Source: Ectothiorhodospira lacustris (GTDB lineage: Bacteria; Pseudomonadota; Gammaproteobacteria; Ectothiorhodospirales; Ectothiorhodospiraceae). From it: a stretch of DNA of 63,708 bases. Location of the stretch: positions 1 to 63,708 of the forward strand of contig NZ_JAJNQN010000023.1 of NCBI RefSeq assembly GCF_022227845.1, given 5' to 3'. The translations under genes were made by a program, and so were the position numbers. Positions 1 through 63,708 of this stretch are shown one piece after another (the first letter of the stretch is position 1; each line of letters begins with the position of its first letter). Below the pieces are notes generated by a model that ran no database searches, had not been told where the DNA came from, and saw nothing but the letters and a program-made list of their open reading frames with translations.

Positions 1-80
1 TTCCCGCGAAAGCGGGAATCCATTCGCAGACCGTAAACCATGGACTCCCGCTTTCGCGGGAGGTGACGGTGGGGGACTTC
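1..80. repeat. Palindromic intergenic repeat, copy A
   Basis: Inverted-repeat element of the widespread 'cattcccgcg...cgcgggaatg' type. Two hairpin units (TTCCCGCGAAAGCGGGAA and CTCCCGCTTTCGCGGGAG) are joined by a spacer. Bases 11-49 are identical to bases 1145-1183 on the other side of the next gene, so the two copies bracket it. It continues past the left edge. Nothing coding was seen in 1-133. Confidence 0.75.
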
Positions 81-133
81 CGGGACGCCCGCCTCTGCAA
101 GGAGCGGCGGGGGCGTCTTGTTCAGTGTTTCTC

Positions 134-1051
134 TCAGGCGGTCAAGTCACGATAGCCCAACAGCACGTCGGAGGCCTCGCCCCTGCTGCCGTCGGTCCGC
201 TCAAACTGCCCCTGCTGGGCCACCACGTCATAGGCATTCAGCGCCCGGGCGGTCTGATCATAGCCCAGGTGAATGGCGGCCACGCCCGCCTCCTCCAGGG
301 TCTTGAGCCGCTGGCTGCCGTCCGCACCCATCTGGAACAGGCGCAGACGCTCGAACACGCTGTCCTGGGCGTTGATCACGCCGTCGCCGTTATCATCGAA
401 CTTGGCCAGCTCCTCGAAGCCGTGGGCGGCACCGTGCTGATCCCCGAACAGTTCCCGGCCATCATCAATGACACCGTTGTCGTTGCGGTCCAGGGCCAGG
501 AACCAGCTGTTGCCGGCGACGAAGCTGACCTGCTCCTGCCGCCCGTCGCCGGTGATGTCGAAGCGCGCACCGCGATCCACCCCGGTGGTGGTGATGCCCT
601 CGCCGCCCAGGTCCAGCACCAAGGGATCGGCCTGCTGCGGCGCCCCGCCCAGACTGATCTGCAGACGCTCCATGCGCACGGATTCAAAGCGGATGCGCAC
701 CGCCTCGCCGGTCTCTGTGCCCCGGATGTTCACGTCCAGCCGGGAGACGCCCAGTTGCTGCCACTGGAGTTCCACACCACGGTCGGGGGCCGCCCCGGAC
801 GCGGGTGACCCGGAGGGAGATGCCGGCTCGGAGGAAGAAGATGAGGCCTCCGGGGAAGCACCGGCCCCGGCTTCGAGCTTCGGCTGATCCCGCAACAGAA
901 CCTGCCGAATGATGCGATAGTCCTGATGTTCGTTGAGCCGGGTTTCCTTGTCGGCCAGGACACCTGCGGCCTCCCCGTCCGGCACGGCCGGCACCGGCGC
1001 GGCAGATCGGGTGGTGGGCTGAAGGACGGGAGTGGAGACGGGCGGGATCAT
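134..1051 (-). CDS. EF-hand-like calcium-binding/VCBS-type hypothetical protein
   Basis: A 305-residue protein of unknown role. Residues 1-95 are low-complexity, rich in Pro, Ala and Ser, and look disordered. The C-terminal half carries Asp-rich loops typical of Ca2+-binding repeats: DITGDG at 165-170, DRNDNGVIDDGRE at 188-200 and DDNGDGVINAQD at 219-230. These resemble EF-hand or FG-GAP/VCBS segments found in many gammaproteobacterial proteins. There is no signal peptide or membrane segment, so it is probably cytoplasmic or exported by an unrecognised route. The start ATG is preceded by AGGTGG. The gene stands alone between two copies of a palindromic repeat, with no operon partner in view. 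Calcium binding is inferred from the motifs only. Confidence 0.7.
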   Translation of the reverse strand: MIPPVSTPVLQPTTRSAAPVPAVPDGEAAGVLADKETRLNEHQDYRIIRQVLLRDQPKLEAGAGASPEASSSSSEPASPSGSPASGAAPDRGVELQWQQLGVSRLDVNIRGTETGEAVRIRFESVRMERLQISLGGAPQQADPLVLDLGGEGITTTGVDRGARFDITGDGRQEQVSFVAGNSWFLALDRNDNGVIDDGRELFGDQHGAAHGFEELAKFDDNGDGVINAQDSVFERLRLFQMGADGSQRLKTLEEAGVAAIHLGYDQTARALNAYDVVAQQGQFERTDGSRGEASDVLLGYRDLTA

Positions 1052-1130
1052 GGACCACCTGTGCCGGATACTATGGGCCTGATGGGTTTATCGGCAGGCA
1101 TGGGTGAGACTTTAGGGATAATCCGAACCC

Positions 1131-1285
1131 GTCATTCCCGCGCCAGCGGGAATCCATTCGCAGACCGTAAACCATGGACTCCCACCTTCGCGGGAGTGAC
1201 GGTGGAAAACTTGCCGAGACGCCCGTCTTCGCGGGAGTGACAATGGGGAACTTGCCGAAACGCCCACCTTCGCGGGAATGACGGC
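1131..1285. repeat. Palindromic intergenic repeat cluster, copy B
   Basis: At least four CGCGGGA-type hairpin half-units lie in tandem, separated by short spacers of the type 'tgacggtggaaaacttgccgag'-like sequence. Bases 1145-1183 match bases 11-49 exactly. The cluster fills most of the 328-base gap between the EF-hand gene and hemW (1052-1379). The rest of that gap shows only weak promoter-like AT content and no coding sequence. Confidence 0.75.
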
Positions 1286-1379
1286 GAGGGGCCTGCTCAG
1301 CATTTCCCTGGAGGATTACAAAAGGTAACCGGGTGCGGCACACTTGAGACCGAACCTTGCCGCCGCAAGATGGAATCCC

Positions 1380-2558
1380 ATGCTCTCTGCCCAGCCTCCC
1401 CCCCCTCTGACCCTGTATGTGCACATCCCCTGGTGTGTGCGCAAGTGCCCCTACTGCGACTTCAACTCCCATGCCGCCGACAAGATTCCCGAACAGGCCT
1501 ATGTGGAGGCCCTGATCACGGACCTGGAGACGGAACTGCCCATGGTCTGGGGACGGTGCATCGACAGCATCTTCATCGGCGGCGGCACCCCCAGCCTGCT
1601 GAGTCCCGAGGCCGTCGAACACCTGCTGTCGGCGATCCGTGCCCGCCTCATCTGCCGTCCCTATGCGGAGATCACCCTGGAAGCCAACCCCGGCACCGTG
1701 GAGCAGGCCCGGTTCGAGGGCTACCGGGCGGCGGGGGTGAACCGCCTGTCCATGGGTATCCAGAGCTTTGACGATGCCCTGCTCGGGGCTCTGGGCCGCA
1801 TCCACACGGGACGGGAGGCCCGAGCGGCGGTGGCGACGGCACGGGCGGCGGGATTCGAGAATCTGAACCTGGACCTGATGTTCGGCCTACCCGGCCAGAC
1901 GGTGGCCCAGGCCATGGCCGACCTGGACACGGCCCTGGATCTGGGGCCGGAACATCTGAGCTGGTATGAACTGACCCTGGAGCCCAACACGGCCTTTGCC
2001 GCCGCGCCCCCCGCCCTGCCCGACGAGGACACCCAGTGGGCCATGATGACCGAAGGTCAGGCCCGCCTGGCATCCCGGGGGTTTGTGCACTACGAGGTCT
2101 CAGCCTATGCCGGGAATGGGCGACAGTGCCGACACAATCTCAACTATTGGCGGTTCGGGGATTATCTGGGCATCGGCGCCGGGGCCCACGGCAAGCTCAC
2201 GCTACCGGCGGAGGGACGCATCCTGCGTCGATGGCGTCACCGCCAGCCCGCAGCCTTCATGGCGGGGGCACGGGCCGGGCGGGCGCTGAACGGCGAGCGG
2301 ATACTGGGTCCGCAGGAGACGGCATTCGAGTTCATGCTCAATGGCCTGCGACTGGTGGAGGGCGTGCCGTCAACCCTGTTCACCCGCCATACGGGCTTGG
2401 GGCTGGAGGCCCTGGAACCGGCAAGGTCGGAGGCGGTGGCCCGGGGACTGCTGGAAGATGACCCGGCACGTTTGGTGGCAACCGCAACCGGGCGGCAATT
2501 CCTGAACGATCTGGTGGCCCTGTTCCTGCCTGCAGAAGGGCCGGGCGAAAAGGATTGA
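1380..2558 (+). CDS. hemW: Radical SAM protein HemW (haem chaperone)
   Basis: A 392-residue member of the HemN/HemW radical SAM family. The SAM [4Fe-4S] motif CVRKCPYC spans residues 19-26 and is followed by the glycine-rich GGGTPSLL motif. HemW proteins bind haem and are thought to deliver it to respiratory enzymes; they are not coproporphyrinogen oxidases. The length and the very short N-terminus before YVHIPWC fit HemW rather than HemN, which has a long N-terminal extension. I chose the ATG at 1380; an in-frame TTG at 1344 would add 12 unconserved residues. It converges with the lipoate-ligase/DUF116 gene, leaving only 30 bases and no clear terminator. HemW would fit a respiratory context such as the NO reductase further right, but that link is inference. 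Confidence 0.9.
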   Translation: MLSAQPPPPLTLYVHIPWCVRKCPYCDFNSHAADKIPEQAYVEALITDLETELPMVWGRCIDSIFIGGGTPSLLSPEAVEHLLSAIRARLICRPYAEITLEANPGTVEQARFEGYRAAGVNRLSMGIQSFDDALLGALGRIHTGREARAAVATARAAGFENLNLDLMFGLPGQTVAQAMADLDTALDLGPEHLSWYELTLEPNTAFAAAPPALPDEDTQWAMMTEGQARLASRGFVHYEVSAYAGNGRQCRHNLNYWRFGDYLGIGAGAHGKLTLPAEGRILRRWRHRQPAAFMAGARAGRALNGERILGPQETAFEFMLNGLRLVEGVPSTLFTRHTGLGLEALEPARSEAVARGLLEDDPARLVATATGRQFLNDLVALFLPAEGPGEKD

Positions 2559-2588
2559 GGGGGAGGGAGAGCGACGGAAACAACGGCA

Positions 2589-4160
2589 TCAATCCGCCGG
2601 TTTCTTCGGCACCCACACCATCACCTTCTCCACCAGCCCCATGTCCAGCGCCGCCTCGGCAGTGAACTCGCCGGCGTAGGCGGCCTCTTCCTGGTTCAGG
2701 TCGTAGCAGTTGGCGCCGGTGATGTCCATGAGTACCGCCGGGATGCCGGCGGCACGAAAGGCGTGGATACGCTTCTGATAAAAATCCCGACAGCACATCC
2801 CTACATAGGCCGACTCACCCTCCGCCTGCATCCGCTCCAGCACCTGGCACAGATGCTCGTAGCGGGTGATGGTCACCACCTTCATGCCCCGCTCCCGGGC
2901 CAGACGATAGGCCTCCCCCACATCGCAACCGCCACACTCGGGACAGGCGTCCTCGTGGCGCCAGTCGCACCAGGCAGGTTTGGCACAGTAAGGTACCAGC
3001 AGGACCGAGGCCCGGCCAAGGATATCCTTCACCTCTTCCACGCCGCCGGGCCGATGCACCATGAGGCGGTTGGCCTGCCCCGCACTCAGACCCAGCCCCT
3101 GTTCGGCACGCCGCCCCAGGGCCAGACGCAGCAGCCGGCACAATTCATCGGGACCGAATCCCGGGAGCTGGACGTCCTCGGCCCGCAGACGGCGGATCAT
3201 GCGCACTTCAGCCGCTGCCATGGGCGCACCGGCCAGGGTCTCGGCCAGGGAGAGAAACAGATCGGGCGGCGCCACATGCACCGCGCCGGAGAATTGGGCC
3301 GCCCGGATCATCCGGCCGGTGTCGTCCGGCACCAGGCGCAACTGCAGGATCCCCCCGGGCGTAGGCAGGAAGGCCTGCCAGCTTTCATCCGCCGTTGCCG
3401 ACCAGTCCTCATCCAGGGCGGGGTCCACGGATGGCGGCGGCCATGATCCCTGCGCCTGTTCCTGCACCAGGTCCGGCACGCCCTCGATGGCCGTCAGTGC
3501 CAGTTCCCCGAGCAGGGAGCGGGCGGCGGCCGCCTTCAGGGCTTCCATGTCCGGATCCGTGACCGGCAGTTCCCCCAGGGTGATGAAACGATTGCGGGCA
3601 CTGAGAATGCCCTGGGCGCTGAGCTTTTCCCGGGGCGCCCGCAACACCTTGAGCAGGACTTCCGTATCCAGGGTTTCCAGGATCACAGCCTGGTAGAGGA
3701 TGGCCTCGGCCTCAATGGCCAGAAAACCCGCCCCCAGCTTGCGCCCGGACACTTCCAGGTCATTGGGAAAGGTGGTATGGGCGGGAATGCCCAGGTCCAC
3801 CAGGGCGCGCACCAGGGCCCGGTTGAGCCGGGCCATCAGCGCCGTCAGGGTATCGCCCTCCCCCAGCCAGCGGCGGGGCAGGGTCAGACTCAGGCAGCAC
3901 TGGCCCGGGGCCAGATAAAGGGCACCACCGCCGGTGAGCCGACGCACCACGGGAATACCCGCCTGGTCACAGTAGGCGATGCGCACCCCGTGACAGACGG
4001 CCTCGTGACGACCCAGGCTCGCGGTGGGTTCATAACGGTGGAATCGCAGCCGGGCCTCGTCGGCCGCCACGGAACCCGCCAGATGGCGATGGTCCCGAGC
4101 CACCTGCTCGATCCCCGGCGCGATGCCCTCGGTCCAGACCCGGCAGGGCCGAACCGTCAT
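2589..4160 (-). CDS. Lipoate-protein ligase-like domain fused to DUF116
   Basis: A 523-residue two-domain protein. Residues 1 to about 240 form a BPL/LplA/LipB fold with the RRLTGGGA signature at 73-80 and the lipoyl-adenylate lysine K141 in the motif [14 protein letters not shown] middle segment (about 255-345) resembles the small accessory domain of lipoate ligases. Residues 375-515 are a DUF116-type domain with a dense cysteine cluster (C392, C398, C406, C409, C412, then C456/C457 and C485), consistent with Fe-S or zinc binding. It is the last gene of a coupled operon: its ATG overlaps the ubiV stop (ATGA). Lipoate attachment activity is inferred from the conserved lysine. The DUF116 function is unknown, and no lipoyl-acceptor gene lies nearby. 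Confidence 0.85.
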
Positions 4161-5050
4161 GCCGATACACTCTCCCGCCAGTTCATGCCGGCGTCACCTT
4201 CCCAGTAGCCGTCACAGAAACGGGGGAACAGGGGCTTCATGGCGTCCAGGGCCTGGCGCGGGGTGAGGCTGCCGTCGATGCAGCCACGGAAGGCTCTGGC
4301 CACGGCCTCAGTACCTTCCGGTTCCGGTGAGACACGGACCACGTCGATCCCCATGGCCCGCAGCTCGGGCATGACCCCGATGAGGTTGTTGGGGTCGGCG
4401 GACTGCAGCTGGATGCCGTTGATGGTGAGGAAGCCGCTGCCGTCCTGGGTCGCCAGGGGCAGGCCCGCCGGATAGTCCAGGCAGGCCAGCTCGCAGCTGT
4501 CCTTGGGCAGGTTGCGGGCACGGGCGGTGAAGCAGCGAGCGGAGAAGGCCAGAGGCAGACGACCGAACACCAGTACCTCGGTTTCCAGCCCGTCGGGCCG
4601 GGCCTTGTGCATGCCTTCCAGGATATGCCGGGACAGCTCCACGGGCATCACCCAGCGCACGGCACCGATGTCGCGCAACTCGCGCAGGGTACCGGGATTG
4701 TAGGTGTTGATGTTGGGGCCGGCGACGAAAGGCTTGCCCTGGGACAGACCCAGGGAAGTGGCATCGTTGGCCTCGATCATGAAGCGCCCGTTCTGTACCA
4801 GACGCTCCAGGGCCAGGCGCTCGGATTCCGCCTCCATCAGGGCCAGGGTGGACATGACCACGGTCTTGCCGGCGGCCGCCAGACGGTCGGCCACCTCCAG
4901 CCAGTCGGCGGCGCGCAGTTCACGACGCTTGGAACAGACCGTCTCGCCCAGGTAGACGATGTCCACCGGCCACTGTTCGACGGCGGCGTAGAATTCCATG
5001 ACCCGCTCGCGGGGCCAGTAATACTGAATGGGTCCCAGGGAAAGTTTCAT
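4157..5050 (-). CDS. ubiV: Oxygen-independent ubiquinone hydroxylation protein UbiV
   Basis: A 297-residue U32-peptidase-family protein matching UbiV, partner of UbiU in O2-independent hydroxylation during ubiquinone synthesis. Four cysteines, C39, C173, C186 and C190, keep the E. coli UbiV spacing (first Cys at 39, then C-x12-C-x3-C) that binds a [4Fe-4S] cluster. The start was set at the ATG giving [12 protein letters not shown], which overlaps the ubiU stop as ATGA. A longer in-frame extension lacks homology and lies inside ubiU. The third component, UbiT (an SCP2-domain protein), is not in the window and must be encoded elsewhere if the pathway works. Presence of the pair implies ubiquinone is made and used without oxygen. 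Confidence 0.93.
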
Positions 5051-6063
5051 TGCCAGGCTCTGTGCAAGGCACCCAGGGTCTGGGTGCGTCCTTCGGACAT
5101 GCCGGCGAGCTGGGAGGCCCATTCCGGCCGCGGGGTATAGGCATCGGGGTTGGCGTGACAGGCATCCAGGGCCTGGCGCATGACGCGCGTGGCCTGGCCC
5201 ACATAGGCGGGGCTGCGCTGACGGCCTTCCAGCTTGATGGCCTTGACGCCGATCTTGAGCAGATCGGACAGGATGTCCAGGGTGCTCAGGCTGGTGGGTT
5301 CCTCAATGGCATAGATGGTGTCGTCGCAGTTGCCCACCTGATAGCGGCCCTTGCAGATGACCGGATAGCCGGCGCTCTCGCCCGGCTTGAAGGTATCGAT
5401 GAGCACGCCGTTCAGACGCGCCTCGCGGCCACGGCCAGTCTCGATCCAGCGCACCGCGTGAGCGGGGGAGCAGGCCCCCTTGGTATTGGGGGAGTCGCCG
5501 GTGGCATAGGAGGACAGCATGCAGCGGCCCTCCACCATTACGCAGAGGCTGCCGAAGCCGAACACCTCGATGTCCAGCTTGGCCCGCTCGATCACCTGGG
5601 ACACCTGGGACATGGACAGTACCCGGGGCAGCACCGCCCGTACCACGCCGTAGCGCTCATGGTAGAAGTTCAGGGCATCGGCGGTGGTGGCGGACCCCTG
5701 AACCGACAGGTGCAGGGTGAGGTCCTGGTGGGTATCGGCGGCGTAGCGCAGCAGGCCCATGTCGGCGAGGATGACGGCATTTACGCCCTCCTCGGCGGCC
5801 ACATCCACCGCTTGGGTGGCGGCGGCCCAGATATCCGGCTGGGGATAGGTATTGAGGGCCATGTAGACCTTCACGCCCTTGCCCCGGGCATAGGCAATGC
5901 CCTTTTGCAGGGCCTTGCGATCAAAATTCAGGCCCGGGAAGTTACGGGCATTGGTCTCGCCGCGCAGGCTCAGATAAACGGCATCGGCGCCGTTGTCCAC
6001 GGCTGCCCGGAGCGCCGGGAAGCCGCCCGCCGGACAGACCAGCTCCATACGATCTGGGTTCAT
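5047..6063 (-). CDS. ubiU: Oxygen-independent ubiquinone hydroxylation protein UbiU
   Basis: A 338-residue U32 family protein. Its cluster ligands C174, C181, C198 and C237 have exactly the spacing (7, 17, 39) of the E. coli UbiU cysteines, and the N-terminal MELVCPAGG start is typical. It forms a heterodimer with UbiV in the anaerobic ubiquinone pathway. The ATG at 6063 has a good AGGAG ribosome site and abuts the stop of the upstream radical SAM gene (TGATG). The stop overlaps the ubiV start. A longer reading frame extends upstream but lies within the neighbouring gene. Confidence 0.95.
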
Positions 6064-7022
6064 CAACAACTCTCCTGGGTTCCTGGAAGGTGACTGTCTG
6101 AATGTAAGGGACGCGCACCCTGCCGGGTCCCTCGCCGTGTCAGCTCCTGTTCGATGGCGTTGATCACCGTCCACTTGCTGCCGCACCAGTCCGGTGCCAG
6201 CAGCAGGGGCTTGCGGGCCGTGGCGGTCAGGCGATGGAACACCACCTCAGGCGGGGTCATCTCGATCATGTCCACCGCCGTGTTCACGTATTCGTTCAGG
6301 GTCCAGGGCCGGTATTCACCGGCCCGCCACTGGCGGGACAGGCGGGTACCCCGGACCACATGCAGGGGGTGAAGCTTGAGGCCATCGGTGCCTTCATTCA
6401 AGACCCGGGAGAGGGTTTCCCGCTGATGCCAGGGGGTCTCGCCGGGCAGGCCGATGATCAGGTGGGTGCAGACGGACAGGCCCCGGCCGCGGGCACGCCG
6501 GACGGCGTCCTGATATTCGGCAAAGCCGTGACCCCGGTTGACCCGAACCAGGGTCTCGTCGAAGGCGGACTGCAGGCCCAGCTCCAGCCACAGGGTATGG
6601 CCCTGTTCCTGGTAGGACACCAAGAGATCCAGCACCTCGTCGGGCACGCAATCGGGCCGGGTACCGATGGACAGCCCCACCACTCCCGGCTGCTCCAGGG
6701 CGGCATCGTAGAGGGCCTTGAGGCGGGTGACCTCGGCATAGGTGTTGGTATAGGCCTGAAAATAGGCCAGATGCAGGCGCGCACCGGTGCGCCGGGCCAC
6801 CACGTCCCTGCCCTCCGCCAGCTGTCGGCGCACGGCGCCGCCGTCCTGCCCCTGGGGGGCGAAACTGGCGTTGTTGCAGAAGCTGCAGCCACCACGGCCC
6901 TTGGTGCCGTCCATGTTCGGGCAGATGAAACCGGCGCTCACGGTGAGCTTGTGCACCCGCTGGCCATACCGTGCCCGCAGGTGGCTGCCCAGGGTGTTGA
7001 CGTGGTCGGTGAGGGTGGACAT
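6063..7022 (-). CDS. Radical SAM protein, TIGR01212/YhcC family
   Basis: A 319-residue radical SAM protein with the extended cluster motif C-x12-C-x2-C near residues 31-47 (ICPNMDGTKGRGGCSFCNN), typical of the YhcC/TIGR01212 family and related to Elp3-type SAM domains. The substrate is unknown. It is translationally coupled on both sides: two bases from the preceding radical SAM gene and a one-base overlap with ubiU. The grouping with UbiU and UbiV suggests expression under low oxygen. A direct part in quinone synthesis is not shown by sequence. Confidence 0.85.
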   Translation of the reverse strand: MSTLTDHVNTLGSHLRARYGQRVHKLTVSAGFICPNMDGTKGRGGCSFCNNASFAPQGQDGGAVRRQLAEGRDVVARRTGARLHLAYFQAYTNTYAEVTRLKALYDAALEQPGVVGLSIGTRPDCVPDEVLDLLVSYQEQGHTLWLELGLQSAFDETLVRVNRGHGFAEYQDAVRRARGRGLSVCTHLIIGLPGETPWHQRETLSRVLNEGTDGLKLHPLHVVRGTRLSRQWRAGEYRPWTLNEYVNTAVDMIEMTPPEVVFHRLTATARKPLLLAPDWCGSKWTVINAIEQELTRRGTRQGARPLHSDSHLPGTQESC

Positions 7023-7024
7023 GG

Positions 7025-7654
7025 TCAGCCCACCTGGTCCAGGAAGCGGCGACGGAAATCCACCCCCAGTTCCCGGGCAAGGCCTTCACAGGCCTCGATG
7101 TCCACCCCCGGCAGGCCGTCGACGGCGGTGACGGTGACCTGGGGGACATGGGCGCGGGCGGCACGGACGAAATCCAGCACGGCCGGATAGGCGCCGGGCA
7201 GCTTGGGCCGGCAGTGCCGCTCGTAGGTGAAGGCGTCCTGGGCATTGAGGGAGACGGACAGGGCATCGATGCAGCCGGCCATCTCCGGGGTCACGTCCCG
7301 ACCGTGGACCAGATTGGCCAGGCCGTCGGTGTTGATGCGGATGGCGGGTGCGCCCCGGGCCTTGAGCTGCCGGGCCACGGCCAGGATGGCGTCCAGCCGC
7401 AGGGTGGGTTCGCCCAGACCACAGAAGACCACGGCCTCGTGATCCTTCGGATCACCCACCGCATCCAGCATCTGCGCCACCGTGGGTTCCTGGTACAGCC
7501 GCAGGGGGTACCCCTGCACCGCCCAGGTCTTGTTGAACTTGGGGCAAAAGGCGCAGCGCAGGGTGCAGCGGTTGGTGACGTTCAGGTAACGGCGGTTGTG
7601 TAGGCTGTAGCCCACCACGGGGTCTGCGTGGTGGTCGGCCGTCTGTTGCTGCAT
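7025..7654 (-). CDS. Radical SAM protein, TatD-linked type
   Basis: A 209-residue small radical SAM protein with CTLRCAFC as the cluster motif, preceded by YLNVTNR, and a GLGEPTLR motif. It resembles the short 'TatD-associated' radical SAM family, but no TatD nuclease is fused or adjacent here. The ATG at 7654 follows an AGAGG ribosome site; an upstream in-frame extension is low-complexity and unconserved. It is first in the overlapping block that continues to ubiU and ubiV. The reaction is unknown. Family assignment rests on the overall motif pattern and is moderate. Confidence 0.75.
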   Translation of the reverse strand: MQQQTADHHADPVVGYSLHNRRYLNVTNRCTLRCAFCPKFNKTWAVQGYPLRLYQEPTVAQMLDAVGDPKDHEAVVFCGLGEPTLRLDAILAVARQLKARGAPAIRINTDGLANLVHGRDVTPEMAGCIDALSVSLNAQDAFTYERHCRPKLPGAYPAVLDFVRAARAHVPQVTVTAVDGLPGVDIEACEGLARELGVDFRRRFLDQVG

Positions 7655-7833
7655 CTTCAAGCTACCTCTTGGCTTGCGGCCCGGGGTCGGGGCCGCGACC
7701 CGACGCCCGAAACCGCGGCGTGGGCTCGCCGGGAAAGCCGCCATTAAACATGAATTGGCGGGCGCTGTCATGCCCTGGAATCAGTCTTGGCCGGTGCCGC
7801 CGGTCAACCTCGCCATTCGCGGCCGGGGGCCGC

Positions 7834-8397
7834 TCAGGTCTTGGGCAACGTCACGCCCCGCTGCCCCTGGTACTTGCCGCCCCGGTCCTTGTAGGAGGTC
7901 TCGCAGACCTCGTCGGACTCCAGGAACAACATCTGCGCCACCCCTTCATTGGCATAGATCCGCGCCGGCAGGGGGGTGGTATTGGAAAACTCCAGGGTCA
8001 CATGTCCCTCCCACTCCGGCTCCAGAGGGGTAACATTCACAATGATGCCGCAGCGGGCATAGGTGCTCTTGCCCAGACAGATGGTCAGCACATTGCGAGG
8101 AATCCGGAAATACTCCACCGTCCGCGCCAGGGCGAAGGAGTTGGGGGGGATGATGCAGACATCCGACTTCACGTCCACGAAACTGCGTTCGTCGAAAGAC
8201 TTGGGGTCCACGATGGTGGAGTTGATGTTGGTGAACACCTTGAATTCGTCGGCGCAGCGCACGTCATAGCCGTAGCTGGAGGTGCCGTAGGAGATGATGC
8301 GCTCCTCCCCGGCATACCTCACCTGTCCCGGCTCGAAGGGTTCGATCATGCCCTGCGCCGCCATGCGGCGGATCCACTTGTCCGATTTGATCGACAT
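7834..8397 (-). CDS. dcd: dCTP deaminase
   Basis: A 187-residue dCTP deaminase, making dUTP for thymidylate synthesis. Family landmarks include [12 protein letters not shown], the GKSTYARCG segment, the catalytic-glutamate region [14 protein letters not shown] and the C-terminal [13 protein letters not shown]. Full length, no odd features. It lies 15 bases downstream of mrp and is probably co-transcribed. The 179 bases between it and the next minus-strand gene show no coding sequence or clear terminator. Confidence 0.96.
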
Positions 8398-8412
8398 GAA
8401 ACGACCTGCCTT

Positions 8413-9498
8413 TTACTGGATGACGATGTTGGGGAACTTGGCGCTGTAGTCCCGGGCCTGGGCGGCCAGGCGTGCGGCGGTGCGGCGGGCGATCTCCCGG
8501 TAGATCTCGGCGATGCGGCTGTCGGGCTGGGCGATCACGGTGGGGCGGCCGCCGTCGGCCTGCTCACGGATCTGGATATCCAGCGGCAGGGCGCCGAGGA
8601 ACTCCACGCCGTAGTCCCGGGCCATGCGCTCACCGCCGCCCTGGCCGAAGATGTATTCCTCGTGACCGCAATTGGAGCAGATGTGGATGCTCATGTTCTC
8701 CACCACGCCCAGCACCGGCACGTCCACCTTCTCGAACATCTTCAGACCCTTGCGGGCATCCAGCAGGGCGATGTCCTGGGGGGTGGTGACGATGACGGCA
8801 CCGCTCACCGGGATCTTCTGGGCCAGGGTGAGCTGGGTGTCGCCGGTGCCCGGCGGCAGGTCGATGACCAGATAATCCAGCGCCTTCCAGTTGGTGTCCC
8901 GCAGCAACTGCTCCAGGGCCTGGGTGACCATGGGGCCACGCCAGATCATCGGCGTGTCCTCGTCGATGAGAAAGCCGATGGACATGGCCTGGATACCGTG
9001 GTTTTCCATCGGCTCCATAGTCTTGCCGTCGCGCGTCTCCGGCTTGCCGGAAATGCCCAGCATGCGGGGCTGGCTGGGGCCGTAGATATCGGCGTCCAGG
9101 AGGCCCACGCTGGCCCCCTCGCCCGCCAGGGCCAGGGCCAGGTTGGCGGCGGTAGTGGACTTGCCCACCCCACCCTTGCCGGAGGCCACGGCGATGATGT
9201 TCTTGATCCCCTGAAGGGGTTTGAGGTTTTTCTGTACCGCATGGGAGACGATGCGGGTCTCCACCTGCACCGCCACCGCGCCGACACCCTCGATGCGCCC
9301 CACCCGTTCCGTCACGGCCTGCGTAAGCGCACCGTGCCAGCCGGCGGCGGCATAGCCCAGGGTCAGCTGGATACTGACCTTGTCGCCTTCCACCTGGATA
9401 TCCTTGACGGCCTTGGCGGACATCAGGTCCTTGTCCATGTAGGGATCCTGGATCTCCTTGAGAGCCGTTTCAACCTGCGCGCGGGACACCTGGGACAT
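8413..9498 (-). CDS. apbC: Fe-S cluster carrier ATPase Mrp/ApbC
   Basis: A 361-residue P-loop ATPase of the Mrp/NBP35 family that carries and delivers Fe-S clusters. It has an N-terminal MIP18-like domain (about 1-85), the deviant Walker A GKGGVGKSTTA, LDADIYGPS, and the C-terminal cluster-binding CSNC. The ATG at 9498 has a strong GAGGAAGG site; a TTG one codon earlier is possible. It heads the minus-strand run containing several Fe-S proteins (two radical SAM proteins, UbiU, UbiV), which is a sensible functional grouping. An imperfect inverted repeat (9522-9543) lies in the short divergent spacer towards trhP. Confidence 0.93.
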   Translation of the reverse strand: MSQVSRAQVETALKEIQDPYMDKDLMSAKAVKDIQVEGDKVSIQLTLGYAAAGWHGALTQAVTERVGRIEGVGAVAVQVETRIVSHAVQKNLKPLQGIKNIIAVASGKGGVGKSTTAANLALALAGEGASVGLLDADIYGPSQPRMLGISGKPETRDGKTMEPMENHGIQAMSIGFLIDEDTPMIWRGPMVTQALEQLLRDTNWKALDYLVIDLPPGTGDTQLTLAQKIPVSGAVIVTTPQDIALLDARKGLKMFEKVDVPVLGVVENMSIHICSNCGHEEYIFGQGGGERMARDYGVEFLGALPLDIQIREQADGGRPTVIAQPDSRIAEIYREIARRTAARLAAQARDYSAKFPNIVIQ

Positions 9499-9588
9499 CA
9501 AGCCTTCCTCGGGGTTTCAGAGTGTAATCCTGGGATTCTACACCAAGGGACTCGGGAAGACTGAATCGCCTTGGAGTATCATTTCTCC

Positions 9589-10944
9589 ATGAAGACCCCC
9601 GAACTCCTCGCCCCCGCCGGCACCCTGAAAAACCTGCACTATGCCCTGGCCTATGGTGCCGATGCGGTATACGCCGGCCTGCCCCGCTACTCCCTGCGGG
9701 TGCGCAACAATGACTTTTCCACCCTGGAGCAACTGCAGGCCGGGATCGAGGCCACTCACGCCGCGGGCCGACGCTTTTTCCTGGCCACCAACATTGCCGC
9801 CCATCCCGCCAAGGTGCAGACCTTCCTCAGGGACCTGAGTCCGGTGGTGGCCCTGGCGCCGGATGCCCTGATCATGTCGGACCCGGGCCTGATCCTGATG
9901 GTGCGGGAGACCTGGCCGGAGATCCCGGTGCACCTGTCGGTGCAGGCCAACACAGTGAACCAGGCCTCGGTTCGCTTCTGGCAGGGGCTGGGTCTGTCTC
10001 GGGTGATCCTGTCCCGGGAGCTGTCCCTGGAGGAGATCAGCCGCATCCGTCAGGACTGCCCGGACATGGAACTGGAGGTGATGGTGCACGGGGCCATGTG
10101 CATCGCCTATTCCGGGCGCTGCCTGCTGTCGGGCTACTTCAATCACCGGGATGCCAATCAGGGGGCCTGCACCAATTCCTGTCGGTGGCGCTACCGCCTG
10201 CACCCCGCCCGGACCGATGCCACCGGGGACCTGCAGCCGGTCGAGGAGGCAACCGGAGGACGTCATCCCCTGGCAAACAAGGCATTCCTGCTGGAGGAAG
10301 GGGAACGGCCCGGACAGCTCATGCCGGTGGAGGAGGATGAACACGGCACCTATATCCTCAATTCCATGGACCTGCGGGCGGTGGAGCATGTACAGCGGCT
10401 GGCCCGGATCGGGGTGGATGCCCTGAAGATCGAGGGCCGGACCAAGTCCCACTATTACGCTGCCCGCACCACCCAGGTGTATCGCCGCGCCATCGACGAT
10501 GCGGCGGCGGGACGAGACTTCGATCCGCGATTGCTGGATCATCTGGAAGGACTGGCCAACCGGGGCTATACGGACGGCTTCCTGACCCGGGCACGGGACC
10601 GGACGGCGCAGAATTACGCCCGGGGACATTCGGAATCCTCCCGGCAGCTGTTCGTGGGGGAGATCCTGGGTTTTGACCCCGACACCGGACTGGCGGAGGT
10701 CGAGGTGAAAAACAAGTTCGCGGTGGGAGATCGCCTGGAGGTGATGACCCCGGCGGGCAGTCGCGAACTGGTCCTGGGAGCCCTGTTCAGCCTCGCGGGA
10801 GACGCGATGCCGGAGGCACCGGGTGCGGGCTACCGGGTCCGGATCCCCCTGCCCGAGGGGAATTACGACCTGGGCCTGGTGGTACGGTACATGGACCTGC
10901 AGACGCCCCAAGCACCTTGCGACGCCTTCTCCTCCCAGTCCTGA
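9589..10944 (+). CDS. trhP: tRNA hydroxylation protein TrhP (YegQ), U32 family
   Basis: A 451-residue U32 peptidase-family protein of the YegQ/TrhP type, which in E. coli takes part in forming 5-hydroxyuridine (ho5U) at wobble position 34 of tRNAs. The KTPELLAPAGTL start and the cysteine cluster GAMCIAYSGRCLLSGYF...GACTNSCRW match. A C-terminal beta-barrel domain with GEIL follows. The chosen ATG at 9589 is 12 bases past a GGAG; an upstream in-frame TTG is less likely. This is the third U32 protein in the window. The gene end overlaps the next gene by 28 bases. Confidence 0.92.
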   Translation: MKTPELLAPAGTLKNLHYALAYGADAVYAGLPRYSLRVRNNDFSTLEQLQAGIEATHAAGRRFFLATNIAAHPAKVQTFLRDLSPVVALAPDALIMSDPGLILMVRETWPEIPVHLSVQANTVNQASVRFWQGLGLSRVILSRELSLEEISRIRQDCPDMELEVMVHGAMCIAYSGRCLLSGYFNHRDANQGACTNSCRWRYRLHPARTDATGDLQPVEEATGGRHPLANKAFLLEEGERPGQLMPVEEDEHGTYILNSMDLRAVEHVQRLARIGVDALKIEGRTKSHYYAARTTQVYRRAIDDAAAGRDFDPRLLDHLEGLANRGYTDGFLTRARDRTAQNYARGHSESSRQLFVGEILGFDPDTGLAEVEVKNKFAVGDRLEVMTPAGSRELVLGALFSLAGDAMPEAPGAGYRVRIPLPEGNYDLGLVVRYMDLQTPQAPCDAFSSQS

Positions 10945-12998
10945 TCCTGCTGGCCGCGGGCCTGTCCGGCCCGGCCCTGGCCCTGGACGGCCTGCGCCTG
11001 GGCATCGGGGACATCCAGGGTGAGGGCTGGTCCATGGAAGGTGTCAGCCTGGACCTGAGCCTGGGGCAGCGGGATGCCCTGGACCTCCAGGTGGAACGCC
11101 TCCGGCTCCCGGAACCACTGGGGACATTGCGACAGGTCCGGCTGCACTGCCAGGGCGGCGGGCTGGACAACATCACCCTGGACTGCCCCCAGGTCCGGGT
11201 GATGTGGCGCCACCCGGACCTGGGACAGGGCACCGGCACGGGCCGCATGACCCTGCGCCTGGACGGACGTCTGGACCTGGATCTGACCCTCACCCTGGAA
11301 TCGATGGGCCGGTTCCAGGTGCGTCTGCTGCAGGGTCCTGAGCAATGGCAGGCCACGATGACCCTGCAGAACCTGCCCGCAGAGGGGCTGCTGCCCCTGA
11401 TCATGACTCTGTCTCCTTCCACTCAGGATTCCCCCCTGGATGGTGCCCTGTTGCGGGGCGCCCTGTCCGGCCGCCTCCGGGCGGCCGGTGGTGATGACGG
11501 TCTGCAGCATCTTTCTGCCCGAGTGTCCTGGCGATCCGGCGCCTTTGCCGGGGCCGACGGCATGCTGGCGGGGGAAGACCTGTCCGTGGACCTTGAGCTG
11601 GAGGCCCGGCAACAGGCCGGGCGCTGGCAGGGTCGGCTGGACCTGGCGTGGACCGAAGGAGGCGGCTACGTCCATCCGGTCTACGCCGAGGCCTCCCGCG
11701 AGGCCCCCGGCCGACTGGGGCTGTCCTTTCGCGGAGCCTCGGAATCCGGCGATCTGCAGGTGGAGCAGCTGGACCTGACCTGGGGAGAGGCACTGCAGGT
11801 GGTGGGCAGGCTGCGCCTGGATACCCGGCAGGCTCAGCCCCTGCGGGAGGCCGACCTGATCCTGAGCCGGGGGCGCCTCCCGGTCCTCTATGAGACCTTT
11901 CTCCAGCCCTTCCTCTACGGCACGGTACTGGAAGACCTGGAGACCCTGGGGTTGGTCTCGGCCCTGCTGCAGGTCAGGGAGGGCGAGTTATCCCGAGCGG
12001 TGCTGACCGCCGTGGACGTGCATCTGGATGACCGCCTGGGCCGCCTGGGCCTCTACGGCATGGACGGCCGTTTCCTGTGGGCTGCAGAGGAAACCCCGCC
12101 CGCCAGCAGCCTGGGCTTTTTGGGCGGGCATGTCTACGGCATCCCCCTGGGAAACGCCCGCCTGCGCCTGCAACTGGAGCAGGACGGCCTGCGCCTGCTG
12201 GAGCCGGCCCGGATACCCATCCTGGACGGGGCGCTGGAGGTGGAGACACTCAAGGCACAGTCCCTCTCCGGCGGTGACCCGGTGGTGGTGTTCGATGGCC
12301 GGATCACCCCCATCGCCATGGAACTGCTGGCCGCCGCGGTGGACCGCCCCCTGTTCACGGGCACCCTGGCCGGGGTCATCCCCCAGGTGCGTTACCAGGG
12401 GGGCGAACTGAGTGTCGGCGGGCGACTCCTGATCCATGCCTTCGACGGGCTGATCATGATGCGCAACCTGCGTCTGCAAGACCCCTTCGGGGTGGCACCG
12501 GTGCTGTCCGGCGACATGGACATCAACCATCTGGACCTGGCTGCCCTCACCGGCACCTTTGCCTTCGGCAGGATCGAGGGACGGCTGCAGGGTCATGTGC
12601 ATGACCTGGTGCTGGTGAACTGGGAACCGGTCCACTTCGACGCCGCCCTGTACACCCCGCTGGAAGGCACGTTCCGGCGCCGCATCAGCCAGCGGGCGGT
12701 GGACAATCTGGTGAGTCTGGGCGGCGGGGTGGGCGGGGTGCTGGGCACCGGCTTCCTGCGCTTCTTCGAGTCCTTCGCTTACCGGCAGCTGGGCCTGTCC
12801 TGCCGATTGCGGGGAGACGTGTGCGAGATGAGCGGAGTGGCGCCGGCGCCCACGGGGGGGTACTTCATCGTCCAGGGGGCGGGGCTGCCACGGATTCAGG
12901 TGGTGGGCTTCACCCGTCAGGTGGCATGGCGGGATCTGGTGCACCGGCTGGTGGGCGCCGTGCAGTCCGGTGAGTTCTCGACGAACGCCGACGATTGA
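10917..12998 (+). CDS. Large exported protein, AsmA/YdbH-like, function unknown
   Basis: A 693-residue protein with a clear signal peptide (MRRLLLPVLILLAAGLSGPALA) starting at a TTG inside the end of trhP. The body is a long series of short beta-rich, Leu/Gly/Asp-rich segments, as in AsmA/TamB/YdbH-type intermembrane proteins. The C-terminal 160 residues are the most distinctive (LQDPFGVAP, GRLQGHV, RRISQRAVDNL, FLRFFESF, LSCRLRGDVCEM, GLPRIQVVGF) and look like a conserved gammaproteobacterial hypothetical family. A periplasm-spanning or outer-membrane role is inference. The overlap with trhP suggests translational coupling, though a functional link is not obvious. Confidence 0.75.
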   Translation: MRRLLLPVLILLAAGLSGPALALDGLRLGIGDIQGEGWSMEGVSLDLSLGQRDALDLQVERLRLPEPLGTLRQVRLHCQGGGLDNITLDCPQVRVMWRHPDLGQGTGTGRMTLRLDGRLDLDLTLTLESMGRFQVRLLQGPEQWQATMTLQNLPAEGLLPLIMTLSPSTQDSPLDGALLRGALSGRLRAAGGDDGLQHLSARVSWRSGAFAGADGMLAGEDLSVDLELEARQQAGRWQGRLDLAWTEGGGYVHPVYAEASREAPGRLGLSFRGASESGDLQVEQLDLTWGEALQVVGRLRLDTRQAQPLREADLILSRGRLPVLYETFLQPFLYGTVLEDLETLGLVSALLQVREGELSRAVLTAVDVHLDDRLGRLGLYGMDGRFLWAAEETPPASSLGFLGGHVYGIPLGNARLRLQLEQDGLRLLEPARIPILDGALEVETLKAQSLSGGDPVVVFDGRITPIAMELLAAAVDRPLFTGTLAGVIPQVRYQGGELSVGGRLLIHAFDGLIMMRNLRLQDPFGVAPVLSGDMDINHLDLAALTGTFAFGRIEGRLQGHVHDLVLVNWEPVHFDAALYTPLEGTFRRRISQRAVDNLVSLGGGVGGVLGTGFLRFFESFAYRQLGLSCRLRGDVCEMSGVAPAPTGGYFIVQGAGLPRIQVVGFTRQVAWRDLVHRLVGAVQSGEFSTNADD

Positions 12999-13007
12999 AA
13001 CCAGTGC

Positions 13008-13754
13008 TCAGCGATACCTGAACCGATACCAGACCATGCCCAGATACTCATGCAGGGCAAAACGGGTGCGCTCCAGGGCCGCTGACTGGGGAATCAGGCC
13101 GCGCCCGTCGAACCCGGCCGCCGCCTGCTGATCCGGGCGGCGGGAATAGGTGGGCATGGCGGACACGGTCAACCCCGTCTGCTCGAAGCACCAGCGGGCC
13201 CGGGGCACATGCACGGCGTGAGTGACCAGAACGGCGTGCTCGATCCCCTCGGCCCGCAGCAACTCGGCGCTGAACAAGGCATTCTCACAGGTGTTGCGAC
13301 TTCGATCCTCCACCCAGCGTACGGGGACGCCCCATTCCTCGGTGAGCACCTGCTGCATCAGCTCCGCCTCGCTCAGAGGTTCATCGCCCCCCACCCGACC
13401 GCCACTGACCAGGATCGGCAGACCGGTTTGCCGGTGCACCCAGGCACCGTACCTGGCCCGTTCCAGGGAAAAGTGGTTCACCGTGTCGGCGCCGTATTCG
13501 GGGGCATCCACTCGCCGCCCCCCAGCCAGGATGATGATGACGCGGGCCGGGGCCGGGGCGACCTCCACGGCCCGGGCACGCTCTTCCAGGGCGCCGGTCA
13601 GGGCATGGGACACCATCGGCAGTGAGGCCACGTAAAGGAGCAACAAGCCCAGCACGACCAGCCCCCTCCCCATCCATGTGCGCCGGAACAACAACCCCGT
13701 CACCACGAGGATCAAGGGGCTTGCGGGGGGCATCAGCAACAGTTCCAGAGCCAT
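13008..13754 (-). CDS. YdcF/SanA/ElyC family (DUF218) membrane protein
   Basis: A 248-residue DUF218 protein. Two N-terminal transmembrane helices precede a conserved domain with IIILAGGRR, LPILVSGGR, EDRSRNTCENA and LVTHAVHVPRARW, the usual landmarks of the ElyC/SanA/YdcF group. Some members, such as ElyC, affect envelope and lipid-carrier metabolism; the exact role here is unknown. The start at 13754 follows GGAGAG. It converges with the preceding gene, nine bases apart, and is divergent from the patatin gene. Confidence 0.85.
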   Translation of the reverse strand: MALELLLMPPASPLILVVTGLLFRRTWMGRGLVVLGLLLLYVASLPMVSHALTGALEERARAVEVAPAPARVIIILAGGRRVDAPEYGADTVNHFSLERARYGAWVHRQTGLPILVSGGRVGGDEPLSEAELMQQVLTEEWGVPVRWVEDRSRNTCENALFSAELLRAEGIEHAVLVTHAVHVPRARWCFEQTGLTVSAMPTYSRRPDQQAAAGFDGRGLIPQSAALERTRFALHEYLGMVWYRFRYR

Positions 13755-13873
13755 GCGTCTCTCCGCGGACTTGGCAGGCAATCGGGCCGACGACCGGCAG
13801 CGGGTCCGCTTCGGCATCGGCGATAGGACACGGTATGATCGGTACAAGCATTTTGCAAACGGAGCGCTTACCC

Positions 13874-14833
13874 ATGACTGCTGTCATCGACCCCGGCCGT
13901 CGTCGCGCCCTCAAGACCCTGGTTGCCGGCGCCCTCGTCCCCGCGCTTTCCGGCTTGCCCGGCCCGGCCGGCGCGGCCCATGCACCTCGCGTCGGCCTCG
14001 CGCTGGGAAGCGGTGGCGCCCGTGGCCTGGCCCATGTCCTCGTCTTCGAAGTGCTGGAAGAACTGGGCGTGACCCCGCACCGGATCGCCGGCTCCAGTAT
14101 CGGCGCCATCATGGGGGCGCTCTACGCGGCGGGCCTGTCGTCCGGAGATATTCACGATGCCATCGACACCCTCACGGTGGCCCACGACGAATCCTGGTTC
14201 GATTCCCTGCTGAACCGGGAATGGACCCGCTGGATCAAATTCGTGGAGCCCTTTGGCGCCAAGGGCGGGCTGATGAAATCGGACGCCTTCGTCAAATTTC
14301 TCGGCGAGACCGCCGGCGTCAACCGCTTCGAGGAACTCAAGATACCCCTGCAGGTGGTTGCCACCAACTTCTGGGAACGGCGCATGGCGGTCTTTGACAG
14401 CGGCGAGATCTGGCCCGCGGTTCAGGGCAGCATGGCCATGCCGGGACTGTTCAGTCCGGTCAGCCTGGGCGACAAGGTTCTGGTGGACGGCGGCCTGACC
14501 AATCCCGTCCCCTACGACCTGCTGCTGGAGGATTGCGACATCACCATCGCCGTGGACGTACTGGGCATGCGCGAGCCCGGCAATGGCAGTGACAATGGGG
14601 GCGGCAACGGCAACCCGTCCTATTTCGACAACAGCTTCAACACCTTCCAGATCATGCAGTTCTCGATCCTGGAGGAAAAGCTCAGACGGGTCCGGCCGGA
14701 CATCCTGATCCGACCGAAAATCAGCAATGTGCGGGTACTGGAGTTCCATCGCTTCGAGAGCATCTTCGAACAGTCCCGCCCGGCGACGGATCAGTTGCGG
14801 AGTGAACTGAAGACACTGCTCGAAAAGCGCTGA
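13874..14833 (+). CDS. Patatin-like phospholipase (RssA-type), exported
   Basis: A 319-residue patatin-family hydrolase. The oxyanion motif GSGGARG, the nucleophile motif GSSIG and the DGG of the catalytic dyad are all present. The N-terminus has consecutive arginines followed by a hydrophobic stretch and PAGAAHA, a Tat-like signal, so export as a folded protein is plausible. The ATG at 13874 is preceded by GGAG; an in-frame ATG 39 bases upstream would lengthen the n-region. The substrate is unknown. The next gene starts 22 bases later and may be co-transcribed. Confidence 0.87.
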   Translation: MTAVIDPGRRRALKTLVAGALVPALSGLPGPAGAAHAPRVGLALGSGGARGLAHVLVFEVLEELGVTPHRIAGSSIGAIMGALYAAGLSSGDIHDAIDTLTVAHDESWFDSLLNREWTRWIKFVEPFGAKGGLMKSDAFVKFLGETAGVNRFEELKIPLQVVATNFWERRMAVFDSGEIWPAVQGSMAMPGLFSPVSLGDKVLVDGGLTNPVPYDLLLEDCDITIAVDVLGMREPGNGSDNGGGNGNPSYFDNSFNTFQIMQFSILEEKLRRVRPDILIRPKISNVRVLEFHRFESIFEQSRPATDQLRSELKTLLEKR

Positions 14834-14855
14834 ATCCACAACCTGACGAACCCTC

Positions 14856-15716
14856 ATGATCTCCCTCAGACATCGATTGGCCGAATTCGGCTTCATCGCC
14901 AACGAGGATTACAGCTATCCGGTGCGATGCCTGCTCTCCGCCCGGGTGGAGCACCTGCGCTGCCTCAACATCGAGGGCACCAGCGGGCGACGCCGTGCGG
15001 CCTTCGCCCACGCCCTTGGACAGGCACTGGCTTTCGAGCATATCCTGTACCACGAATACACCCCGCCGCGACCGGAAGCCCCCGTGCGCATCCCGGTCGA
15101 TCCGGATGAGGAAGGCGCCGGAGAATACCCGGCGGATCCTGTGGACCGGATCCTGGGCGAGGCCTGCGCCCGCAGCGAAGGAGAGCCGGCCCTGCTGATC
15201 CTGGACCAGCTCCACCGGGCGCCCTTTGCCGAGCATCTGCGACTGGCGGAATTCATCCGCACCGGGTTCTGGTATGCCGGCGATCTCCCCCTCAAGGCCC
15301 ATCCGGGTCATCTGCTGATCTTTCTCATCTCCGACGAGCCCCTGTTCCACAGCCTGCGGCAGATGAGTTTCAAGGTCTGGGTGGACCCCGAGGTGCAGGC
15401 CCCTGCACTGACACCGGAAGCGCTCGGCCTGCCGCCGCAGGCTCGCACCCTGCTGCAGGCACTCGGGACCCTCTTCGAGGCCCTGCAACTGCATCCCAAC
15501 CTGAACGAATACGCCCGGGTCATCCACGATATCCATGTCAACGTCAATGACCTGGAAGACCTGCGTCATTCCCTTTACGGCTGGGTGGAGGGCGTGGATC
15601 GTGAGCGGTTGATGTCACCGAGCATGACTCACGTCCTGGAGACCCAGCTGGCCGTCATCCGTCACTATCTTCATCCCGGGGAAGCCCCCGCCGACTGGAG
15701 CGCCGACGACGACTGA
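14856..15716 (+). CDS. Conserved hypothetical protein, possible degenerate ATPase
   Basis: A 286-residue soluble protein I do not recognise. It has a segment LNIEGTSGRRRAAFAHALGQ (about 37-56) that sits where a P-loop would be in an AAA-type protein, but the lysine is replaced. A later LLILDQLHRAP resembles a Walker B strand. This suggests a degenerate ATPase fold; it is inference only. No signal peptide or membrane segment. It lies between the patatin gene and a bolA-like gene in the same direction. Confidence 0.6.
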   Translation: MISLRHRLAEFGFIANEDYSYPVRCLLSARVEHLRCLNIEGTSGRRRAAFAHALGQALAFEHILYHEYTPPRPEAPVRIPVDPDEEGAGEYPADPVDRILGEACARSEGEPALLILDQLHRAPFAEHLRLAEFIRTGFWYAGDLPLKAHPGHLLIFLISDEPLFHSLRQMSFKVWVDPEVQAPALTPEALGLPPQARTLLQALGTLFEALQLHPNLNEYARVIHDIHVNVNDLEDLRHSLYGWVEGVDRERLMSPSMTHVLETQLAVIRHYLHPGEAPADWSADDD

Positions 15717-15779
15717 CGTCCCGAACCCCGATCCGTTATGATCAGGGACCCTGAACCACTGATTGCCATTGATCAAGTC

Positions 15780-16028
15780 ATGACTCCAGAACAGGTACAA
15801 ACGCTCATCGCCGCCGGACTGCCCGACGCCCAAGTCACCGTCAGCGGTCAGGAAGGCCATTTCGAGGCCGTGGTCGTCTGCGCGTCCTTCGCCGGACTCA
15901 GCCGCCTCAAGCGGGAACAGATGGTCAATGCCACCGTCAGACAGGAAATCACCAGTGGTGCCCTGCACGCCCTGTCCATCCGCCCCATGACCCCTGAGGA
16001 ATGGGCGCAGAAGCATCCGAACGCCTGA
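15780..16028 (+). CDS. ibaG: BolA family protein, IbaG/YrbA type
   Basis: An 82-residue BolA-fold protein; members bind monothiol glutaredoxins with a shared [2Fe-2S] cluster. The body VTVSGQEGHFEAVVVCASFAGLS...LHALSIRPMTPEEW matches IbaG, whose conserved histidine is in the HF segment. I prefer the ATG at 15780, giving the usual length; an upstream ATG at 15738 would add 14 residues. Neither start has a good ribosome site. It is followed 35 bases later by metY in the same direction. Confidence 0.85.
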   Translation: MTPEQVQTLIAAGLPDAQVTVSGQEGHFEAVVVCASFAGLSRLKREQMVNATVRQEITSGALHALSIRPMTPEEWAQKHPNA

Positions 16029-16063
16029 TTTCACCGACGCCGCAGAACCTACGGAAACCCCCC

Positions 16064-17338
16064 ATGAAATTCGAGACCCAGGCCATTCACGCCGGCTTCA
16101 GCCCCGACCCCACCACCAAGGCCGTGGCCGTGCCCATCTACCAGACCACGTCCTATGCCTTCGACGACACCCAGCATGGGGCGGACCTGTTCGACCTGAA
16201 GGTGGCGGGCAACATCTACACCCGCATCATGAACCCCACCACGGACGTCCTGGAAAAGCGCCTGGCCGCCCTGGAAGGCGGGGTGGGCGCCCTGGCCCTG
16301 GCCTCGGGCATGGCCGCCATCACCTACGCCATCATGACCATCGCCGAGGCGGGACATAACATCGTCACCACCAGCACCCTTTACGGCGGCACCTACAACC
16401 TGTTCGCCCACACCCTGCCCCGTTACGGCATCGAGGTCCGCTTTGCCGCCCCCGGCGACCTGGACGGCATGCGCGCATTGATGGACGACAACACTCGGGC
16501 GGTGTTCTGTGAATCCATCGGCAACCCGGCCGGCAACGTGGCCGACCTGCAAGCCCTGGCGGACATGGCCCACGCCCATGGCGTGCCGCTGATCGTGGAC
16601 AGTACCGTCGCCACCCCCTACCTGTGCCGCCCCTTCGAGCACGGCGCCGACATCGTAGTGCACGCCCTCACCAAGTACATGGGCGGACACGGCACCACCG
16701 TGGCCGGAGCCATCGTCGATTCGGGCAACTTCCCCTGGGCCGAGCACAAGGACCGCTTCATTCGCCTGTGCGAACCGGACCGGTCCTACCATGGCGTGGT
16801 CTACACCGAGGCCTTCGGTGCCGCCGCCTACATCGGCCGCGCCCGGGTCGTGCCCCTGCGCAACATGGGCGCGGCCCTGTCCCCATTCAACAGTTTCCTG
16901 ATCCTGCAGGGCATCGAAACCCTCGCGGTGCGTATGGACCGGCACTGCGACAACGCCATGGCGGTGGCCCGTTTCCTCAAGGAACACCCGAACGTGAGCT
17001 GGGTACGCTTTGCCGGTCTGGAGGACCATCCGGATCATGCCCTGGCGCAAAAGTATATGGACGGCCGCGCCGCCAGCATCCTGTCCTTCGGCATCAAGGG
17101 TGGCCGCGAGGCGGGTGCCCGCTTCATCGACGCCCTGAACCTGGCCGTGCGCCTGGTGAACATCGGCGACACGAAGACCCTGGCCTGCCACCCGGCCACC
17201 ACCACCCATCGCCAACTGTCGCCGGAAGAGCTGCAAAAGGCCGGTGTTTCCGAGGACATGGTCAGGCTTTCCATTGGCATCGAACACGTGGATGATATCC
17301 TTGCAGACCTGGACCAGGCCCTGGCGGCCGCCGGCTGA
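16064..17338 (+). CDS. metY: O-acetylhomoserine sulfhydrylase (MetY-type PLP enzyme)
   Basis: A 424-residue Cys/Met-metabolism PLP enzyme. The start MKFETQAIHAGFSPD, the insertion-rich middle and the length match O-acetylhomoserine aminocarboxypropyltransferases, which fix sulfide into homocysteine. The PLP lysine is in ALTKYMGGHG, and SIGNPAGNV and LSIGIEHVDDI are conserved. An O-succinylhomoserine substrate (MetZ) is possible, but the length favours MetY. It would work with the homoserine O-acyltransferase encoded at 35604, giving direct sulfhydrylation. Confidence 0.88.
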   Translation: MKFETQAIHAGFSPDPTTKAVAVPIYQTTSYAFDDTQHGADLFDLKVAGNIYTRIMNPTTDVLEKRLAALEGGVGALALASGMAAITYAIMTIAEAGHNIVTTSTLYGGTYNLFAHTLPRYGIEVRFAAPGDLDGMRALMDDNTRAVFCESIGNPAGNVADLQALADMAHAHGVPLIVDSTVATPYLCRPFEHGADIVVHALTKYMGGHGTTVAGAIVDSGNFPWAEHKDRFIRLCEPDRSYHGVVYTEAFGAAAYIGRARVVPLRNMGAALSPFNSFLILQGIETLAVRMDRHCDNAMAVARFLKEHPNVSWVRFAGLEDHPDHALAQKYMDGRAASILSFGIKGGREAGARFIDALNLAVRLVNIGDTKTLACHPATTTHRQLSPEELQKAGVSEDMVRLSIGIEHVDDILADLDQALAAAG

Positions 17339-17391
17339 ATGCGGCTACCGGCCCGGTCCGCGTCCAATCCGCCATCAGGAATCACGTCACC

Positions 17392-18615
17392 ATGGCAGCC
17401 AGCACCGATGCCCCCCGCTTCGAGGATCTCGTTCCCATCAACGAGCTTTCCGAAGCCGGGCGCAACCAGCTCAGGATCCATTTGCGCAAGGGAGTCCTGC
17501 GCGCCGGCAATAAGCTCAGCCCCGGCCATGATGCGACGGACCTGGTGTACCTGCTGTCCGGTCGCCTGAGCCTGGTGTCCCGTGGTGTGCCCGAAGAGGT
17601 GCGCGGCGGGATGGAGCGGGCCTGCCAACCCCTGTTCTCCGACCGGCATCAGGGGGAGTTTGCCGTTGCGGAAACCGACTGTATTCTCCTGCGCGTCAGC
17701 CGACAGATCTTCGCCGCCCTGCTGAGCCGGGAACGCACGGCCGGTGTCGAGGTGGTGGACGTGGATGTGGACGAAACCCAGGGCTCCATCTTCCGAGACC
17801 TCTACCAAGCCACGATCAATGGCCGCCTGGAGCTGCCGCCGATGCCCGAAGTGGCCATGCGCATCCAGCGCATGGCCCAGGACCCGGACATCGGGGTCAC
17901 CGAGATCACCCAGGTGATCCAGACCGATCCGGTAGTGGCGGGCGCCATCATGCACGCCACCAACAGCCCCCTGTTCAGGGCCGGCAAGCCCATTAACAAC
18001 ATCCGCGACGCGGTCATACGCCTGGGCTTCAATGCCACCCAGAAACTGGCGTTCAACATTGCCATGCGGCAGGCCTTCCAGGCCCGCTCTCCCAGAACCC
18101 GTCAGCACATGCACGAACTGTGGGACCGCAGCGTCGATATCTCCGCAATCGCCTACGTGCTGGGCAGACACCTCAAGGGTTTCGACCCGGACCGTGCCCA
18201 GCTGGCCGGCCTGATGCACGAGATCGGCACCATCCCGATACTGAACTATCTGGACCGGCACAAGATCCATCTTAACGATGAGCAGCTGGAGCACACCATC
18301 ACCAAACTGCGCGGCATGACCGGCGTCATGGTACTGAACTACTGGGGCATGGACCCCGAGCTGGTGAGCGTGGCGGAACATGCGGGCAACTGGCAACGGG
18401 AACACCCGAACCCCGGTGACTACTGCGATCTGGTGATCGTGTCGCGGCTGCTCAGCAAGCAGGGCGCCGGTCAGGGCGAGACGTTGCCGCCCCTCGACCA
18501 GGTTCCCGCCTTCCGGAAACTGGACCTGGGTCCCATTGATGAAGATATGAGCCTGGGATTGCTCAAGGAAACCGAACAGGAAATCGCCGCACTCAGGAAC
18601 ATACTCCATGGCTGA
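17392..18615 (+). CDS. HDOD domain signalling protein (first of tandem pair)
   Basis: A 407-residue protein. Residues 1-130 resemble a cyclic-nucleotide-binding-like beta-roll (LRKGVLRAGNKLSPGHDATDLVYLLSGRLSLV), and residues 140-340 form an HDOD domain with the typical LPPMPEVAMRI entry and NSPLFRAGKPINNIRDAVIRLGF. HDOD proteins lack HD phosphohydrolase catalysis and act as signalling or scaffold proteins. It overlaps the next gene by eight bases; the two share domain order and many motifs, so they arose by tandem duplication. Partners are unknown. Confidence 0.82.
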   Translation: MAASTDAPRFEDLVPINELSEAGRNQLRIHLRKGVLRAGNKLSPGHDATDLVYLLSGRLSLVSRGVPEEVRGGMERACQPLFSDRHQGEFAVAETDCILLRVSRQIFAALLSRERTAGVEVVDVDVDETQGSIFRDLYQATINGRLELPPMPEVAMRIQRMAQDPDIGVTEITQVIQTDPVVAGAIMHATNSPLFRAGKPINNIRDAVIRLGFNATQKLAFNIAMRQAFQARSPRTRQHMHELWDRSVDISAIAYVLGRHLKGFDPDRAQLAGLMHEIGTIPILNYLDRHKIHLNDEQLEHTITKLRGMTGVMVLNYWGMDPELVSVAEHAGNWQREHPNPGDYCDLVIVSRLLSKQGAGQGETLPPLDQVPAFRKLDLGPIDEDMSLGLLKETEQEIAALRNILHG

Positions 18616-19843
18616 CAGCATCTCTGCAGATACCCTGGCCGACCTGCAGCCATTGCAGGAACTGGGAGAACAAGCCCGCCGCAGCCTGGCCAGCAAAGCC
18701 ACCGTGGCAACCCTAAAGGCGGGTACGCGGATCACCGCCGCAGAAGAAAACCGCTGGATGATCTACGCCCTGGAAGGACGCTTCACCTTCGTGGCCAGTG
18801 ACAAACCGACGCTGATCGAGGCAGGCAGCCCCCGGGCGAAGCAACCGCTGTTCAGCGGGCAAAACCTGCGGGATTTTGCGGTATGCGCCACGCAGGCTCA
18901 GATCCTGCGCATTGACCGCAACATGTACGAATCCCTCGGTCAGCAGCAGCGGGAGGCGAATTTCGAGGTGGAAGAAACCATCCTCAGCCCCACGGAAAGC
19001 GCCCTTTTCGCCAAGATCTACCAGAACATCGTCACCGGCCGCCTGGACCTGCCGGCCATGCCGGAGGTGGCCCTCAAGATCCAGGGGGCGATCAACGCCC
19101 CTGATGCCGATGCCTACCGGCTGTCGCGGATCATCCAGATGGATCTGGCCGTGACCGGCGGCCTGGTCAAGGCCGCCAACAGCGCCCTCTACGGCGGGGC
19201 AAGCCCGGTCGGCAGCGTGCGTGATGCCATCGTGAGACTGGGCTTTGACGTCACTCGCCAGCTGGTCATCAGCATCGCCATGAAACAGGTCTTCAGGACG
19301 GACGTACCCGGCCTGAAGCAACGGATGAAGGCACTCTGGGACCGCAGCGTCCATGTCTCCGCCCTGAGCTACGTGCTGGCCCGCCATACCCGGCGTTTCG
19401 ACCCGGAGCATGCCATGCTTGCAGGGCTGCTCTATCAGGTCGGCATGGTACCCCTGCTGGACCATATCGGGCGCAGGTATGGGGACATTACCGATACCGA
19501 GGTGGACAGCATCCTCACCCGCCTGCACCCGGTGGTGGGAGAACTGGTCATCAATTACTGGGGATTGGGTCCGGACATCTGCCTGGTGGTGCGGGAGTGC
19601 GGCAATCTGGATCGTAACGGTCACAGCACCCCGGATTACTGTGACGTCGTCCAGGTCGCCGACCTCTACCGCAGGGCCCATGACCGCAACGAAAGCGATA
19701 CCCCGCGCTATCACCAGGTATCCGCCTACGAAAAGCTGGGGCTCCCCGAGCCTGACGCCGATATGAAAATCGACGTCATCCGCGAAGCCGAGGAGGAAGT
19801 CCGCGAGGTCATGGATTTTTTCAAGGGTGTGGCCGTGGGCTGA
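18608..19843 (+). CDS. HDOD domain signalling protein (second of tandem pair)
   Basis: A 411-residue paralogue of the preceding gene: a cNMP-binding-like N-terminal region (AEENRWMIYALEGRFTFVA) followed by an HDOD domain with LPAMPEVALKI, NSALYGGASPVGSVRDAIVRLGF and ALWDRSVHVSALSYVLARH. The ATG at 18608 overlaps the upstream stop, implying coupled translation and perhaps a heteromeric complex. No output domain is fused, so any effect must act through protein contacts. Confidence 0.82.
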   Translation: MADSISADTLADLQPLQELGEQARRSLASKATVATLKAGTRITAAEENRWMIYALEGRFTFVASDKPTLIEAGSPRAKQPLFSGQNLRDFAVCATQAQILRIDRNMYESLGQQQREANFEVEETILSPTESALFAKIYQNIVTGRLDLPAMPEVALKIQGAINAPDADAYRLSRIIQMDLAVTGGLVKAANSALYGGASPVGSVRDAIVRLGFDVTRQLVISIAMKQVFRTDVPGLKQRMKALWDRSVHVSALSYVLARHTRRFDPEHAMLAGLLYQVGMVPLLDHIGRRYGDITDTEVDSILTRLHPVVGELVINYWGLGPDICLVVRECGNLDRNGHSTPDYCDVVQVADLYRRAHDRNESDTPRYHQVSAYEKLGLPEPDADMKIDVIREAEEEVREVMDFFKGVAVG

Positions 19844-19897
19844 AGCGGCCCCGAGCCCGTCACGCTCCCTCAGCCGTACAGGACGACAGGACACAGC

Positions 19898-20887
19898 ATG
19901 AGCCATACCCCTCATCGCCCAATCCAGGGTGAAAAGCTGCGCGCCGCCGACAAGGTGGCCCGCATCCCGGTCAAGGTGACCCCCACCACTCGGGTCCAGC
20001 GCAAGCCGCCCTGGATTCGGGCCCGCGCCCAGGGCGGCCCGGAGGTTCAGCGCCTCAAGCGCGTACTGCGGGACAGCCATCTGCACACCGTCTGCGAGGA
20101 AGCGGCCTGCCCCAACCTGGGGGAGTGCTTCGGCCACGGCACGGCCACCTTTATCATCATGGGGGACATCTGCACCCGGCGCTGCCCTTTCTGCGACGTG
20201 GCCCACGGCCGCCCCAACCCCCTGGATCCGGAAGAACCCGTGAATCTGGCCCGCACGGTGCAAGCCATGGGCCTGCGCTACGTGGTCATCACCTCGGTGG
20301 ACCGGGACGACCTGCGGGACGGGGGTGCCGCCCATTTCGTCGACTGTATCCGTGAAACCCGAGCCCTGTGCCCGGATACCCGCATCGAGACCCTGGTGCC
20401 GGACTTTCGCGGCCGCATGGAGATCGCCCTGGAGATCCTGGCTCAGACCCCACCGGATGTCTTCAACCATAACCTGGAGACCGTCCCGCGGCTCTACCGC
20501 CAGGTCCGGCCCGGTGCCGACTACGCCTGGTCCCTGGCACTGCTCAAGGCCTTCAAGGCCCGGCACCCGGACATCCCCACCAAATCGGGACTCATGCTGG
20601 GCCTGGGTGAGGATTCGGCGGAAGTGGAGGCCACGCTCAAGGACCTCAGGGACCATGACTGCGAGATGCTCACCCTGGGCCAGTACCTGCAGCCTTCCCG
20701 ACACCATCTGCCGGTGAGCCGGTTCGTCACCCCGGAGGAGTTCGATCGCCTGGCCGAAGCGGCCTACGCGCTGGGTTTCTCCCAGGTGGCCAGCGGCCCC
20801 ATGGTGCGCTCGTCCTATCATGCGGACCGGCAGGCGGCTGCCTATGGTCTGGATACCGGCACGCAGGCACAACCCGACCATGGATGA
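19898..20887 (+). CDS. lipA: Lipoyl synthase
   Basis: A 329-residue radical SAM lipoyl synthase, which inserts sulfur into octanoyl groups on lipoyl domains. Both clusters are visible: the auxiliary one from C66, C71 and C77 ([12 protein letters not shown]) and the SAM one from C92, C96 and C99 (CTRRCPFC). The C-terminal [10 protein letters not shown] with the auxiliary-cluster serine is intact. No lipB is adjacent, which is unusual for gammaproteobacteria. The lipoate-ligase/DUF116 fusion at 2589 is the only other lipoate-type gene in the window. It overlaps moeB by eight bases. Confidence 0.96.
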
Positions 20888-21626
20888 CGAGACCCTGCTG
20901 CGCTACAGCCGCCAGATCCTCCTGCCTCAGGTGGGCTACGAGGGTCAGGAACGGCTGGGGCGGTCCCATGCCCTGATCATCGGCCTGGGCGGTCTGGGCA
21001 GTCCCGTGGCCCTGTACCTGGCCGCCGCCGGCGTGGGCCGGCTCACCCTGGTGGATTTTGACCGGGTGGATCTGTCCAACCTGCAACGCCAGATCATTCA
21101 CCGCACGGACCGCATCGGCCGCTCCAAGGTGGTCTCGGCCGCAGAATCCATCACCGGGATCAATCCCCTGGTGCAGGTGACGTGCATCGATCAGGCGCTG
21201 GAAGGCGACGCCCTGGCGCGGGTCATGGACGGCGTGGATGTGGCGCTGGACTGCTCCGACAACTTTGCCACCCGCTTCGCGGTCAACCGGGCCTGTGTGG
21301 CCACGGGCACCCCGCTGGTGTCGGCGGCGGTGATCCGGCTGGAGGGACAACTGTCGGTGTTCGAACCCCGGGTGGCGGACAGCCCTTGCTACCAGTGTCT
21401 CTATGGGGAAGGCGATGAGGCCGCCGAGACCTGCAGCCGCAACGGGGTTCTGGCCAGTCTGCCGGGGGTGATGGGGTCGCTGCAGGCCACCGAGGCCCTG
21501 AAACTGCTGCTGGGCCTGCCCACGGTACGGGGACGGCTGTTGCTGCTGGATGCCCTGGTGATGGAGTGGCGCAGCATCCGGGTCAGGAAGGACCCGGGCT
21601 GCACCGTCTGCGGCGAGGGGGGGTGA
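20880..21626 (+). CDS. moeB: MoeB/ThiF-family adenylyltransferase
   Basis: A 248-residue E1-like enzyme that adenylates the C-terminus of a ubiquitin-like sulfur carrier (MoaD or ThiS). Visible are [12 protein letters not shown], the nucleotide loop [25 protein letters not shown] and two CxxC zinc pairs (CYQC and CTVC). MoeB and ThiF cannot be separated securely without neighbouring moa or thi genes, and none are present. It starts inside the end of lipA. Confidence 0.88.
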
Positions 21627-21653
21627 CGGGCTACCGCATCCCGCCGGTTGGCA

Positions 21654-21695
21654 CCTCTCCCCTCACCCCAACCCCGCTCCCCCAAGGGGAGAGGG
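21654..21695. repeat. CCTCTCCC/GGGAGAGG intergenic hairpin
   Basis: Arms CCTCTCCC (21654-21661) and GGGAGAGG (21687-21694) enclose a second tight hairpin CTCCCC-CAA-GGGGAG. This type of element is common between convergent genes in proteobacteria. It separates moeB from gatB and may end transcription from both sides, although no clear T-tract follows. Confidence 0.55.
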
Positions 21696-21766
21696 GCTTG
21701 ATCCTGGTTGAGGCGCCTGGGTGGCGTGACCATCCCTCTCTCCTGAGGGGGAAAGCTTTCCGCGAG

Positions 21767-23203
21767 TCAGGACAGCTTCTGCTTGAGCAACTCGTTCACC
21801 TGCGCAGGGTTGGCCTTGCCGCCGGTGCGTTTCATGACCTGCCCGACGAAGAAGCCGAATAGCTTGTCCTTGCCGCTGCGATACTGTTCCAGTTGGGAAG
21901 GATTCTCGGCAATCACTTGGTCGATCACCTGCTCGATGGCACCGGTATCGGTGATCTGCTTCAATCCCTTGCGTTCGATCACCTGGTCCGCATCACCCTC
22001 GCCGGCCCACATGGCCTCGAAGACCTCCTTGGCGATCTTGCCGGAGATGGTGTTGTCCTGAATCCGCAGCAGCAACCCGCCCAGCGCCTTGGCAGACACG
22101 GGGCTGTTGCCGATCTCACGGTTCTCCCGGTTGAGGGCACCGGTCAGTTCACCCATCACCCAGTTGGCTGCCAGCTTGGCCTGGCCTGACAGGGCGGCCG
22201 CCACCTGCTCGAAGTACTCGGCCATCTCGCGACTGGCGGTGAGTACCCCGGCGTCATAGGCAGACAGGCCGTACTCGTTCATGAAACGGTGCTTCTTCTC
22301 ATCCGGCAGTTCGGGCAGGGAAGCCCGGACCTGCTCGATGAAATCGGCCTGGATGTCCAGGGGCAACAAATCCGGGTCAGGGAAGTAACGGTAGTCATTG
22401 GCCTCTTCCTTGGAGCGCATGGAGCGGGTCTCTCCCTTGTCGGGATCGAACAGGCGGGTCTCCTGCACCACCGCACCGCCCCCTTCCAGGATGTCGATCT
22501 GGCGTTCCACCTCGTAGTTGATGGCGCGCTCCAGGAACCGGAAGGAGTTCAGATTCTTGATCTCGGCCCGGGTGCCGAGCTTGTCGGTGCCCTTGCGGCG
22601 GATGGAGACATTGGCGTCACAGCGGAAGGAACCTTCCTGCATGTTGCCGTCACAGATCTCCAGATAGCGCACCAGGGCATGGATCTTCTTCATGTAGGCC
22701 ACCGCCTCGCGGGCGCAGCGCATGTCCGGCTCGGAGACGATCTCCAGCAGCGGGGTGCCGGCACGGTTCAGGTCCACCCCGGTCATGCCGTGGTAGTCCT
22801 CGTGCAGACTCTTGCCCGCATCTTCTTCCAGGTGGGCCCGGGTGACGCCGATGGTGCGGGTCGCGCCGTCCTCCAACTCGATCTCCACCTGACCGCGACC
22901 GACCACGGGCAGCTCGTACTGGGAGATCTGGTAACCCTTGGGCAGATCCGGATAGAAGTAGTTCTTGCGGGCGAAGATCGAACGGGGCGCAATGGGCGCA
23001 CCGATGGCCAAGCCAAACTTGGCGGCCATGCGCACCACCTCCCGGTTCAGCACCGGCAGCACCCCAGGCAGCCCCAGATCCACCGCACAGGCCTGGGTAT
23101 TGGGCTCGGCCCCGTAGGCGGTGGAGGCGCCGGAAAAGATCTTGGACTTCGTGGACAGCTGGGCGTGGATTTCAAGCCCGATGACCGTTTCCCATTCCAT
23201 CAT
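21767..23203 (-). CDS. gatB: Asp/Glu-tRNA amidotransferase subunit B
   Basis: A 478-residue GatB, the tRNA-binding and kinase subunit of the GatCAB complex that turns Glu-tRNAGln (and/or Asp-tRNAAsn) into the amidated form. The start [23 protein letters not shown] and the C-terminal YqeY/tail domain are all present. It is last of the gatC-gatA-gatB operon on the minus strand, 26 bases after gatA. Two adjacent ATG codons are possible starts; the upstream one is used. Confidence 0.97.
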
Positions 23204-23229
23204 TATGAGACCCCAGGTCTGCTAAACAG

Positions 23230-24684
23230 TTATTCAAAGCCCGCGGGGGCCATCTGATGCCACTCGGTACCCATCTGGTACTGGTGCGCCACCCCCAGCA
23301 GGCGAGCCTCGTCAAAGTAGTTGCCGATCAGCTGCATGCCCACGGGCAGTCCCTCTGCAAACCCGGCGGGCAGGGACATGGCCGGCAACCCGGCCAGGTT
23401 GACGGCGATGGTATAGATGTCCGACAGGTACATGGTCACCGGGTCGGCGGTCTTCTCGCCCAGACGGAACGCGGTGGTCGGCGTGGCAGGAGCCAGGATG
23501 ACGTCCACCTGCTCGAAGGCATTGCGGAAATCATCGGCGATCAAGCGTCGGATCTTCTGGGCCTTAAGATAATAGGCATCGAAATACCCCGCCGATAGGG
23601 CGTAGGTGCCCACCATGATGCGACGCTGCACCTCAGCCCCGAACCCTTCCCCCCGCGAACGCATGTAAAGATCCATCAGATCCTTGGGCGCCTCGCAACG
23701 GTGACCGTAGCGCACCCCGTCAAAGCGGGCCAGGTTGGAGGAACACTCCGCCGGCGCCACCACGTAGTAAACCGGCACCGACAGACCGGAGTGAGGCAGA
23801 TCCACGTCCACGAACTCGGCACCCAGCTTCCGGTAGAAATCAATCGCCTCATTGATCACGCGGGCCACGCCCGGATCCATGCCCTCGCCGAAAAACTCGC
23901 GGGGCAGACCGATCTTCAGGCCCCTGAGGGTGCTGTTGAGACAGGCATTGAAGTCTTCCGCCGGGCGCTCCAGGCTGGTGGAATCCCGCGCGTCGAAACC
24001 GGCCATGACGTTGAGCATCAGGCCGCAGTCCTCGGCGGTGCGGGCCATGGGACCCCCCTGGTCCAGACTGGAGGCAAAGGCGATCATGCCCCAGCGAGAG
24101 ACCCGTCCATAGGTGGGCTTGAGGCCGGTGATGCCGGTGAGGGCGGCCGGCTGACGGATGGAGCCGCCGGTATCGGTCCCCGTCGCCCCCGGGGCCAGAC
24201 GCGCCGCCACCGCGGCAGCGGAGCCGCCGGATGAACCGCCGGGCACCCGTTCGGTATCCCAGGGGTTGTTCACCGGACCATAGAAACTGGTTTCGTTGGA
24301 AGACCCCATGGCGAACTCATCCATGTTGGTCTTGCCGAGCACCGGGCAGCCGGCGGCCTTGAAGCGCTCCACCACCCCGGCATCATAGGGGGAGATGAAG
24401 TTGTCCAGCATGCGGGAGGCGCAGGAGGTGCGTACACCCTGGGTGCAGAAGATGTCCTTGTGAACGATGGGCACACCGGTCAACGGACCGGCCTCGCCCC
24501 GGACCCGGGCGTCGTCGGCAGCCCGGGCCGTCTCCAGGGCCTGCTCCGCCGTGACGGTGATCAGGCTGTTCAGACAGCCATCCAGGGATTCGATACGCCG
24601 CAGATAGTGCTCGGTGAGTTCAACACTGGACACTTCGCCGCCCCGGAGGGCCGTGGCGAGTTCAGCGATGGTCTTGTCGTGCAT
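23230..24684 (-). CDS. gatA: Asp/Glu-tRNA amidotransferase subunit A
   Basis: A 484-residue amidase-signature enzyme that releases ammonia from glutamine for GatB. The catalytic Lys-cisSer-Ser triad is visible: [18 protein letters not shown] and [12 protein letters not shown]. Full length. It lies 64 bases downstream of gatC. Confidence 0.97.
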
Positions 24685-24748
24685 GGGAAATTCCGTGTTT
24701 GGGGCCGTTGGACAGGTCAGGCGGGCGGCAGCGGGAGACCGTCCCTGA

Positions 24749-25036
24749 TCATTCTATGACCTTGGGTACCAGATAGAGGCCGTCTTCCACCGCCGGGGCG
24801 ATACGCTGGAAATGCGCCCGCTGATCCGACTCGGTGGGCGCATCGGACCGCAGGCGCTGAGACAGTTCCAGGGGGTGAGCCATGGGCTCGACACCCTCGG
24901 TATCCACACCGTCCATCTGCTCCACGAAGTCCAGGATGTCCGACAGGGTGCGGGCATAAATACCCAGGTCCTCTTCCTGCACGTTCAGACGTGCCAGATA
25001 AGCGATCTTCTTGACCTGTTCTTGTGACAGGGACAT
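24749..25036 (-). CDS. gatC: Asp/Glu-tRNA amidotransferase subunit C
   Basis: A 95-residue GatC, the small subunit that wraps GatA and GatB. The N-terminal [27 protein letters not shown] and C-terminal LYLVPKVIE are characteristic. First gene of gatCAB, divergent from mreB across a 127-base spacer. Confidence 0.95.
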
Positions 25037-25100
25037 GGCGCGCTCCGGAATGTTTTCCGATATTCGTTGTTAAGCCGATTAAAGTAGCATAGTCCATGCC

Positions 25101-26210
<1,110 letters not shown>

Positions 26211-26297
26211 CGCCGGTCACCGGCACTCACACAGACCCCCGCAACCGGGCGGCCCCTGGCGGGTCCGCCTCGTAGCACCCCATGGATTCATTGCCGC

Positions 26298-26313
26298 AGG
26301 AGGGCCTGCTATC
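26298..26313 (+). promoter_or_regulatory. Ribosome site deciding a non-standard mreC start
   Basis: AGGAGGG at 26298-26304 with a six-base spacer to ATC at 26311-26313. The spacing is optimal for this codon and for no standard start codon in the mreC frame. Confidence 0.6.
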
Positions 26314-27207
26314 AAACAGCCGCTCTTCAACCTGGGGCCGTCTCCCGCCTTCCGGCTGACGCTGTGCGTGATCCTGTCCCTGGTGATCATGACCCTGGAT
26401 CACCGCCACGACCATCTACAGCAGGCCAGAACCACCCTGGCCCTGCTGGTATATCCCGTGCAGTACCTGGCGGACCTGCCGGTACGGGCCGGCGACTGGT
26501 TGATGGAACAGTTTTCCACCCATCAGACCCTGATTGCCGAAAATCGCACCCTGCGTGAAGAGCAATTCAGGATGCGCAGCCTGTTGCTGCGCTTTGAGGC
26601 CCTGGAAACGGAAAATGCCCGCCTGCGGGAACTGCTGGACACCTCTTCGCGACTGCGGGAACAGGTGGTGATTGCCGAGCTGCTGTCCGTGGACCTGGAC
26701 CCCTTCCGGCAGCAGGTCCTGGTCAACAAGGGACATTTTCACGGTGTCTATACAGGACAACCGCTGATCAACGCCGCCGGCGTGGTGGGACAGATCCTGG
26801 AAGTCAATGCCGTGCACAGCGTCGCCCTGCTGATCTCGGACCCCAGCCATGCCCTGCCCGTCCAGGTCAATCGCACCGGCCTGCGCACGCTGGCGATCGG
26901 CACCGGCCATCCGGAGCGCCTGACGCTGCGATTCATCCCCCCCAGCGAAGACATCGAGCCCGGCGACATCATCAGCACCTCGGGGCTGGGCGGGCGTTTC
27001 CCCGCCGACTATCCGGTGGCGAAAATCACCCGGGTCGAACGTCCCTCCGGCGAACCCTTCGCCGTAGTGGAGGCACGCCCCATGGCCCGACTGGACCGGT
27101 CCCGGGAGGTGCTGCTGTTGTGGCCCGCCGACAGGGAAGGATCCACCGCGCCGACACCACCGGCGGAGTCAGACACCCCGGTAGCCACGGAGGAGGACCA
27201 TGGATAA
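26311..27207 (+). CDS. mreC: Rod shape-determining protein MreC (apparent ATC start)
   Basis: A 298-residue MreC: a short cytoplasmic N-terminus, one transmembrane helix (about 13-31), a coiled coil (about 65-105) and the periplasmic beta domain (GLGGRFPADYPVAKITRV). Homology to E. coli MreC begins exactly at residue 1 (xKQPLFNLGPSPAFRL against MKPIFSRGPSLQIRL). The corresponding codon is ATC at 26311, six bases after a perfect AGGAGGG (26298-26304). No ATG, GTG or TTG occurs in frame between the mreB stop and this point; the only other near-start is an ATT at 26290. An ATC start, or a base error, must be assumed. The gene overlaps mreD by eight bases. Confidence 0.9.
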   Translation: MKQPLFNLGPSPAFRLTLCVILSLVIMTLDHRHDHLQQARTTLALLVYPVQYLADLPVRAGDWLMEQFSTHQTLIAENRTLREEQFRMRSLLLRFEALETENARLRELLDTSSRLREQVVIAELLSVDLDPFRQQVLVNKGHFHGVYTGQPLINAAGVVGQILEVNAVHSVALLISDPSHALPVQVNRTGLRTLAIGTGHPERLTLRFIPPSEDIEPGDIISTSGLGGRFPADYPVAKITRVERPSGEPFAVVEARPMARLDRSREVLLLWPADREGSTAPTPPAESDTPVATEEDHG

Positions 27208-27691
27208 GCTCCGCGGTCTGCTATTGGTCATTCCGCTGACCATCCTTGCGGCCTTTGTACTGACCATCCTGCCGCTGCCGGACTGGGCCATCCACTGGCG
27301 TCCGGAATGGGTGGCCATGACGGTCATCTACTGGAACATGGCCCTGCCCCGGCGGGTGGGTGTCGGCACCGCCTGGATCCTCGGCCTGCTGCTGGATGTC
27401 ACCAAAGGGGCCCTGCTGGGCCAGCATGCCCTGGCCATGGCGCTGATCGCCTGGATCAGCATCCGTGTGCATCAGCGGATCCGGGTCTATCCCCTGTGGC
27501 AACAGGCCATCACCGTCGGCGCACTGCTGGCCCTGTTCAAGCTGATGGTCCTGTGGGTCTACGGCATCACGGGACACGCACCGGGCACCTGGCTGTACTG
27601 GGCCCCGGTGGCCGGCAGCATCTTGCTGTGGCCGCTGATCTTCGTGCTCCTGCGGCGAATCCGCCGCCGCTGGTGCCTGAGTCTGGCTTGA
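27200..27691 (+). CDS. mreD: Rod shape-determining protein MreD
   Basis: A 163-residue integral membrane protein with five to six hydrophobic segments, part of the MreBCD cell-elongation complex. LPDWAIHWRPEWVAMTVIYW and GLLLDVTKGALLGQHAL are typical MreD features. It begins inside the end of mreC and converges with the ChaN-like gene 10 bases downstream. Confidence 0.93.
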   Translation: MDKLRGLLLVIPLTILAAFVLTILPLPDWAIHWRPEWVAMTVIYWNMALPRRVGVGTAWILGLLLDVTKGALLGQHALAMALIAWISIRVHQRIRVYPLWQQAITVGALLALFKLMVLWVYGITGHAPGTWLYWAPVAGSILLWPLIFVLLRRIRRRWCLSLA

Positions 27692-27701
27692 GCAGACGCC
27701 G

Positions 27702-28661
27702 TCAGCCCGACCGCATCCGTTCCAGCTGTTCGCGAAAGTCGTCGCAGGGATCGGTGATGCGCAATCTCGGCGTGAACCAGACCCAGTGATGGGCCAGGGG
27801 CGAGGCGGGCTCATACTCAGTGATCGACGCAGATCCTTCCCTCACCTCCACAAAGGCGAGACTCAGCACCATCCGCTCCGGTACCTGACGCTGCAGGTAC
27901 AGGGGCACACCATGGTCCAGCCGGGCATGGCCGCTGCCGGCAATGAGGATGACCGGCCGCCCCGTAACCGATGCCATGCGCCGGGCCATGTAGGCATCCC
28001 GGGCGCGCTGAGCCTTGACCATGCCCGCCGCCCGAGACTCGGGCAGGTAGCCGCAGTGCCCCTCCAGAATGCGTCGGGTCAGGGCCGACAGGGCCGGCCC
28101 GGGCAATGGCTCGTCCAGTCCCAGCGCAGCCGGATTCTCATCAAGGACCTGGAAGCCCTCACGAGCCACCGCCAGGGCCGCGCCGCCGGAAAGGTTGCCC
28201 GCGATGATCGGCAGATCATGGTCCAGGGCATGCTGCACCAGGCCCCGGTATTCGTCCCAAGGCCATTGCCGCCCACTCACCCCGGCCCGTTCCGCCAGCA
28301 CATCCGCATCGCGTCCCCCCTCGGCCCGATAGGCATCGATGGCCGACTGATCCTCCAGGTCGAAGATCTCGAACACCAGGGCCGGCTCAAGATCGGTCAT
28401 GGCCTCCACCAGGATTTGTTGCAGGCGGTGATGATCCGGATTGCCATGGACCTCCCCCAGCAGCAGGAAATCCGCCCGGCGCAGATCGCCGATCAGATCC
28501 GTCTCGGCATCCCGGACCGGATCATGGTGAGACCAGCGCTGCCCCGCCAGGGGGTGACCCTGCAGATGGGGCGCCAGCCACTCCTGCCCGGACCATGACG
28601 GCAAGGGCAGGCACAGGGCGATGAACCACAGGGTACGGAACAACCATCGATGCAAAGACAT
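27702..28661 (-). CDS. ChaN-like exported protein (haem-iron uptake family)
   Basis: A 319-residue protein of the ChaN/EreA-like (DUF399) family, whose Campylobacter member binds haem. Residues 1-23 form a signal peptide (RWLFRTLWFIALCLPLPSWS) with no lipobox cysteine, so it is not evidently a lipoprotein. LLLGEVHGNPDHH, FEIFDLEDQSAIDAY and ILIAGSGHARLDHGVP are family landmarks, with several histidines that could serve as ligands. The ATG at 28661 gives the best signal peptide. Haem binding here is inferred from the family. Confidence 0.8.
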   Translation of the reverse strand: MSLHRWLFRTLWFIALCLPLPSWSGQEWLAPHLQGHPLAGQRWSHHDPVRDAETDLIGDLRRADFLLLGEVHGNPDHHRLQQILVEAMTDLEPALVFEIFDLEDQSAIDAYRAEGGRDADVLAERAGVSGRQWPWDEYRGLVQHALDHDLPIIAGNLSGGAALAVAREGFQVLDENPAALGLDEPLPGPALSALTRRILEGHCGYLPESRAAGMVKAQRARDAYMARRMASVTGRPVILIAGSGHARLDHGVPLYLQRQVPERMVLSLAFVEVREGSASITEYEPASPLAHHWVWFTPRLRITDPCDDFREQLERMRSG

Positions 28662-28793
28662 GGGCAGGATCCTTGTGCAACCGAGGGAAGGTCGCGTTGT
28701 CAACGGTATACTATCGCCCCGAAGGCCCGCCAGGCCAAGCCCACAGACCGGAGACAGCCACCCGCCCCTCCGGCAGGAGACCGTGACTCAGCC

Positions 28794-29939
28794 ATGGACC
28801 ATGCACGCTTTATCGATACCCCCGAGGCACTCGAAGCCCTTTGCCGCGAACTGGAAACCTGCTCGTGGCTTGCCCTGGATACGGAGTTCATCCGCGAAAA
28901 GACCTACTATCCCCAGCTCTGTCTGATCCAGGTTGCCACGCTGAACTTGGTGGCCTGTATCGATCCTCTGGTGTTGGAAGATCTGACACCGCTCACCCGG
29001 CTGCTCCAGCGGCCCGACCTGCTCAAGGTCCTGCATGCCGCAGGACAGGACCTGGAGATCTTCTACCATCGGGACGGGACCGTACCCGCGCCCATATTCG
29101 ACACCCAGGTGGCCGCTTCCCTGCTGGGACACGGCGACCAGATCGGCTACGGCAAGCTGATCCAGGCCGTGCTGCAGGTGGACCTGGAAAAGGGCCATTC
29201 CCGGACCGACTGGGCCCGGCGGCCCCTGGACCCTCAGCAACTGGCCTATGCCGCGGATGATGTCCGCTATCTGGCCCAGGCCTACCCGCTGATCCATGCC
29301 TCACTGGAGCGCAGCGGCCGCCTGTCCTGGCTGGAAGAGGACTTCCGGCGCCTCACCAACCCGGCCAGCTACGAACCCGCCCCGGACACCATGTGGCGCC
29401 GCCTCAAGGGTATCAACACCCTGCGCGGCGTCCAGCCGGCCATCGCCCGGGAGCTGGCGCGCTGGCGCGAGCAGGAGGCCATGCGGGCAGACCGCCCCCG
29501 CCGCTGGCTGCTGCAGGATGAGGTGATCCTGGACCTGGCTCGCCGCAAGCCCGCCACCCAGGCAGACTTGGAGCGTATCCGCGGCCTGCAGGAACAGACC
29601 CTGCGCCGTCACGGCCAAACCCTGCTGGACCTGGTACGGGCAGGCCTGGCGTGCCCACAGGAAGCATGGCCCGTACTGCCCCCCCGAGTCCAGCTGTCCC
29701 CTGCCCAGGAGGCCCTGGCGGACGTGGCCATGGGGCTGCTGCGCCATCAGGCCCAGCAAAACGATATCAGCCCAGCGGCCATCGCCACCCGCAAGGATGT
29801 GGAAAATTTGGTCGCCGGCGATCCCGAATGTGCCCTGCTCAAGGGCTGGCGTGCCCGCCTGGCAGGAAAGACCCTGCAGCAATGGTTGCAGGGAGAGCTG
29901 GCCATGGGGGTGAAATCGGGGCAATTGCATCTGGATTGA
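28794..29939 (+). CDS. rnd: Ribonuclease D
   Basis: A 381-residue 3'-5' exoribonuclease of the DEDD superfamily acting in tRNA and small RNA 3' processing. The exonuclease motifs DTEFIRE, HAAGQDLEIF and YAADDVRYL are intact, and two HRDC-type domains follow (about 205-380). The ATG at 28794 gives the usual length. It is divergent from the ChaN-like gene. Confidence 0.95.
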   Translation: MDHARFIDTPEALEALCRELETCSWLALDTEFIREKTYYPQLCLIQVATLNLVACIDPLVLEDLTPLTRLLQRPDLLKVLHAAGQDLEIFYHRDGTVPAPIFDTQVAASLLGHGDQIGYGKLIQAVLQVDLEKGHSRTDWARRPLDPQQLAYAADDVRYLAQAYPLIHASLERSGRLSWLEEDFRRLTNPASYEPAPDTMWRRLKGINTLRGVQPAIARELARWREQEAMRADRPRRWLLQDEVILDLARRKPATQADLERIRGLQEQTLRRHGQTLLDLVRAGLACPQEAWPVLPPRVQLSPAQEALADVAMGLLRHQAQQNDISPAAIATRKDVENLVAGDPECALLKGWRARLAGKTLQQWLQGELAMGVKSGQLHLD

Positions 29940-30024
29940 CGGGGTTCTTGAGTCCCGCAGGTGATCTATACGTGTCAGGCACGCTAAACTGGCACTTCAT
30001 TCAAAGACCTAGAGGACCGGCCTC

Positions 30025-30513
30025 ATGCAGATCGGCAGCAACAAGGTAGTCAGCATCGCGTACACGCTCACCGACGAAGAAGGCCGTGTGATCGACCAGT
30101 CATCCGAACAGGCGCCCTTCGCGTATCTCCACGGCGCCAGCAACATCATTCCCGGCCTGGAAAAGGCCCTGGAAGGCAAGCAGGCCGGTGATGAACTGGA
30201 AGTGAAAGTGGCCCCGGAACAGGCCTATGGAGAACGGGACGACAGCCTCGTTCACACCCTCAACCGCAGCCAGTTCCAGGGGGTGGAGGAGTTGGAAGTG
30301 GGGATGCAGTTCCATGCCGGCGGCGACAACGGCGGCATGCAGGTGGTCACCATCACCGCCATTGACGGGGATGACGTGGTGATCGATGCCAACCACCCGC
30401 TGGCGGGCGTCACCCTGAATTTCCAGGTGAAGATCCATGAGGTACGGGACGCCACCCCCGAAGAGCTGGACCACGGCCACGCCCATGGGGCCGGCGCCGC
30501 CAACGATCACTAA
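30025..30513 (+). CDS. slyD: FKBP-type peptidyl-prolyl isomerase SlyD
   Basis: A 162-residue SlyD: an FKBP domain split by the insert-in-flap chaperone domain (YGERDDSLVHTLNRSQF...HEVRDATPEELDHGH). The C-terminal tail is short with four histidines, less metal-rich than in E. coli SlyD, so nickel storage capacity is probably lower. Single-gene unit, followed by a hairpin terminator. Confidence 0.94.
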   Translation: MQIGSNKVVSIAYTLTDEEGRVIDQSSEQAPFAYLHGASNIIPGLEKALEGKQAGDELEVKVAPEQAYGERDDSLVHTLNRSQFQGVEELEVGMQFHAGGDNGGMQVVTITAIDGDDVVIDANHPLAGVTLNFQVKIHEVRDATPEELDHGHAHGAGAANDH

Positions 30514-30530
30514 GGGCACGGAATGACACA

Positions 30531-30561
30531 GAGGGCGCAAGGAAGCGCCCTCGCTGCTTTT
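30531..30561 (+). terminator. Intrinsic terminator of slyD
   Basis: A perfect 8-bp stem GAGGGCGC/GCGCCCTC with loop AAGGAA, followed by GCTGCTTTT. It starts 17 bases after the slyD stop. Confidence 0.75.
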
Positions 30562-30664
30562 CAGGATACGGGAGAACATCCCTGTCCAAATGCGCGTCAG
30601 AGAGGTCCGGCGTCAGCTACCGGCGGCCCATGCCGATGGGCCGGAAAAAGCAAAAGGAAGCAAT

Positions 30665-30701
30665 AAAAAAAGCTGGGACCCGCAAGATGCAGGCCCCAGC
30701 T
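30665..30701 (-). terminator. Intrinsic terminator of the cold-shock gene
   Basis: On the minus strand AGCTGGG...CCCAGCT forms the stem and is followed by a run of seven T. It starts 17 bases after the csp stop. A separate 8-bp hairpin (30624-30643) without a T-run lies between this and the slyD terminator. Confidence 0.8.
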
Positions 30702-30717
30702 CAGGCAAGGACAGAAC

Positions 30718-30924
30718 TCAGGCGTCGAGGGTCACATTGACGGCCTGCAGGCCCTTGGGACCCTGCTGAACCTGGTAGTTGACCTTCTGGCCTTCGGCCA
30801 GGGTCTTGAAGCCATCGGAGTTGATGGCCGAATAATGCACGAACACGTCGGCACCGCCGTCTGCAGGGGCGATAAAGCCAAAACCCTTCGTTTCATTGAA
30901 CCACTTAACAGTACCGGTAGACAT
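30718..30924 (-). CDS. Cold-shock protein, CspA family
   Basis: A 68-residue single cold-shock domain with RNP1 (KGFGFI) and RNP2 (DVFVHYSAI). Such proteins bind single-stranded RNA and act as RNA chaperones or antiterminators. The ATG follows GAGG at eight bases. The long leader (see next entry) is typical of cold-inducible csp genes. A second, shorter csp gene is at 41331. Confidence 0.96.
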
Positions 30925-31102
30925 TGACTAAACCTCAATCTGATCTTTCAAGTTAACTACAGCTTCATGCAGCGGTTCCCATGCCGACGTTAAACGGACA
31001 ACCTGCACCACTACACAGGAGCCAGTCTATCCGCTTAGCGGCTCACATGCTATAGCGTTATGCACGCCCCCGAGCCTATAAACGGGGAAAGCCCCGTGGC
31101 AA
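30925..31102 (-). promoter_or_regulatory. Promoter and long 5' leader of the cold-shock gene
   Basis: On the minus strand TTGCCA (31097-31102) and TATAGG (31075-31080) with a 16-base spacer give a start near 31068, hence a leader of about 144 nt. Long structured leaders are the basis of cold regulation in cspA. The rest of the gap, 31103-31274, shows nothing I can identify. Confidence 0.55.
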
Positions 31103-31274
31103 AAATGGTTTTTTTTCCCTTGCATCAAATCGTTGCCGAAATCGAGCGGGAAGGAAAAGACGGTGCATGAAAGACAAAAAAATATGCCGCCGGCGGTCTC
31201 GACGCCGTGAAGCGTCCCTCACGGGGCGCCCGGGACCGGGCGCCCACGGCATGAACAACTATCCACCACCCGCC

Positions 31275-31715
31275 TCAGGCGGCGGCGTAGATTCCCCGCC
31301 CGGTGTTGCGCAGGCGACCGTTGCGCTTGAGGTAGGCCAGGGTCTGACTGATGTTGCGGGTTTCGACACCCTGGGACGCCAGTCGGCTCTTCAAAGCCTT
31401 GGTACTCATCTCGCCCTGCTCATTGATGATCTCAACCACCATGCGACTCAAATTGGGATTGCCGTTACCACGGCCCTCGCCACCCTTCGCCGTAGCCTTG
31501 CGGCGTGGCGCCGTACGCCCGCCCAATGCCTGGATATCCTTGTCGATGGCCGCCAACTCGGCCGCTTGACGGGCCATCATGTCCTTGCGCCGGACCTGCA
31601 GGGCTTCCAGCTGTTCACGGCGCTCCTGTGCCGCGTGCTCTTTCTCCTGCGCTTCCCGCTGACGGGCCAGCTCATAGAGTTCTTCGGCAGACATGCTGTC
31701 CAAAGTCTTGTTCAT
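31275..31715 (-). CDS. Coiled-coil protein with C-terminal winged-helix-like domain
   Basis: A 146-residue protein, family not recognised. Residues 1-68 are a strongly charged helix (REAQEKEHAAQERREQLEAL) likely to form a coiled coil. Residues 70-90 are a basic linker (RRKATAKGGEGRGNGNP). Residues 90-146 (MVVEIINEQGEMSTKALKSR...LKRNGRLRNTGRGIY) look like a small winged helix. The layout is that of an oligomeric DNA-binding regulator. The ATG has a good AGGAG site. Its leader contains a strong terminator hairpin, implying regulated read-through. Confidence 0.7.
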   Translation of the reverse strand: MNKTLDSMSAEELYELARQREAQEKEHAAQERREQLEALQVRRKDMMARQAAELAAIDKDIQALGGRTAPRRKATAKGGEGRGNGNPNLSRMVVEIINEQGEMSTKALKSRLASQGVETRNISQTLAYLKRNGRLRNTGRGIYAAA

Positions 31716-31763
31716 TCTTACAACTCCTGCAAATGAGATCTTTAATTCGATTTTTTTGAAAAC

Positions 31764-31801
31764 AAAAAGTGCATCGGGTTCCAAAAAACCCGATGCACTT
31801 T
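31764..31801 (-). terminator. Intrinsic terminator inside the leader of the coiled-coil gene
   Basis: A perfect 15-bp stem (31766-31780 with 31787-31801) and six-base loop, followed on the minus strand by CACTTTTTGTTTTC. It lies 50 bases upstream of the ATG and downstream of a good promoter, so it must be read through for expression. It could be an attenuator, or could end a short RNA. Confidence 0.75.
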
Positions 31802-31850
31802 AGGCATACATGATTTGTAAAGCCGGAAAGGACTCTTCCTGAGTGGCGGC

Positions 31851-31879
31851 ATTTTCCGCGACCCCATTGAAAATGTCAA
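31851..31879 (-). promoter_or_regulatory. Promoter for the coiled-coil gene
   Basis: On the minus strand TTGACA (31874-31879) and GAAAAT (31851-31856) with a 17-base spacer predict a start near 31844. Between the start and the hairpin there is only a tiny ATG TAT GCC TAA frame without a ribosome site. The remainder of the gap to 32105 shows nothing else. Confidence 0.55.
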
Positions 31880-32105
31880 AACCGCCGTGTGCTCAAACAG
31901 ATGAGCCTGATGCCGCCCGGGCTACGACATTATCTTCAAAAACTAAATTAATAGTGCATGACCGGCATATGCGCCATGCGCTGAAAAGCATCGACAGTAC
32001 GCATTCGGCCCATGAAAGACCCGTGCGGCGTCCAAAGCTGCCGTTGCGATCCTCCCCCCCTGACTTCACAATCCCCCTTCATGCCGACCTGAAGAACGAC
32101 CAGCC

Positions 32106-32651
32106 ATGCCCCTTAAACCCGAACAACAGCAAGCCATTCAGGACAAGGCCCGGGAACTGTATGCCCGTGCGGCACGGCTCTACCGGCTTCCGGAAACACC
32201 TCCGGAGGTGCGCCTGGACCTGCGTGGAAGGGCTGCGGGGCAATGGCGGGTGACGGCCGGCCGGGAATCGCTGCGCTTCAATCCGCATATCTTTGCCCTG
32301 GACTGGCGCAATCATTTCCCGGACACCGTTGCCCACGAGGTGGCCCACAGCGTGATCTACCGTCGCTTCGGCCTGGGTCCCGGACGCCGGCGCCCCCATG
32401 GCCCGGAATGGCGGGAAGTGATGACCCGGCTGGGATTTGAACCCCGGGTCACCCATGATACCGACCTCAGCCTGATCCCCATCCGGCGGGCACCGACCTA
32501 TCCCTATCGCTGCACCTGCCGGGTCTATGCACTGGGGGTGAGGCGACACCGCAACGCCCAGCAGGGAGAGCGGATCTACTATTGCCGTAGTTGTGGCGAC
32601 AAGCTCAGGTTTGACCCGGACGCGAACGCGCTGGAACAAAAATCGGCCTGA
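32106..32651 (+). CDS. sprT: SprT family zinc metalloprotease-like protein
   Basis: A 181-residue SprT-like protein with the zinc motif HEVAH (in TVAHEVAHSVIYRRFG), a further HGPEW segment supplying the third histidine, and a C-terminal zinc ribbon (CTC and CRSC pairs). Biological substrates in bacteria are unknown. The end lies 22 bases from the convergent uup gene. Confidence 0.9.
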   Translation: MPLKPEQQQAIQDKARELYARAARLYRLPETPPEVRLDLRGRAAGQWRVTAGRESLRFNPHIFALDWRNHFPDTVAHEVAHSVIYRRFGLGPGRRRPHGPEWREVMTRLGFEPRVTHDTDLSLIPIRRAPTYPYRCTCRVYALGVRRHRNAQQGERIYYCRSCGDKLRFDPDANALEQKSA

Positions 32652-32673
32652 TACCGGTGAGTGCAGAACAACA

Positions 32674-34569
32674 CTATCCCTTTGTACGACCTTCAAGGTC
32701 TTCCCAGCGAGCATAGGCGGCATTGAGTTCCGCCTCCTTACCCGTCAATGCCGCCTGCATGGCGGCGATCTCGTCGCCACCCCGCTGGTAGAAGGCCGGG
32801 TCACCCAAGGCGGTCTGGATCTTTGCCAGCGCATCCTCCAGGACCTCTATTTGCCGAGGCAACGCCTCCAGTTCCCGCTGCTCCTTGTAACCGAGTTTTG
32901 CCGCTTTCGGCTTCGGCGCAGATTTGGGCGCGGCTACCGGTCGTGCAGGCTCGGCCACCTGCACTCGAGATACCGGACGCTGACGCATCCAGTCGCCGTA
33001 CCCGCCGACATACTCCTCGAATCGGCCCTCCCCTTCCCAGGCAATCACGCTGGTGGCCACGTTGTCCAGGAAGTCCCGGTCGTGGCTCACCAACAGCACC
33101 GTGCCGTCGAACTCCACCAGACGGGACTCCAGCATCTCCAGGGTATCCGCATCCAGGTCATTGGTGGGCTCGTCCAGTACCAGCACATTGGCAGGCCGGG
33201 TGAACAGCTTCGCCAACAGCAGCCGATTGCGCTCACCACCGGAAAGGGCCTTCACCGGCTGGCGGGCGCGGGCCGGCTCGAACAAAAAATCCTGCAGCCA
33301 GGACAGCACATGACGACTCTCGCCACCCACGGTGACCCGGTCGCGTCCTTCGCCCACGTTGTCCACCACGCTGGCCTCCTCGTCCAGTGCGGCCCGATGC
33401 TGATCGAAGTAGGCCACTTCCAGGTGGGTCCCCAGGCGCACCGTGCCCGCATCGGGCTGCAACTGCCCCAGCAAGAGCCGCAGCAAAGTGGTCTTGCCGA
33501 CGCCGTTGGGGCCGATGATGCCCACCTTGTCACCGCGCAGGATCAGGCTGGAGAAGTCCCGGATCACCGGCTTGCCCCCGTAGCTGAAGCACAGGTTCTC
33601 GGCTTCGGCCACGATGCGACCGGAGGGTGCCGCCGACTGGGTCTGCAGGCGGGCAGTGCCCAGACGCTCCCGACGCTCGGACCGCTCGGCCCGCAGGGCC
33701 TTGAGGGCGCGCACCCGGCCTTCGTTACGGGTTCGCCGGGCCTTGATCCCCTGGCGAATCCAGACCTCCTCCTGGGCCAGCTTCTTGTCGAACAAGGCGT
33801 TCTGGCGTTCCTCGGCCTCCAGGGCCTCGGCCTTGCGCTGCAGATAGGTGTCATAGTCACCGGGCCAGCTGGTGAGCCGCCCCCGATCCAGCTCGATGAT
33901 CCGGGTCGCCAGGCGGCGCAGGAAGGCCCGGTCATGGGTGATGAACAGCAGGCTGCCCTCGAACCCCAACAGGAAGCCTTCCAGCCACTGGATGGCGTCC
34001 ACATCCAGATGGTTGGTCGGCTCGTCCAACAATAAAAGATCCGGCGCCGTCACCAGGGCGCGGGCCAGCAGCACACGGCGCTTGAGGCCGCCGGAGAGAC
34101 TGTCGAAGGGTGCCCCCCCCTGTAGCTCCAGACGGGACAGCACCGTCTCCACCCGCTGCTCCAGGGTCCAGCCGCCCACTGCCTCCAGTTCATGCTGGCA
34201 CCGCTCCAGGGCCTGCAGTGCCAGGGGATCGTCGGGACGCTCCCCCAGGTCATGCACCAGCCGGTGGTACCGCCGCACCAGCTCACCCACATTGCCCAGG
34301 CCATCGGCCACCACGTCGAAGACACTGCCCTCCAGCCCCTCCGGCACCGCCTGTTCCAGCATGGCCACCCTGAGGCCGTCCCGGCAGACGATCTCACCGT
34401 CATCGGCCTGCATCTCCCCGGTGATCAGGCGCATGAAGGTGGACTTGCCCACGCCGTTGCGCCCCACCAGACACAGGCGTTCTCCCGGCTCAATGGACAG
34501 ATCCACACCGTCCAGCAGCTGATGTCGGCCAAAACCGAGTTTGATGTTGCGAAAGACGAGCAGAGGCAT
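32674..34569 (-). CDS. uup: ABC-F family ATPase Uup
   Basis: A 631-residue ABC-F protein with two nucleotide-binding domains (GRNGVGKST and GPNGVGKTT), two ABC signatures (LSGGLKRR and LSGGERNR) and two Walker B/linker DEPTN motifs. A charged C-terminal coiled coil from about residue 560 is typical of Uup. Members act on ribosomes and, for Uup, have also been tied to DNA branched intermediates. The ATG giving MPLLVFRNIKLGFG is used; a much longer open frame upstream is antisense to the ATPase gene and has no homology. Confidence 0.93.
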   Translation of the reverse strand: MPLLVFRNIKLGFGRHQLLDGVDLSIEPGERLCLVGRNGVGKSTFMRLITGEMQADDGEIVCRDGLRVAMLEQAVPEGLEGSVFDVVADGLGNVGELVRRYHRLVHDLGERPDDPLALQALERCQHELEAVGGWTLEQRVETVLSRLELQGGAPFDSLSGGLKRRVLLARALVTAPDLLLLDEPTNHLDVDAIQWLEGFLLGFEGSLLFITHDRAFLRRLATRIIELDRGRLTSWPGDYDTYLQRKAEALEAEERQNALFDKKLAQEEVWIRQGIKARRTRNEGRVRALKALRAERSERRERLGTARLQTQSAAPSGRIVAEAENLCFSYGGKPVIRDFSSLILRGDKVGIIGPNGVGKTTLLRLLLGQLQPDAGTVRLGTHLEVAYFDQHRAALDEEASVVDNVGEGRDRVTVGGESRHVLSWLQDFLFEPARARQPVKALSGGERNRLLLAKLFTRPANVLVLDEPTNDLDADTLEMLESRLVEFDGTVLLVSHDRDFLDNVATSVIAWEGEGRFEEYVGGYGDWMRQRPVSRVQVAEPARPVAAPKSAPKPKAAKLGYKEQRELEALPRQIEVLEDALAKIQTALGDPAFYQRGGDEIAAMQAALTGKEAELNAAYARWEDLEGRTKG

Positions 34570-34683
34570 GGAAGCATCCGGAAAGTAAAATCCCATTGTA
34601 ACGCAGGGCGGCCCGGGGATTGGGCGGGGATGGTAGCCACTCCGCAGGCGTAATCCCGTAAAATACGGCCTGATCACCCACTC

Positions 34684-35553
34684 ATGACGGACCCCCCCTT
34701 GAGACTCACGGCCTCCGAATACCGGCACTGGAAGAACAAGTCCATCACCCTGCTGGGCATGTCCGGCGTGGGCAAGACCCGCCTCGCCCATCAGCTCCGC
34801 CGCGCCCACTGGTTCCATTTCTCCGGGGACTACCGCATCGGCAGCCGCTATCTGGATGAGCCGATCCTGGACAACATCAAGCGCCAGGTGATGCACATTC
34901 CCTTCCTCAAGGAACTGCTGCGCTCCGATTCCATCAGCATCGTCAACAACCTGTCGGTGGACAACCTGCAGCCGGTCTCCAGCTTCCTCGGCAAGCTGGG
35001 CAACCCGGAGCGGGGCGGACTCTCCCTGCAGGAATTCAAGCGCCGCCAGCGCCTGCACCATGACGCCGAAGTGGCCGCCATGCGCGACGTGCCCGAATTC
35101 ATCCTCAAGGCCCAGGATATCTACGGTTTTGATAACGTCATCAACGATGCCGGCGGCAGCGTCTGCGAGTTGGATGACCCCGGGGTCATGGAACTGCTGG
35201 CGGAACACACCCTGATCATCTACATCAAGGCCACCGAAGCCAACGAACAGGATCTGATCCGCCGTGCCGAGGAAAGCCCCAAGCCCCTCTATTATCGGGA
35301 AGACTTCCTGGACCGGGAGCTGGCCCGTTATCTGGCGGAGAATCAGCTGGAATACGTAGCCCAGATCGACCCGGACGATTTCGTGCGCTGGATGTTCCCG
35401 CGCCTGTTCCGGGACCGCCTGCCCCGCTACGAGGCCCTCACCCGGCGCCACGGTTATACCATCAGCTCCGACGAGATCGCACAAGTACGCACCGAGGCCG
35501 ATTTCAACCGTCTGATCGAACAGGCGCTGGATAGCCAGCGCCCGGAGCGCTGA
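34684..35553 (+). CDS. Conserved P-loop ATPase of unknown function
   Basis: A 289-residue soluble protein with Walker A GMSGVGKTRLA (25-35) and a probable Walker B region near LIIYIKATE (about 177-185). FSGDYRIGSRYLDEPILDNIKRQ looks like a nucleoside/adenylate-kinase-like segment, so it may be a small-molecule kinase or nucleotidase rather than a motor ATPase. It lies 50 bases upstream of metA in the same direction, suggesting a shared transcript. No function is assigned. Confidence 0.75.
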   Translation: MTDPPLRLTASEYRHWKNKSITLLGMSGVGKTRLAHQLRRAHWFHFSGDYRIGSRYLDEPILDNIKRQVMHIPFLKELLRSDSISIVNNLSVDNLQPVSSFLGKLGNPERGGLSLQEFKRRQRLHHDAEVAAMRDVPEFILKAQDIYGFDNVINDAGGSVCELDDPGVMELLAEHTLIIYIKATEANEQDLIRRAEESPKPLYYREDFLDRELARYLAENQLEYVAQIDPDDFVRWMFPRLFRDRLPRYEALTRRHGYTISSDEIAQVRTEADFNRLIEQALDSQRPER

Positions 35554-35603
35554 AGCCACGGCATTCGCCATCCCTCATCACATACGCAGTCAGGACACCC
35601 GCC

Positions 35604-36677
35604 ATGCCGCTCGTTGCCCACTCGGAACTGCCCACCTTCTCGCGTCTCAAGCAGGAAGGCCAGACGGTACTGCCCTCGGACTACGCCCTGAAGCAGGACA
35701 TCCGCGCCATGCACATCGGGCTGCTGAACATGATGCCCGATGCCGCCCTGGCGGCCACGGAGCGCCAGTTCTGCCGCCTGGTGGGGGAAAGCAACCAGAT
35801 CGCCCAGTTTTACATCCACCCCTTCACCCTGGACGCCCTGGAGCGGGGTCCCCAGGGGCAGGCGCATGTGGCCCGTTACTACGAGCCGCTGGAAAAGATC
35901 CAGGAGCAGGGGCTGGACGCCCTCATCATCACCGGGGCCAACGTCACCCAGCCGGACCTGTCCCTGGAGCCCTTCTGGGAACCTCTGGCCCAAGTCATCG
36001 ACTGGGCCTACGCCAACGTCACCTCCACCTTGTGCTCCTGCCTGGCCACCCATGCGGTGATGCAGTTCCGCTACGGCCAGACCCGCAGCCCCCTACCCTC
36101 CAAACGCTGGGGGGTCTACCCCCATCGGGTGGTGGAGCGCACCCATCCCCTGGTGGCCGGGGTCAACACCCGCTTCGATGTCCCTCATTCGCGCTTCAAT
36201 CACATCTCCCGGCAGCAGTTCGAGACTGCGGGCCTGAAGGTGCTGGTGGAAAGTGATGAAGCCGGAGTGCATCTGGCGGTGAGCGAAGACGAATTCCGTA
36301 TCGTCTTCTTCCAGGGACATCCGGAGTACGACATCATCAGTCTGCTCAAGGAATACAAGCGGGAGGTGGCCCGCTATGCCCGGGGCGAGCGCAAGGACTA
36401 TCCACCCTTCGTGGACAATTACTTCTGCCCCCGCAGCCAGGCCATCCTGGAAGAATACCGGGACCGCCTGGACCTGGCCCTGCAACGGGATACCGCGCCG
36501 CCGGACTTTCCGGAACAGCTGATCTGCGAGCACCTGGACAACACCTGGCATGATACCGCCGAGGCGGTGATCAACAACTGGATGGGGAACGTCTACCAGT
36601 ACACCCACATCGACCGCAAGAAACCGTTCCGGGACGAGGTGGACCCCGATGACCCGCTGGGGCGGGTGAAGGCCTGA
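35604..36677 (+). CDS. metA: Homoserine O-acyltransferase, MetA/HTS family
   Basis: A 357-residue MetA-type homoserine transacylase, first step of methionine synthesis from homoserine. The nucleophile cysteine is in TSTLCSCLATHA (aligned with E. coli C142), and the catalytic His/Glu are in QGHPEYD. At the position that sets acyl-CoA choice (Gly in succinyl-using E. coli MetA, Glu in acetyl-using homologues) this protein has Thr, so the donor cannot be told from that residue. It is about 40 residues longer than E. coli MetA. The downstream partner is probably MetY (16064). Confidence 0.88.
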   Translation: MPLVAHSELPTFSRLKQEGQTVLPSDYALKQDIRAMHIGLLNMMPDAALAATERQFCRLVGESNQIAQFYIHPFTLDALERGPQGQAHVARYYEPLEKIQEQGLDALIITGANVTQPDLSLEPFWEPLAQVIDWAYANVTSTLCSCLATHAVMQFRYGQTRSPLPSKRWGVYPHRVVERTHPLVAGVNTRFDVPHSRFNHISRQQFETAGLKVLVESDEAGVHLAVSEDEFRIVFFQGHPEYDIISLLKEYKREVARYARGERKDYPPFVDNYFCPRSQAILEEYRDRLDLALQRDTAPPDFPEQLICEHLDNTWHDTAEAVINNWMGNVYQYTHIDRKKPFRDEVDPDDPLGRVKA

Positions 36678-36729
36678 GTCGCCGCCCCCGCCCCAGCGCC
36701 CTCGGCAACGGGGCGGAGATATGCCCCCA

Positions 36730-37002
36730 CTATGCCGCGCTCACCCGACTACCCATGGGCTCGCGGGCCTCCGGCGCCGCCTGCAGGGCCGCCAGGTGCT
36801 CCACATCCCACAGCTTCTCCAGCTGACGGGCCAGCATCCCCGGATCCCGCTGCCCGCCGACCCGCAGGCGCACATGGTAACGCCCGCCTTCCAGGCGCAC
36901 GCTCATGTCCTGCACCTCGAACCCACGGGCACGCACGGTACGCAGGATCCGCTCAAGGCTGCCCTCGGCGGGGCGGGCGAACAACTGGAACTGATGGCTC
37001 AT
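36730..37002 (-). CDS. ilvM: Acetolactate synthase small subunit, IlvM type (ACT domain)
   Basis: A 90-residue single ACT-domain protein (FQLFARPAEGSLERILRTVRARGFEVQDMSV), as in the short regulatory subunit IlvM of acetolactate synthase II. It is the second gene of the pair, its ATG overlapping the stop of ilvG. Shorter than the two-domain IlvN/IlvH type, which often means weaker valine feedback. Confidence 0.85.
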   Translation of the reverse strand: MSHQFQLFARPAEGSLERILRTVRARGFEVQDMSVRLEGGRYHVRLRVGGQRDPGMLARQLEKLWDVEHLAALQAAPEAREPMGSRVSAA

Positions 37003-38723
37003 GCCACGTCCTCCTGAATCATCTGGTCATTGGACATGCCGGGCCCGACGATGGGCCAGACATTCTGTTCACGCTCAATGGGCAGGTGCAAAAGCAGCGG
37101 CCCGGGGGTTTCCAGGCAGGCCCGGATGGCCGCCTCCATGGCATCCGCCCCCTCAAAGCGGCGGGCCGGAATACCGAAGGCCTGGGCCACCTGAACGAAA
37201 TCCGGGTTGTCGGAAAGATCCACCGAGGACAGACGACCCTCGTAGAACAGCGCCTGCTGCTGACGCACCATACCCAGGTACTGGTTGTCGAACAGCACGA
37301 TCTTCACCGGCAACCCGTAGCGGCCCAGGGTGGCCAGCTCCTGCACGTTCATCATGAAGGAACCATCACCGCTGACGTTAACCACCCGAGCGTCGGGATG
37401 GGCCAGCTGGGCGCCGATGGCCGCCGGCAGGCCGAAACCCATAGCCCCCAGGCCGCCGCTGGTCAGGTGGCGGCGAGGATGGCTGAAACCGTAGTACTGG
37501 GCCACCCACATCTGGTGCTGCCCCACATCACAGGCCACATAGGTCTGATCCCCGGCCCGACGGGACAGGGCATCCAGGAACCGCAGGGCCGGAAAACCAC
37601 CCTCGGGCCGCTGCGGCGGCAGCCTGAACCCCTCTGTCTGCCGAGATCGGGCACATTGGTCACGCCAGGCCTCGATGGCCAGCGGCCGGGCCAACCGCGG
37701 CAGCAGATGATTGAGGTCCCCCACCAGGGCCACTTCGGGAGGCCGCAGCTTGGCCATTTCCGCCGGGTCCACATCCAGGTGGATCACCTGAGCCTCGGGG
37801 GCGAATGCCGCCAGGCGGCCGGTAGCCCGGTCATCGAAACGGGCACCCACCACCACCAGCAAATCCGCGGCCTGCACCGCCCGGTTGGCGCAGGGGGCGC
37901 CATGCATGCCCAACATGCCCAGGTTGCGGGGATCATCGGGTGACAACAGACCGATCCCTTTCAGGGTGGTCACCACCGGCGCACCGGTACGGGCGACAAA
38001 ATCACGGAACGCCGGCACCGCATGGCCCAGGGCGACACCGCCACCGGCATAGATCACCGGACGCCGGGCGGCGGCCAGCAGCTCGTGGGCACGCTCCAAC
38101 GCATCCTCGTCCGGCGTACCGGCCTCGCCGGCTGCCTTCACGCCCGGGACGAAACCGGACAACCTGACAGACGCAAGTTGCACATCCTTGGGGATATCCA
38201 CCCACACCGGCCCGGGACGCCCCTCCTGGGCCAGGTGAATGGCCTCTTCGAGGACCGCTTCCAGCTCACCCACATGGCGCACCAGATAGCTATGCTTGGT
38301 GATCGGCAGGCTCAGGCCCAGCACATCGGTCTCCTGGAAGGCATCGGTGCCCAGGAGGCTCGTGGGCACCTGACCGGTAATCACCAGCAGGGGAATGGAG
38401 TCCATGTGGGCATCGGCCACGGCAGTGATGAGATTGGTGGCCCCGGGTCCTGAAGTGGCGATGCAGACACCCAGGCGCCCGGAGGCACGGGCATAGCCGT
38501 TGGCGGCAAACGCCGCCCCCTGTTCGTGGCGGGTGAGAATATGGCGGATGGGCGAGGCATCCTGGGCCATGGCGTCGTAAAGGGGCATGATGGCGCCGCC
38601 GGGATAGCCGAACACCGTCTCTACCTGATGGCGCTTGAGCACCTCCAGAACGGCCCAGGCGCCGTTTCCGGGGCGGCCGTCCGGCGATCGGTGGGGTGAG
38701 GCGGTGTCGGCGTCGGCTGGCAT
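36999..38723 (-). CDS. ilvG: Acetolactate synthase large subunit
   Basis: A 574-residue thiamine-diphosphate enzyme condensing pyruvates to acetolactate (or with 2-ketobutyrate) for Val, Leu and Ile. The glutamate region FGYPGGAIMPLYD, the FAD-associated middle domain and the ThDP motif GDGSFMMNVQELATL are intact. It is preceded by a full transcription attenuator with a Val/Leu-rich leader peptide, so expression should rise when charged branched-chain tRNAs are scarce. Confidence 0.94.
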   Translation of the reverse strand: MPADADTASPHRSPDGRPGNGAWAVLEVLKRHQVETVFGYPGGAIMPLYDAMAQDASPIRHILTRHEQGAAFAANGYARASGRLGVCIATSGPGATNLITAVADAHMDSIPLLVITGQVPTSLLGTDAFQETDVLGLSLPITKHSYLVRHVGELEAVLEEAIHLAQEGRPGPVWVDIPKDVQLASVRLSGFVPGVKAAGEAGTPDEDALERAHELLAAARRPVIYAGGGVALGHAVPAFRDFVARTGAPVVTTLKGIGLLSPDDPRNLGMLGMHGAPCANRAVQAADLLVVVGARFDDRATGRLAAFAPEAQVIHLDVDPAEMAKLRPPEVALVGDLNHLLPRLARPLAIEAWRDQCARSRQTEGFRLPPQRPEGGFPALRFLDALSRRAGDQTYVACDVGQHQMWVAQYYGFSHPRRHLTSGGLGAMGFGLPAAIGAQLAHPDARVVNVSGDGSFMMNVQELATLGRYGLPVKIVLFDNQYLGMVRQQQALFYEGRLSSVDLSDNPDFVQVAQAFGIPARRFEGADAMEAAIRACLETPGPLLLHLPIEREQNVWPIVGPGMSNDQMIQEDVA

Positions 38724-38774
38724 GGCCGGTATCTCCTGCGGTGGCGGTCTGTTTGCGGGCGAAAAATGAACAAT

Positions 38775-38808
38775 AAAAAACCCCGGGTTTTCAGGCCCGG
38801 GGTTTTTT
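38775..38808 (-). terminator. ilv attenuator terminator
   Basis: On the minus strand, AAAAAACCCCGGG and CCCGGGGTTTTTT form a GC-rich stem ending in six T. It lies between the leader peptide and ilvG. The 5' arm CCCCGGGCC (38794-38802) is also exactly complementary to GGCCCGGGG inside the leader peptide (38849-38857), the antiterminator pairing. Confidence 0.9.
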
Positions 38809-38834
38809 GGATTCTGATCAGTGTTGCTGGATCG

Positions 38835-38909
38835 TCAGCGCAATAAGCCCCCGGGCCGTGGTGTGTCCACGACTACCAGTACCAGGAAGCTGACTACGCT
38901 GTGAATCAT
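38835..38909 (-). CDS. ilvL: ilv operon leader peptide
   Basis: A 24-codon frame on the minus strand starting MIHSVVSFLVLVVV and ending GGLLR, with six Val and four Leu codons in 24. It lies between a good promoter and the attenuator terminator of ilvG, the arrangement of E. coli ilvL, although the sequence itself is not conserved. The codons after the valine run form the antiterminator arm GGCCCGGGG: a ribosome stalled on Val codons leaves it free, and a ribosome reaching the stop covers it so the terminator forms. It has only a weak ribosome site (GAGC). Confidence 0.88.
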   Translation of the reverse strand: MIHSVVSFLVLVVVDTPRPGGLLR

Positions 38910-38949
38910 GTGTCTGGATTGCTCAGGTTTTGTTGAGAGCTTGAGCCTG

Positions 38950-38978
38950 ATATTAGGCAGACATGACGAAGATCGCAA
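38950..38978 (-). promoter_or_regulatory. ilvGM promoter
   Basis: On the minus strand TTGCGA (38973-38978) and TAATAT (38950-38955) with a 17-base spacer predict transcription from about 38943, 34 bases upstream of the leader peptide start. It lies just downstream of the tmcA stop. Confidence 0.7.
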
Positions 38979-38993
38979 GGGAAAATCAGCCAT

Positions 38994-41063
38994 TCACCCG
39001 ACCGGCAGACAGGCGACGGCACGCCGCAGCACCGCGATCACCGGCTTGCGGCCGGACACCCCCAGATACCGGGCCACCTCCTCCCAGGGGCGCTGCTGGA
39101 CCACCCGCATCACCAGGGCATCCCGCTCCACCGTACCGGCGCCCTCCAGGGGTGCGGCGGCCCCCGCCAGGCCGCGGATCACCCCTGCACGCAAGGCAGG
39201 TAGGCAGGCCTCATGGACCCGCCGACCATGGGCGAAGGCGGCGAACACCCTGCGATCCTCACGGGATAACGGAGGGATGTCCAGGCCATGGAACAGGGAG
39301 GCCGCCAGGTCCGGGGCCATCGTCCGCAGGGGATCGGACAACAGCAGGGGCAGCGCGCGGCCAAACTCGGCCTGAACCTGATCCAGCATCCCCTGCCCCT
39401 CTGCGGTCAACGCCTGCAGCACGGTCACGGCCCAGCCGCCGCTGCTCACCTCCGGCTTCACCCCCACCCGCACGGGCATGAACCCCTGCCCGGACCAGAA
39501 ACGCAGCAATGAAGTCGTGCCGCCGAAGCCGGCTCCGACCAGGTCGATACCGTCTTCGCGTGCCTTCTCCACCAGGCACTGCACCAGTGCACGGCCCAAT
39601 CCGCGCCCCTGAGCGGCAGGATGAACGGCGATGCGTACCACGCGCCGATAACGCAGCCGGCCGCCCTCGGGCGGCATGCCCCCGTACAGCATCAGGCTCA
39701 CGGGCAGAAAATGCCCCTGAGGGCGGCGCTCGCCCTGCCATACGGCCCGGCACAGTCCCGCGTCCAGTTCACCTTCATCCGCCACCAGGGCCACGGCGGC
39801 CACCCGCCCCTGATATACCCAGGTGACCACCCGCAGACCAGGATCGTCAAGCATCCGTTGCAGATCCGACGGACGGGTGCGGTAATGGGCCAGGGTCAGC
39901 AGGCCGAAGATCTCTCTCAGCAAAACTTCATCCCCGGCCAGGCGCTCACGGGACCACGGCTTCAGCCCACAGGCCTCAGGCCGGGCACCGGCCATGGACG
40001 CATCCGGCACCGCTTGCGCGTCCAGCAACAGGCAGCGGGCCATGAGGGCTTCCAGCGGATCATCCGCGGCCCAGCGCGCCGGGGTTTCCAGATGCAGGTG
40101 ACGGGTATCGGGCACGCGCTGCGCAAGGATGCGGAGAAAGCGCACGGCAAACCCCCGCCCGCCCCCCTCATAGCCGTGGACGGTACCCGTGAAGGCCATT
40201 GGACAGCCGGCCGCCAGACAGGCCTCCAGCCACTGATTCAGCCACTGCACGGGGATGCCTGCAGCCTCATCCACCAGCATCAGACCCGGGACCGGCTCGG
40301 GGATGCTATCGGGCGGGAAATACTGCAGCGTTGACGACCCCAGGCGCAGCCGGCCCGGCCCTCGCTCCACTGCGTCCGGGAGTAACCGTACGGCCTGCTC
40401 GAACAGCGGCCCCAGGGCCGAGAGCCGGGGCGCCGTCACACCGATATGGACACCATCGCCGCTTGGCCGGGAGGCCATCATGAGTCGTGCTGCGGCGATA
40501 CCCAGGGCGGCGGTTTTGCCCCGACCGCGATCGGCCATGACCACCAGCGCCGTCGGTGTTCTGCCCGCAGTGAGAGTTTGCAGTGCCTGTACGGCATCGC
40601 GCTGATCCTCGGTCAGACAGGGGTCCTCGGCCGGCACGTGAGGGGAGCGGGCCTTCGGCACAGGCCACGATGGCAAGGCCGCGTCCGGCCCCATGATCGG
40701 CACATCGGCACAATGGAGTTGCTGCCGGAGACGGTGCAGAAACAGAGACGCCGGAGCACCTTCCGAAGCAGGCAGAATCAGCAACAGGACACCCCCACCC
40801 CTCACCGCCCCGGAGGCGGCGCCCAGGGCATCGGCGGACAGCCCGTCGACGGCATCGAAGACCAGGGCGTCCAGATCCCTGCCCAGCAGGCTGTCGGCCT
40901 GGGGTAACGGAACATGCTCGACGGCAACCGGGAGTCGCCCCCCGACCCAGACCACGCGGGCGTCGGCAGGCAGGGCTGCACACCACTGCGCGGCCTGAAT
41001 CCTTGAAACATCATGGGCTTCCAGGCAGATCAGGTGGCGATGCAGAGAAGGAGATGGCGGCAT
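38994..41063 (-). CDS. tmcA: tRNA(Met) cytidine acetyltransferase TmcA
   Basis: A 689-residue TmcA, which makes N4-acetylcytidine at the wobble base of elongator tRNAMet. Domain order: N-terminal DUF1726-like domain, an RNA-helicase-like ATPase with Walker A ADRGRGKTAALG (about 182-193) and DEAAGIP, then a GNAT acetyltransferase domain with the acetyl-CoA loop VHPAAQGRGLGRALV, and a C-terminal tRNA-binding tail. Full length. The ilv promoter begins just beyond its stop. Confidence 0.93.
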   Translation of the reverse strand: MPPSPSLHRHLICLEAHDVSRIQAAQWCAALPADARVVWVGGRLPVAVEHVPLPQADSLLGRDLDALVFDAVDGLSADALGAASGAVRGGGVLLLILPASEGAPASLFLHRLRQQLHCADVPIMGPDAALPSWPVPKARSPHVPAEDPCLTEDQRDAVQALQTLTAGRTPTALVVMADRGRGKTAALGIAAARLMMASRPSGDGVHIGVTAPRLSALGPLFEQAVRLLPDAVERGPGRLRLGSSTLQYFPPDSIPEPVPGLMLVDEAAGIPVQWLNQWLEACLAAGCPMAFTGTVHGYEGGGRGFAVRFLRILAQRVPDTRHLHLETPARWAADDPLEALMARCLLLDAQAVPDASMAGARPEACGLKPWSRERLAGDEVLLREIFGLLTLAHYRTRPSDLQRMLDDPGLRVVTWVYQGRVAAVALVADEGELDAGLCRAVWQGERRPQGHFLPVSLMLYGGMPPEGGRLRYRRVVRIAVHPAAQGRGLGRALVQCLVEKAREDGIDLVGAGFGGTTSLLRFWSGQGFMPVRVGVKPEVSSGGWAVTVLQALTAEGQGMLDQVQAEFGRALPLLLSDPLRTMAPDLAASLFHGLDIPPLSREDRRVFAAFAHGRRVHEACLPALRAGVIRGLAGAAAPLEGAGTVERDALVMRVVQQRPWEEVARYLGVSGRKPVIAVLRRAVACLPVG

Positions 41064-41201
41064 GGCTACGTTTCCTTATGAAGCGGGGAGCGCATGGTCG
41101 ATTGCCCTATTTGTGACGGAGTTTGCAATTTCCGGACAAATATCAAGAAATTGAAACGGAATAAAGGCAAATTAGTGATGGCGCCCCGCCAAGGCCGGGC
41201 G

Positions 41202-41207
41202 TATGAT
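41202..41207 (+). promoter_or_regulatory. Candidate -10 element of the second cold-shock gene
   Basis: TATGAT at 41202-41207 is close to the -10 consensus, but no good -35 lies at the right distance (TGGCGC at 17 bases). If used, the leader would be about 117 nt, again long for a csp gene. No coding sequence was seen in 41064-41330. Confidence 0.3.
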
Positions 41208-41330
41208 GAGAGGCGCAGTCGCCCTGTTATTCGCCATGCACGGAAGTCAGCCTGTATTCTCAAGGCCTCTACCGCCGCCGGGTACGGCAGGAACGCTGCG
41301 AGTATATTTTTTCCTACGAGGTAATACGCA

Positions 41331-41534
41331 GTGCTGACTGGTACCGTGAAGTGGTTCAATGAAGGCAAGGGCTTTGGTTTCATCACGCCCGACGACGGTG
41401 GCAAAGATATCTTTGTCCACTTCTCCGCAATCGAAGGCGGTGGTTTCAAGACCTTGGCCGAAGGCCAGAAGGTGAGTTTCGAAACCCAGAAAACTCCGAA
41501 AGGTCTGGCGGCTTCCAACGTCAAGCCCGCCTGA
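41331..41534 (+). CDS. Cold-shock protein, CspA family (GTG start)
   Basis: A 67-residue cold-shock domain with KGFGFI (RNP1) and DIFVHFSAI (RNP2). It starts at GTG with a GAGG site nine bases upstream. It differs from the csp product at 30718 in many surface residues and is probably differently regulated. Followed by a strong hairpin. Confidence 0.94.
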
Positions 41535-41613
41535 AGTCAGGGATGGCTGGATCCTGATCCGCATGGATCGTACTCGATCCGTCGGGTTGGTATACACCGA
41601 ATCCGCAGACAGG

Positions 41614-41634
41614 AACCCCGCCATTGGCGGGGTT
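41614..41634 (+). terminator. Terminator between csp and the CBS gene
   Basis: A perfect 9-bp stem AACCCCGCC/GGCGGGGTT with a three-base loop, followed by TCTTCATTT. It may also end transcription of the minus-strand CBS gene 11 bases away, although no T-run is present on that side. Confidence 0.7.
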
Positions 41635-41645
41635 CTTCATTTGTG

Positions 41646-42233
41646 CTATCGATTCAGCAGCTTCTCGATCTGGGCAAAACTCTGCACCGGCCCCTCGGCA
41701 GAGATCTCCACCCCCAGCTGGCGCCCGATCTGAGTCAGCGAAAACACGCCCCGCACCACTTCCCGCCCGCTCTCGAACTCCACCACCAAGCCATGCTGAC
41801 GTCCAGCCTCCCGCAAGGTGGTGACGACATCCCCGACCCGTGCCAGCACCACGTCGTAATGATCGATGGCGCTGATGTCGTTGCGGTGGGTCATCACATG
41901 CTTCACCGACAGCTCGTTGTGGGCAATGCGCTCATCGGACACCACCTTCACCGGGCGCTCACCCATGATGTCACGGGCGGTGACCACACCCTGGATCTGG
42001 TCGTCATCGGAGACCACGATCAAGAGACGCACCCCGGAGTGGATCATCTTCTGCAGCGCGGCATCCATGGCGGTTTCGGGAGAGACGGTCACGGCCTCCA
42101 CCCGGCGAAAGTCCGTCATCACATCCACGGCCGGGTCTTCCAGGGTGACCCGCTGCGGCAACCCCTGACGGAAACGATGCACCACCGCGTCATCGGTGAG
42201 GGCATGGGAGGGAACAAGAGTGTAACGAGCCAT
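41646..42233 (-). CDS. CBS domain protein
   Basis: A 195-residue protein with two CBS motifs (about 38-95 and 112-165; for example VKHVMTHRNDISAI). Paired CBS domains bind adenosine ligands and act as energy sensors. No enzyme or channel domain is attached. The ATG at 42233 follows a strong AGGAGG. It lies 80 bases downstream of trpC on the same strand and might be the last gene of that transcript. Target unknown. Confidence 0.8.
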   Translation of the reverse strand: MARYTLVPSHALTDDAVVHRFRQGLPQRVTLEDPAVDVMTDFRRVEAVTVSPETAMDAALQKMIHSGVRLLIVVSDDDQIQGVVTARDIMGERPVKVVSDERIAHNELSVKHVMTHRNDISAIDHYDVVLARVGDVVTTLREAGRQHGLVVEFESGREVVRGVFSLTQIGRQLGVEISAEGPVQSFAQIEKLLNR

Positions 42234-42313
42234 CAAAACCTCCTGATCGTGGCGGGAAAACCCAGCCTTGTTGTTATGTAGCCTGCAACAGCGAGTCTAG
42301 CACGGCCCTCGGA

Positions 42314-43114
42314 TCAGGCATCGAACAGGGCGCGTAGCTGGAGGCCGGGGTCCGGCGCCTTGACCAGGGCTTCGCCCACCAGGAAGGCATGCACCCCGGC
42401 CCGGCGCATGCGGGCTACGTCCTCGGGGGTGTGGATACCGCTCTCCGTCACCACCAGACGGTTCTTCGGGATGGCCGCCAGCAGATCCAGCGTGGTCTCC
42501 AGGCGGGTTTCGAAGGTTCGCAGGCTGCGATTGTTGATGCCGATGATGCAGACATCCAGGGCCAGGGCACGCGCCAGCTCATGGGCATCATGGACTTCCA
42601 CCAGGACGTTCATGCCCAGATCATGGGAGAGCTTGAGCAACTCGGAGAGCCGGGCGTCGTCCAGGGCGGACACAATCAGGAGCACGCAATCGGCCCCCAT
42701 CACCCGGGCCTCGTAGACCTGATAGGGGTCGATGATGAAGTCCTTGCGCAGCACCGGCAAGGTACAGGCGGCACGGGCATCTTCCAGATAGGCCTCATGC
42801 CCCTGGAAGAAGTCACGATCCGTCAGCACCGACAGACAGGCGGCGCCGTGCTGCGCATAGGTGCGGGCAATGGCCACGGGATCAAAGTCCTCCCGCAGCA
42901 CGCCCTTGCTGGGGCTGGCCTTCTTGATCTCGGCGATCACCGCAGGCCGTCCCGCGTTCACCCTATCCTCCAGGGCCTGCAGGAAGGGACGCACCGCCGG
43001 GGCGGCGTCCACGAAACGAGCCAGATCCTCCAGGGAGGTCCGGGCACTGCGCTCATCCACCTCTTCGCGCTTGCGGGCCAGGATCTTCTTGAGAATATCA
43101 GGGGTATCGGTCAT
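42314..43114 (-). CDS. trpC: Indole-3-glycerol phosphate synthase
   Basis: A 266-residue TIM-barrel enzyme of tryptophan synthesis with the signature [12 protein letters not shown] near the active site and [12 protein letters not shown]. Monofunctional, not fused to TrpF. The ATG at 43114 is 10 bases after GAAGG; a GTG at 43123 overlapping the trpD stop is also possible. Confidence 0.95.
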
Positions 43115-43119
43115 GGGGT

Positions 43120-44142
43120 TCACGCCTTCAGGGATTGGGAGACACGGGCCAACTCGTCCATGCGGGCCGCAGCAGCCCCACTGTCGATCACCTCGCCCGC
43201 ACGCTGAACCCCCGCCGCCATGGAATCCGCCAGGCCCGCCACATGGATGGCGGCCCCGGCATTGAGCATGACGATGTCCCGCGCAGGTCCCGGCTCACCG
43301 GCAAAGACCCGACGGATCAGGGCCAGGCTCTCTTCGGCACTGCCCACCCGGACGGCATCCAGGGGGGTACGCCGCATGCCGAACTGTTCAGGGGCGATGA
43401 TGCAGGTGGTCACCTCGCCGCCGCGCAGCTCCGCCACCCGGGTGGGTGCGCCGATACTGATCTCGTCCAGGCCGTCCTCCGCATGCACCACCATCACATG
43501 CCGGCTACCCAGCAGCCTGAGCACCTGGGCCAGAGGCTCCAGCCAGTGGGTGCTGAACACCCCCAGCACCTGATTGGGGGCGCCGGCCGGATTGGTCAAC
43601 GGTCCCAGCACGTTGAACAGGGTGCGCACGCCCATCTCCCGCCGGGGACCCACCGCGTGCTTCATGGCGCCGTGGTGCTTGGGGGCGAACAGGAAACCCA
43701 CGCCCACCTGGTTGATGCACTGGGCCACCTGCTCCGGAGCCAGTTCCAGGTTGACCCCGGCGGCCTCCAGCACGTCGGCACTGCCGGACTTGCTGGAAAC
43801 GGAGCGGTTACCGTGCTTGGCCACCCGCCCACCGGCGGCCGCCACCACGAAGGCGGAGGCGGTGGAGATGTTGAAACTGCCGGAGGCGTCACCCCCCGTG
43901 CCGCAGGTATCCACCAGGTGCTCGGCTTCCACATCGACCCGGGTGGCCAATTCACGCATCACCGAGGCGGCGGCGGCCACTTCATCCACCGTCTCCCCTT
44001 TCATGCGCAGCCCGACCAGGAAGCCGCCCATCTGGGCGGGGGTGGCCTCGCCGGTCATGATCCGGCGCATGACGTGGACCATCTCGGGTCCGGAAAGGTC
44101 GCGATGTTCAGTGACTGCGCGAATGGCTTCCTGCATGTTCAT
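43120..44142 (-). CDS. trpD: Anthranilate phosphoribosyltransferase
   Basis: A 340-residue enzyme joining anthranilate to PRPP. The PRPP loop [15 protein letters not shown] and the [18 protein letters not shown] segment are intact. Overlaps trpG by four bases. Confidence 0.96.
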
Positions 44143-44792
44143 GGTGTAGCCCGCCCCCTGTCGTCGTGTGTCGTTGGATTGTTGCGGCCACCCGAGGATG
44201 GGTCAACCCGGGCCGGGGCCTCCAGAAAGTTTCTCAGCAGGTCGTGGCCATGCTGGGTCAAGATGGATTCCGGGTGAAACTGAACCCCTTCCACGTCCAG
44301 GGTGCGGTGGCGCACCCCCATGATCTCGTCCAGCGCCCCAGCCGGGGTCTCGGTCCAGGCAGTGACCTCCAGGCAGTCCGGGAGGGAGGCCTTTTCGATC
44401 ACCAGGGAGTGGTAACGGGTGGCCTCGAAGGGATTGGCCAGCCCCCGGAACACCCCCATGTCCTTGTGATGGATCATGGAAGTCTTACCGTGCATGATCT
44501 CCCGGGCATGCACGATGCGGCCGCCGAAGGCCTGGCCGATGGACTGGTGCCCCAGGCAGACCCCCAGGATGGGGACCCTGCCGGCAAAACGACGGATGGC
44601 GGCCAGGGAGATGCCCGCCTGATCCGGGGCACAAGGGCCCGGGGAGATGAAGATCCGCGCCGGGGCCAGGGCCTCGATCTCGTCCAGGGTGATGGCGTCG
44701 TTGCGCCGCACCTCCACATCGGCCCCCAACTCGCCCAGATACTGGACCAGGTTGTAGGTGAAGGAATCGTAGTTGTCGATCATCAGCAGCAT
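44139..44792 (-). CDS. trpG: Anthranilate synthase glutamine amidotransferase subunit
   Basis: A 217-residue class I amidotransferase. Catalytic cysteine in [10 protein letters not shown], His and Glu in QFHPESI. The chosen ATG gives the usual [14 protein letters not shown]. The C-terminal tail is longer by about 20 residues, with low complexity. It might also serve PabB. Confidence 0.95.
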
Positions 44793-44847
44793 GTGTGCCG
44801 TACCCCAGTAGGTTGGCCGGGAGATGGAAAGGGCGGCGACAGCGGTA

Positions 44848-46350
44848 TCAGGATCGGCCCTTGCCGCGCATCGAGGCGGGCTGGATCTCCAGCCCCGACT
44901 CCGCCATGGCCACGGCACGGAACACGGCACGGCCCTTGTTCATGGTCTCGGCCCATTCGTTGTCGGGCACGGAATCATGGACCACGCCGGCGCCGGCCTG
45001 GATATGCAGGATCTGGTCTTTGATCACGGCGGTGCGGATGGCGATGGCGGTGTCCATGTTGCCCTGCCAGGACAGGTAGCCCACGGCACCGGAGTAGATG
45101 CCCCGTTTCACCGGCTCCAGTTCGTCGATGATCTCCATGGCGCGGATCTTGGGGGCACCGCTCACGGTACCCGCCGGGAAGGTGGCCCGCAGCACGTCCA
45201 TGGCGGTCATGCCGGGCCGCAGCCGGCCCACCACGTTGGAGACGATGTGCATGACGTGGGAGTAGCGTTCCACCACCATGCGCTCGGTGAGTTGGACGCT
45301 ACCGATGCGGGAGACGCGACCGGCGTCATTGCGGCCCAGGTCGATGAGCATGAGGTGTTCGGCGATTTCCTTGGGATCGGCGAGCAGGTCCTGCTCCAGG
45401 GCCCGGTCATCGGCCTCATCCTCGCCGCGGGGGCGGGTGCCGGCAATGGGTCTCACCGTGACCACCTCGTCCTCCAGGCGCACCAAAATCTCCGGGGAGG
45501 AGCCCACCACGTGGTGATCGCCCAGGTCCAGGTAGAACATGTAGGGGGAAGGATTGAGACTGCGCAAAGCCCGATAGAGATCCAGGGGGCGGGCACCGTA
45601 GGGAATGGAGAGGCGCTGGGACAGCACCACCTGCATTACATCTCCATCGACGATGTACTGCTTGCAGCGATCCACCGCCGCCTTGAAGCCATCCTCGGTA
45701 AAGCCGGAGATGAAGTCCGACTCGCTGACCTTGCGGGGCGCGGGGTGGACCGGCGGCAGATGGGTGATCCGGCGCAGTTTTTCGTGCAGTTCCTCCAGGC
45801 GTCGCTCGGCGGACTCACGTTCCCCGGCACCGGCATGGACCACCAGGTAAAGCCGTCCCGCCAGGTTGTCGTAGACCACCACCTCGTCGGAGACCATGAG
45901 CAGGATGTCGGGCACACCCAGGGGGTCAGGCTTCTCAACGCCCCCCAGGCGGGGCTCGATGTAGCGTATGGTGTCGTAACCGAAATAACCCACGAGCCCC
46001 CCGGTGAAACGGGGTTGATCCGCCAGATCAGGCACCCGGAAGCGGGTCTGGAAGGTCTCGATCCAAGCCAGCGGATCGTCCACCCGGATCTCTTCCACCA
46101 CCTGGCCGGACTCCTCCACGCAGATCTGATGCCCGCAGACCCGTACCACGGTACGGGCGGGCAGACCGACGAAGGAATAACGGCCCCATTTCTCGCCCCC
46201 CTGGACGGACTCCAACAGGTAGGAATAGGGACCGGAACCCAGCTTCAGGTAGGTGCTCAGGGGGGTGTCGAGATCGGCCAGGACCTCGCGGACCAGGGGG
46301 ATGCGGTTGTAACCCTGGCGGATCAGATCATCGAATTGTTCGGGACTCAT
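44848..46350 (-). CDS. trpE: Anthranilate synthase component I
   Basis: A 500-residue chorismate-using enzyme. Motifs [29 protein letters not shown] and [16 protein letters not shown] are intact, and the N-terminal region near [15 protein letters not shown] carries the tryptophan feedback-site pattern. No trp leader peptide was seen in the 95 bases before the start. Confidence 0.96.
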
Positions 46351-46445
46351 GGGACATTTCCGGTGGACAGGTCGGCACAGTGGGTGGACAGGCTGCTGTC
46401 ACCCACGCCATCGCGTCGACCGGACTAGAATGAGAATCCCAGGCA

Positions 46446-47135
46446 TCAGGCTATCTGCTCCATGAGCCCCGGCAGTTGATCGAGGCTGTCGATGACCGAA
46501 TCCGGCTTCTGCTCCCGGATATCCTGGCCGTGATTATAACCATAAGTGACGCACACAATGCCAAATCCGGCGGCACGGGCGGCCTTCACGTCGCTGCGGG
46601 AATCCCCCACCATGAGGGCATCCTTGGGATGGACGTCAAACTGATGGGCGGCATACAGCAGAGGCGCCGGATCGGGCTTCTTCTGCGGCAGGGTATCGCC
46701 GGCCACCACCAGTTCGAAAAAGTGATCGATCTCCATGGCCCGCAGCAGGGGCGCCGTGAACCGGGCTGGCTTGTTGGTCACGCAGCCCAGCCGCAGGCCG
46801 GACTGTGCCAGGACCTCCAGACCTTCGCGCACGCCGGGATAGAGCCGGCTGCGGCCGGTGTTGTTGTCCCGGTAGATCTCCATGAACAGGGCCAGCGCCC
46901 GTTCGTAGAGATCCGCGGCGGGCTCGGCCTCCATGTCGCCGGTAAGGGCGCGCTTGACCAGGCGCTCCACCCCGTTACCCACCCAGAGGCGCACCTTGGC
47001 CTCGCCCCGCACGGGCATGCCCAAGGCCTCCATCATACGGTCCACGCTGAAACTCAGGTCCGGCACGCTGTCCACCAGGGTACCGTCCAGGTCGATGAGC
47101 ACCATCTTGGGCTGCGGAATCGTCATGGGCTTCAT
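46446..47135 (-). CDS. gph: Phosphoglycolate phosphatase
   Basis: A 229-residue HAD-superfamily phosphatase: DLDGTLVDS nucleophile motif, CVTNKP and [14 protein letters not shown]. It removes phosphoglycolate made by DNA repair or, in autotrophs, by Rubisco. The ATG overlaps the rpe stop; an internal ATG at 47126 is an alternative. It lies between rpe and trpE, as in many gammaproteobacteria. Confidence 0.93.
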
Positions 47136-47821
47136 ACCTTGGCCAATTCAGCCCGCATGGCGGCGATGATACTGTCATAGCGGCTCGGGTCTTCCTTCCG
47201 GGCGGCGCCGAAGATGGCGGAGCCGGCCACGAAGGTATCGGCACCGGCGGCCTTGATCTTAGCGATGTTGTCCACCTTCACACCGCCGTCGACCTCCAGA
47301 CGGATATCCAGCCCGGACTCATCGATGCGGCGGCGGGCCTCCTTGAGCTTTGCCAACGTGGCGGGAATGAAGCTCTGGCCGCCGAAGCCCGGGTTCACGG
47401 ACATGAGCAGGATCATGTCCACCTTGTCCATCACGTAGTCCAGGTGGGACAGCGGGGTGGCGGGATTGAACACCAGGCCGGCCTTGCAGCCCTCGCTGCG
47501 GATCAACTGCAGGGTGCGGTCGATGTGCTCGGAGGCCTCGGGATGAAAGGTGATGTAGTCGGCACCGGCCTTGGCAAAATCGGGGATGATGCGGTCCACC
47601 GGCTTGACCATGAGATGCACATCGATGGGCGCAGTGACGCCGTGCTTGCGCAGGGCCTCGCACACCAGGGGGCCGATGGTCAGGTTGGGGACATAGTGGT
47701 TGTCCATCACATCGAAATGGACGATGTCCGCACCGGCGGCCAGCACCTGAGTGACTTCCTCACCCAGCCGGGCGAAGTCGGCGGAGAGGATGGAGGGCGC
47801 GATCAGATCAGGTTTTGCCAT
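47132..47821 (-). CDS. rpe: Ribulose-phosphate 3-epimerase
   Basis: A 229-residue TIM-barrel epimerase of the pentose phosphate (or Calvin) pathway. [30 protein letters not shown] and the catalytic EVDGGV are present. First gene of the rpe-gph-trpEGDC run. The 295 bases up to the GGDEF gene end carry no convincing gene. Confidence 0.96.
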
Positions 47822-48116
47822 GGGTCTTTGCCTCGTTATTGTCGGCCATCCCCGCGCCCGACAGGGACCGGGCGGAGATAACGTTATTCGGTTTGCTTCC
47901 TTGGGTGGTGGAGGCAATGTAACCCAAGGCGCCGGGAAAATTAAGCATGGGGTGATGATGCACGGCCGGAGAATCACCCAGGAGGAACCGTACGCATCGG
48001 CGGATGAGTTCTATAATTCCTGCAACGCTGTTTCTGGCCTGCCACATCCGGGCTTCGCGTGCCGCGGCCGGACGCGCCGTGGTTGGCGAATGTTTCTCTG
48101 GCTTGCCGATGTTCAA

Positions 48117-49988
48117 TCAATACTCACCACCCGACGGCCACATCTCCGGCGCAAAGCGTACCACCTGATTGCGACCGTTCTCCTTGGCCGCGTATAGGGC
48201 CACGTCGGCGTATTTGAGCACCTGCCAGAAGGCCTGGGCGTCGTCCGGGTAGGCGGCAAGGCCGATGGAGAGGGTCTTGTGGAGCTCGCCGCCGGCCACC
48301 TTGAAGGGGTGAGCCTCCACGGCCCGGCGGATCTTGTTGGCCACATCCATCGCCGCCTCGGCGCCGGTGTCCAGGAGGATGATCATGAATTCCTCGCCGC
48401 CGTAGCGGATGACCAGATCGGATTCGCGCAGGTGGGCCTGGAAAATCTGGGCCAGTTCCCGCAGTATTTCGTCGCCCACATCGTGCCCGTAGGTGTCATT
48501 CACGGTCTTGAAATAATCCAAGTCCAGCATCAGCAGCGTCATGGGCATCTGACGGCGCTTGCACTGGGCCACCAGGCTGTCGGAATACTCCTCCAGAAAA
48601 CGGCGGTTGTGCAGGCCGGTCATGGCGTCCTTGAGGCTGGATTCCCTCAGGCTGGCCATCAGGCCCTTGGCCTGAAGCACCGGCGCCGCTTCCCGCAGAT
48701 AGGCGCTGATCAAGGGGCGGGCACGGATCAGCGCCGGGATGTTCTGGGGCGCCACCACCAATTGCACCACGCTGCCCACGCCGCCGGACTGGATGATGGG
48801 CAGGCACAGATAGCTGTACCCGTCGGCCAAGGCCTCGCTGGCGAAGGCACGGCACAGGTGGCGGTTCTCGACGCCATCGATGGCATGACCGGTGCGCACG
48901 GCCCGGCAGGTGGTGCAGTGTTCCAGGATGTCGGGGTGGCACCAACGAATGTCGTCGCGAGTCACCCCGTCCACGATCACCGTATCCATCAAGCGCTTGT
49001 CCCGGTCCACCTGATAGATGGAGAAATGCTCCATGCCGAATTCGGTGTGCAGGACCTCACTGATGCGGACGAACACCTCCTCGGTGTTCTGGTCCTCCTC
49101 GATGGCCTGCTTGAACTGGGCCACCTTCACCAGGCCCGAGACCGTGGCGGCGGTCTCCTCCAGCAGATTGGCCTTGGGGTCCGGAATGGTATTGACCAAC
49201 TGGGCCACATGGTCGCGGATCTCGGTCAACTTGTGGGTGATGGCGTCGGCCATCTGGTTGAAGTGGTTCGCGATCTGCCCGATCTCGTCACGGCTGCGAC
49301 TGCGCACCCGTTGACTGAAGTCTCCACCGCTGGCCAGGCTGGCGGCCTTGCGAACCTCTTGGGTGGTCTCCACCAGAGGACGAAGCAGACGCCCCAGAAA
49401 GATCATGGACAGCACGGCGAACAGGCCCATGATGACCACCAGGAACAGGGCCGCGCCTATGCCGGCGGTCTTCATGTGGTCCACGGAGACAGTCAGTGTG
49501 ACAGCGCCCAGGGCGACACCCTCAGGGGCCTGATGGCAGGCCATGCAGTTGATGTCTCCATTGGAGGAAGCGATGTAGGGAATCGTGGCCCGGAACTCAT
49601 CGCCGAGCAGTCCGCCGATCAACCCGAAGTAAGGCTCGCCACTGGCCAGCACCCGGCGGTCGATATCATCGGCCTGGGTCTCCATCGGCAGGCCTTCGCC
49701 GTGCTGTGCGATGACCCGTTCCCCACGGATCACCCGCACCTCGTTAAGGCTGTTCACCTCCGCCAACCGCCGCAGCATGGAGGCCCGCCGGTCAATGGTG
49801 CCATTGAGCATGGCCTCGGTGAGGGAGACACGGATCATCTCCGCCGCCGTGCGGGTGTGCTCGGTGGCCGAGCGCATGGAGAAATCCCGGATCAGCGCCA
49901 TGCTGGACAGACCGATGACCAGCATCATGGCGAGCATGACCACGAGCAGGGCACCCATGGCCTTGGTTTGCAAGCGGCTGCTGGTCAC
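48117..49988 (-). CDS. Diguanylate cyclase with periplasmic haem-c motif, HAMP and GAF
   Basis: A 623-residue membrane-bound GGDEF protein. TM1 is at about 10-34, a periplasmic domain at 35-175, TM2 at about 176-198, then HAMP (199-252), a GAF-like domain (about 285-450) and GGDEF (about 460-620). The catalytic site is GGEEF with an RESD inhibitory site just upstream, so it should make c-di-GMP under product control. The periplasmic domain carries CMACH (148-152), a c-type haem attachment motif, suggesting haem-based sensing of redox state, O2 or NO. The GTG at 49988 has an ideal GAGG site. A longer frame upstream lacks homology. Confidence 0.85.
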   Translation of the reverse strand: MTSSRLQTKAMGALLVVMLAMMLVIGLSSMALIRDFSMRSATEHTRTAAEMIRVSLTEAMLNGTIDRRASMLRRLAEVNSLNEVRVIRGERVIAQHGEGLPMETQADDIDRRVLASGEPYFGLIGGLLGDEFRATIPYIASSNGDINCMACHQAPEGVALGAVTLTVSVDHMKTAGIGAALFLVVIMGLFAVLSMIFLGRLLRPLVETTQEVRKAASLASGGDFSQRVRSRSRDEIGQIANHFNQMADAITHKLTEIRDHVAQLVNTIPDPKANLLEETAATVSGLVKVAQFKQAIEEDQNTEEVFVRISEVLHTEFGMEHFSIYQVDRDKRLMDTVIVDGVTRDDIRWCHPDILEHCTTCRAVRTGHAIDGVENRHLCRAFASEALADGYSYLCLPIIQSGGVGSVVQLVVAPQNIPALIRARPLISAYLREAAPVLQAKGLMASLRESSLKDAMTGLHNRRFLEEYSDSLVAQCKRRQMPMTLLMLDLDYFKTVNDTYGHDVGDEILRELAQIFQAHLRESDLVIRYGGEEFMIILLDTGAEAAMDVANKIRRAVEAHPFKVAGGELHKTLSIGLAAYPDDAQAFWQVLKYADVALYAAKENGRNQVVRFAPEMWPSGGEY

Positions 49989-50467
49989 TGGAAACCTCGC
50001 GACCCCATAGCGGGGTAAATCTCTCCATTGTACGCCCTCAAGGCCCGGTTTACCTGGGGCTATCGGAATCTCAAGCCGGAGTACAGGACGAATAAACACC
50101 GTTTTTCCGTCCGGCCCAAGGTCCAATGCATGCTACCGCAGCGACAGCGGTCGCCCCAGTCGCTCTTCAGGTGTCCAGGCGGAAATGAAAGGGCGAGGGA
50201 AAGCTGTTGCAAGGCCTTTAACCTACAATTCTAGTCGGGCATAACGCGGGATGCCTGCCATACTCGGAATGAGCCAATTGAGTATGACTTCACTCGCCGG
50301 CCGCCCTGGGGACACCGAAAGACCGGAAGCGTGTCGGGCTTGAGCGATCGTCACGAGCCGAATGCGGAAGCTGAAGCGGTGACGGATTCGACCATTCTTG
50401 AGGCCCACGGTGGCCTCCTGCGACGAAGGGGCGGATATCGGGGGCTACCGGACGGATACTCACTGCA
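49989..50467. other. Non-coding stretch between c-di-GMP genes
   Basis: No convincing gene, RNA or repeat is seen here. It presumably holds the promoter of the minus-strand GGDEF gene. Open frames are short, with no family features, and the region adjoins a decayed EAL fragment. Confidence 0.4.
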
Positions 50468-50740
50468 CTGAAGATCGATCGATCGTTTATTGCCACGATG
50501 GCGGTGGCCCCCAAGGGGATGAGCATCGTCTCGACGATCACTTCTCTTGCTCATTCACTGGATGTGAAGGTCATCGCCGAGGGCGTGGAGACCGAGGATC
50601 AGGCGGCTTCCTTGAGGCGTTAGCACTGCGACGAGTTGCAGGACTTCCTGATCAGCCGGCCATTGCCACCAGAACAAGTGCCTGCGTTTCTGCACAAACA
50701 TTGTTCCAAACCGCCCGCCGCCCAAACGTCGCATGGTTAA
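50468..50740 (+). pseudogene. Remnant of an EAL (c-di-GMP phosphodiesterase) domain
   Basis: Translation in one frame gives LKIDRSFI, then ITSLAHSLDVKVIAEGVETEDQAASLRR, a TAG stop at 50621, and then HCDELQDFLISRPLPPEQVPAFL. This is the C-terminal third of an EAL domain, interrupted by one in-frame stop and lacking everything upstream of KIDRSF. In an intact domain QGYLFSRP would stand where QDFLISRP is. It is on the opposite strand to the adjacent GGDEF-EAL gene, so it is a separate decayed gene. Confidence 0.8.
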
Positions 50741-50826
50741 CCCGCAACTTTACACAAGCCAGCACTGGGGCTCGTGCCGTCGAATTATTGACACCATAAA
50801 ACGCGCCATCACGAGTAGTAGCGCCT

Positions 50827-52938
50827 TTACTGACGGAGCCGTCCTAGCAATGCCTCGAAATCGTCCTGGCATAGGGGTTTGGAAAACAGGTAGCCCTGGG
50901 CGTAGTCGCAGCCCTCACGGGCCAGGAATTGCAACTGTGCCTCCCTTTCCACACCCTCAGCAACCACCTGAATGTCTATGGCGTGAGCCATACCGATAAT
51001 GGCCTTCAGTATGCGGTCGGCATCACCATCCTGGCCGGTCTTATTGATCAGTGTCCTGCCCACCTTGATACTACCCACTTGGCAGTCTTGAAGCGCGGCG
51101 ATGGAGAACGGCTCAATGCCAAAATCGTCGATAGCCAAGCGTAGCCGCAAATCTGCCAAACCACAGCTCTCGACCGGATCGATACCGCAGGCGACGAGGT
51201 TGCTCAGGGAAATGGGGGTCAGTTCAATGGTGATCCGGCTGCCCTCGAGATCACTTTCCATCAACCGCGCCCACCATTGTTCCACGAGGGTTGGGGTGAA
51301 AAAGGAGGCGGGTGACTCGTTAATGTGGATCGGAAAGGGCTCGTCCTCCTGGTTGCGCCACCGGAGCGAGCAGGTCACAGCCTGCTTCAGGACATAGCTA
51401 TTGATACTGTCCATCATGCCGTCGGGTTCGGCAATGATGAGAAAGGTGGCCGGAGTGAGTTGCCCCTTGTCCGGATGATTCCATCGGAGCAAGGCCTCCG
51501 CCCTGGATATGGCTCCCGTGCGGATGTCAATGATGGGCTGGTAGTAAACCTCTAGTTGGTCCTCCCTGATGGCATCGCCCAGTTCCCTGTGCAGCCGCAT
51601 GCGCTCTGACTCGTTCGGCTCCATCCAGGACTGATAGATCTGAATCTGGTGGCCCCCCTGCTTCTTGGCGGCGTACATGGCCTGATCGGCATTGTGCATC
51701 AACTGGTCGCCATCCTTGCCATCATCGGGGAACAGGGTCAGGCCGATGCTACCGGAAAGGTGAACTCGTTGGGAATCCACGTCAAACGCCCGTTCAAGAT
51801 CGGCCAGCAGTGCCTTGGCCGCCCTCATGGCACCTTCCCTGCCAGTGTTTTTGAGAATGACGGTGAATTCGTCTCCGCCGAGACGAGCCACGGTATCCAC
51901 GGTCCGGACGTTTTTGGCTAACCGCTTGGCCACCTGCTCCAGCAGGCGGTCGCCGGCCTTATGGCCCAGCCGGTCATTGGCCTCCTTGAAGCGGTCCAGG
52001 TCAATGAACAGCAGCGCAAAGGAGCGATCACCTCGTTCGGCCTCCAGCAAGCACTGCCCGAGCCGATCCTGGAACAGACGCCGATTGGGGATGCCCGTGA
52101 GCGAATCGAAATTAGCGCTTCGCCAGACCTGATGTTCGGCCTTTTTGCGCGCAGTGATGTTCCGTGACATCAGGGCGACGGCTTCCACTTCATCCCGGTC
52201 GTTACACACCGGGATAAATTGTGAGTCAAAGTACAATTCTCGGCCTGACGGCAAATGGCCATGAAAATCCCCGCGCTGGGGCTGACTGGTGGCAACGGTT
52301 GCGGCAATCGCATCGTGTACCTGGGTAGCAAAGGCCAGACCCAACTCAAGCGCAGTTTTGCCAACGTGGTCCTGGGCCGGCGTACCGACCAGATTGGCCA
52401 TCGGCTTGTTAAGGACCAGGAGCTTGCCGTCGGGATCGAATAGGGCGAAGGGGTCGGGGGAGACGTTCAGTACGGCTTCGAACAGGCGTTTGTCCTGGTC
52501 TTTGCGAGCGGAATAGCTCGACACCGAGTTGGCGATCAACTGGTCGATGGCCTCGTTGAAACGCACCAGATCGTAGATGTCCTCGGTGGTGAGGCCCTGC
52601 TGCTCATCGCCCCAGAGCCGGGTTACTCGCTCCCGCAGCGCCCGCAGTTCCAGTATGACCTGTAGGAGGGTCATGCCCTGCTCCAGGCGGCCAAGGCCAT
52701 GTTGCTCACCGGCGAAGGAAACGGGGATTACGGCGTTGCCAAGGGACTTGCGGGTCGACTCTTCCGTGGTCTGGGCCGTCAACAGGTCCTGGATGATGAA
52801 CTGCAGCATCTCCCGGGCATGGTCCCTCAGGGAGATGCTTTCTTCGCCTAAAGATTCCCGGGCGAGTTCCAGCGCGGCCTCTTCCCAGTCTTCAAGCAAC
52901 CGATCCATTTGCGTCTGGAGAAATTGGGCAAGCTTCAT
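50827..52938 (-). CDS. RsbRD-like/PAS/GGDEF/EAL protein
   Basis: A 703-residue cytoplasmic protein. Residues 1-150 resemble an RsbR-type globin-like N-terminal sensor, followed by PAS (about 160-270), GGDEF (about 280-440, intact LGGDEF) and EAL (about 450-700). The EAL part keeps AEALLRW, DDFG, a lysine in SIKVGR, AEGVE and QGYLFSKP, but the usual LEITES is IELTPI and the loop after DDFG is altered (IEPFS, not TGYSS), so phosphodiesterase activity may be weak. The start is ambiguous: ATG at 52938 gives 703 residues, while an in-frame ATG at 53061 would add 41 residues encoded through a pentanucleotide repeat. Confidence 0.82.
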   Translation of the reverse strand: MKLAQFLQTQMDRLLEDWEEAALELARESLGEESISLRDHAREMLQFIIQDLLTAQTTEESTRKSLGNAVIPVSFAGEQHGLGRLEQGMTLLQVILELRALRERVTRLWGDEQQGLTTEDIYDLVRFNEAIDQLIANSVSSYSARKDQDKRLFEAVLNVSPDPFALFDPDGKLLVLNKPMANLVGTPAQDHVGKTALELGLAFATQVHDAIAATVATSQPQRGDFHGHLPSGRELYFDSQFIPVCNDRDEVEAVALMSRNITARKKAEHQVWRSANFDSLTGIPNRRLFQDRLGQCLLEAERGDRSFALLFIDLDRFKEANDRLGHKAGDRLLEQVAKRLAKNVRTVDTVARLGGDEFTVILKNTGREGAMRAAKALLADLERAFDVDSQRVHLSGSIGLTLFPDDGKDGDQLMHNADQAMYAAKKQGGHQIQIYQSWMEPNESERMRLHRELGDAIREDQLEVYYQPIIDIRTGAISRAEALLRWNHPDKGQLTPATFLIIAEPDGMMDSINSYVLKQAVTCSLRWRNQEDEPFPIHINESPASFFTPTLVEQWWARLMESDLEGSRITIELTPISLSNLVACGIDPVESCGLADLRLRLAIDDFGIEPFSIAALQDCQVGSIKVGRTLINKTGQDGDADRILKAIIGMAHAIDIQVVAEGVEREAQLQFLAREGCDYAQGYLFSKPLCQDDFEALLGRLRQ

Positions 52939-53006
52939 GGCCGTTCCCAAGGGATTTGCTGGCGAGTGTTCACGGGATAGCACCTCAGGTGAGGTCTGAT
53001 CTTGTC

Positions 53007-53054
53007 GCCAAGCCAAGCCAAGCCAAGCCAAGCCAAGCCAAGCCAAGCCAAGCC
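53007..53054. repeat. Pentanucleotide tandem repeat (GCCAA)9.6
   Basis: Nine perfect GCCAA units plus GCC. On the minus strand they lie between an ATG (53061-53059, preceded by GGAAG) and the downstream ATG of the GGDEF-EAL gene. In that frame the tract encodes repeats of Leu-Gly-Leu-Ala-Trp. Because the unit is not a multiple of three, each gain or loss shifts the frame from the upstream ATG. Confidence 0.95.
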
Positions 53055-53061
53055 GGATCAT

Positions 53062-53631
53062 GGGACTGCTTCCGGAAATTGTCTATGCGCATCCGCACGT
53101 CCTCCACTCCCCCTACAGAATCCCCACGCCGCCGGGGGCACAATCGGCCTCGCACCCGGATCGGCACCCCCACCCTGTTGACCGACCTAACCTTCCAATA
53201 AGGCAAATTGTTTCAATCCCGCACTGCGCCCGATAGCCGGGGGGAGTCGCCCCAGGGACTTCACCTCTTCATCACCACTCACACCCGCGCCGCTTGGCAA
53301 TACGCTTGATCTTGGTTCATCCTTGATCCCGATTCTCCAGCCAAGGGCTTTTCATGGACGCCTCGGGTGAGTGTAGACCGTTCCCTCATGTGGTGGACAC
53401 CTGTCTTCTGCTCACCGGGTTGTGGCAGGCCGGGGTGACTCCCCTGCGGGACATATCCCCTCGATGGACGCCGTCATGGAATGCGGAAGGGCTCAAAATT
53501 CATGGATGAATGCCATCAGGTGCCCTGAATGCCTGCTGGGTGCCGATCATCTGTCACACCGCGACGATCGTGCCACCACGGAGATGCAGGCAGGCTTCCT
53601 GAAACGGCCGGTTCTGTGGTGTAACGCACAG
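53062..53631. other. Intergenic region upstream of nor genes
   Basis: About 570 bases with no gene I can support. It contains the 5' region of the GGDEF-EAL gene, and TTGAT half-sites at 53306 and 53323 that do not form a proper FNR box. Open frames here do not resemble any family. Confidence 0.4.
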
Positions 53632-53708
53632 ACAATGCACCAGAGCATTGTGTGGAATGCGCTTGACAATGACGCCATGTCCCGGACAGTGCACCACGCA
53701 CATTGTCT
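53632..53708. promoter_or_regulatory. Paired palindromic operator-like sites upstream of norC
   Basis: A perfect inverted repeat ACAATGC-N6-GCATTGT (53632-53651) and a related imperfect one, ACAGTGC-N8-CATTGT (53686-53706), lie about 55 bases apart, some 80-150 bases upstream of norC. A single GACAATG half-site (53665-53671) lies between. They look like binding sites for a dimeric regulator of the nor operon. Confidence 0.5.
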
Positions 53709-53787
53709 CCTATGTCCCCGATTCGCCGTCTGCAAAGCCTGCGGCGCTGAGGCGTTGCTACGAACTCATGCCCCACGGGAGTCGGAC

Positions 53788-54240
53788 ATGATTGAGGGTC
53801 TCACTCGAAATGCCGCTCGCAACATCTTCTTCGGCGGGTCGCTGTTCTTCTTCCTGGTCTTCATCGGCCTGACCGCGCATAGCCACTACTACGTCGTCAC
53901 GACATCCACCGACCATGCCGGTCTGACTGATTCGGTCAAGCATGGCAAACATATCTGGGAACAGAATTCCTGCATCAACTGCCATAGTCTGCTCGGTGAG
54001 GGGGCCTACTTTGCGCCCGAACTCGGAAACGTGTGGAAGCGTTACGGTGGCGAACACAGCCCAGCCGGTGCGCGCAATGCACTGAAGATCTGGATGCGGA
54101 TCCAGCCGACCGGCATCGAGGGACGACGACAGATGCCGGGGTACGATTTCACCGAAGAAGAATTGGATGCGTTGATCGACTTCCTGGAATGGACCAGCCG
54201 AATCGATACGCAGGGCTGGCCGCCGAATATTTCCGGTTGA
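53788..54240 (+). CDS. norC: Nitric oxide reductase cytochrome c subunit NorC
   Basis: A 150-residue membrane-anchored c-type cytochrome that feeds electrons to NorB. One N-terminal transmembrane helix (about 12-30), haem motif CINCH with C62, C65 and H66, and axial Met M116 in RRQMPGYDF. The ATG at 53788 follows GGGAG at seven bases. The reading frame remains open for about 120 codons upstream, but that part is not NorC-like. First gene of norCBQD. Confidence 0.95.
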   Translation: MIEGLTRNAARNIFFGGSLFFFLVFIGLTAHSHYYVVTTSTDHAGLTDSVKHGKHIWEQNSCINCHSLLGEGAYFAPELGNVWKRYGGEHSPAGARNALKIWMRIQPTGIEGRRQMPGYDFTEEELDALIDFLEWTSRIDTQGWPPNISG

Positions 54241-54279
54241 GCGCTGACGAGAATCTCACCGCACCCAGGGGGGCAGGAA

Positions 54280-55644
54280 ATGAGGTATCAAACCCAGAAA
54301 GTCGCCTATCCATTCTTTATTGCCGCGCTGGTGCTGTTTGCCGCGCAGGTCATCTTCGGTGTGGTCGCCGGCGCCATCTACGTCTGGCCCAACCTGCTCA
54401 GCGAAGCCATGCCGTTTCACATCGTTCGCATGAGCCACACCAACCTGCTGATCGTGTGGCTGCTGATCGGTTTCTTCGGCGCAACCTATTACCTCCTGCC
54501 GGAAGAGGCGGAAACCGAGATCTATAGCCCGAATCTGGCCTATGTCCAGCTCGGGCTTTTTGTCTTTGCCGGTGCCGCGGCGCTGGTGGGTTACCAGTTC
54601 GGGATCCATGAGGGGCGCGAGTTCCTGGAACAGCCGTTGTGGGTCAAGATCCTGATGACCATCTCGTTTCTGATGTTTCTCTACAACGGCACCATGACGC
54701 TGATCAACGGTCGCAGGACCGCCATTTCGGTGGTGTTGATGATGGGGTTGTGGCTGGCGGCCATCTTCTGGCTGTTCGCGTTCTACAACCCGGCCAACCT
54801 GTCCCTGGACAAGATGTACTGGTGGTACGTGATACACCTGTGGGTCGAGGGCGTGTGGGGCCTGATCATGGCCTCGCTGCTGGCTTATCTCGTGATCAAG
54901 ATGACCGGCGTCGACCGCGAGATCATCGAGAAATGGCTGTATGTCATCGTCGGGCTGGTGCTGTTTTCCGGGCTGCTGGGGACCGGCCACCACTACTACT
55001 GGATCGGCCTGCCGGGCTATTGGCAGCCTGTTGGCAGTTTCTTCTCGGCGCTGGAAGTGTTGCCATTGTTTGCCATGGTGATCTTCGTCTTCTACATGTT
55101 CTGGCGCGGCAGCCGGAACCATCCCAACAAGTCAGCCATCCTGTGGACACTGGGCTGCGCAGTGATGGCGTTCTTCGGCGCCGGCGTCTGGGGTTTCATG
55201 CACACCCTGTCGTTCGTCAACTATTACAGTCACGGCACGCAGATCACCGCGGCCCACGCTCATTTGGCGTTCTTCGGCGCCTACGTGATGCTCAACCTGG
55301 CGATCTTTTCCTACGCCCTGCCGCAGCTTCGCGGCAAGCAGCCGTATAACCAAGTGCTCAACATGTGGAGCTTCTGGCTGATGACCAGCGGCATGGCGTT
55401 CATGACCTTTGTCCTCACCTTCGCCGGCGTGATCCAGACCCACATGCAGCGTGTGGTCGGTCAGCGCTACATGGATGTCCAGGACGACCTGGGCCTGTTC
55501 TATACCATGCGCCTTGGGGCCGGCGTGGTCGTGGCCATCGCGGTGCTGATGTACATCTACGCGATGCTTGGGCCCGCGCGCGAGCAATTGCCCGCCGGTG
55601 CCCCGCACCTGGCTGCCGGGGGTGGCGTCAAAGGCAATCCATGA
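54280..55644 (+). CDS. norB: Nitric oxide reductase catalytic subunit NorB
   Basis: A 454-residue 12-helix haem-copper-oxidase-superfamily protein reducing 2 NO to N2O. Metal ligands are visible: HIVRMSHTNLL, the FeB His and Glu in HLWVEG, the His pair in GTGHHYYW, and haem ligands in AHAHLAFFGAY. A second glutamate normally found four residues after the FeB Glu is Gly here (EGVWG, not EGVWE), while the ALE glutamate nearby is kept. It overlaps norQ by four bases. Confidence 0.95.
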   Translation: MRYQTQKVAYPFFIAALVLFAAQVIFGVVAGAIYVWPNLLSEAMPFHIVRMSHTNLLIVWLLIGFFGATYYLLPEEAETEIYSPNLAYVQLGLFVFAGAAALVGYQFGIHEGREFLEQPLWVKILMTISFLMFLYNGTMTLINGRRTAISVVLMMGLWLAAIFWLFAFYNPANLSLDKMYWWYVIHLWVEGVWGLIMASLLAYLVIKMTGVDREIIEKWLYVIVGLVLFSGLLGTGHHYYWIGLPGYWQPVGSFFSALEVLPLFAMVIFVFYMFWRGSRNHPNKSAILWTLGCAVMAFFGAGVWGFMHTLSFVNYYSHGTQITAAHAHLAFFGAYVMLNLAIFSYALPQLRGKQPYNQVLNMWSFWLMTSGMAFMTFVLTFAGVIQTHMQRVVGQRYMDVQDDLGLFYTMRLGAGVVVAIAVLMYIYAMLGPAREQLPAGAPHLAAGGGVKGNP

Positions 55645-56450
55645 GTACCGAGCTCGCGCAGCCCGCAGCGGATAACGGGATCCCGTTCTACCGTGAAACC
55701 GGCTATGAATGCACACTGTTTGAAAAGGCTTTTGAGCAGTGTCTACCCTTGCTGCTCAAGGGGCCGACCGGCTGCGGCAAGACCCGCTTCGTGGCGCACA
55801 TGGCCGCCCGGCTCGGGCGGCCGCTGTTTACTGTCTCCTGCCATGATGACCTGACCGCCGCCGACCTGACCGGCCGCCACCTGCTGATCGACGGCGAGAC
55901 GCGCTGGGCGGATGGCCCGCTGACCCGGGCGGTGCGCGAAGGCGGCATCTGCTACCTCGACGAGGTGGTGGAGGCGCGCAAGGACGTCACCGTGGTCATG
56001 CATCCGCTCACCGACGACCGCCGCGTGCTGCCGCTGGAGCGCACCGGCGAACTGTTGCAGGCGCCGCCGGAGTTTATGCTGGTGGTCTCCTACAACCCCG
56101 GCTACCAGCACATCCTCAAATCGCTCAAGCCCAGTACACGCCAGCGCTTTATCGCGCTCACCTTCGATTTTCCGCCCCCCGAGATCGAGATCGAGATCGT
56201 CTCGACCGAAAGTGGTTTGTCGAAGGATTTGTGCGCCGGGTTGATCAACCTGGCCCAGCGAATCCGTGCGCTCAAGGGCCAGGACCTGGAAGAAGGTGTA
56301 TCGACGCGCCTGCTGGTCTATTGCGCCACCCTGGTCCAGGCCGGCATGCCCATGGCGCGCGCCGCCCGTCACACCCTGATCGACCCGCTCAGCGACGAAC
56401 CCGATGTCATCGCCGCGCTCGAGGAGCTGGTCGGGCACGCGTTCGGTTGA
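55641..56450 (+). CDS. norQ: MoxR-type AAA+ ATPase NorQ
   Basis: A 269-residue AAA+ ATPase of the CbbQ/NirQ/NorQ family that activates NO reductase together with NorD, probably by inserting FeB. Walker A GPTGCGKTRF (41-50), Walker B with LDEVVEA, sensor VVSYNPGY and an arginine finger region RQRF. Translationally coupled to norB (ATGA) and norD (TTGA). Confidence 0.93.
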   Translation: MSTELAQPAADNGIPFYRETGYECTLFEKAFEQCLPLLLKGPTGCGKTRFVAHMAARLGRPLFTVSCHDDLTAADLTGRHLLIDGETRWADGPLTRAVREGGICYLDEVVEARKDVTVVMHPLTDDRRVLPLERTGELLQAPPEFMLVVSYNPGYQHILKSLKPSTRQRFIALTFDFPPPEIEIEIVSTESGLSKDLCAGLINLAQRIRALKGQDLEEGVSTRLLVYCATLVQAGMPMARAARHTLIDPLSDEPDVIAALEELVGHAFG

Positions 56451-58381
56451 CGGCCTGGTACGAATTCGAGGAGCACGTCGGCCGCTGGTGGCATCACTGG
56501 GCGGCCTCGGCGATCAGCTACCCCGAACACCCTGAAGCCGAAGTCCGTTTCGAAGACTTGCGCGATACGCTCGCGGTCTACTTTCGCGCCATGGGGGGCG
56601 GTCGGTCGCTGGCGTTGGTCACCGCCAGTGCGCAGGATTCCCGGCACCGGTTGACCCTGCGCCAGCGCCTGGGGCTGGAGGCCGAGCCGATGGAACGCGC
56701 TCGCCGCGACGCCGAGAACGTGGTGCTGCCGGCACGCATGGCGTTATTCCCGCAAGCCGCGCTGAACCGCGACGTGTACTTCTGGCTGGCCGCATTCCTG
56801 GCCGAGGTTCGCCAACTGCCGGCGCCCGCCGACCCGCTTCAATGCGACCTGATCGAGATTGCCGAGGCGGCCCGCGCAAGCGATGCACTGTGCGAACGCC
56901 TTCCCGGGCTCGCGGTCCGTTACCGGCGGCTCTGCGCTGTTCTCCTCGACATGCGCCCGGAACGTGCCCTACCGCCCATCGAAGCCGATGTCGAGGCGCT
57001 GATCCGGCACCTGTTGGGTCAATCGGATGCACTGGTATCACCCGGCAGGCTGCTGCGCAGGATTGTTGCGGGTGAAGAACTGGCCAGGTATGGCGCGCCA
57101 AGCGGCTACCGCCCGCCCCTACCGGTGCCCCTGTGGGGGTATGCCTGGACAGACGAGACCACCTCGCCGGCCGCGTCGCAGTCCGATCCCGAGATTGACC
57201 AGGAGGCGGCCAGCGACTCCGATGGCGTCCGGCGCAAGGCCGAGCGGCGCCGCCTGGATCAGACCGAGCGCGATGATCCGCTGATGCTCAACCCCTTCGA
57301 GAAGATGCTGTCGTGGTCCGAGATGGTCAACGTCAATCGGCCGATCGACGATAATCAGGAAGACGACGCGCGTCAGGCCGCCGACCAGCTCGAACGCATC
57401 ACCGTGACCCAACACGAGCGCAAGGCCGCGTCGCGGCTGAAGATGGAGTTGGAGCTTGCCGGCACGGACGTCGACGCGTCACCGCTGAGCGCCCCCAGGA
57501 CCTACCCGGAGTGGCACTACCGAAAGAACCGGTACTTGGAAGAGTACTGCGCCGTCTATGCCCAAATCGCGCCGGAAATGGCCCCCAACGGCGAACCAGG
57601 CGCAGCGCCGGACGCCGAGGCGCGCCGGCGCATCAACCGCGTTCGGCGGCAGTTCGAGGCGCTTAGGCCCAGGCGCGAACTGCAGCACCACCACGTGGAC
57701 GGCGATGAGATCGACCTGGATGCACTCGTCCAGTCGATCGCCGAGCGTGCTGCCGGCGGACACCCCTCGGAAAACGTCTACCTGCGCTGGCGCGACCAAA
57801 CCCGCGACCTGGCCGTGGCCACACTGGTGGATGTGTCGTTATCGACCGATGCCTGGGTGGCGGATCGCCGGGTGCTGGATGTGGAAAAAGAGGCGCTGCT
57901 GGCACTGGCACACGGCGTTCAGGCCTGCGGCGATGATCAGGCGATCTACACGTTCACCTCGCGCCGGCGCCATCGCGTGGACATTCGGCAGATCAAGGGT
58001 TTCGAGGAGCCGGTGACGGCTGCCACGGAGCGCCGCATCGCCGCACTGGAACCGGGCCTTTACACGCGCATGGGCGCGGCGATACGCCACGTGGCCGGAG
58101 AGCTTGGCCGACGCCCGAACCGGCACCGGCTGCTGCTGGTGCTGACCGATGGCAAGCCCAACGACACCGATCACTACGAGGGCCGCTTCGCCGTGGAAGA
58201 CACCCGCATGGCGGTGCGGGAAGCGCGGCGCGAGGGCTTGGCCGTATTCGGCGTGACCATCGATGCCGAGGCCCGCCAGTACTTTCCAGCCATCTTCGAC
58301 CGCTCGGGCTACGCCATCGTGACCCGTCCGGCCGGCCTGGCCAACGCGCTGCCACTTCTGTACCGGCAACTGATTCGTTGA
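56447..58381 (+). CDS. norD: NorD, VWA-domain activator of nitric oxide reductase
   Basis: A 644-residue protein with a helical N-terminal region and a C-terminal von Willebrand A domain (about 445-640) carrying the MIDAS motif DVSLSTD. It acts with NorQ to mature NorCB. The only start that fits its homology is a TTG overlapping the norQ stop (TTGACGGCC), giving MTAWYEFEEHVG. A longer frame upstream is antisense-free but lies inside norQ and is unconserved. Confidence 0.9.
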   Translation: MTAWYEFEEHVGRWWHHWAASAISYPEHPEAEVRFEDLRDTLAVYFRAMGGGRSLALVTASAQDSRHRLTLRQRLGLEAEPMERARRDAENVVLPARMALFPQAALNRDVYFWLAAFLAEVRQLPAPADPLQCDLIEIAEAARASDALCERLPGLAVRYRRLCAVLLDMRPERALPPIEADVEALIRHLLGQSDALVSPGRLLRRIVAGEELARYGAPSGYRPPLPVPLWGYAWTDETTSPAASQSDPEIDQEAASDSDGVRRKAERRRLDQTERDDPLMLNPFEKMLSWSEMVNVNRPIDDNQEDDARQAADQLERITVTQHERKAASRLKMELELAGTDVDASPLSAPRTYPEWHYRKNRYLEEYCAVYAQIAPEMAPNGEPGAAPDAEARRRINRVRRQFEALRPRRELQHHHVDGDEIDLDALVQSIAERAAGGHPSENVYLRWRDQTRDLAVATLVDVSLSTDAWVADRRVLDVEKEALLALAHGVQACGDDQAIYTFTSRRRHRVDIRQIKGFEEPVTAATERRIAALEPGLYTRMGAAIRHVAGELGRRPNRHRLLLVLTDGKPNDTDHYEGRFAVEDTRMAVREARREGLAVFGVTIDAEARQYFPAIFDRSGYAIVTRPAGLANALPLLYRQLIR

Positions 58382-58500
58382 TCGCCGGTAAATGCCTGAC
58401 CTCTACGCCCGATGCCTTCCGATCCTCAAAGTCGCACAGCCAGGCCTTCAACGGTCCGTAGTACGCATCCAACGCAGATAGGATGTGAACCGGTTGTTCA

Positions 58501-58635
58501 GTGGCACTGGCCACGGTGGTGGACGCGTACCTCTCGCCCATCCTCAAGCGCTACGCCGATCAGGTGGCCTCGAAGCTTGGCGACACCTGTCTGGTGTTCA
58601 TGACCGGCAGGATGCCCACTGCGCGATGTGTGTGA
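58501..58635 (+). pseudogene. Fragment of a 5-oxoprolinase/hydantoinase A-type gene
   Basis: The frame from 58501 reads VALATVVDAYLSPILKRYADQ, then VASKLGDTCLVFMTG, closely resembling an internal piece of hydantoinase/oxoprolinase subunit A, where VVDAYLSPIL is typical. There is no start, no catalytic region, and a stop follows at 58633. A relic between norD and the bufferin operon, suggesting past deletion or insertion here. No other feature was seen in 58382-58500. Confidence 0.6.
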
Positions 58636-58640
58636 GCGAT

Positions 58641-58660
58641 CTACGTATTCCTACGCATTA
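58641..58660 (+). promoter_or_regulatory. Direct repeat, candidate response-regulator site for the bufferin operon
   Basis: CTACGTATT-C-CTACGCATT: two near-identical 9-mers one helical turn apart, 90 bases before bufA. The TACGTA core resembles the TAMGTAG-type element of FixJ-family regulators, and the operon encodes such a regulator. Assignment is inference. Confidence 0.4.
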
Positions 58661-58686
58661 CCCCTTCCGGTCGTGCCCCCTAATCT
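58658..58686 (+). promoter_or_regulatory. Candidate bufferin operon promoter
   Basis: TTACCC (58658-58663) and TAATCT (58681-58686) with a 17-base spacer. The weak -35 overlaps the end of the direct repeat, as expected for an activator-dependent promoter. A start near 58693 would leave a leader of about 58 nt before bufA. Confidence 0.35.
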
Positions 58687-58750
58687 AATCGCAAGCCTGG
58701 ACCAAGACCCAGGCCCCGCGAGCCCTCTTCATTGATTAAGGAGCACGACC

Positions 58751-59068
58751 ATGACCCAGAAGACCACACCATCCCTCTCCACCGCCAGCGTGGCCGGTGC
58801 CTTTGCACTGGCCGTGGCTAGCGCCATGGTTGCGCCAAGCGCGGCGGCGTCGTCGTCCACCATGGAAAAATGCTACGGTGTTTCACCCGCCGGGGAAAAT
58901 GACTGCGCCGCCGGACCCGGCACGTCCTGCTCAGGGACCTCCACCCAAGACTACCAGGGAAACGCCTGGACCTTGGTGCCTGCCGGCACCTGTCAAGACA
59001 TTGAGCTGCCGGGCGACCGACAAGGCAGCCTGGAGCCACTGGACCGGGACCTGCCGAGGCAGTCCTGA
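58751..59068 (+). CDS. bufA1: Bufferin precursor BufA1 (DUF2282)
   Basis: A 105-residue DUF2282 protein. Residues 1-33 are a signal peptide ending in PSAAA; the core follows with C41, C52, C60 and C81 in the conserved contexts KCYG, NDCAAG, TSCSG and GTCQ. In bufferins, the known members of this family, the central cysteines are converted to thiooxazole-type groups that bind copper in the periplasm; the related gig genes respond to gold and copper. A strong AAGGAG site precedes the ATG. The 73-base gap to bufB contains a small hairpin (59100-59117) that might adjust expression of the partner genes. Confidence 0.93.
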
Positions 59069-59141
59069 GATACCGGCCCTGACCCCATCGTGACATCGCT
59101 ACCGCAGGGACGCGGTACTCTGATCCGTCGCAGGAGGTTCC

Positions 59142-60044
59142 ATGTCTGATCTGACGCCCCCCCTGACATTGGCCGGCCCTGATGCCGTCCCCCGATCCGC
59201 CGGTGTAGGGCTCAAGCCAGCCCATTATCGGACGATCCTTGAACAGGGGCCCGACATGGGTTGGTTCGAGATCCACGCCGAGAATTACATGGGCGCCGGA
59301 GGGCCACCCCATCGATATCTGACCGCCATCCGCGAGCGCTATCCCTTGTCCGTTCATGGTGTGGGTCTGTCCATTGGCGGCGCGCGGGCGCTGGACCGCC
59401 GGCATCTCAGCCGCCTGGCCGATCTGGTCCGTCGCTACCGTCCGGGACTGTTTTCAGAACACCTGGCCTGGTCCACTCACTCCAGTGGATTCCTGAACGA
59501 CCTGCTGCCCCTGCCCTACACCGACGAGACCCTGAATCGGGTCTGCCGCCACATTGATCAGGTGCAGGAGGTGCTCGGACAACGCCTGCTGCTGGAGAAT
59601 CCTTCCACCTACGTTCACCTGGCCGACAGCACGATCAGCGAGGTGCAGTTTCTCGACGCCGTGTCGCATCGCACCGGCTGCGGCTTGCTGCTGGATGTGA
59701 ATAATGTCCAGGTGTGCGCCACCAACCATGGGTTTGAGGCCCAGGCGTATCTGGATGCGTTCCCCATGAATCGGGTGACCGAGATCCATGTGGCCGGCCA
59801 CGACCAGCAACAGGACGACGAAGGCCGGCCCCTGCTGATCGACACCCATGACCGCCCGGCTACCGACGGCGTGTGGCAGTTGCTGGAACACACCCTGACC
59901 CTCACCGGTCCCTTGCCCGTGCTGATCGAGTGGGACAACGACATCCCTTCATGGTCGGCCTTGTTCGATGAGTCCCGCAGGGCCCAGCGCCTGCTGGATC
60001 GGCACATCCAGCATCCGGAGGCGGGCCATGCCCTCGCAAGCTGA
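59142..60044 (+). CDS. bufB1: Bufferin-modifying enzyme BufB (DUF692, MbnB-like)
   Basis: A 300-residue DUF692 enzyme of the TIM-barrel multinuclear iron oxidase family that includes methanobactin MbnB. Metal-ligand-type residues are in place: EIHAENY, SVHGVGLS, SEHLAW, LLENPSTY, LDVNNVQV, EIHVAGH and DTHD. It oxidises cysteines of the BufA precursor. A perfect AGGAGG site precedes the ATG. It overlaps bufC by 17 bases, consistent with an obligate BufB-BufC pair. Confidence 0.93.
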   Translation: MSDLTPPLTLAGPDAVPRSAGVGLKPAHYRTILEQGPDMGWFEIHAENYMGAGGPPHRYLTAIRERYPLSVHGVGLSIGGARALDRRHLSRLADLVRRYRPGLFSEHLAWSTHSSGFLNDLLPLPYTDETLNRVCRHIDQVQEVLGQRLLLENPSTYVHLADSTISEVQFLDAVSHRTGCGLLLDVNNVQVCATNHGFEAQAYLDAFPMNRVTEIHVAGHDQQQDDEGRPLLIDTHDRPATDGVWQLLEHTLTLTGPLPVLIEWDNDIPSWSALFDESRRAQRLLDRHIQHPEAGHALAS

Positions 60045-60792
60045 ATACGAGGCCGATTTCGTGCAGGCCCTGCGCCAGCCACGGATACCGCCGCCCGCAG
60101 GTGTGCGCCACCCTGGATCTCAACCGCCGGCGCTGCGCTTTGGCGTCTATCGCAACAATGTCCACGTCAGCCTGGTAGAGGCCGTGACCCGACTCTATCC
60201 CGTGGTGCAGCGTCTGGTGGGAGAAGCATTCTTTCAGGCCGTTGCACGCCGCTTTGTGGGGCAGGTGCTGCCCGACAGCCCGGTGCTGATCGACTACGGG
60301 GAGACGTTTCCCGACTTTCTCGACCACTTTGAACCCGCCGCTCGCCTGCCCTATCTTGGCGATGTGGCCCGCATCGAGTGGGCCTGGCACCGTGCCTATC
60401 ATGCCCAGGACCAAACACCCCTGCCACCGCAGGCCCTGGCCCGAATACCCCCCGCGCAAGTAGGACACCTGCGTCTTGGATTGCATCCATCCCTGCAGGT
60501 ACTGGACTCCCCCTGGCCGGCGCTTTCCATCTGGCATACCAATCGCCACGATGCCCAGGTGAGACGTATCGATCGGGACAGCGGCGGTGAGGCCACCCTT
60601 GTCTGCCGACCCGATATGGAGGTCCTGGTCTGCGCTGTTCCCCTGGGCACGGCGGCCTTGGTACGGACCCTGAGCACGGGGGCCAAGCTGGAACAGGCGA
60701 CCACCCAGGCTGTGGAACAGCCCGGTTTCAATCTGCAAACCAGCCTTGTGGCGCTGCTGAGCAGCGGCGGCATCACTGCGTTTCGATTCTGA
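60028..60792 (+). CDS. bufC1: Bufferin maturation partner BufC (DUF2063)
   Basis: A 254-residue DUF2063 protein. The N-terminal domain contains the conserved FGVYRNNVHVSLVEAVTRLYP, followed by a second alpha/beta domain. In related systems it partners the DUF692 enzyme and helps recognise the precursor. The ATG at 60028 lies inside the end of bufB. The kinase gene follows after 13 bases, so all appear to be one transcript. Confidence 0.9.
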   Translation: MPSQAEYEADFVQALRQPRIPPPAGVRHPGSQPPALRFGVYRNNVHVSLVEAVTRLYPVVQRLVGEAFFQAVARRFVGQVLPDSPVLIDYGETFPDFLDHFEPAARLPYLGDVARIEWAWHRAYHAQDQTPLPPQALARIPPAQVGHLRLGLHPSLQVLDSPWPALSIWHTNRHDAQVRRIDRDSGGEATLVCRPDMEVLVCAVPLGTAALVRTLSTGAKLEQATTQAVEQPGFNLQTSLVALLSSGGITAFRF

Positions 60793-60805
60793 CGGGACCA
60801 GGCCC

Positions 60806-62464
60806 ATGCACATGAATACATTCTCCCCCTCCCTGACCCGACGCTACTGGCGCCGGGTGGTGTCGATCAGCGGCATGGGCCTGTTACTGCGCAGCCTGAT
60901 GCTCATCACCCTCTACTATGCGGTGGGCATGTGGGGGTTTGTCTTCACCCCGGATGCCCACGGTATTCCGCTGGTATGGCCCGCCACGGGCGTGGGACTG
61001 GCCTTCGTGTTTCTCTATGGCTACGGGATGCTGCCCGCCGTGGGCGTTGCCTCCGCCCTGATCACCTGGCAGTTCACTTCAGCAGCGGTTCCCCTGCTCG
61101 AATCGGTCGGGATCGTCGCGGCCACGGTCGCGGGTGTGGCCCTGGGCGGGTACCTGCTGCGGCGCCTGACCATGAGGCCGCGACTGGACCGGTTGCGGGA
61201 TGTGTGGCTGTTGCTGAGCGTTGGCGCCGTGGCGGCATCGGGACTGGCCGCCCTGGCTGGGGCCTGGGGTATGGCCGTTGGCATGGATGACGTGCGGTTC
61301 AGCCAGACCTGGTGGCTGTGCTGGGTGGCAGACCTCATGGGACTGGTGCTGGTGGCCCCGGCCCTGATCACCTGGCTGGGTGCGCCCACGCGCCTGCCGG
61401 GATCAGTGCGGCTCGCGGCCCTGGCGCTGGGCCTCGCCATTACCGGCATCACCACCCTGGTGTACTCCGGCATACTGCCTGCCATGGTGGCGATGCCACT
61501 CTCCTACGCAGTGTTCCCGCTCATCATGCTGGCGGCCGTACGCTGCCCGATTCAGATCACCTCAGGGCTGATCCTGATCACCGGTGCCATTGCCTTGTCG
61601 GGAACCGGCTGGGGTCTGGGTCCTTTCGCTGACATGGGTCTGGGCGAGAGCCTGTTGTCCCTCAATGCCCAGTTGGCCCTGCTGGTCCTGACCGGACTGG
61701 TACTCAATGCCCTGAGCCATGAGCGCGCGGCGGCAGAAGCCCGGGCGCGCCAGTACCTGGAGGATCTCGCCCGCGCCGGACGACTGAGCACGCTGGGCGA
61801 GTTGTCCTCCAGTCTGGCCCATGAACTCAACCAGCCATTGTGTGCCCTCTCCAGCTATGCCCAGGCCTGCAAACGCCTGCTGGCCCGAGGCAAAATGGAA
61901 GACCTTCAGGAGGCGCTGGGTCAACTCGACGCCGGCGCCCATCGGGCCGCCGAAACGGTGCGCCAGATGCGGGCCTTTGCGGCCGGCCAGACCCCCGAGC
62001 AACAACCGGTGTCGCCCCGTGATCTGGTCCACCCGGTCCTTGAACTGCTGCGACCGGAGCTGAATCGACGCCACATCCGACTGGAAGTGGACCTTCCCGA
62101 CACGCTGCCCAGGGTCTCGGTGGTCCCCCTGCAGGTGGAGCAGATCCTGATCAATCTGCTGCGTAATGCCATGGATGCCGTCCACGGCCTGAGACCGGCG
62201 CGCATCGATCTTCAGGTGGCATCCACCCGCGAGGGCGTGACCATGACCGTCACCGACACCGGACCGGGCATTCCGCCGGAGCGGCTGGCACGGCTCTTCG
62301 ATCCCTTTGCCACCTGGAAGGAAGGGGGATTGGGCTTGGGTCTCTCCATCAGCCGATCCCTGGTCGAGGCCCACGGTGGTCGGTTGATCGCGCGCAACCG
62401 GCCCGAAGGCGGGGCCGAATTTCATTTCACTCTCCCCTTGGAGACTCACCATGCCAACCCATAG
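60806..62464 (+). CDS. MASE1-type sensor histidine kinase
   Basis: A 552-residue kinase. Residues 25-305 hold about eight transmembrane helices of a MASE1 sensor domain (GIPLVWPATGVGLAFVFLYG). The HisKA domain has H339 in SSLAHELNQPL, followed by an ATPase domain with NLLRNAMDA, DTGPGIP and GLGLGLSIS. The H-box with LNQPL is the FixL/DctB type. It sits directly between bufC and the response regulator, and overlaps the latter by 14 bases, so the pair is coupled to the bufferin genes. The signal is unknown; metal or redox state is inferred from context. A second ATG six bases in is an alternative start. Confidence 0.9.
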   Translation: MHMNTFSPSLTRRYWRRVVSISGMGLLLRSLMLITLYYAVGMWGFVFTPDAHGIPLVWPATGVGLAFVFLYGYGMLPAVGVASALITWQFTSAAVPLLESVGIVAATVAGVALGGYLLRRLTMRPRLDRLRDVWLLLSVGAVAASGLAALAGAWGMAVGMDDVRFSQTWWLCWVADLMGLVLVAPALITWLGAPTRLPGSVRLAALALGLAITGITTLVYSGILPAMVAMPLSYAVFPLIMLAAVRCPIQITSGLILITGAIALSGTGWGLGPFADMGLGESLLSLNAQLALLVLTGLVLNALSHERAAAEARARQYLEDLARAGRLSTLGELSSSLAHELNQPLCALSSYAQACKRLLARGKMEDLQEALGQLDAGAHRAAETVRQMRAFAAGQTPEQQPVSPRDLVHPVLELLRPELNRRHIRLEVDLPDTLPRVSVVPLQVEQILINLLRNAMDAVHGLRPARIDLQVASTREGVTMTVTDTGPGIPPERLARLFDPFATWKEGGLGLGLSISRSLVEAHGGRLIARNRPEGGAEFHFTLPLETHHANP

Positions 62465-63113
62465 ACCCCATATTCACCTCGTGGATGACGATCCGGATGT
62501 GCGCGCCGGGGTGAGCCTGCTGCTCAAGAGCGAGGACTTTCATGTCCGCGCCTTTGCCGATGCCCAGGCGGTGCTCGACTTCGTGACACCTCAAACGCCC
62601 GGTTGCCTGATCCTGGATGTGCGTCTGCCGGACATGGATGGACTCACCTTGCAGCGCCGGCTCAAGGAACAGGACATCCGCATGCCCATCGTGTTCATCA
62701 CCGGCCATGGGGACATCCCCATGGCGGTGCGGGCGCTGAGTGAGGGAGCACTGGATTTCCTCGAAAAACCCTTCAGCGATCAGGCATTGATCGAAGGGGT
62801 ACGACACGCCCTCGAAAGGGATGCCGAGCAACGCGCGGGTGCCCAGGAGGTGGCGCACCTGCAGGCGCGGCTAGACTCGCTGACCCCTCGGGAACGCGAT
62901 GTACTCGAGGGACTGTTGGATGGCAAGCCCAACAAGCTGATCGCCCGCGACCTGGATGTGAGCGTACGCACCGTGGAGATCCATCGCAGCAATCTCATGC
63001 AGAAGATGGGGGCCAAGGGTGCATCCCACCTGGCTCGGTTGGCCCTGGCCTGCAGCGAATATCAACACCGTCTGCTGCCGACGACCCCCATCGATGAAAA
63101 GTCCCTGTCCTGA
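62451..63113 (+). CDS. FixJ/LuxR-type response regulator
   Basis: A 220-residue regulator: receiver domain with D56 as phosphorylation site (LILDVRLPDMDG), K107 in EKPF, and a C-terminal LuxR-type helix-turn-helix (LTPRERDVLEGLLDGKPNKL, VRTVEIHRSNLMQKMGAK). It is the cognate partner of the upstream kinase. The most likely targets are the bufferin operon itself, through the repeat at 58641, and nearby genes; this is inference. Confidence 0.92.
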   Translation: MPTHRPHIHLVDDDPDVRAGVSLLLKSEDFHVRAFADAQAVLDFVTPQTPGCLILDVRLPDMDGLTLQRRLKEQDIRMPIVFITGHGDIPMAVRALSEGALDFLEKPFSDQALIEGVRHALERDAEQRAGAQEVAHLQARLDSLTPRERDVLEGLLDGKPNKLIARDLDVSVRTVEIHRSNLMQKMGAKGASHLARLALACSEYQHRLLPTTPIDEKSLS

Positions 63114-63160
63114 GCCGAGACGCACCGGCGACGGGTGGCCCCTAGCAGAGGAGAGTGCCT

Positions 63161-63664
63161 ATGAACACGTCCATCCACCATGCGGGCAGATCAACCGGTC
63201 AGACCCTGATGCGGCTGATCGATGCCAGCGCGCGAGGGTTCCAGTATCTGCCCGCCTCGCTGCCGGCCCTGCTGCTGCGGATCGCCGTGGCCATACCCTT
63301 CTGGCGATCCGGGCTCACCAAGTGGGATGGCCTGCAGCTCTCTCCGGGGGCACGCTGGCTGTTCGAACACGAGTTTCAGCTGCACCTGCTGGGCAACACC
63401 TATCCCATGCCCCTACCCGTTCTCAGTGTGTATCTGGCCGCCATGGGTGAAATCCTGCTGCCGATCCTGCTGATCCTGGGGCTGGGCACCCGTTTTGCGG
63501 CCCTGGGGCTGTTATTGATGACCGTGGTCATCCAGCTGACCATTCCCGATGCATGGGCCACGCACCATTTACCCTGGGCCGCCATGCTGCTGGCCATCAT
63601 GACCTGGGGGCCGGGAAGGGCCTCCCTGGATCATGCCCTGGCGCGGTGGTACCGCAGCCCATGA
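63161..63664 (+). CDS. DoxX family membrane protein
   Basis: A 167-residue protein with four transmembrane segments and the DoxX pattern LLLRIAVAIPFWRSGLTKWDG. DoxX proteins are regular members of bufferin/gig operons (GigT in Cupriavidus), possibly handling quinone or metal redox. The ATG follows GAGGAG. Its stop overlaps the next gene start (ATGA). Confidence 0.88.
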   Translation: MNTSIHHAGRSTGQTLMRLIDASARGFQYLPASLPALLLRIAVAIPFWRSGLTKWDGLQLSPGARWLFEHEFQLHLLGNTYPMPLPVLSVYLAAMGEILLPILLILGLGTRFAALGLLLMTVVIQLTIPDAWATHHLPWAAMLLAIMTWGPGRASLDHALARWYRSP

Positions 63665-63708
63665 CAGGCTGGAACCGGCAATGGCTGGTACGCGGGATCC
63701 TGCTGGCG
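63661..63708 (+). CDS. Start of a further operon gene, cut by the window edge
   Basis: A frame beginning MTGWNRQWLVRGILLA overlaps the DoxX stop as ATGA and remains open to the edge. The charged start followed by hydrophobic residues suggests an exported or membrane protein. Only 16 codons are visible; identity unknown. Confidence 0.6.
   Translation, partial: MTGWNRQWLVRGILLA

Follow-up and report, generated by a model that had tools for sequence, protein, structure and literature searches.

The analysed window comprises 63,708 nt of the Ectothiorhodospira lacustris assembly GCF_022227845.1 (contig NZ_JAJNQN010000023.1, positions 1–63,708 of the forward strand) and carries near its end, collinear and all on the + strand, the genes of a type-1 bufferin (Buf1) cluster together with those of a sensor histidine kinase and a regulator. 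The bufferin precursor gene bufA (58,751–59,068) codes for a DUF2282 protein of 105 aa (Pfam PF10048, 86.5 bits), whose sequence contains four Cys residues as read directly and, as judged by eye, a signal-peptide-like N-terminus. It is the sole DUF2282 match within the host genome and scored 23.6 bits against the NCBIfam BufA2 model, under the cut-off of 60. Adjoining bufA is bufB (59,142–60,044) for the MNIO maturase (NCBIfam NF050167 MNIO_BufB, 384.5 bits; cut-off 310), followed by bufC (about 60,028–60,792, with an alternative start at 59,968) for the DUF2063 partner protein (PF09836, 82.2 bits, exceeding the Pfam cut-off). The ATG of the kinase gene (60,806–62,464; 552 aa) is 13 nt from the bufC stop, and its 3′ end overlaps by 14 nt the regulator gene (62,451–63,113; 220 aa), whose stop is separated by 41 or 47 nt from the doxX start (GTG 63,155 or ATG 63,161, respectively). 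The doxX gene (63,155–63,664) encodes a DoxX/HvfX-family membrane protein (PF07681, 66.9 bits, likewise exceeding the cut-off; 62.2 bits against the HvfX model, under its cut-off of 80). With a four-Cys DUF2282 precursor, an adjoining MNIO maturase, a DUF2063 partner and DoxX, the locus has the composition of a Buf1 cluster, and the Pfam and NCBIfam matches bear out the bufferin layout (DUF2282, DUF692/MNIO, DUF2063, DoxX) proposed in a sequence-only reading of this DNA. The same holds for its placement of a MASE1 kinase and a LuxR-type regulator between bufC and doxX with overlaps or short gaps. An overlapping gene at the operon edge, also claimed, gained no support: the contig stops at position 63,708, 16 codons past the ATG overlapping the doxX stop, and the equivalent reading frame runs for just 9 codons in G003 and G009 and for 36 in G001 before closing. 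A linkage to the upstream nor-like genes was rejected, as the DNA preceding buf in G001 and in G003 gave no match to them.

The kinase consists of a MASE1 membrane domain (PF05231, 70.9 bits; Pfam cut-off 29.8) and the HisKA (PF00512) and HATPase (PF02518) domains, and the Pfam analysis found no PAS match, the heme-PAS domain of FixL-type kinases included. Its residues C172, M230, and C247 are invariant in the 18 kinase orthologues of the host's family. All 24 aligned kinases of the locus type, a group defined by alignment and similarity and not as a clade in a tree, have Cys at the position of C172, as opposed to Trp in 26 and Cys in 1 of 29 other MASE1 domains. The kinase of a genome from another family (G106) is MASE1-like by alignment only, as Pfam does not call the domain. 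An AlphaFold model of the kinase reached a mean pLDDT of 54.7 and was set aside for the question of a metal site because its MASE1 part, mostly below 50, was too poor. The regulator combines a receiver domain (PF00072) and a LuxR-type output domain (PF00196) with a FixJ-like recognition helix, as is characteristic of the FixJ family, and its closest solved structure is FixJ (5xso, E = 2e-53), which has a similar recognition helix. Since its score of 251 bits narrowly missed the cut-off (255) of the NCBIfam FixJ equivalog model, it is referred to as FixJ-type and not as FixJ itself.

The gene order is identical in three close relatives (G001, G003, and G009), and a variant with the kinase/regulator pair placed after doxX occurs in G005; this recurrence indicates that the arrangement is more than chance. 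The pair is located inside the buf operon, at two different positions, in all five DUF2282-bearing genomes of the host's genus, and the kinase orthologue is absent from all five genomes of the genus without DUF2282. Across the family, 18 of 47 genomes encode the kinase, among them all eight with DUF2282 (p = 1.4e-4 for the co-occurrence assuming independent genomes, a value that overstates the association because the genomes are related). In the three DUF2282-bearing Thioalkalivibrio-type genomes, the pair resides on another contig than buf. The sequence-only reading would have been refuted by a lack of conservation next to bufferin genes in relatives, an outcome that did not occur: the pair lies with these genes throughout the DUF2282-bearing members of the host's genus (5/5), though not in the Thioalkalivibrio-type genomes (0/3). 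Within the family, tight linkage to buf is a feature of this one genus. In the 13 kinase-bearing Thioalkalivibrio-type genomes, the pair has a sulphur-globule-type gene as neighbor in nine (one Pfam-tested) and a glnS-like gene in six. The pair is convergent to oxazolin operons in G014 and G027 and also in G031, where the DUF2063 gene alone was seen, and a related pair is divergent from bufA in G106. None of five full-length kinase homologues outside the host's family adjoins buf genes, and one 99% complete genome (G030) contains the kinase, with no MNIO gene found.

Upstream of bufA lies a FixJ-like candidate operator, TACGTATTCCTACGCA (58,642–58,657, + strand), which is composed of two TACGNA half-sites 10 bp apart (pattern TAVGNA-N4-TACGNA) and is the sole exact match to TACGNAWNCNTACGNA and to TAVGNAWTCNTACGNA in the 3.28-Mb draft genome of the host. 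It resembles the published FixJ sites (TAMGTA boxes), which are given as GTAMGTAG and TAAGTAATTTCCCTTA in PMC4999443. A plain sigma-70 scan found no promoter in the region upstream of bufA, where a −10-like hexamer, TAATCT (58,681–58,686, + strand), is situated 23 nt past the operator. This combination of a putative FixJ-like operator and a −10-like box before bufA is new here, and sites of this kind precede bufA in 7 further genomes. A −10-like hexamer stands at exactly +23 in all 17 hand-listed sites when written as [TC][AT]NNNT and in 14 of 17 when the stricter form T[AT]NN[CT]T is used. The near-identical bufA sites of G001/G003 and the site of a Glu_synthase-like gene in G001 were left out of these 17 as duplicates and kept in the survey described below.

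The exact operator pattern has 11 matches in the 47 family genomes, 10 of which were already seen when the pattern was written, and its reversed control has none. Matches occur in 9 of 18 genomes with the kinase versus 0 of 29 without it, with contrasts within the host's genus included. The one match not used in pattern writing, in G030, reads off the contig end; 130 nt away, a second site that deviates from the pattern at one letter lies in front of a CzcE gene, and both sites have a −10 box at +23. A survey of scored sites in the DNA around buf, MNIO, and kinase genes revealed 21 with a score of 16 or higher in 402 kb of kinase-bearing loci, whereas the MNIO loci of 15 genomes lacking the kinase (187 kb) contained none. 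The −10 box, whose hexamer class has a background frequency of 2.6%, is at exactly +23 in 18 of these 21 sites and lacking in three. Sites before the G027 kinase gene, after G001 doxX, and before a MlaE-type gene in G037, which have no −10 box at +23, lie outside the hand-listed set and were counted in the survey. The G001 doxX site is part of an inverted repeat that may form a hairpin. A site before a lone bufA in G307, likewise not hand-listed, also has no −10 box at +23. In relatives with the kinase, the unit of operator and promoter is found in front of Buf1 operons, of oxazolin operons with EGKCG repeats, and of the gene for the copper protein CzcE. A small number of redox genes also have predicted sites, the targets that are not copper-specific being zwf, Glu_synthase-like, and, with a weaker site, thioredoxin-like genes. 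Outside the family, a genome with a 42% kinase homologue (G118) has an operator before bufA with a weak −10 box, and another with a kinase homologue and a buf operon (G247) has a weak site scoring 12.4, where 99.5% of background windows score below 12.2. A search for a wider regulon in four genomes with two mismatches gave noise, with fewer matches than the control, and a loosened pattern applied class-wide had no useful specificity (52 of 369 genomes matched, mostly without the kinase; −10-like box at +23 in 3 of 29 sites). The operator common to the buf promoters of kinase-bearing genomes supports control by the pair, and to this extent the two-component control of buf suggested in the sequence-only reading has gained ground.

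According to the best reading of these data, the pair would be an activator that autoregulates the bufferin operon and governs a small copper/thiol regulon. Taken as a whole, the locus is likely to be a type-1 bufferin operon into which a self-regulating two-component system is built. The MASE1 membrane domain would respond to a signal in the periplasm or the membrane, copper excess or copper-caused thiol stress being the likeliest. It may do so by way of C172, joined by C247 and M230 in the host's family. The kinase would phosphorylate the FixJ-type regulator, which may bind the candidate operator beside the missing −35 box and recruit RNA polymerase in a class-II activator geometry. The induced operon is predicted to produce bufferin, which would chelate copper in the periplasm, and also to yield more sensor and regulator, resulting in positive feedback. 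The kinase signal is probably periplasmic copper; for gig, the authors of PMC10304878 concluded that periplasmic Cu(I) is the inducer. More tentatively, and with somewhat less than even confidence, we propose that membrane-Cys MASE1 kinases (WWxCWxAD) form a new class of copper/thiol sensors, which may govern, via FixJ-type regulators, peptide metallophores (Buf1, oxazolin) in several gammaproteobacterial families and may have moved into or beside such operons repeatedly.

The pair could also regulate the operon in response to thiol, sulfur, or oxidative stress instead of copper, with bufferin as part of a redox response. The sites facing Glu_synthase-like, zwf, and more weakly thioredoxin-like genes are consistent with such a signal, as are the sulphur-globule-type neighbor in the Thioalkalivibrio-type genomes and the protection from oxidative or sulphur stress that a DoxX homologue provides elsewhere (PMC12452194). 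However, the commonest predicted targets are the two copper-peptide operon types, to which CzcE in G030 can be added, and the remaining targets were found in just one or two genomes each; we consider a redox signal rather unlikely, if the most serious of the alternatives. It appears improbable that a different regulator of the FixJ family uses the operator and that the embedded pair is a passenger co-transcribed with buf. Other kinase-domain matches are plentiful (9 to at least 30 per genome), but the exact operator matches are limited to genomes with the kinase, even within the genus, and the pair repeatedly adjoins captophorin genes. Control of buf expression by an ECF sigma factor encoded elsewhere, with the operator-like repeat being incidental, would agree with the ECF sigma/NrsF genes in described Buf1 clusters (PMC12452194) and with the action of sigma-F in the heavy-metal response of Caulobacter (PMC3511200). 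Yet no Sigma70_r2 match was found among the eight region proteins scanned, the sole Sigma70_r4_2 match (29.1 bits) is the LuxR-type helix-turn-helix of the regulator, for which GerE scored better (72.8 bits), and the unit of operator plus −10 box is common to unrelated genes, all of which makes this explanation very improbable.

The preferred reading, activation by the embedded pair, bears on the switching-on of bufferins and related copper peptides, which is poorly known. The locus names a candidate sensor, regulator, operator, and promoter geometry, which are open to reporter assay, and suggests one regulon common to two different copper-peptide families. Few ligands of MASE1 are known, and C172 is proposed here as a signal-related residue for this domain.

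Buf1/gig operons share with the locus a four-Cys precursor and the four core genes in identical order; what sets the locus apart is the embedded kinase/regulator pair together with the apparent operator in front of bufA. ECF sigma and NrsF genes are part of Buf1 clusters described so far (PMC12452194), and rpoQ-rsqA adjoins gig, for which periplasmic control was inferred and the neighboring ECF sigma factor is unproven (PMC10304878). In drawing a contrast with control by ECF sigma factors, the earlier reading agrees with PMC12452194, whose main text contains none of the terms two-component, histidine kinase, and MASE1. With FixL-FixJ the system shares the type of regulator, the similarity extending to the recognition helix, and an operator resembling FixJ sites, but its kinase has MASE1 and no PAS match, and its predicted targets are copper-peptide operons and not fixK/nifA. 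CopRS and CusRS, which have OmpR-type regulators and a periplasmic sensor loop, are similar with regard to the presumed envelope sensing and the activation of a periplasmic copper defence, whereas the locus encodes a FixJ-type regulator and a multi-helix MASE1 domain. The captophorins comprise bufferins, oxazolin, and fontiphorin according to PMC13097082, which mentions co-occurring transcriptional regulators and whose main text does not contain the term two-component; the apparent regulon described here covers two of these branches, Buf1 and the EGKCG-type oxazolin operons.

All six genes that the sequence-only reading had assigned to the buf operon (58751-63664, + strand), namely bufA (DUF2282), bufB (MNIO), bufC (DUF2063), a MASE1 kinase, a FixJ-type regulator and doxX, were found in collinear order in the window, which is one entire contig (C16) of the 3.28-Mb draft genome and ends at position 63708. 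Directly upstream of the operon (53764-58381) lie norC-, norB-, norQ- and norD-like genes, which code for a cytochrome c, a COX1-like protein, a CbbQ/NorQ AAA protein and a VWA protein; no match to these genes was found upstream of buf in the close relatives G001 and G003. Farther upstream, a PAS-GGDEF-EAL gene (50827-53061, - strand) carries at its start 9.6 perfect copies of a 5-nt repeat, GCCAA (53007-53054). It is a candidate phase-variable c-di-GMP gene, as a change in copy number would alter either its reading frame or the spacing upstream of it.

Orthologues of the kinase, defined by E <=1e-70, occurred in 18 of the 47 family genomes. DUF2282 was present in eight of the 47 and an MNIO gene of any kind in 31, and all eight DUF2282-bearing genomes also carried the kinase. 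Within Ectothiorhodospira (n = 10) the same five genomes possessed DUF2282 and the kinase, and in each of them the kinase/regulator pair was located inside the buf operon, either between bufC and doxX (the window's genome, G001, G003, and G009) or 3' of doxX (G005). Conservation of the pairing in relatives held for the genus (five of five DUF2282 genomes) but not for the Thioalkalivibrio-type genomes, as all three DUF2282-bearing drafts of this group (G029, G035, and G036) had a buf operon without the pair and the pair on another contig, where it adjoined a gene read as glnS in G029 and G035. In these three genomes bufB and the kinase were about equally similar to their counterparts in the window (66-68% and 65-67% identity, respectively). 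The pair was convergent with an oxazolin-type cluster in three of the 13 kinase-bearing genomes of this group (several others had short flanks); this cluster contained DUF2063 and MNIO genes in G014 and G027, and only a DUF2063 gene before the contig end in G031. At one locus a sulphur globule protein gene (L082:11240-11551; Pfam SGP, 58 bits) adjoins the pair, and its cluster was present at the kinase loci of 9 of the 13 genomes.

The class sample comprised 369 genomes, of which 365 lie outside the family; five of the latter (G118, G200, G247, G310, and G405) contained a full-length homologue of the kinase (E <=1e-55), in no case beside buf genes. DUF2282 matches in the sample numbered 119, spread over 97 genomes. 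Among the 60 class-wide buf regions fetched (from 57 genomes), only that of G106 had a kinase gene closely paired with one for a FixJ-type regulator, in divergent orientation to bufA; by alignment its kinase is MASE1-like and has the signature cysteine, with MASE1 not called by Pfam. Kinase or regulator matches at loci L185, L200, L207, L226, and L237 were weaker or farther from buf. The distant kinase homologues in G200 and G310 each have a divergently oriented neighbour (L176:11246-11695 and L177:8309-8758) that by eye resembles a small DoxX-type protein.

Reading of the regions upstream of bufA revealed the motif TACGNA repeated at a 10-bp distance (58642-58657 in the window). In G012, G013, G014, G028, and G037, the five kinase-bearing genomes whose oxazolin upstream region was examined, this predicted operator also stands at the head of the oxazolin operon (doxX, EGKCG-repeat precursor, MNIO, DUF2063), unlinked or neighbouring, 5' of its first gene. 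The pattern TACGNAWNCNTACGNA had nine matches in the 47 genomes (six at bufA/oxazolin promoters, three elsewhere) versus 10 for the reversed control. The sharper pattern TAVGNAWTCNTACGNA had 11, every one in a kinase-bearing genome, versus none for its reversed control, 10 of these having been known before the pattern was written and only the G030 match being new. The bufA site was the sole exact match in the window's genome. In G030 two divergent operators lie 130 nt apart (L135:79-240); the exact one reads off the contig end, and the other, one letter off the pattern, faces czcE. An exact operator is also situated between a Glu_synthase-like FMN-domain gene, which it faces, and a DcaP-type porin gene (L098:14218-17329 and L099:13977-17094); in G029 and G035 this FMN-domain gene and bufA are divergent. 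A high-scoring operator-like repeat without a -10 at +23 precedes a lone bufA in G307 (L216:4945-4960), a genome in which no kinase match at E 1e-55 was found.

A -10-like hexamer, [TC][AT]NNNT, was present exactly 23 nt after all 17 hand-listed sites, and no other offset between 0 and 39 had it in more than two of them; the stricter T[AT]NN[CT]T was found at +23 in 14. When all sites scoring >=16 with a 13-site matrix were counted in the fetched family loci, the kinase-bearing loci contained 21, of which 18 had the hexamer at +23, although the scores are not independent because the matrix was built with most of these sites; their spacing had played no part in choosing them. The MNIO loci of 15 relatives without the kinase contained no such site, and the 60 class-wide buf regions (598 kb) four, one of which, upstream of bufA in G118 (kinase homologue, 42%), had the hexamer. 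Among class-wide pattern matches examined, the hexamer was present in 3 of 29 from genomes without the kinase. Nine further regions showed it in G030 (already known), in G405, where a kinase homologue is present and the site points at an alpha/beta-hydrolase-like gene, and in G133, which has a kinase-domain homologue; it was absent in six. The sites are followed by unrelated genes, namely bufA, the doxX that opens oxazolin operons, czcE, zwf, the Glu_synthase-like gene and, after a weaker site, a thioredoxin-like gene; the unit of operator and -10 is therefore not merely inherited promoter sequence.

Judged from these sequence patterns, the pair quite probably activates its own bufferin operon; in the window the centre of the predicted operator lies ~43 nt 5' of where transcription is expected to begin, a position that would suit a class-II activator. 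Copper is the somewhat favoured signal, the main alternative being thiol or redox stress. C172 of MASE1 is cysteine in all 24 aligned kinases (18 from the family, the five outside homologues and G106), and the same position in the 29 best-scoring other MASE1 domains from the class sample is occupied by Trp (26), Gly (1), Asn (1), or Cys (1). All 18 family orthologues also have C247 and M230; among the outside kinases C247 was found in G405 only and M230 in none. A role of C172, C247, and M230 in copper or thiol sensing is offered as a proposal.

The available portions of the literature on bufferin/DUF692/MNIO, DUF2282, and MASE1 with copper contained no description of such a two-component bufferin system. 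Among proteins of solved structure FixJ is the best relative of the regulator, and the predicted operator resembles FixJ sites published in PMC4999443 and the FixJ site "GTACGTAG" in PMC13327599.
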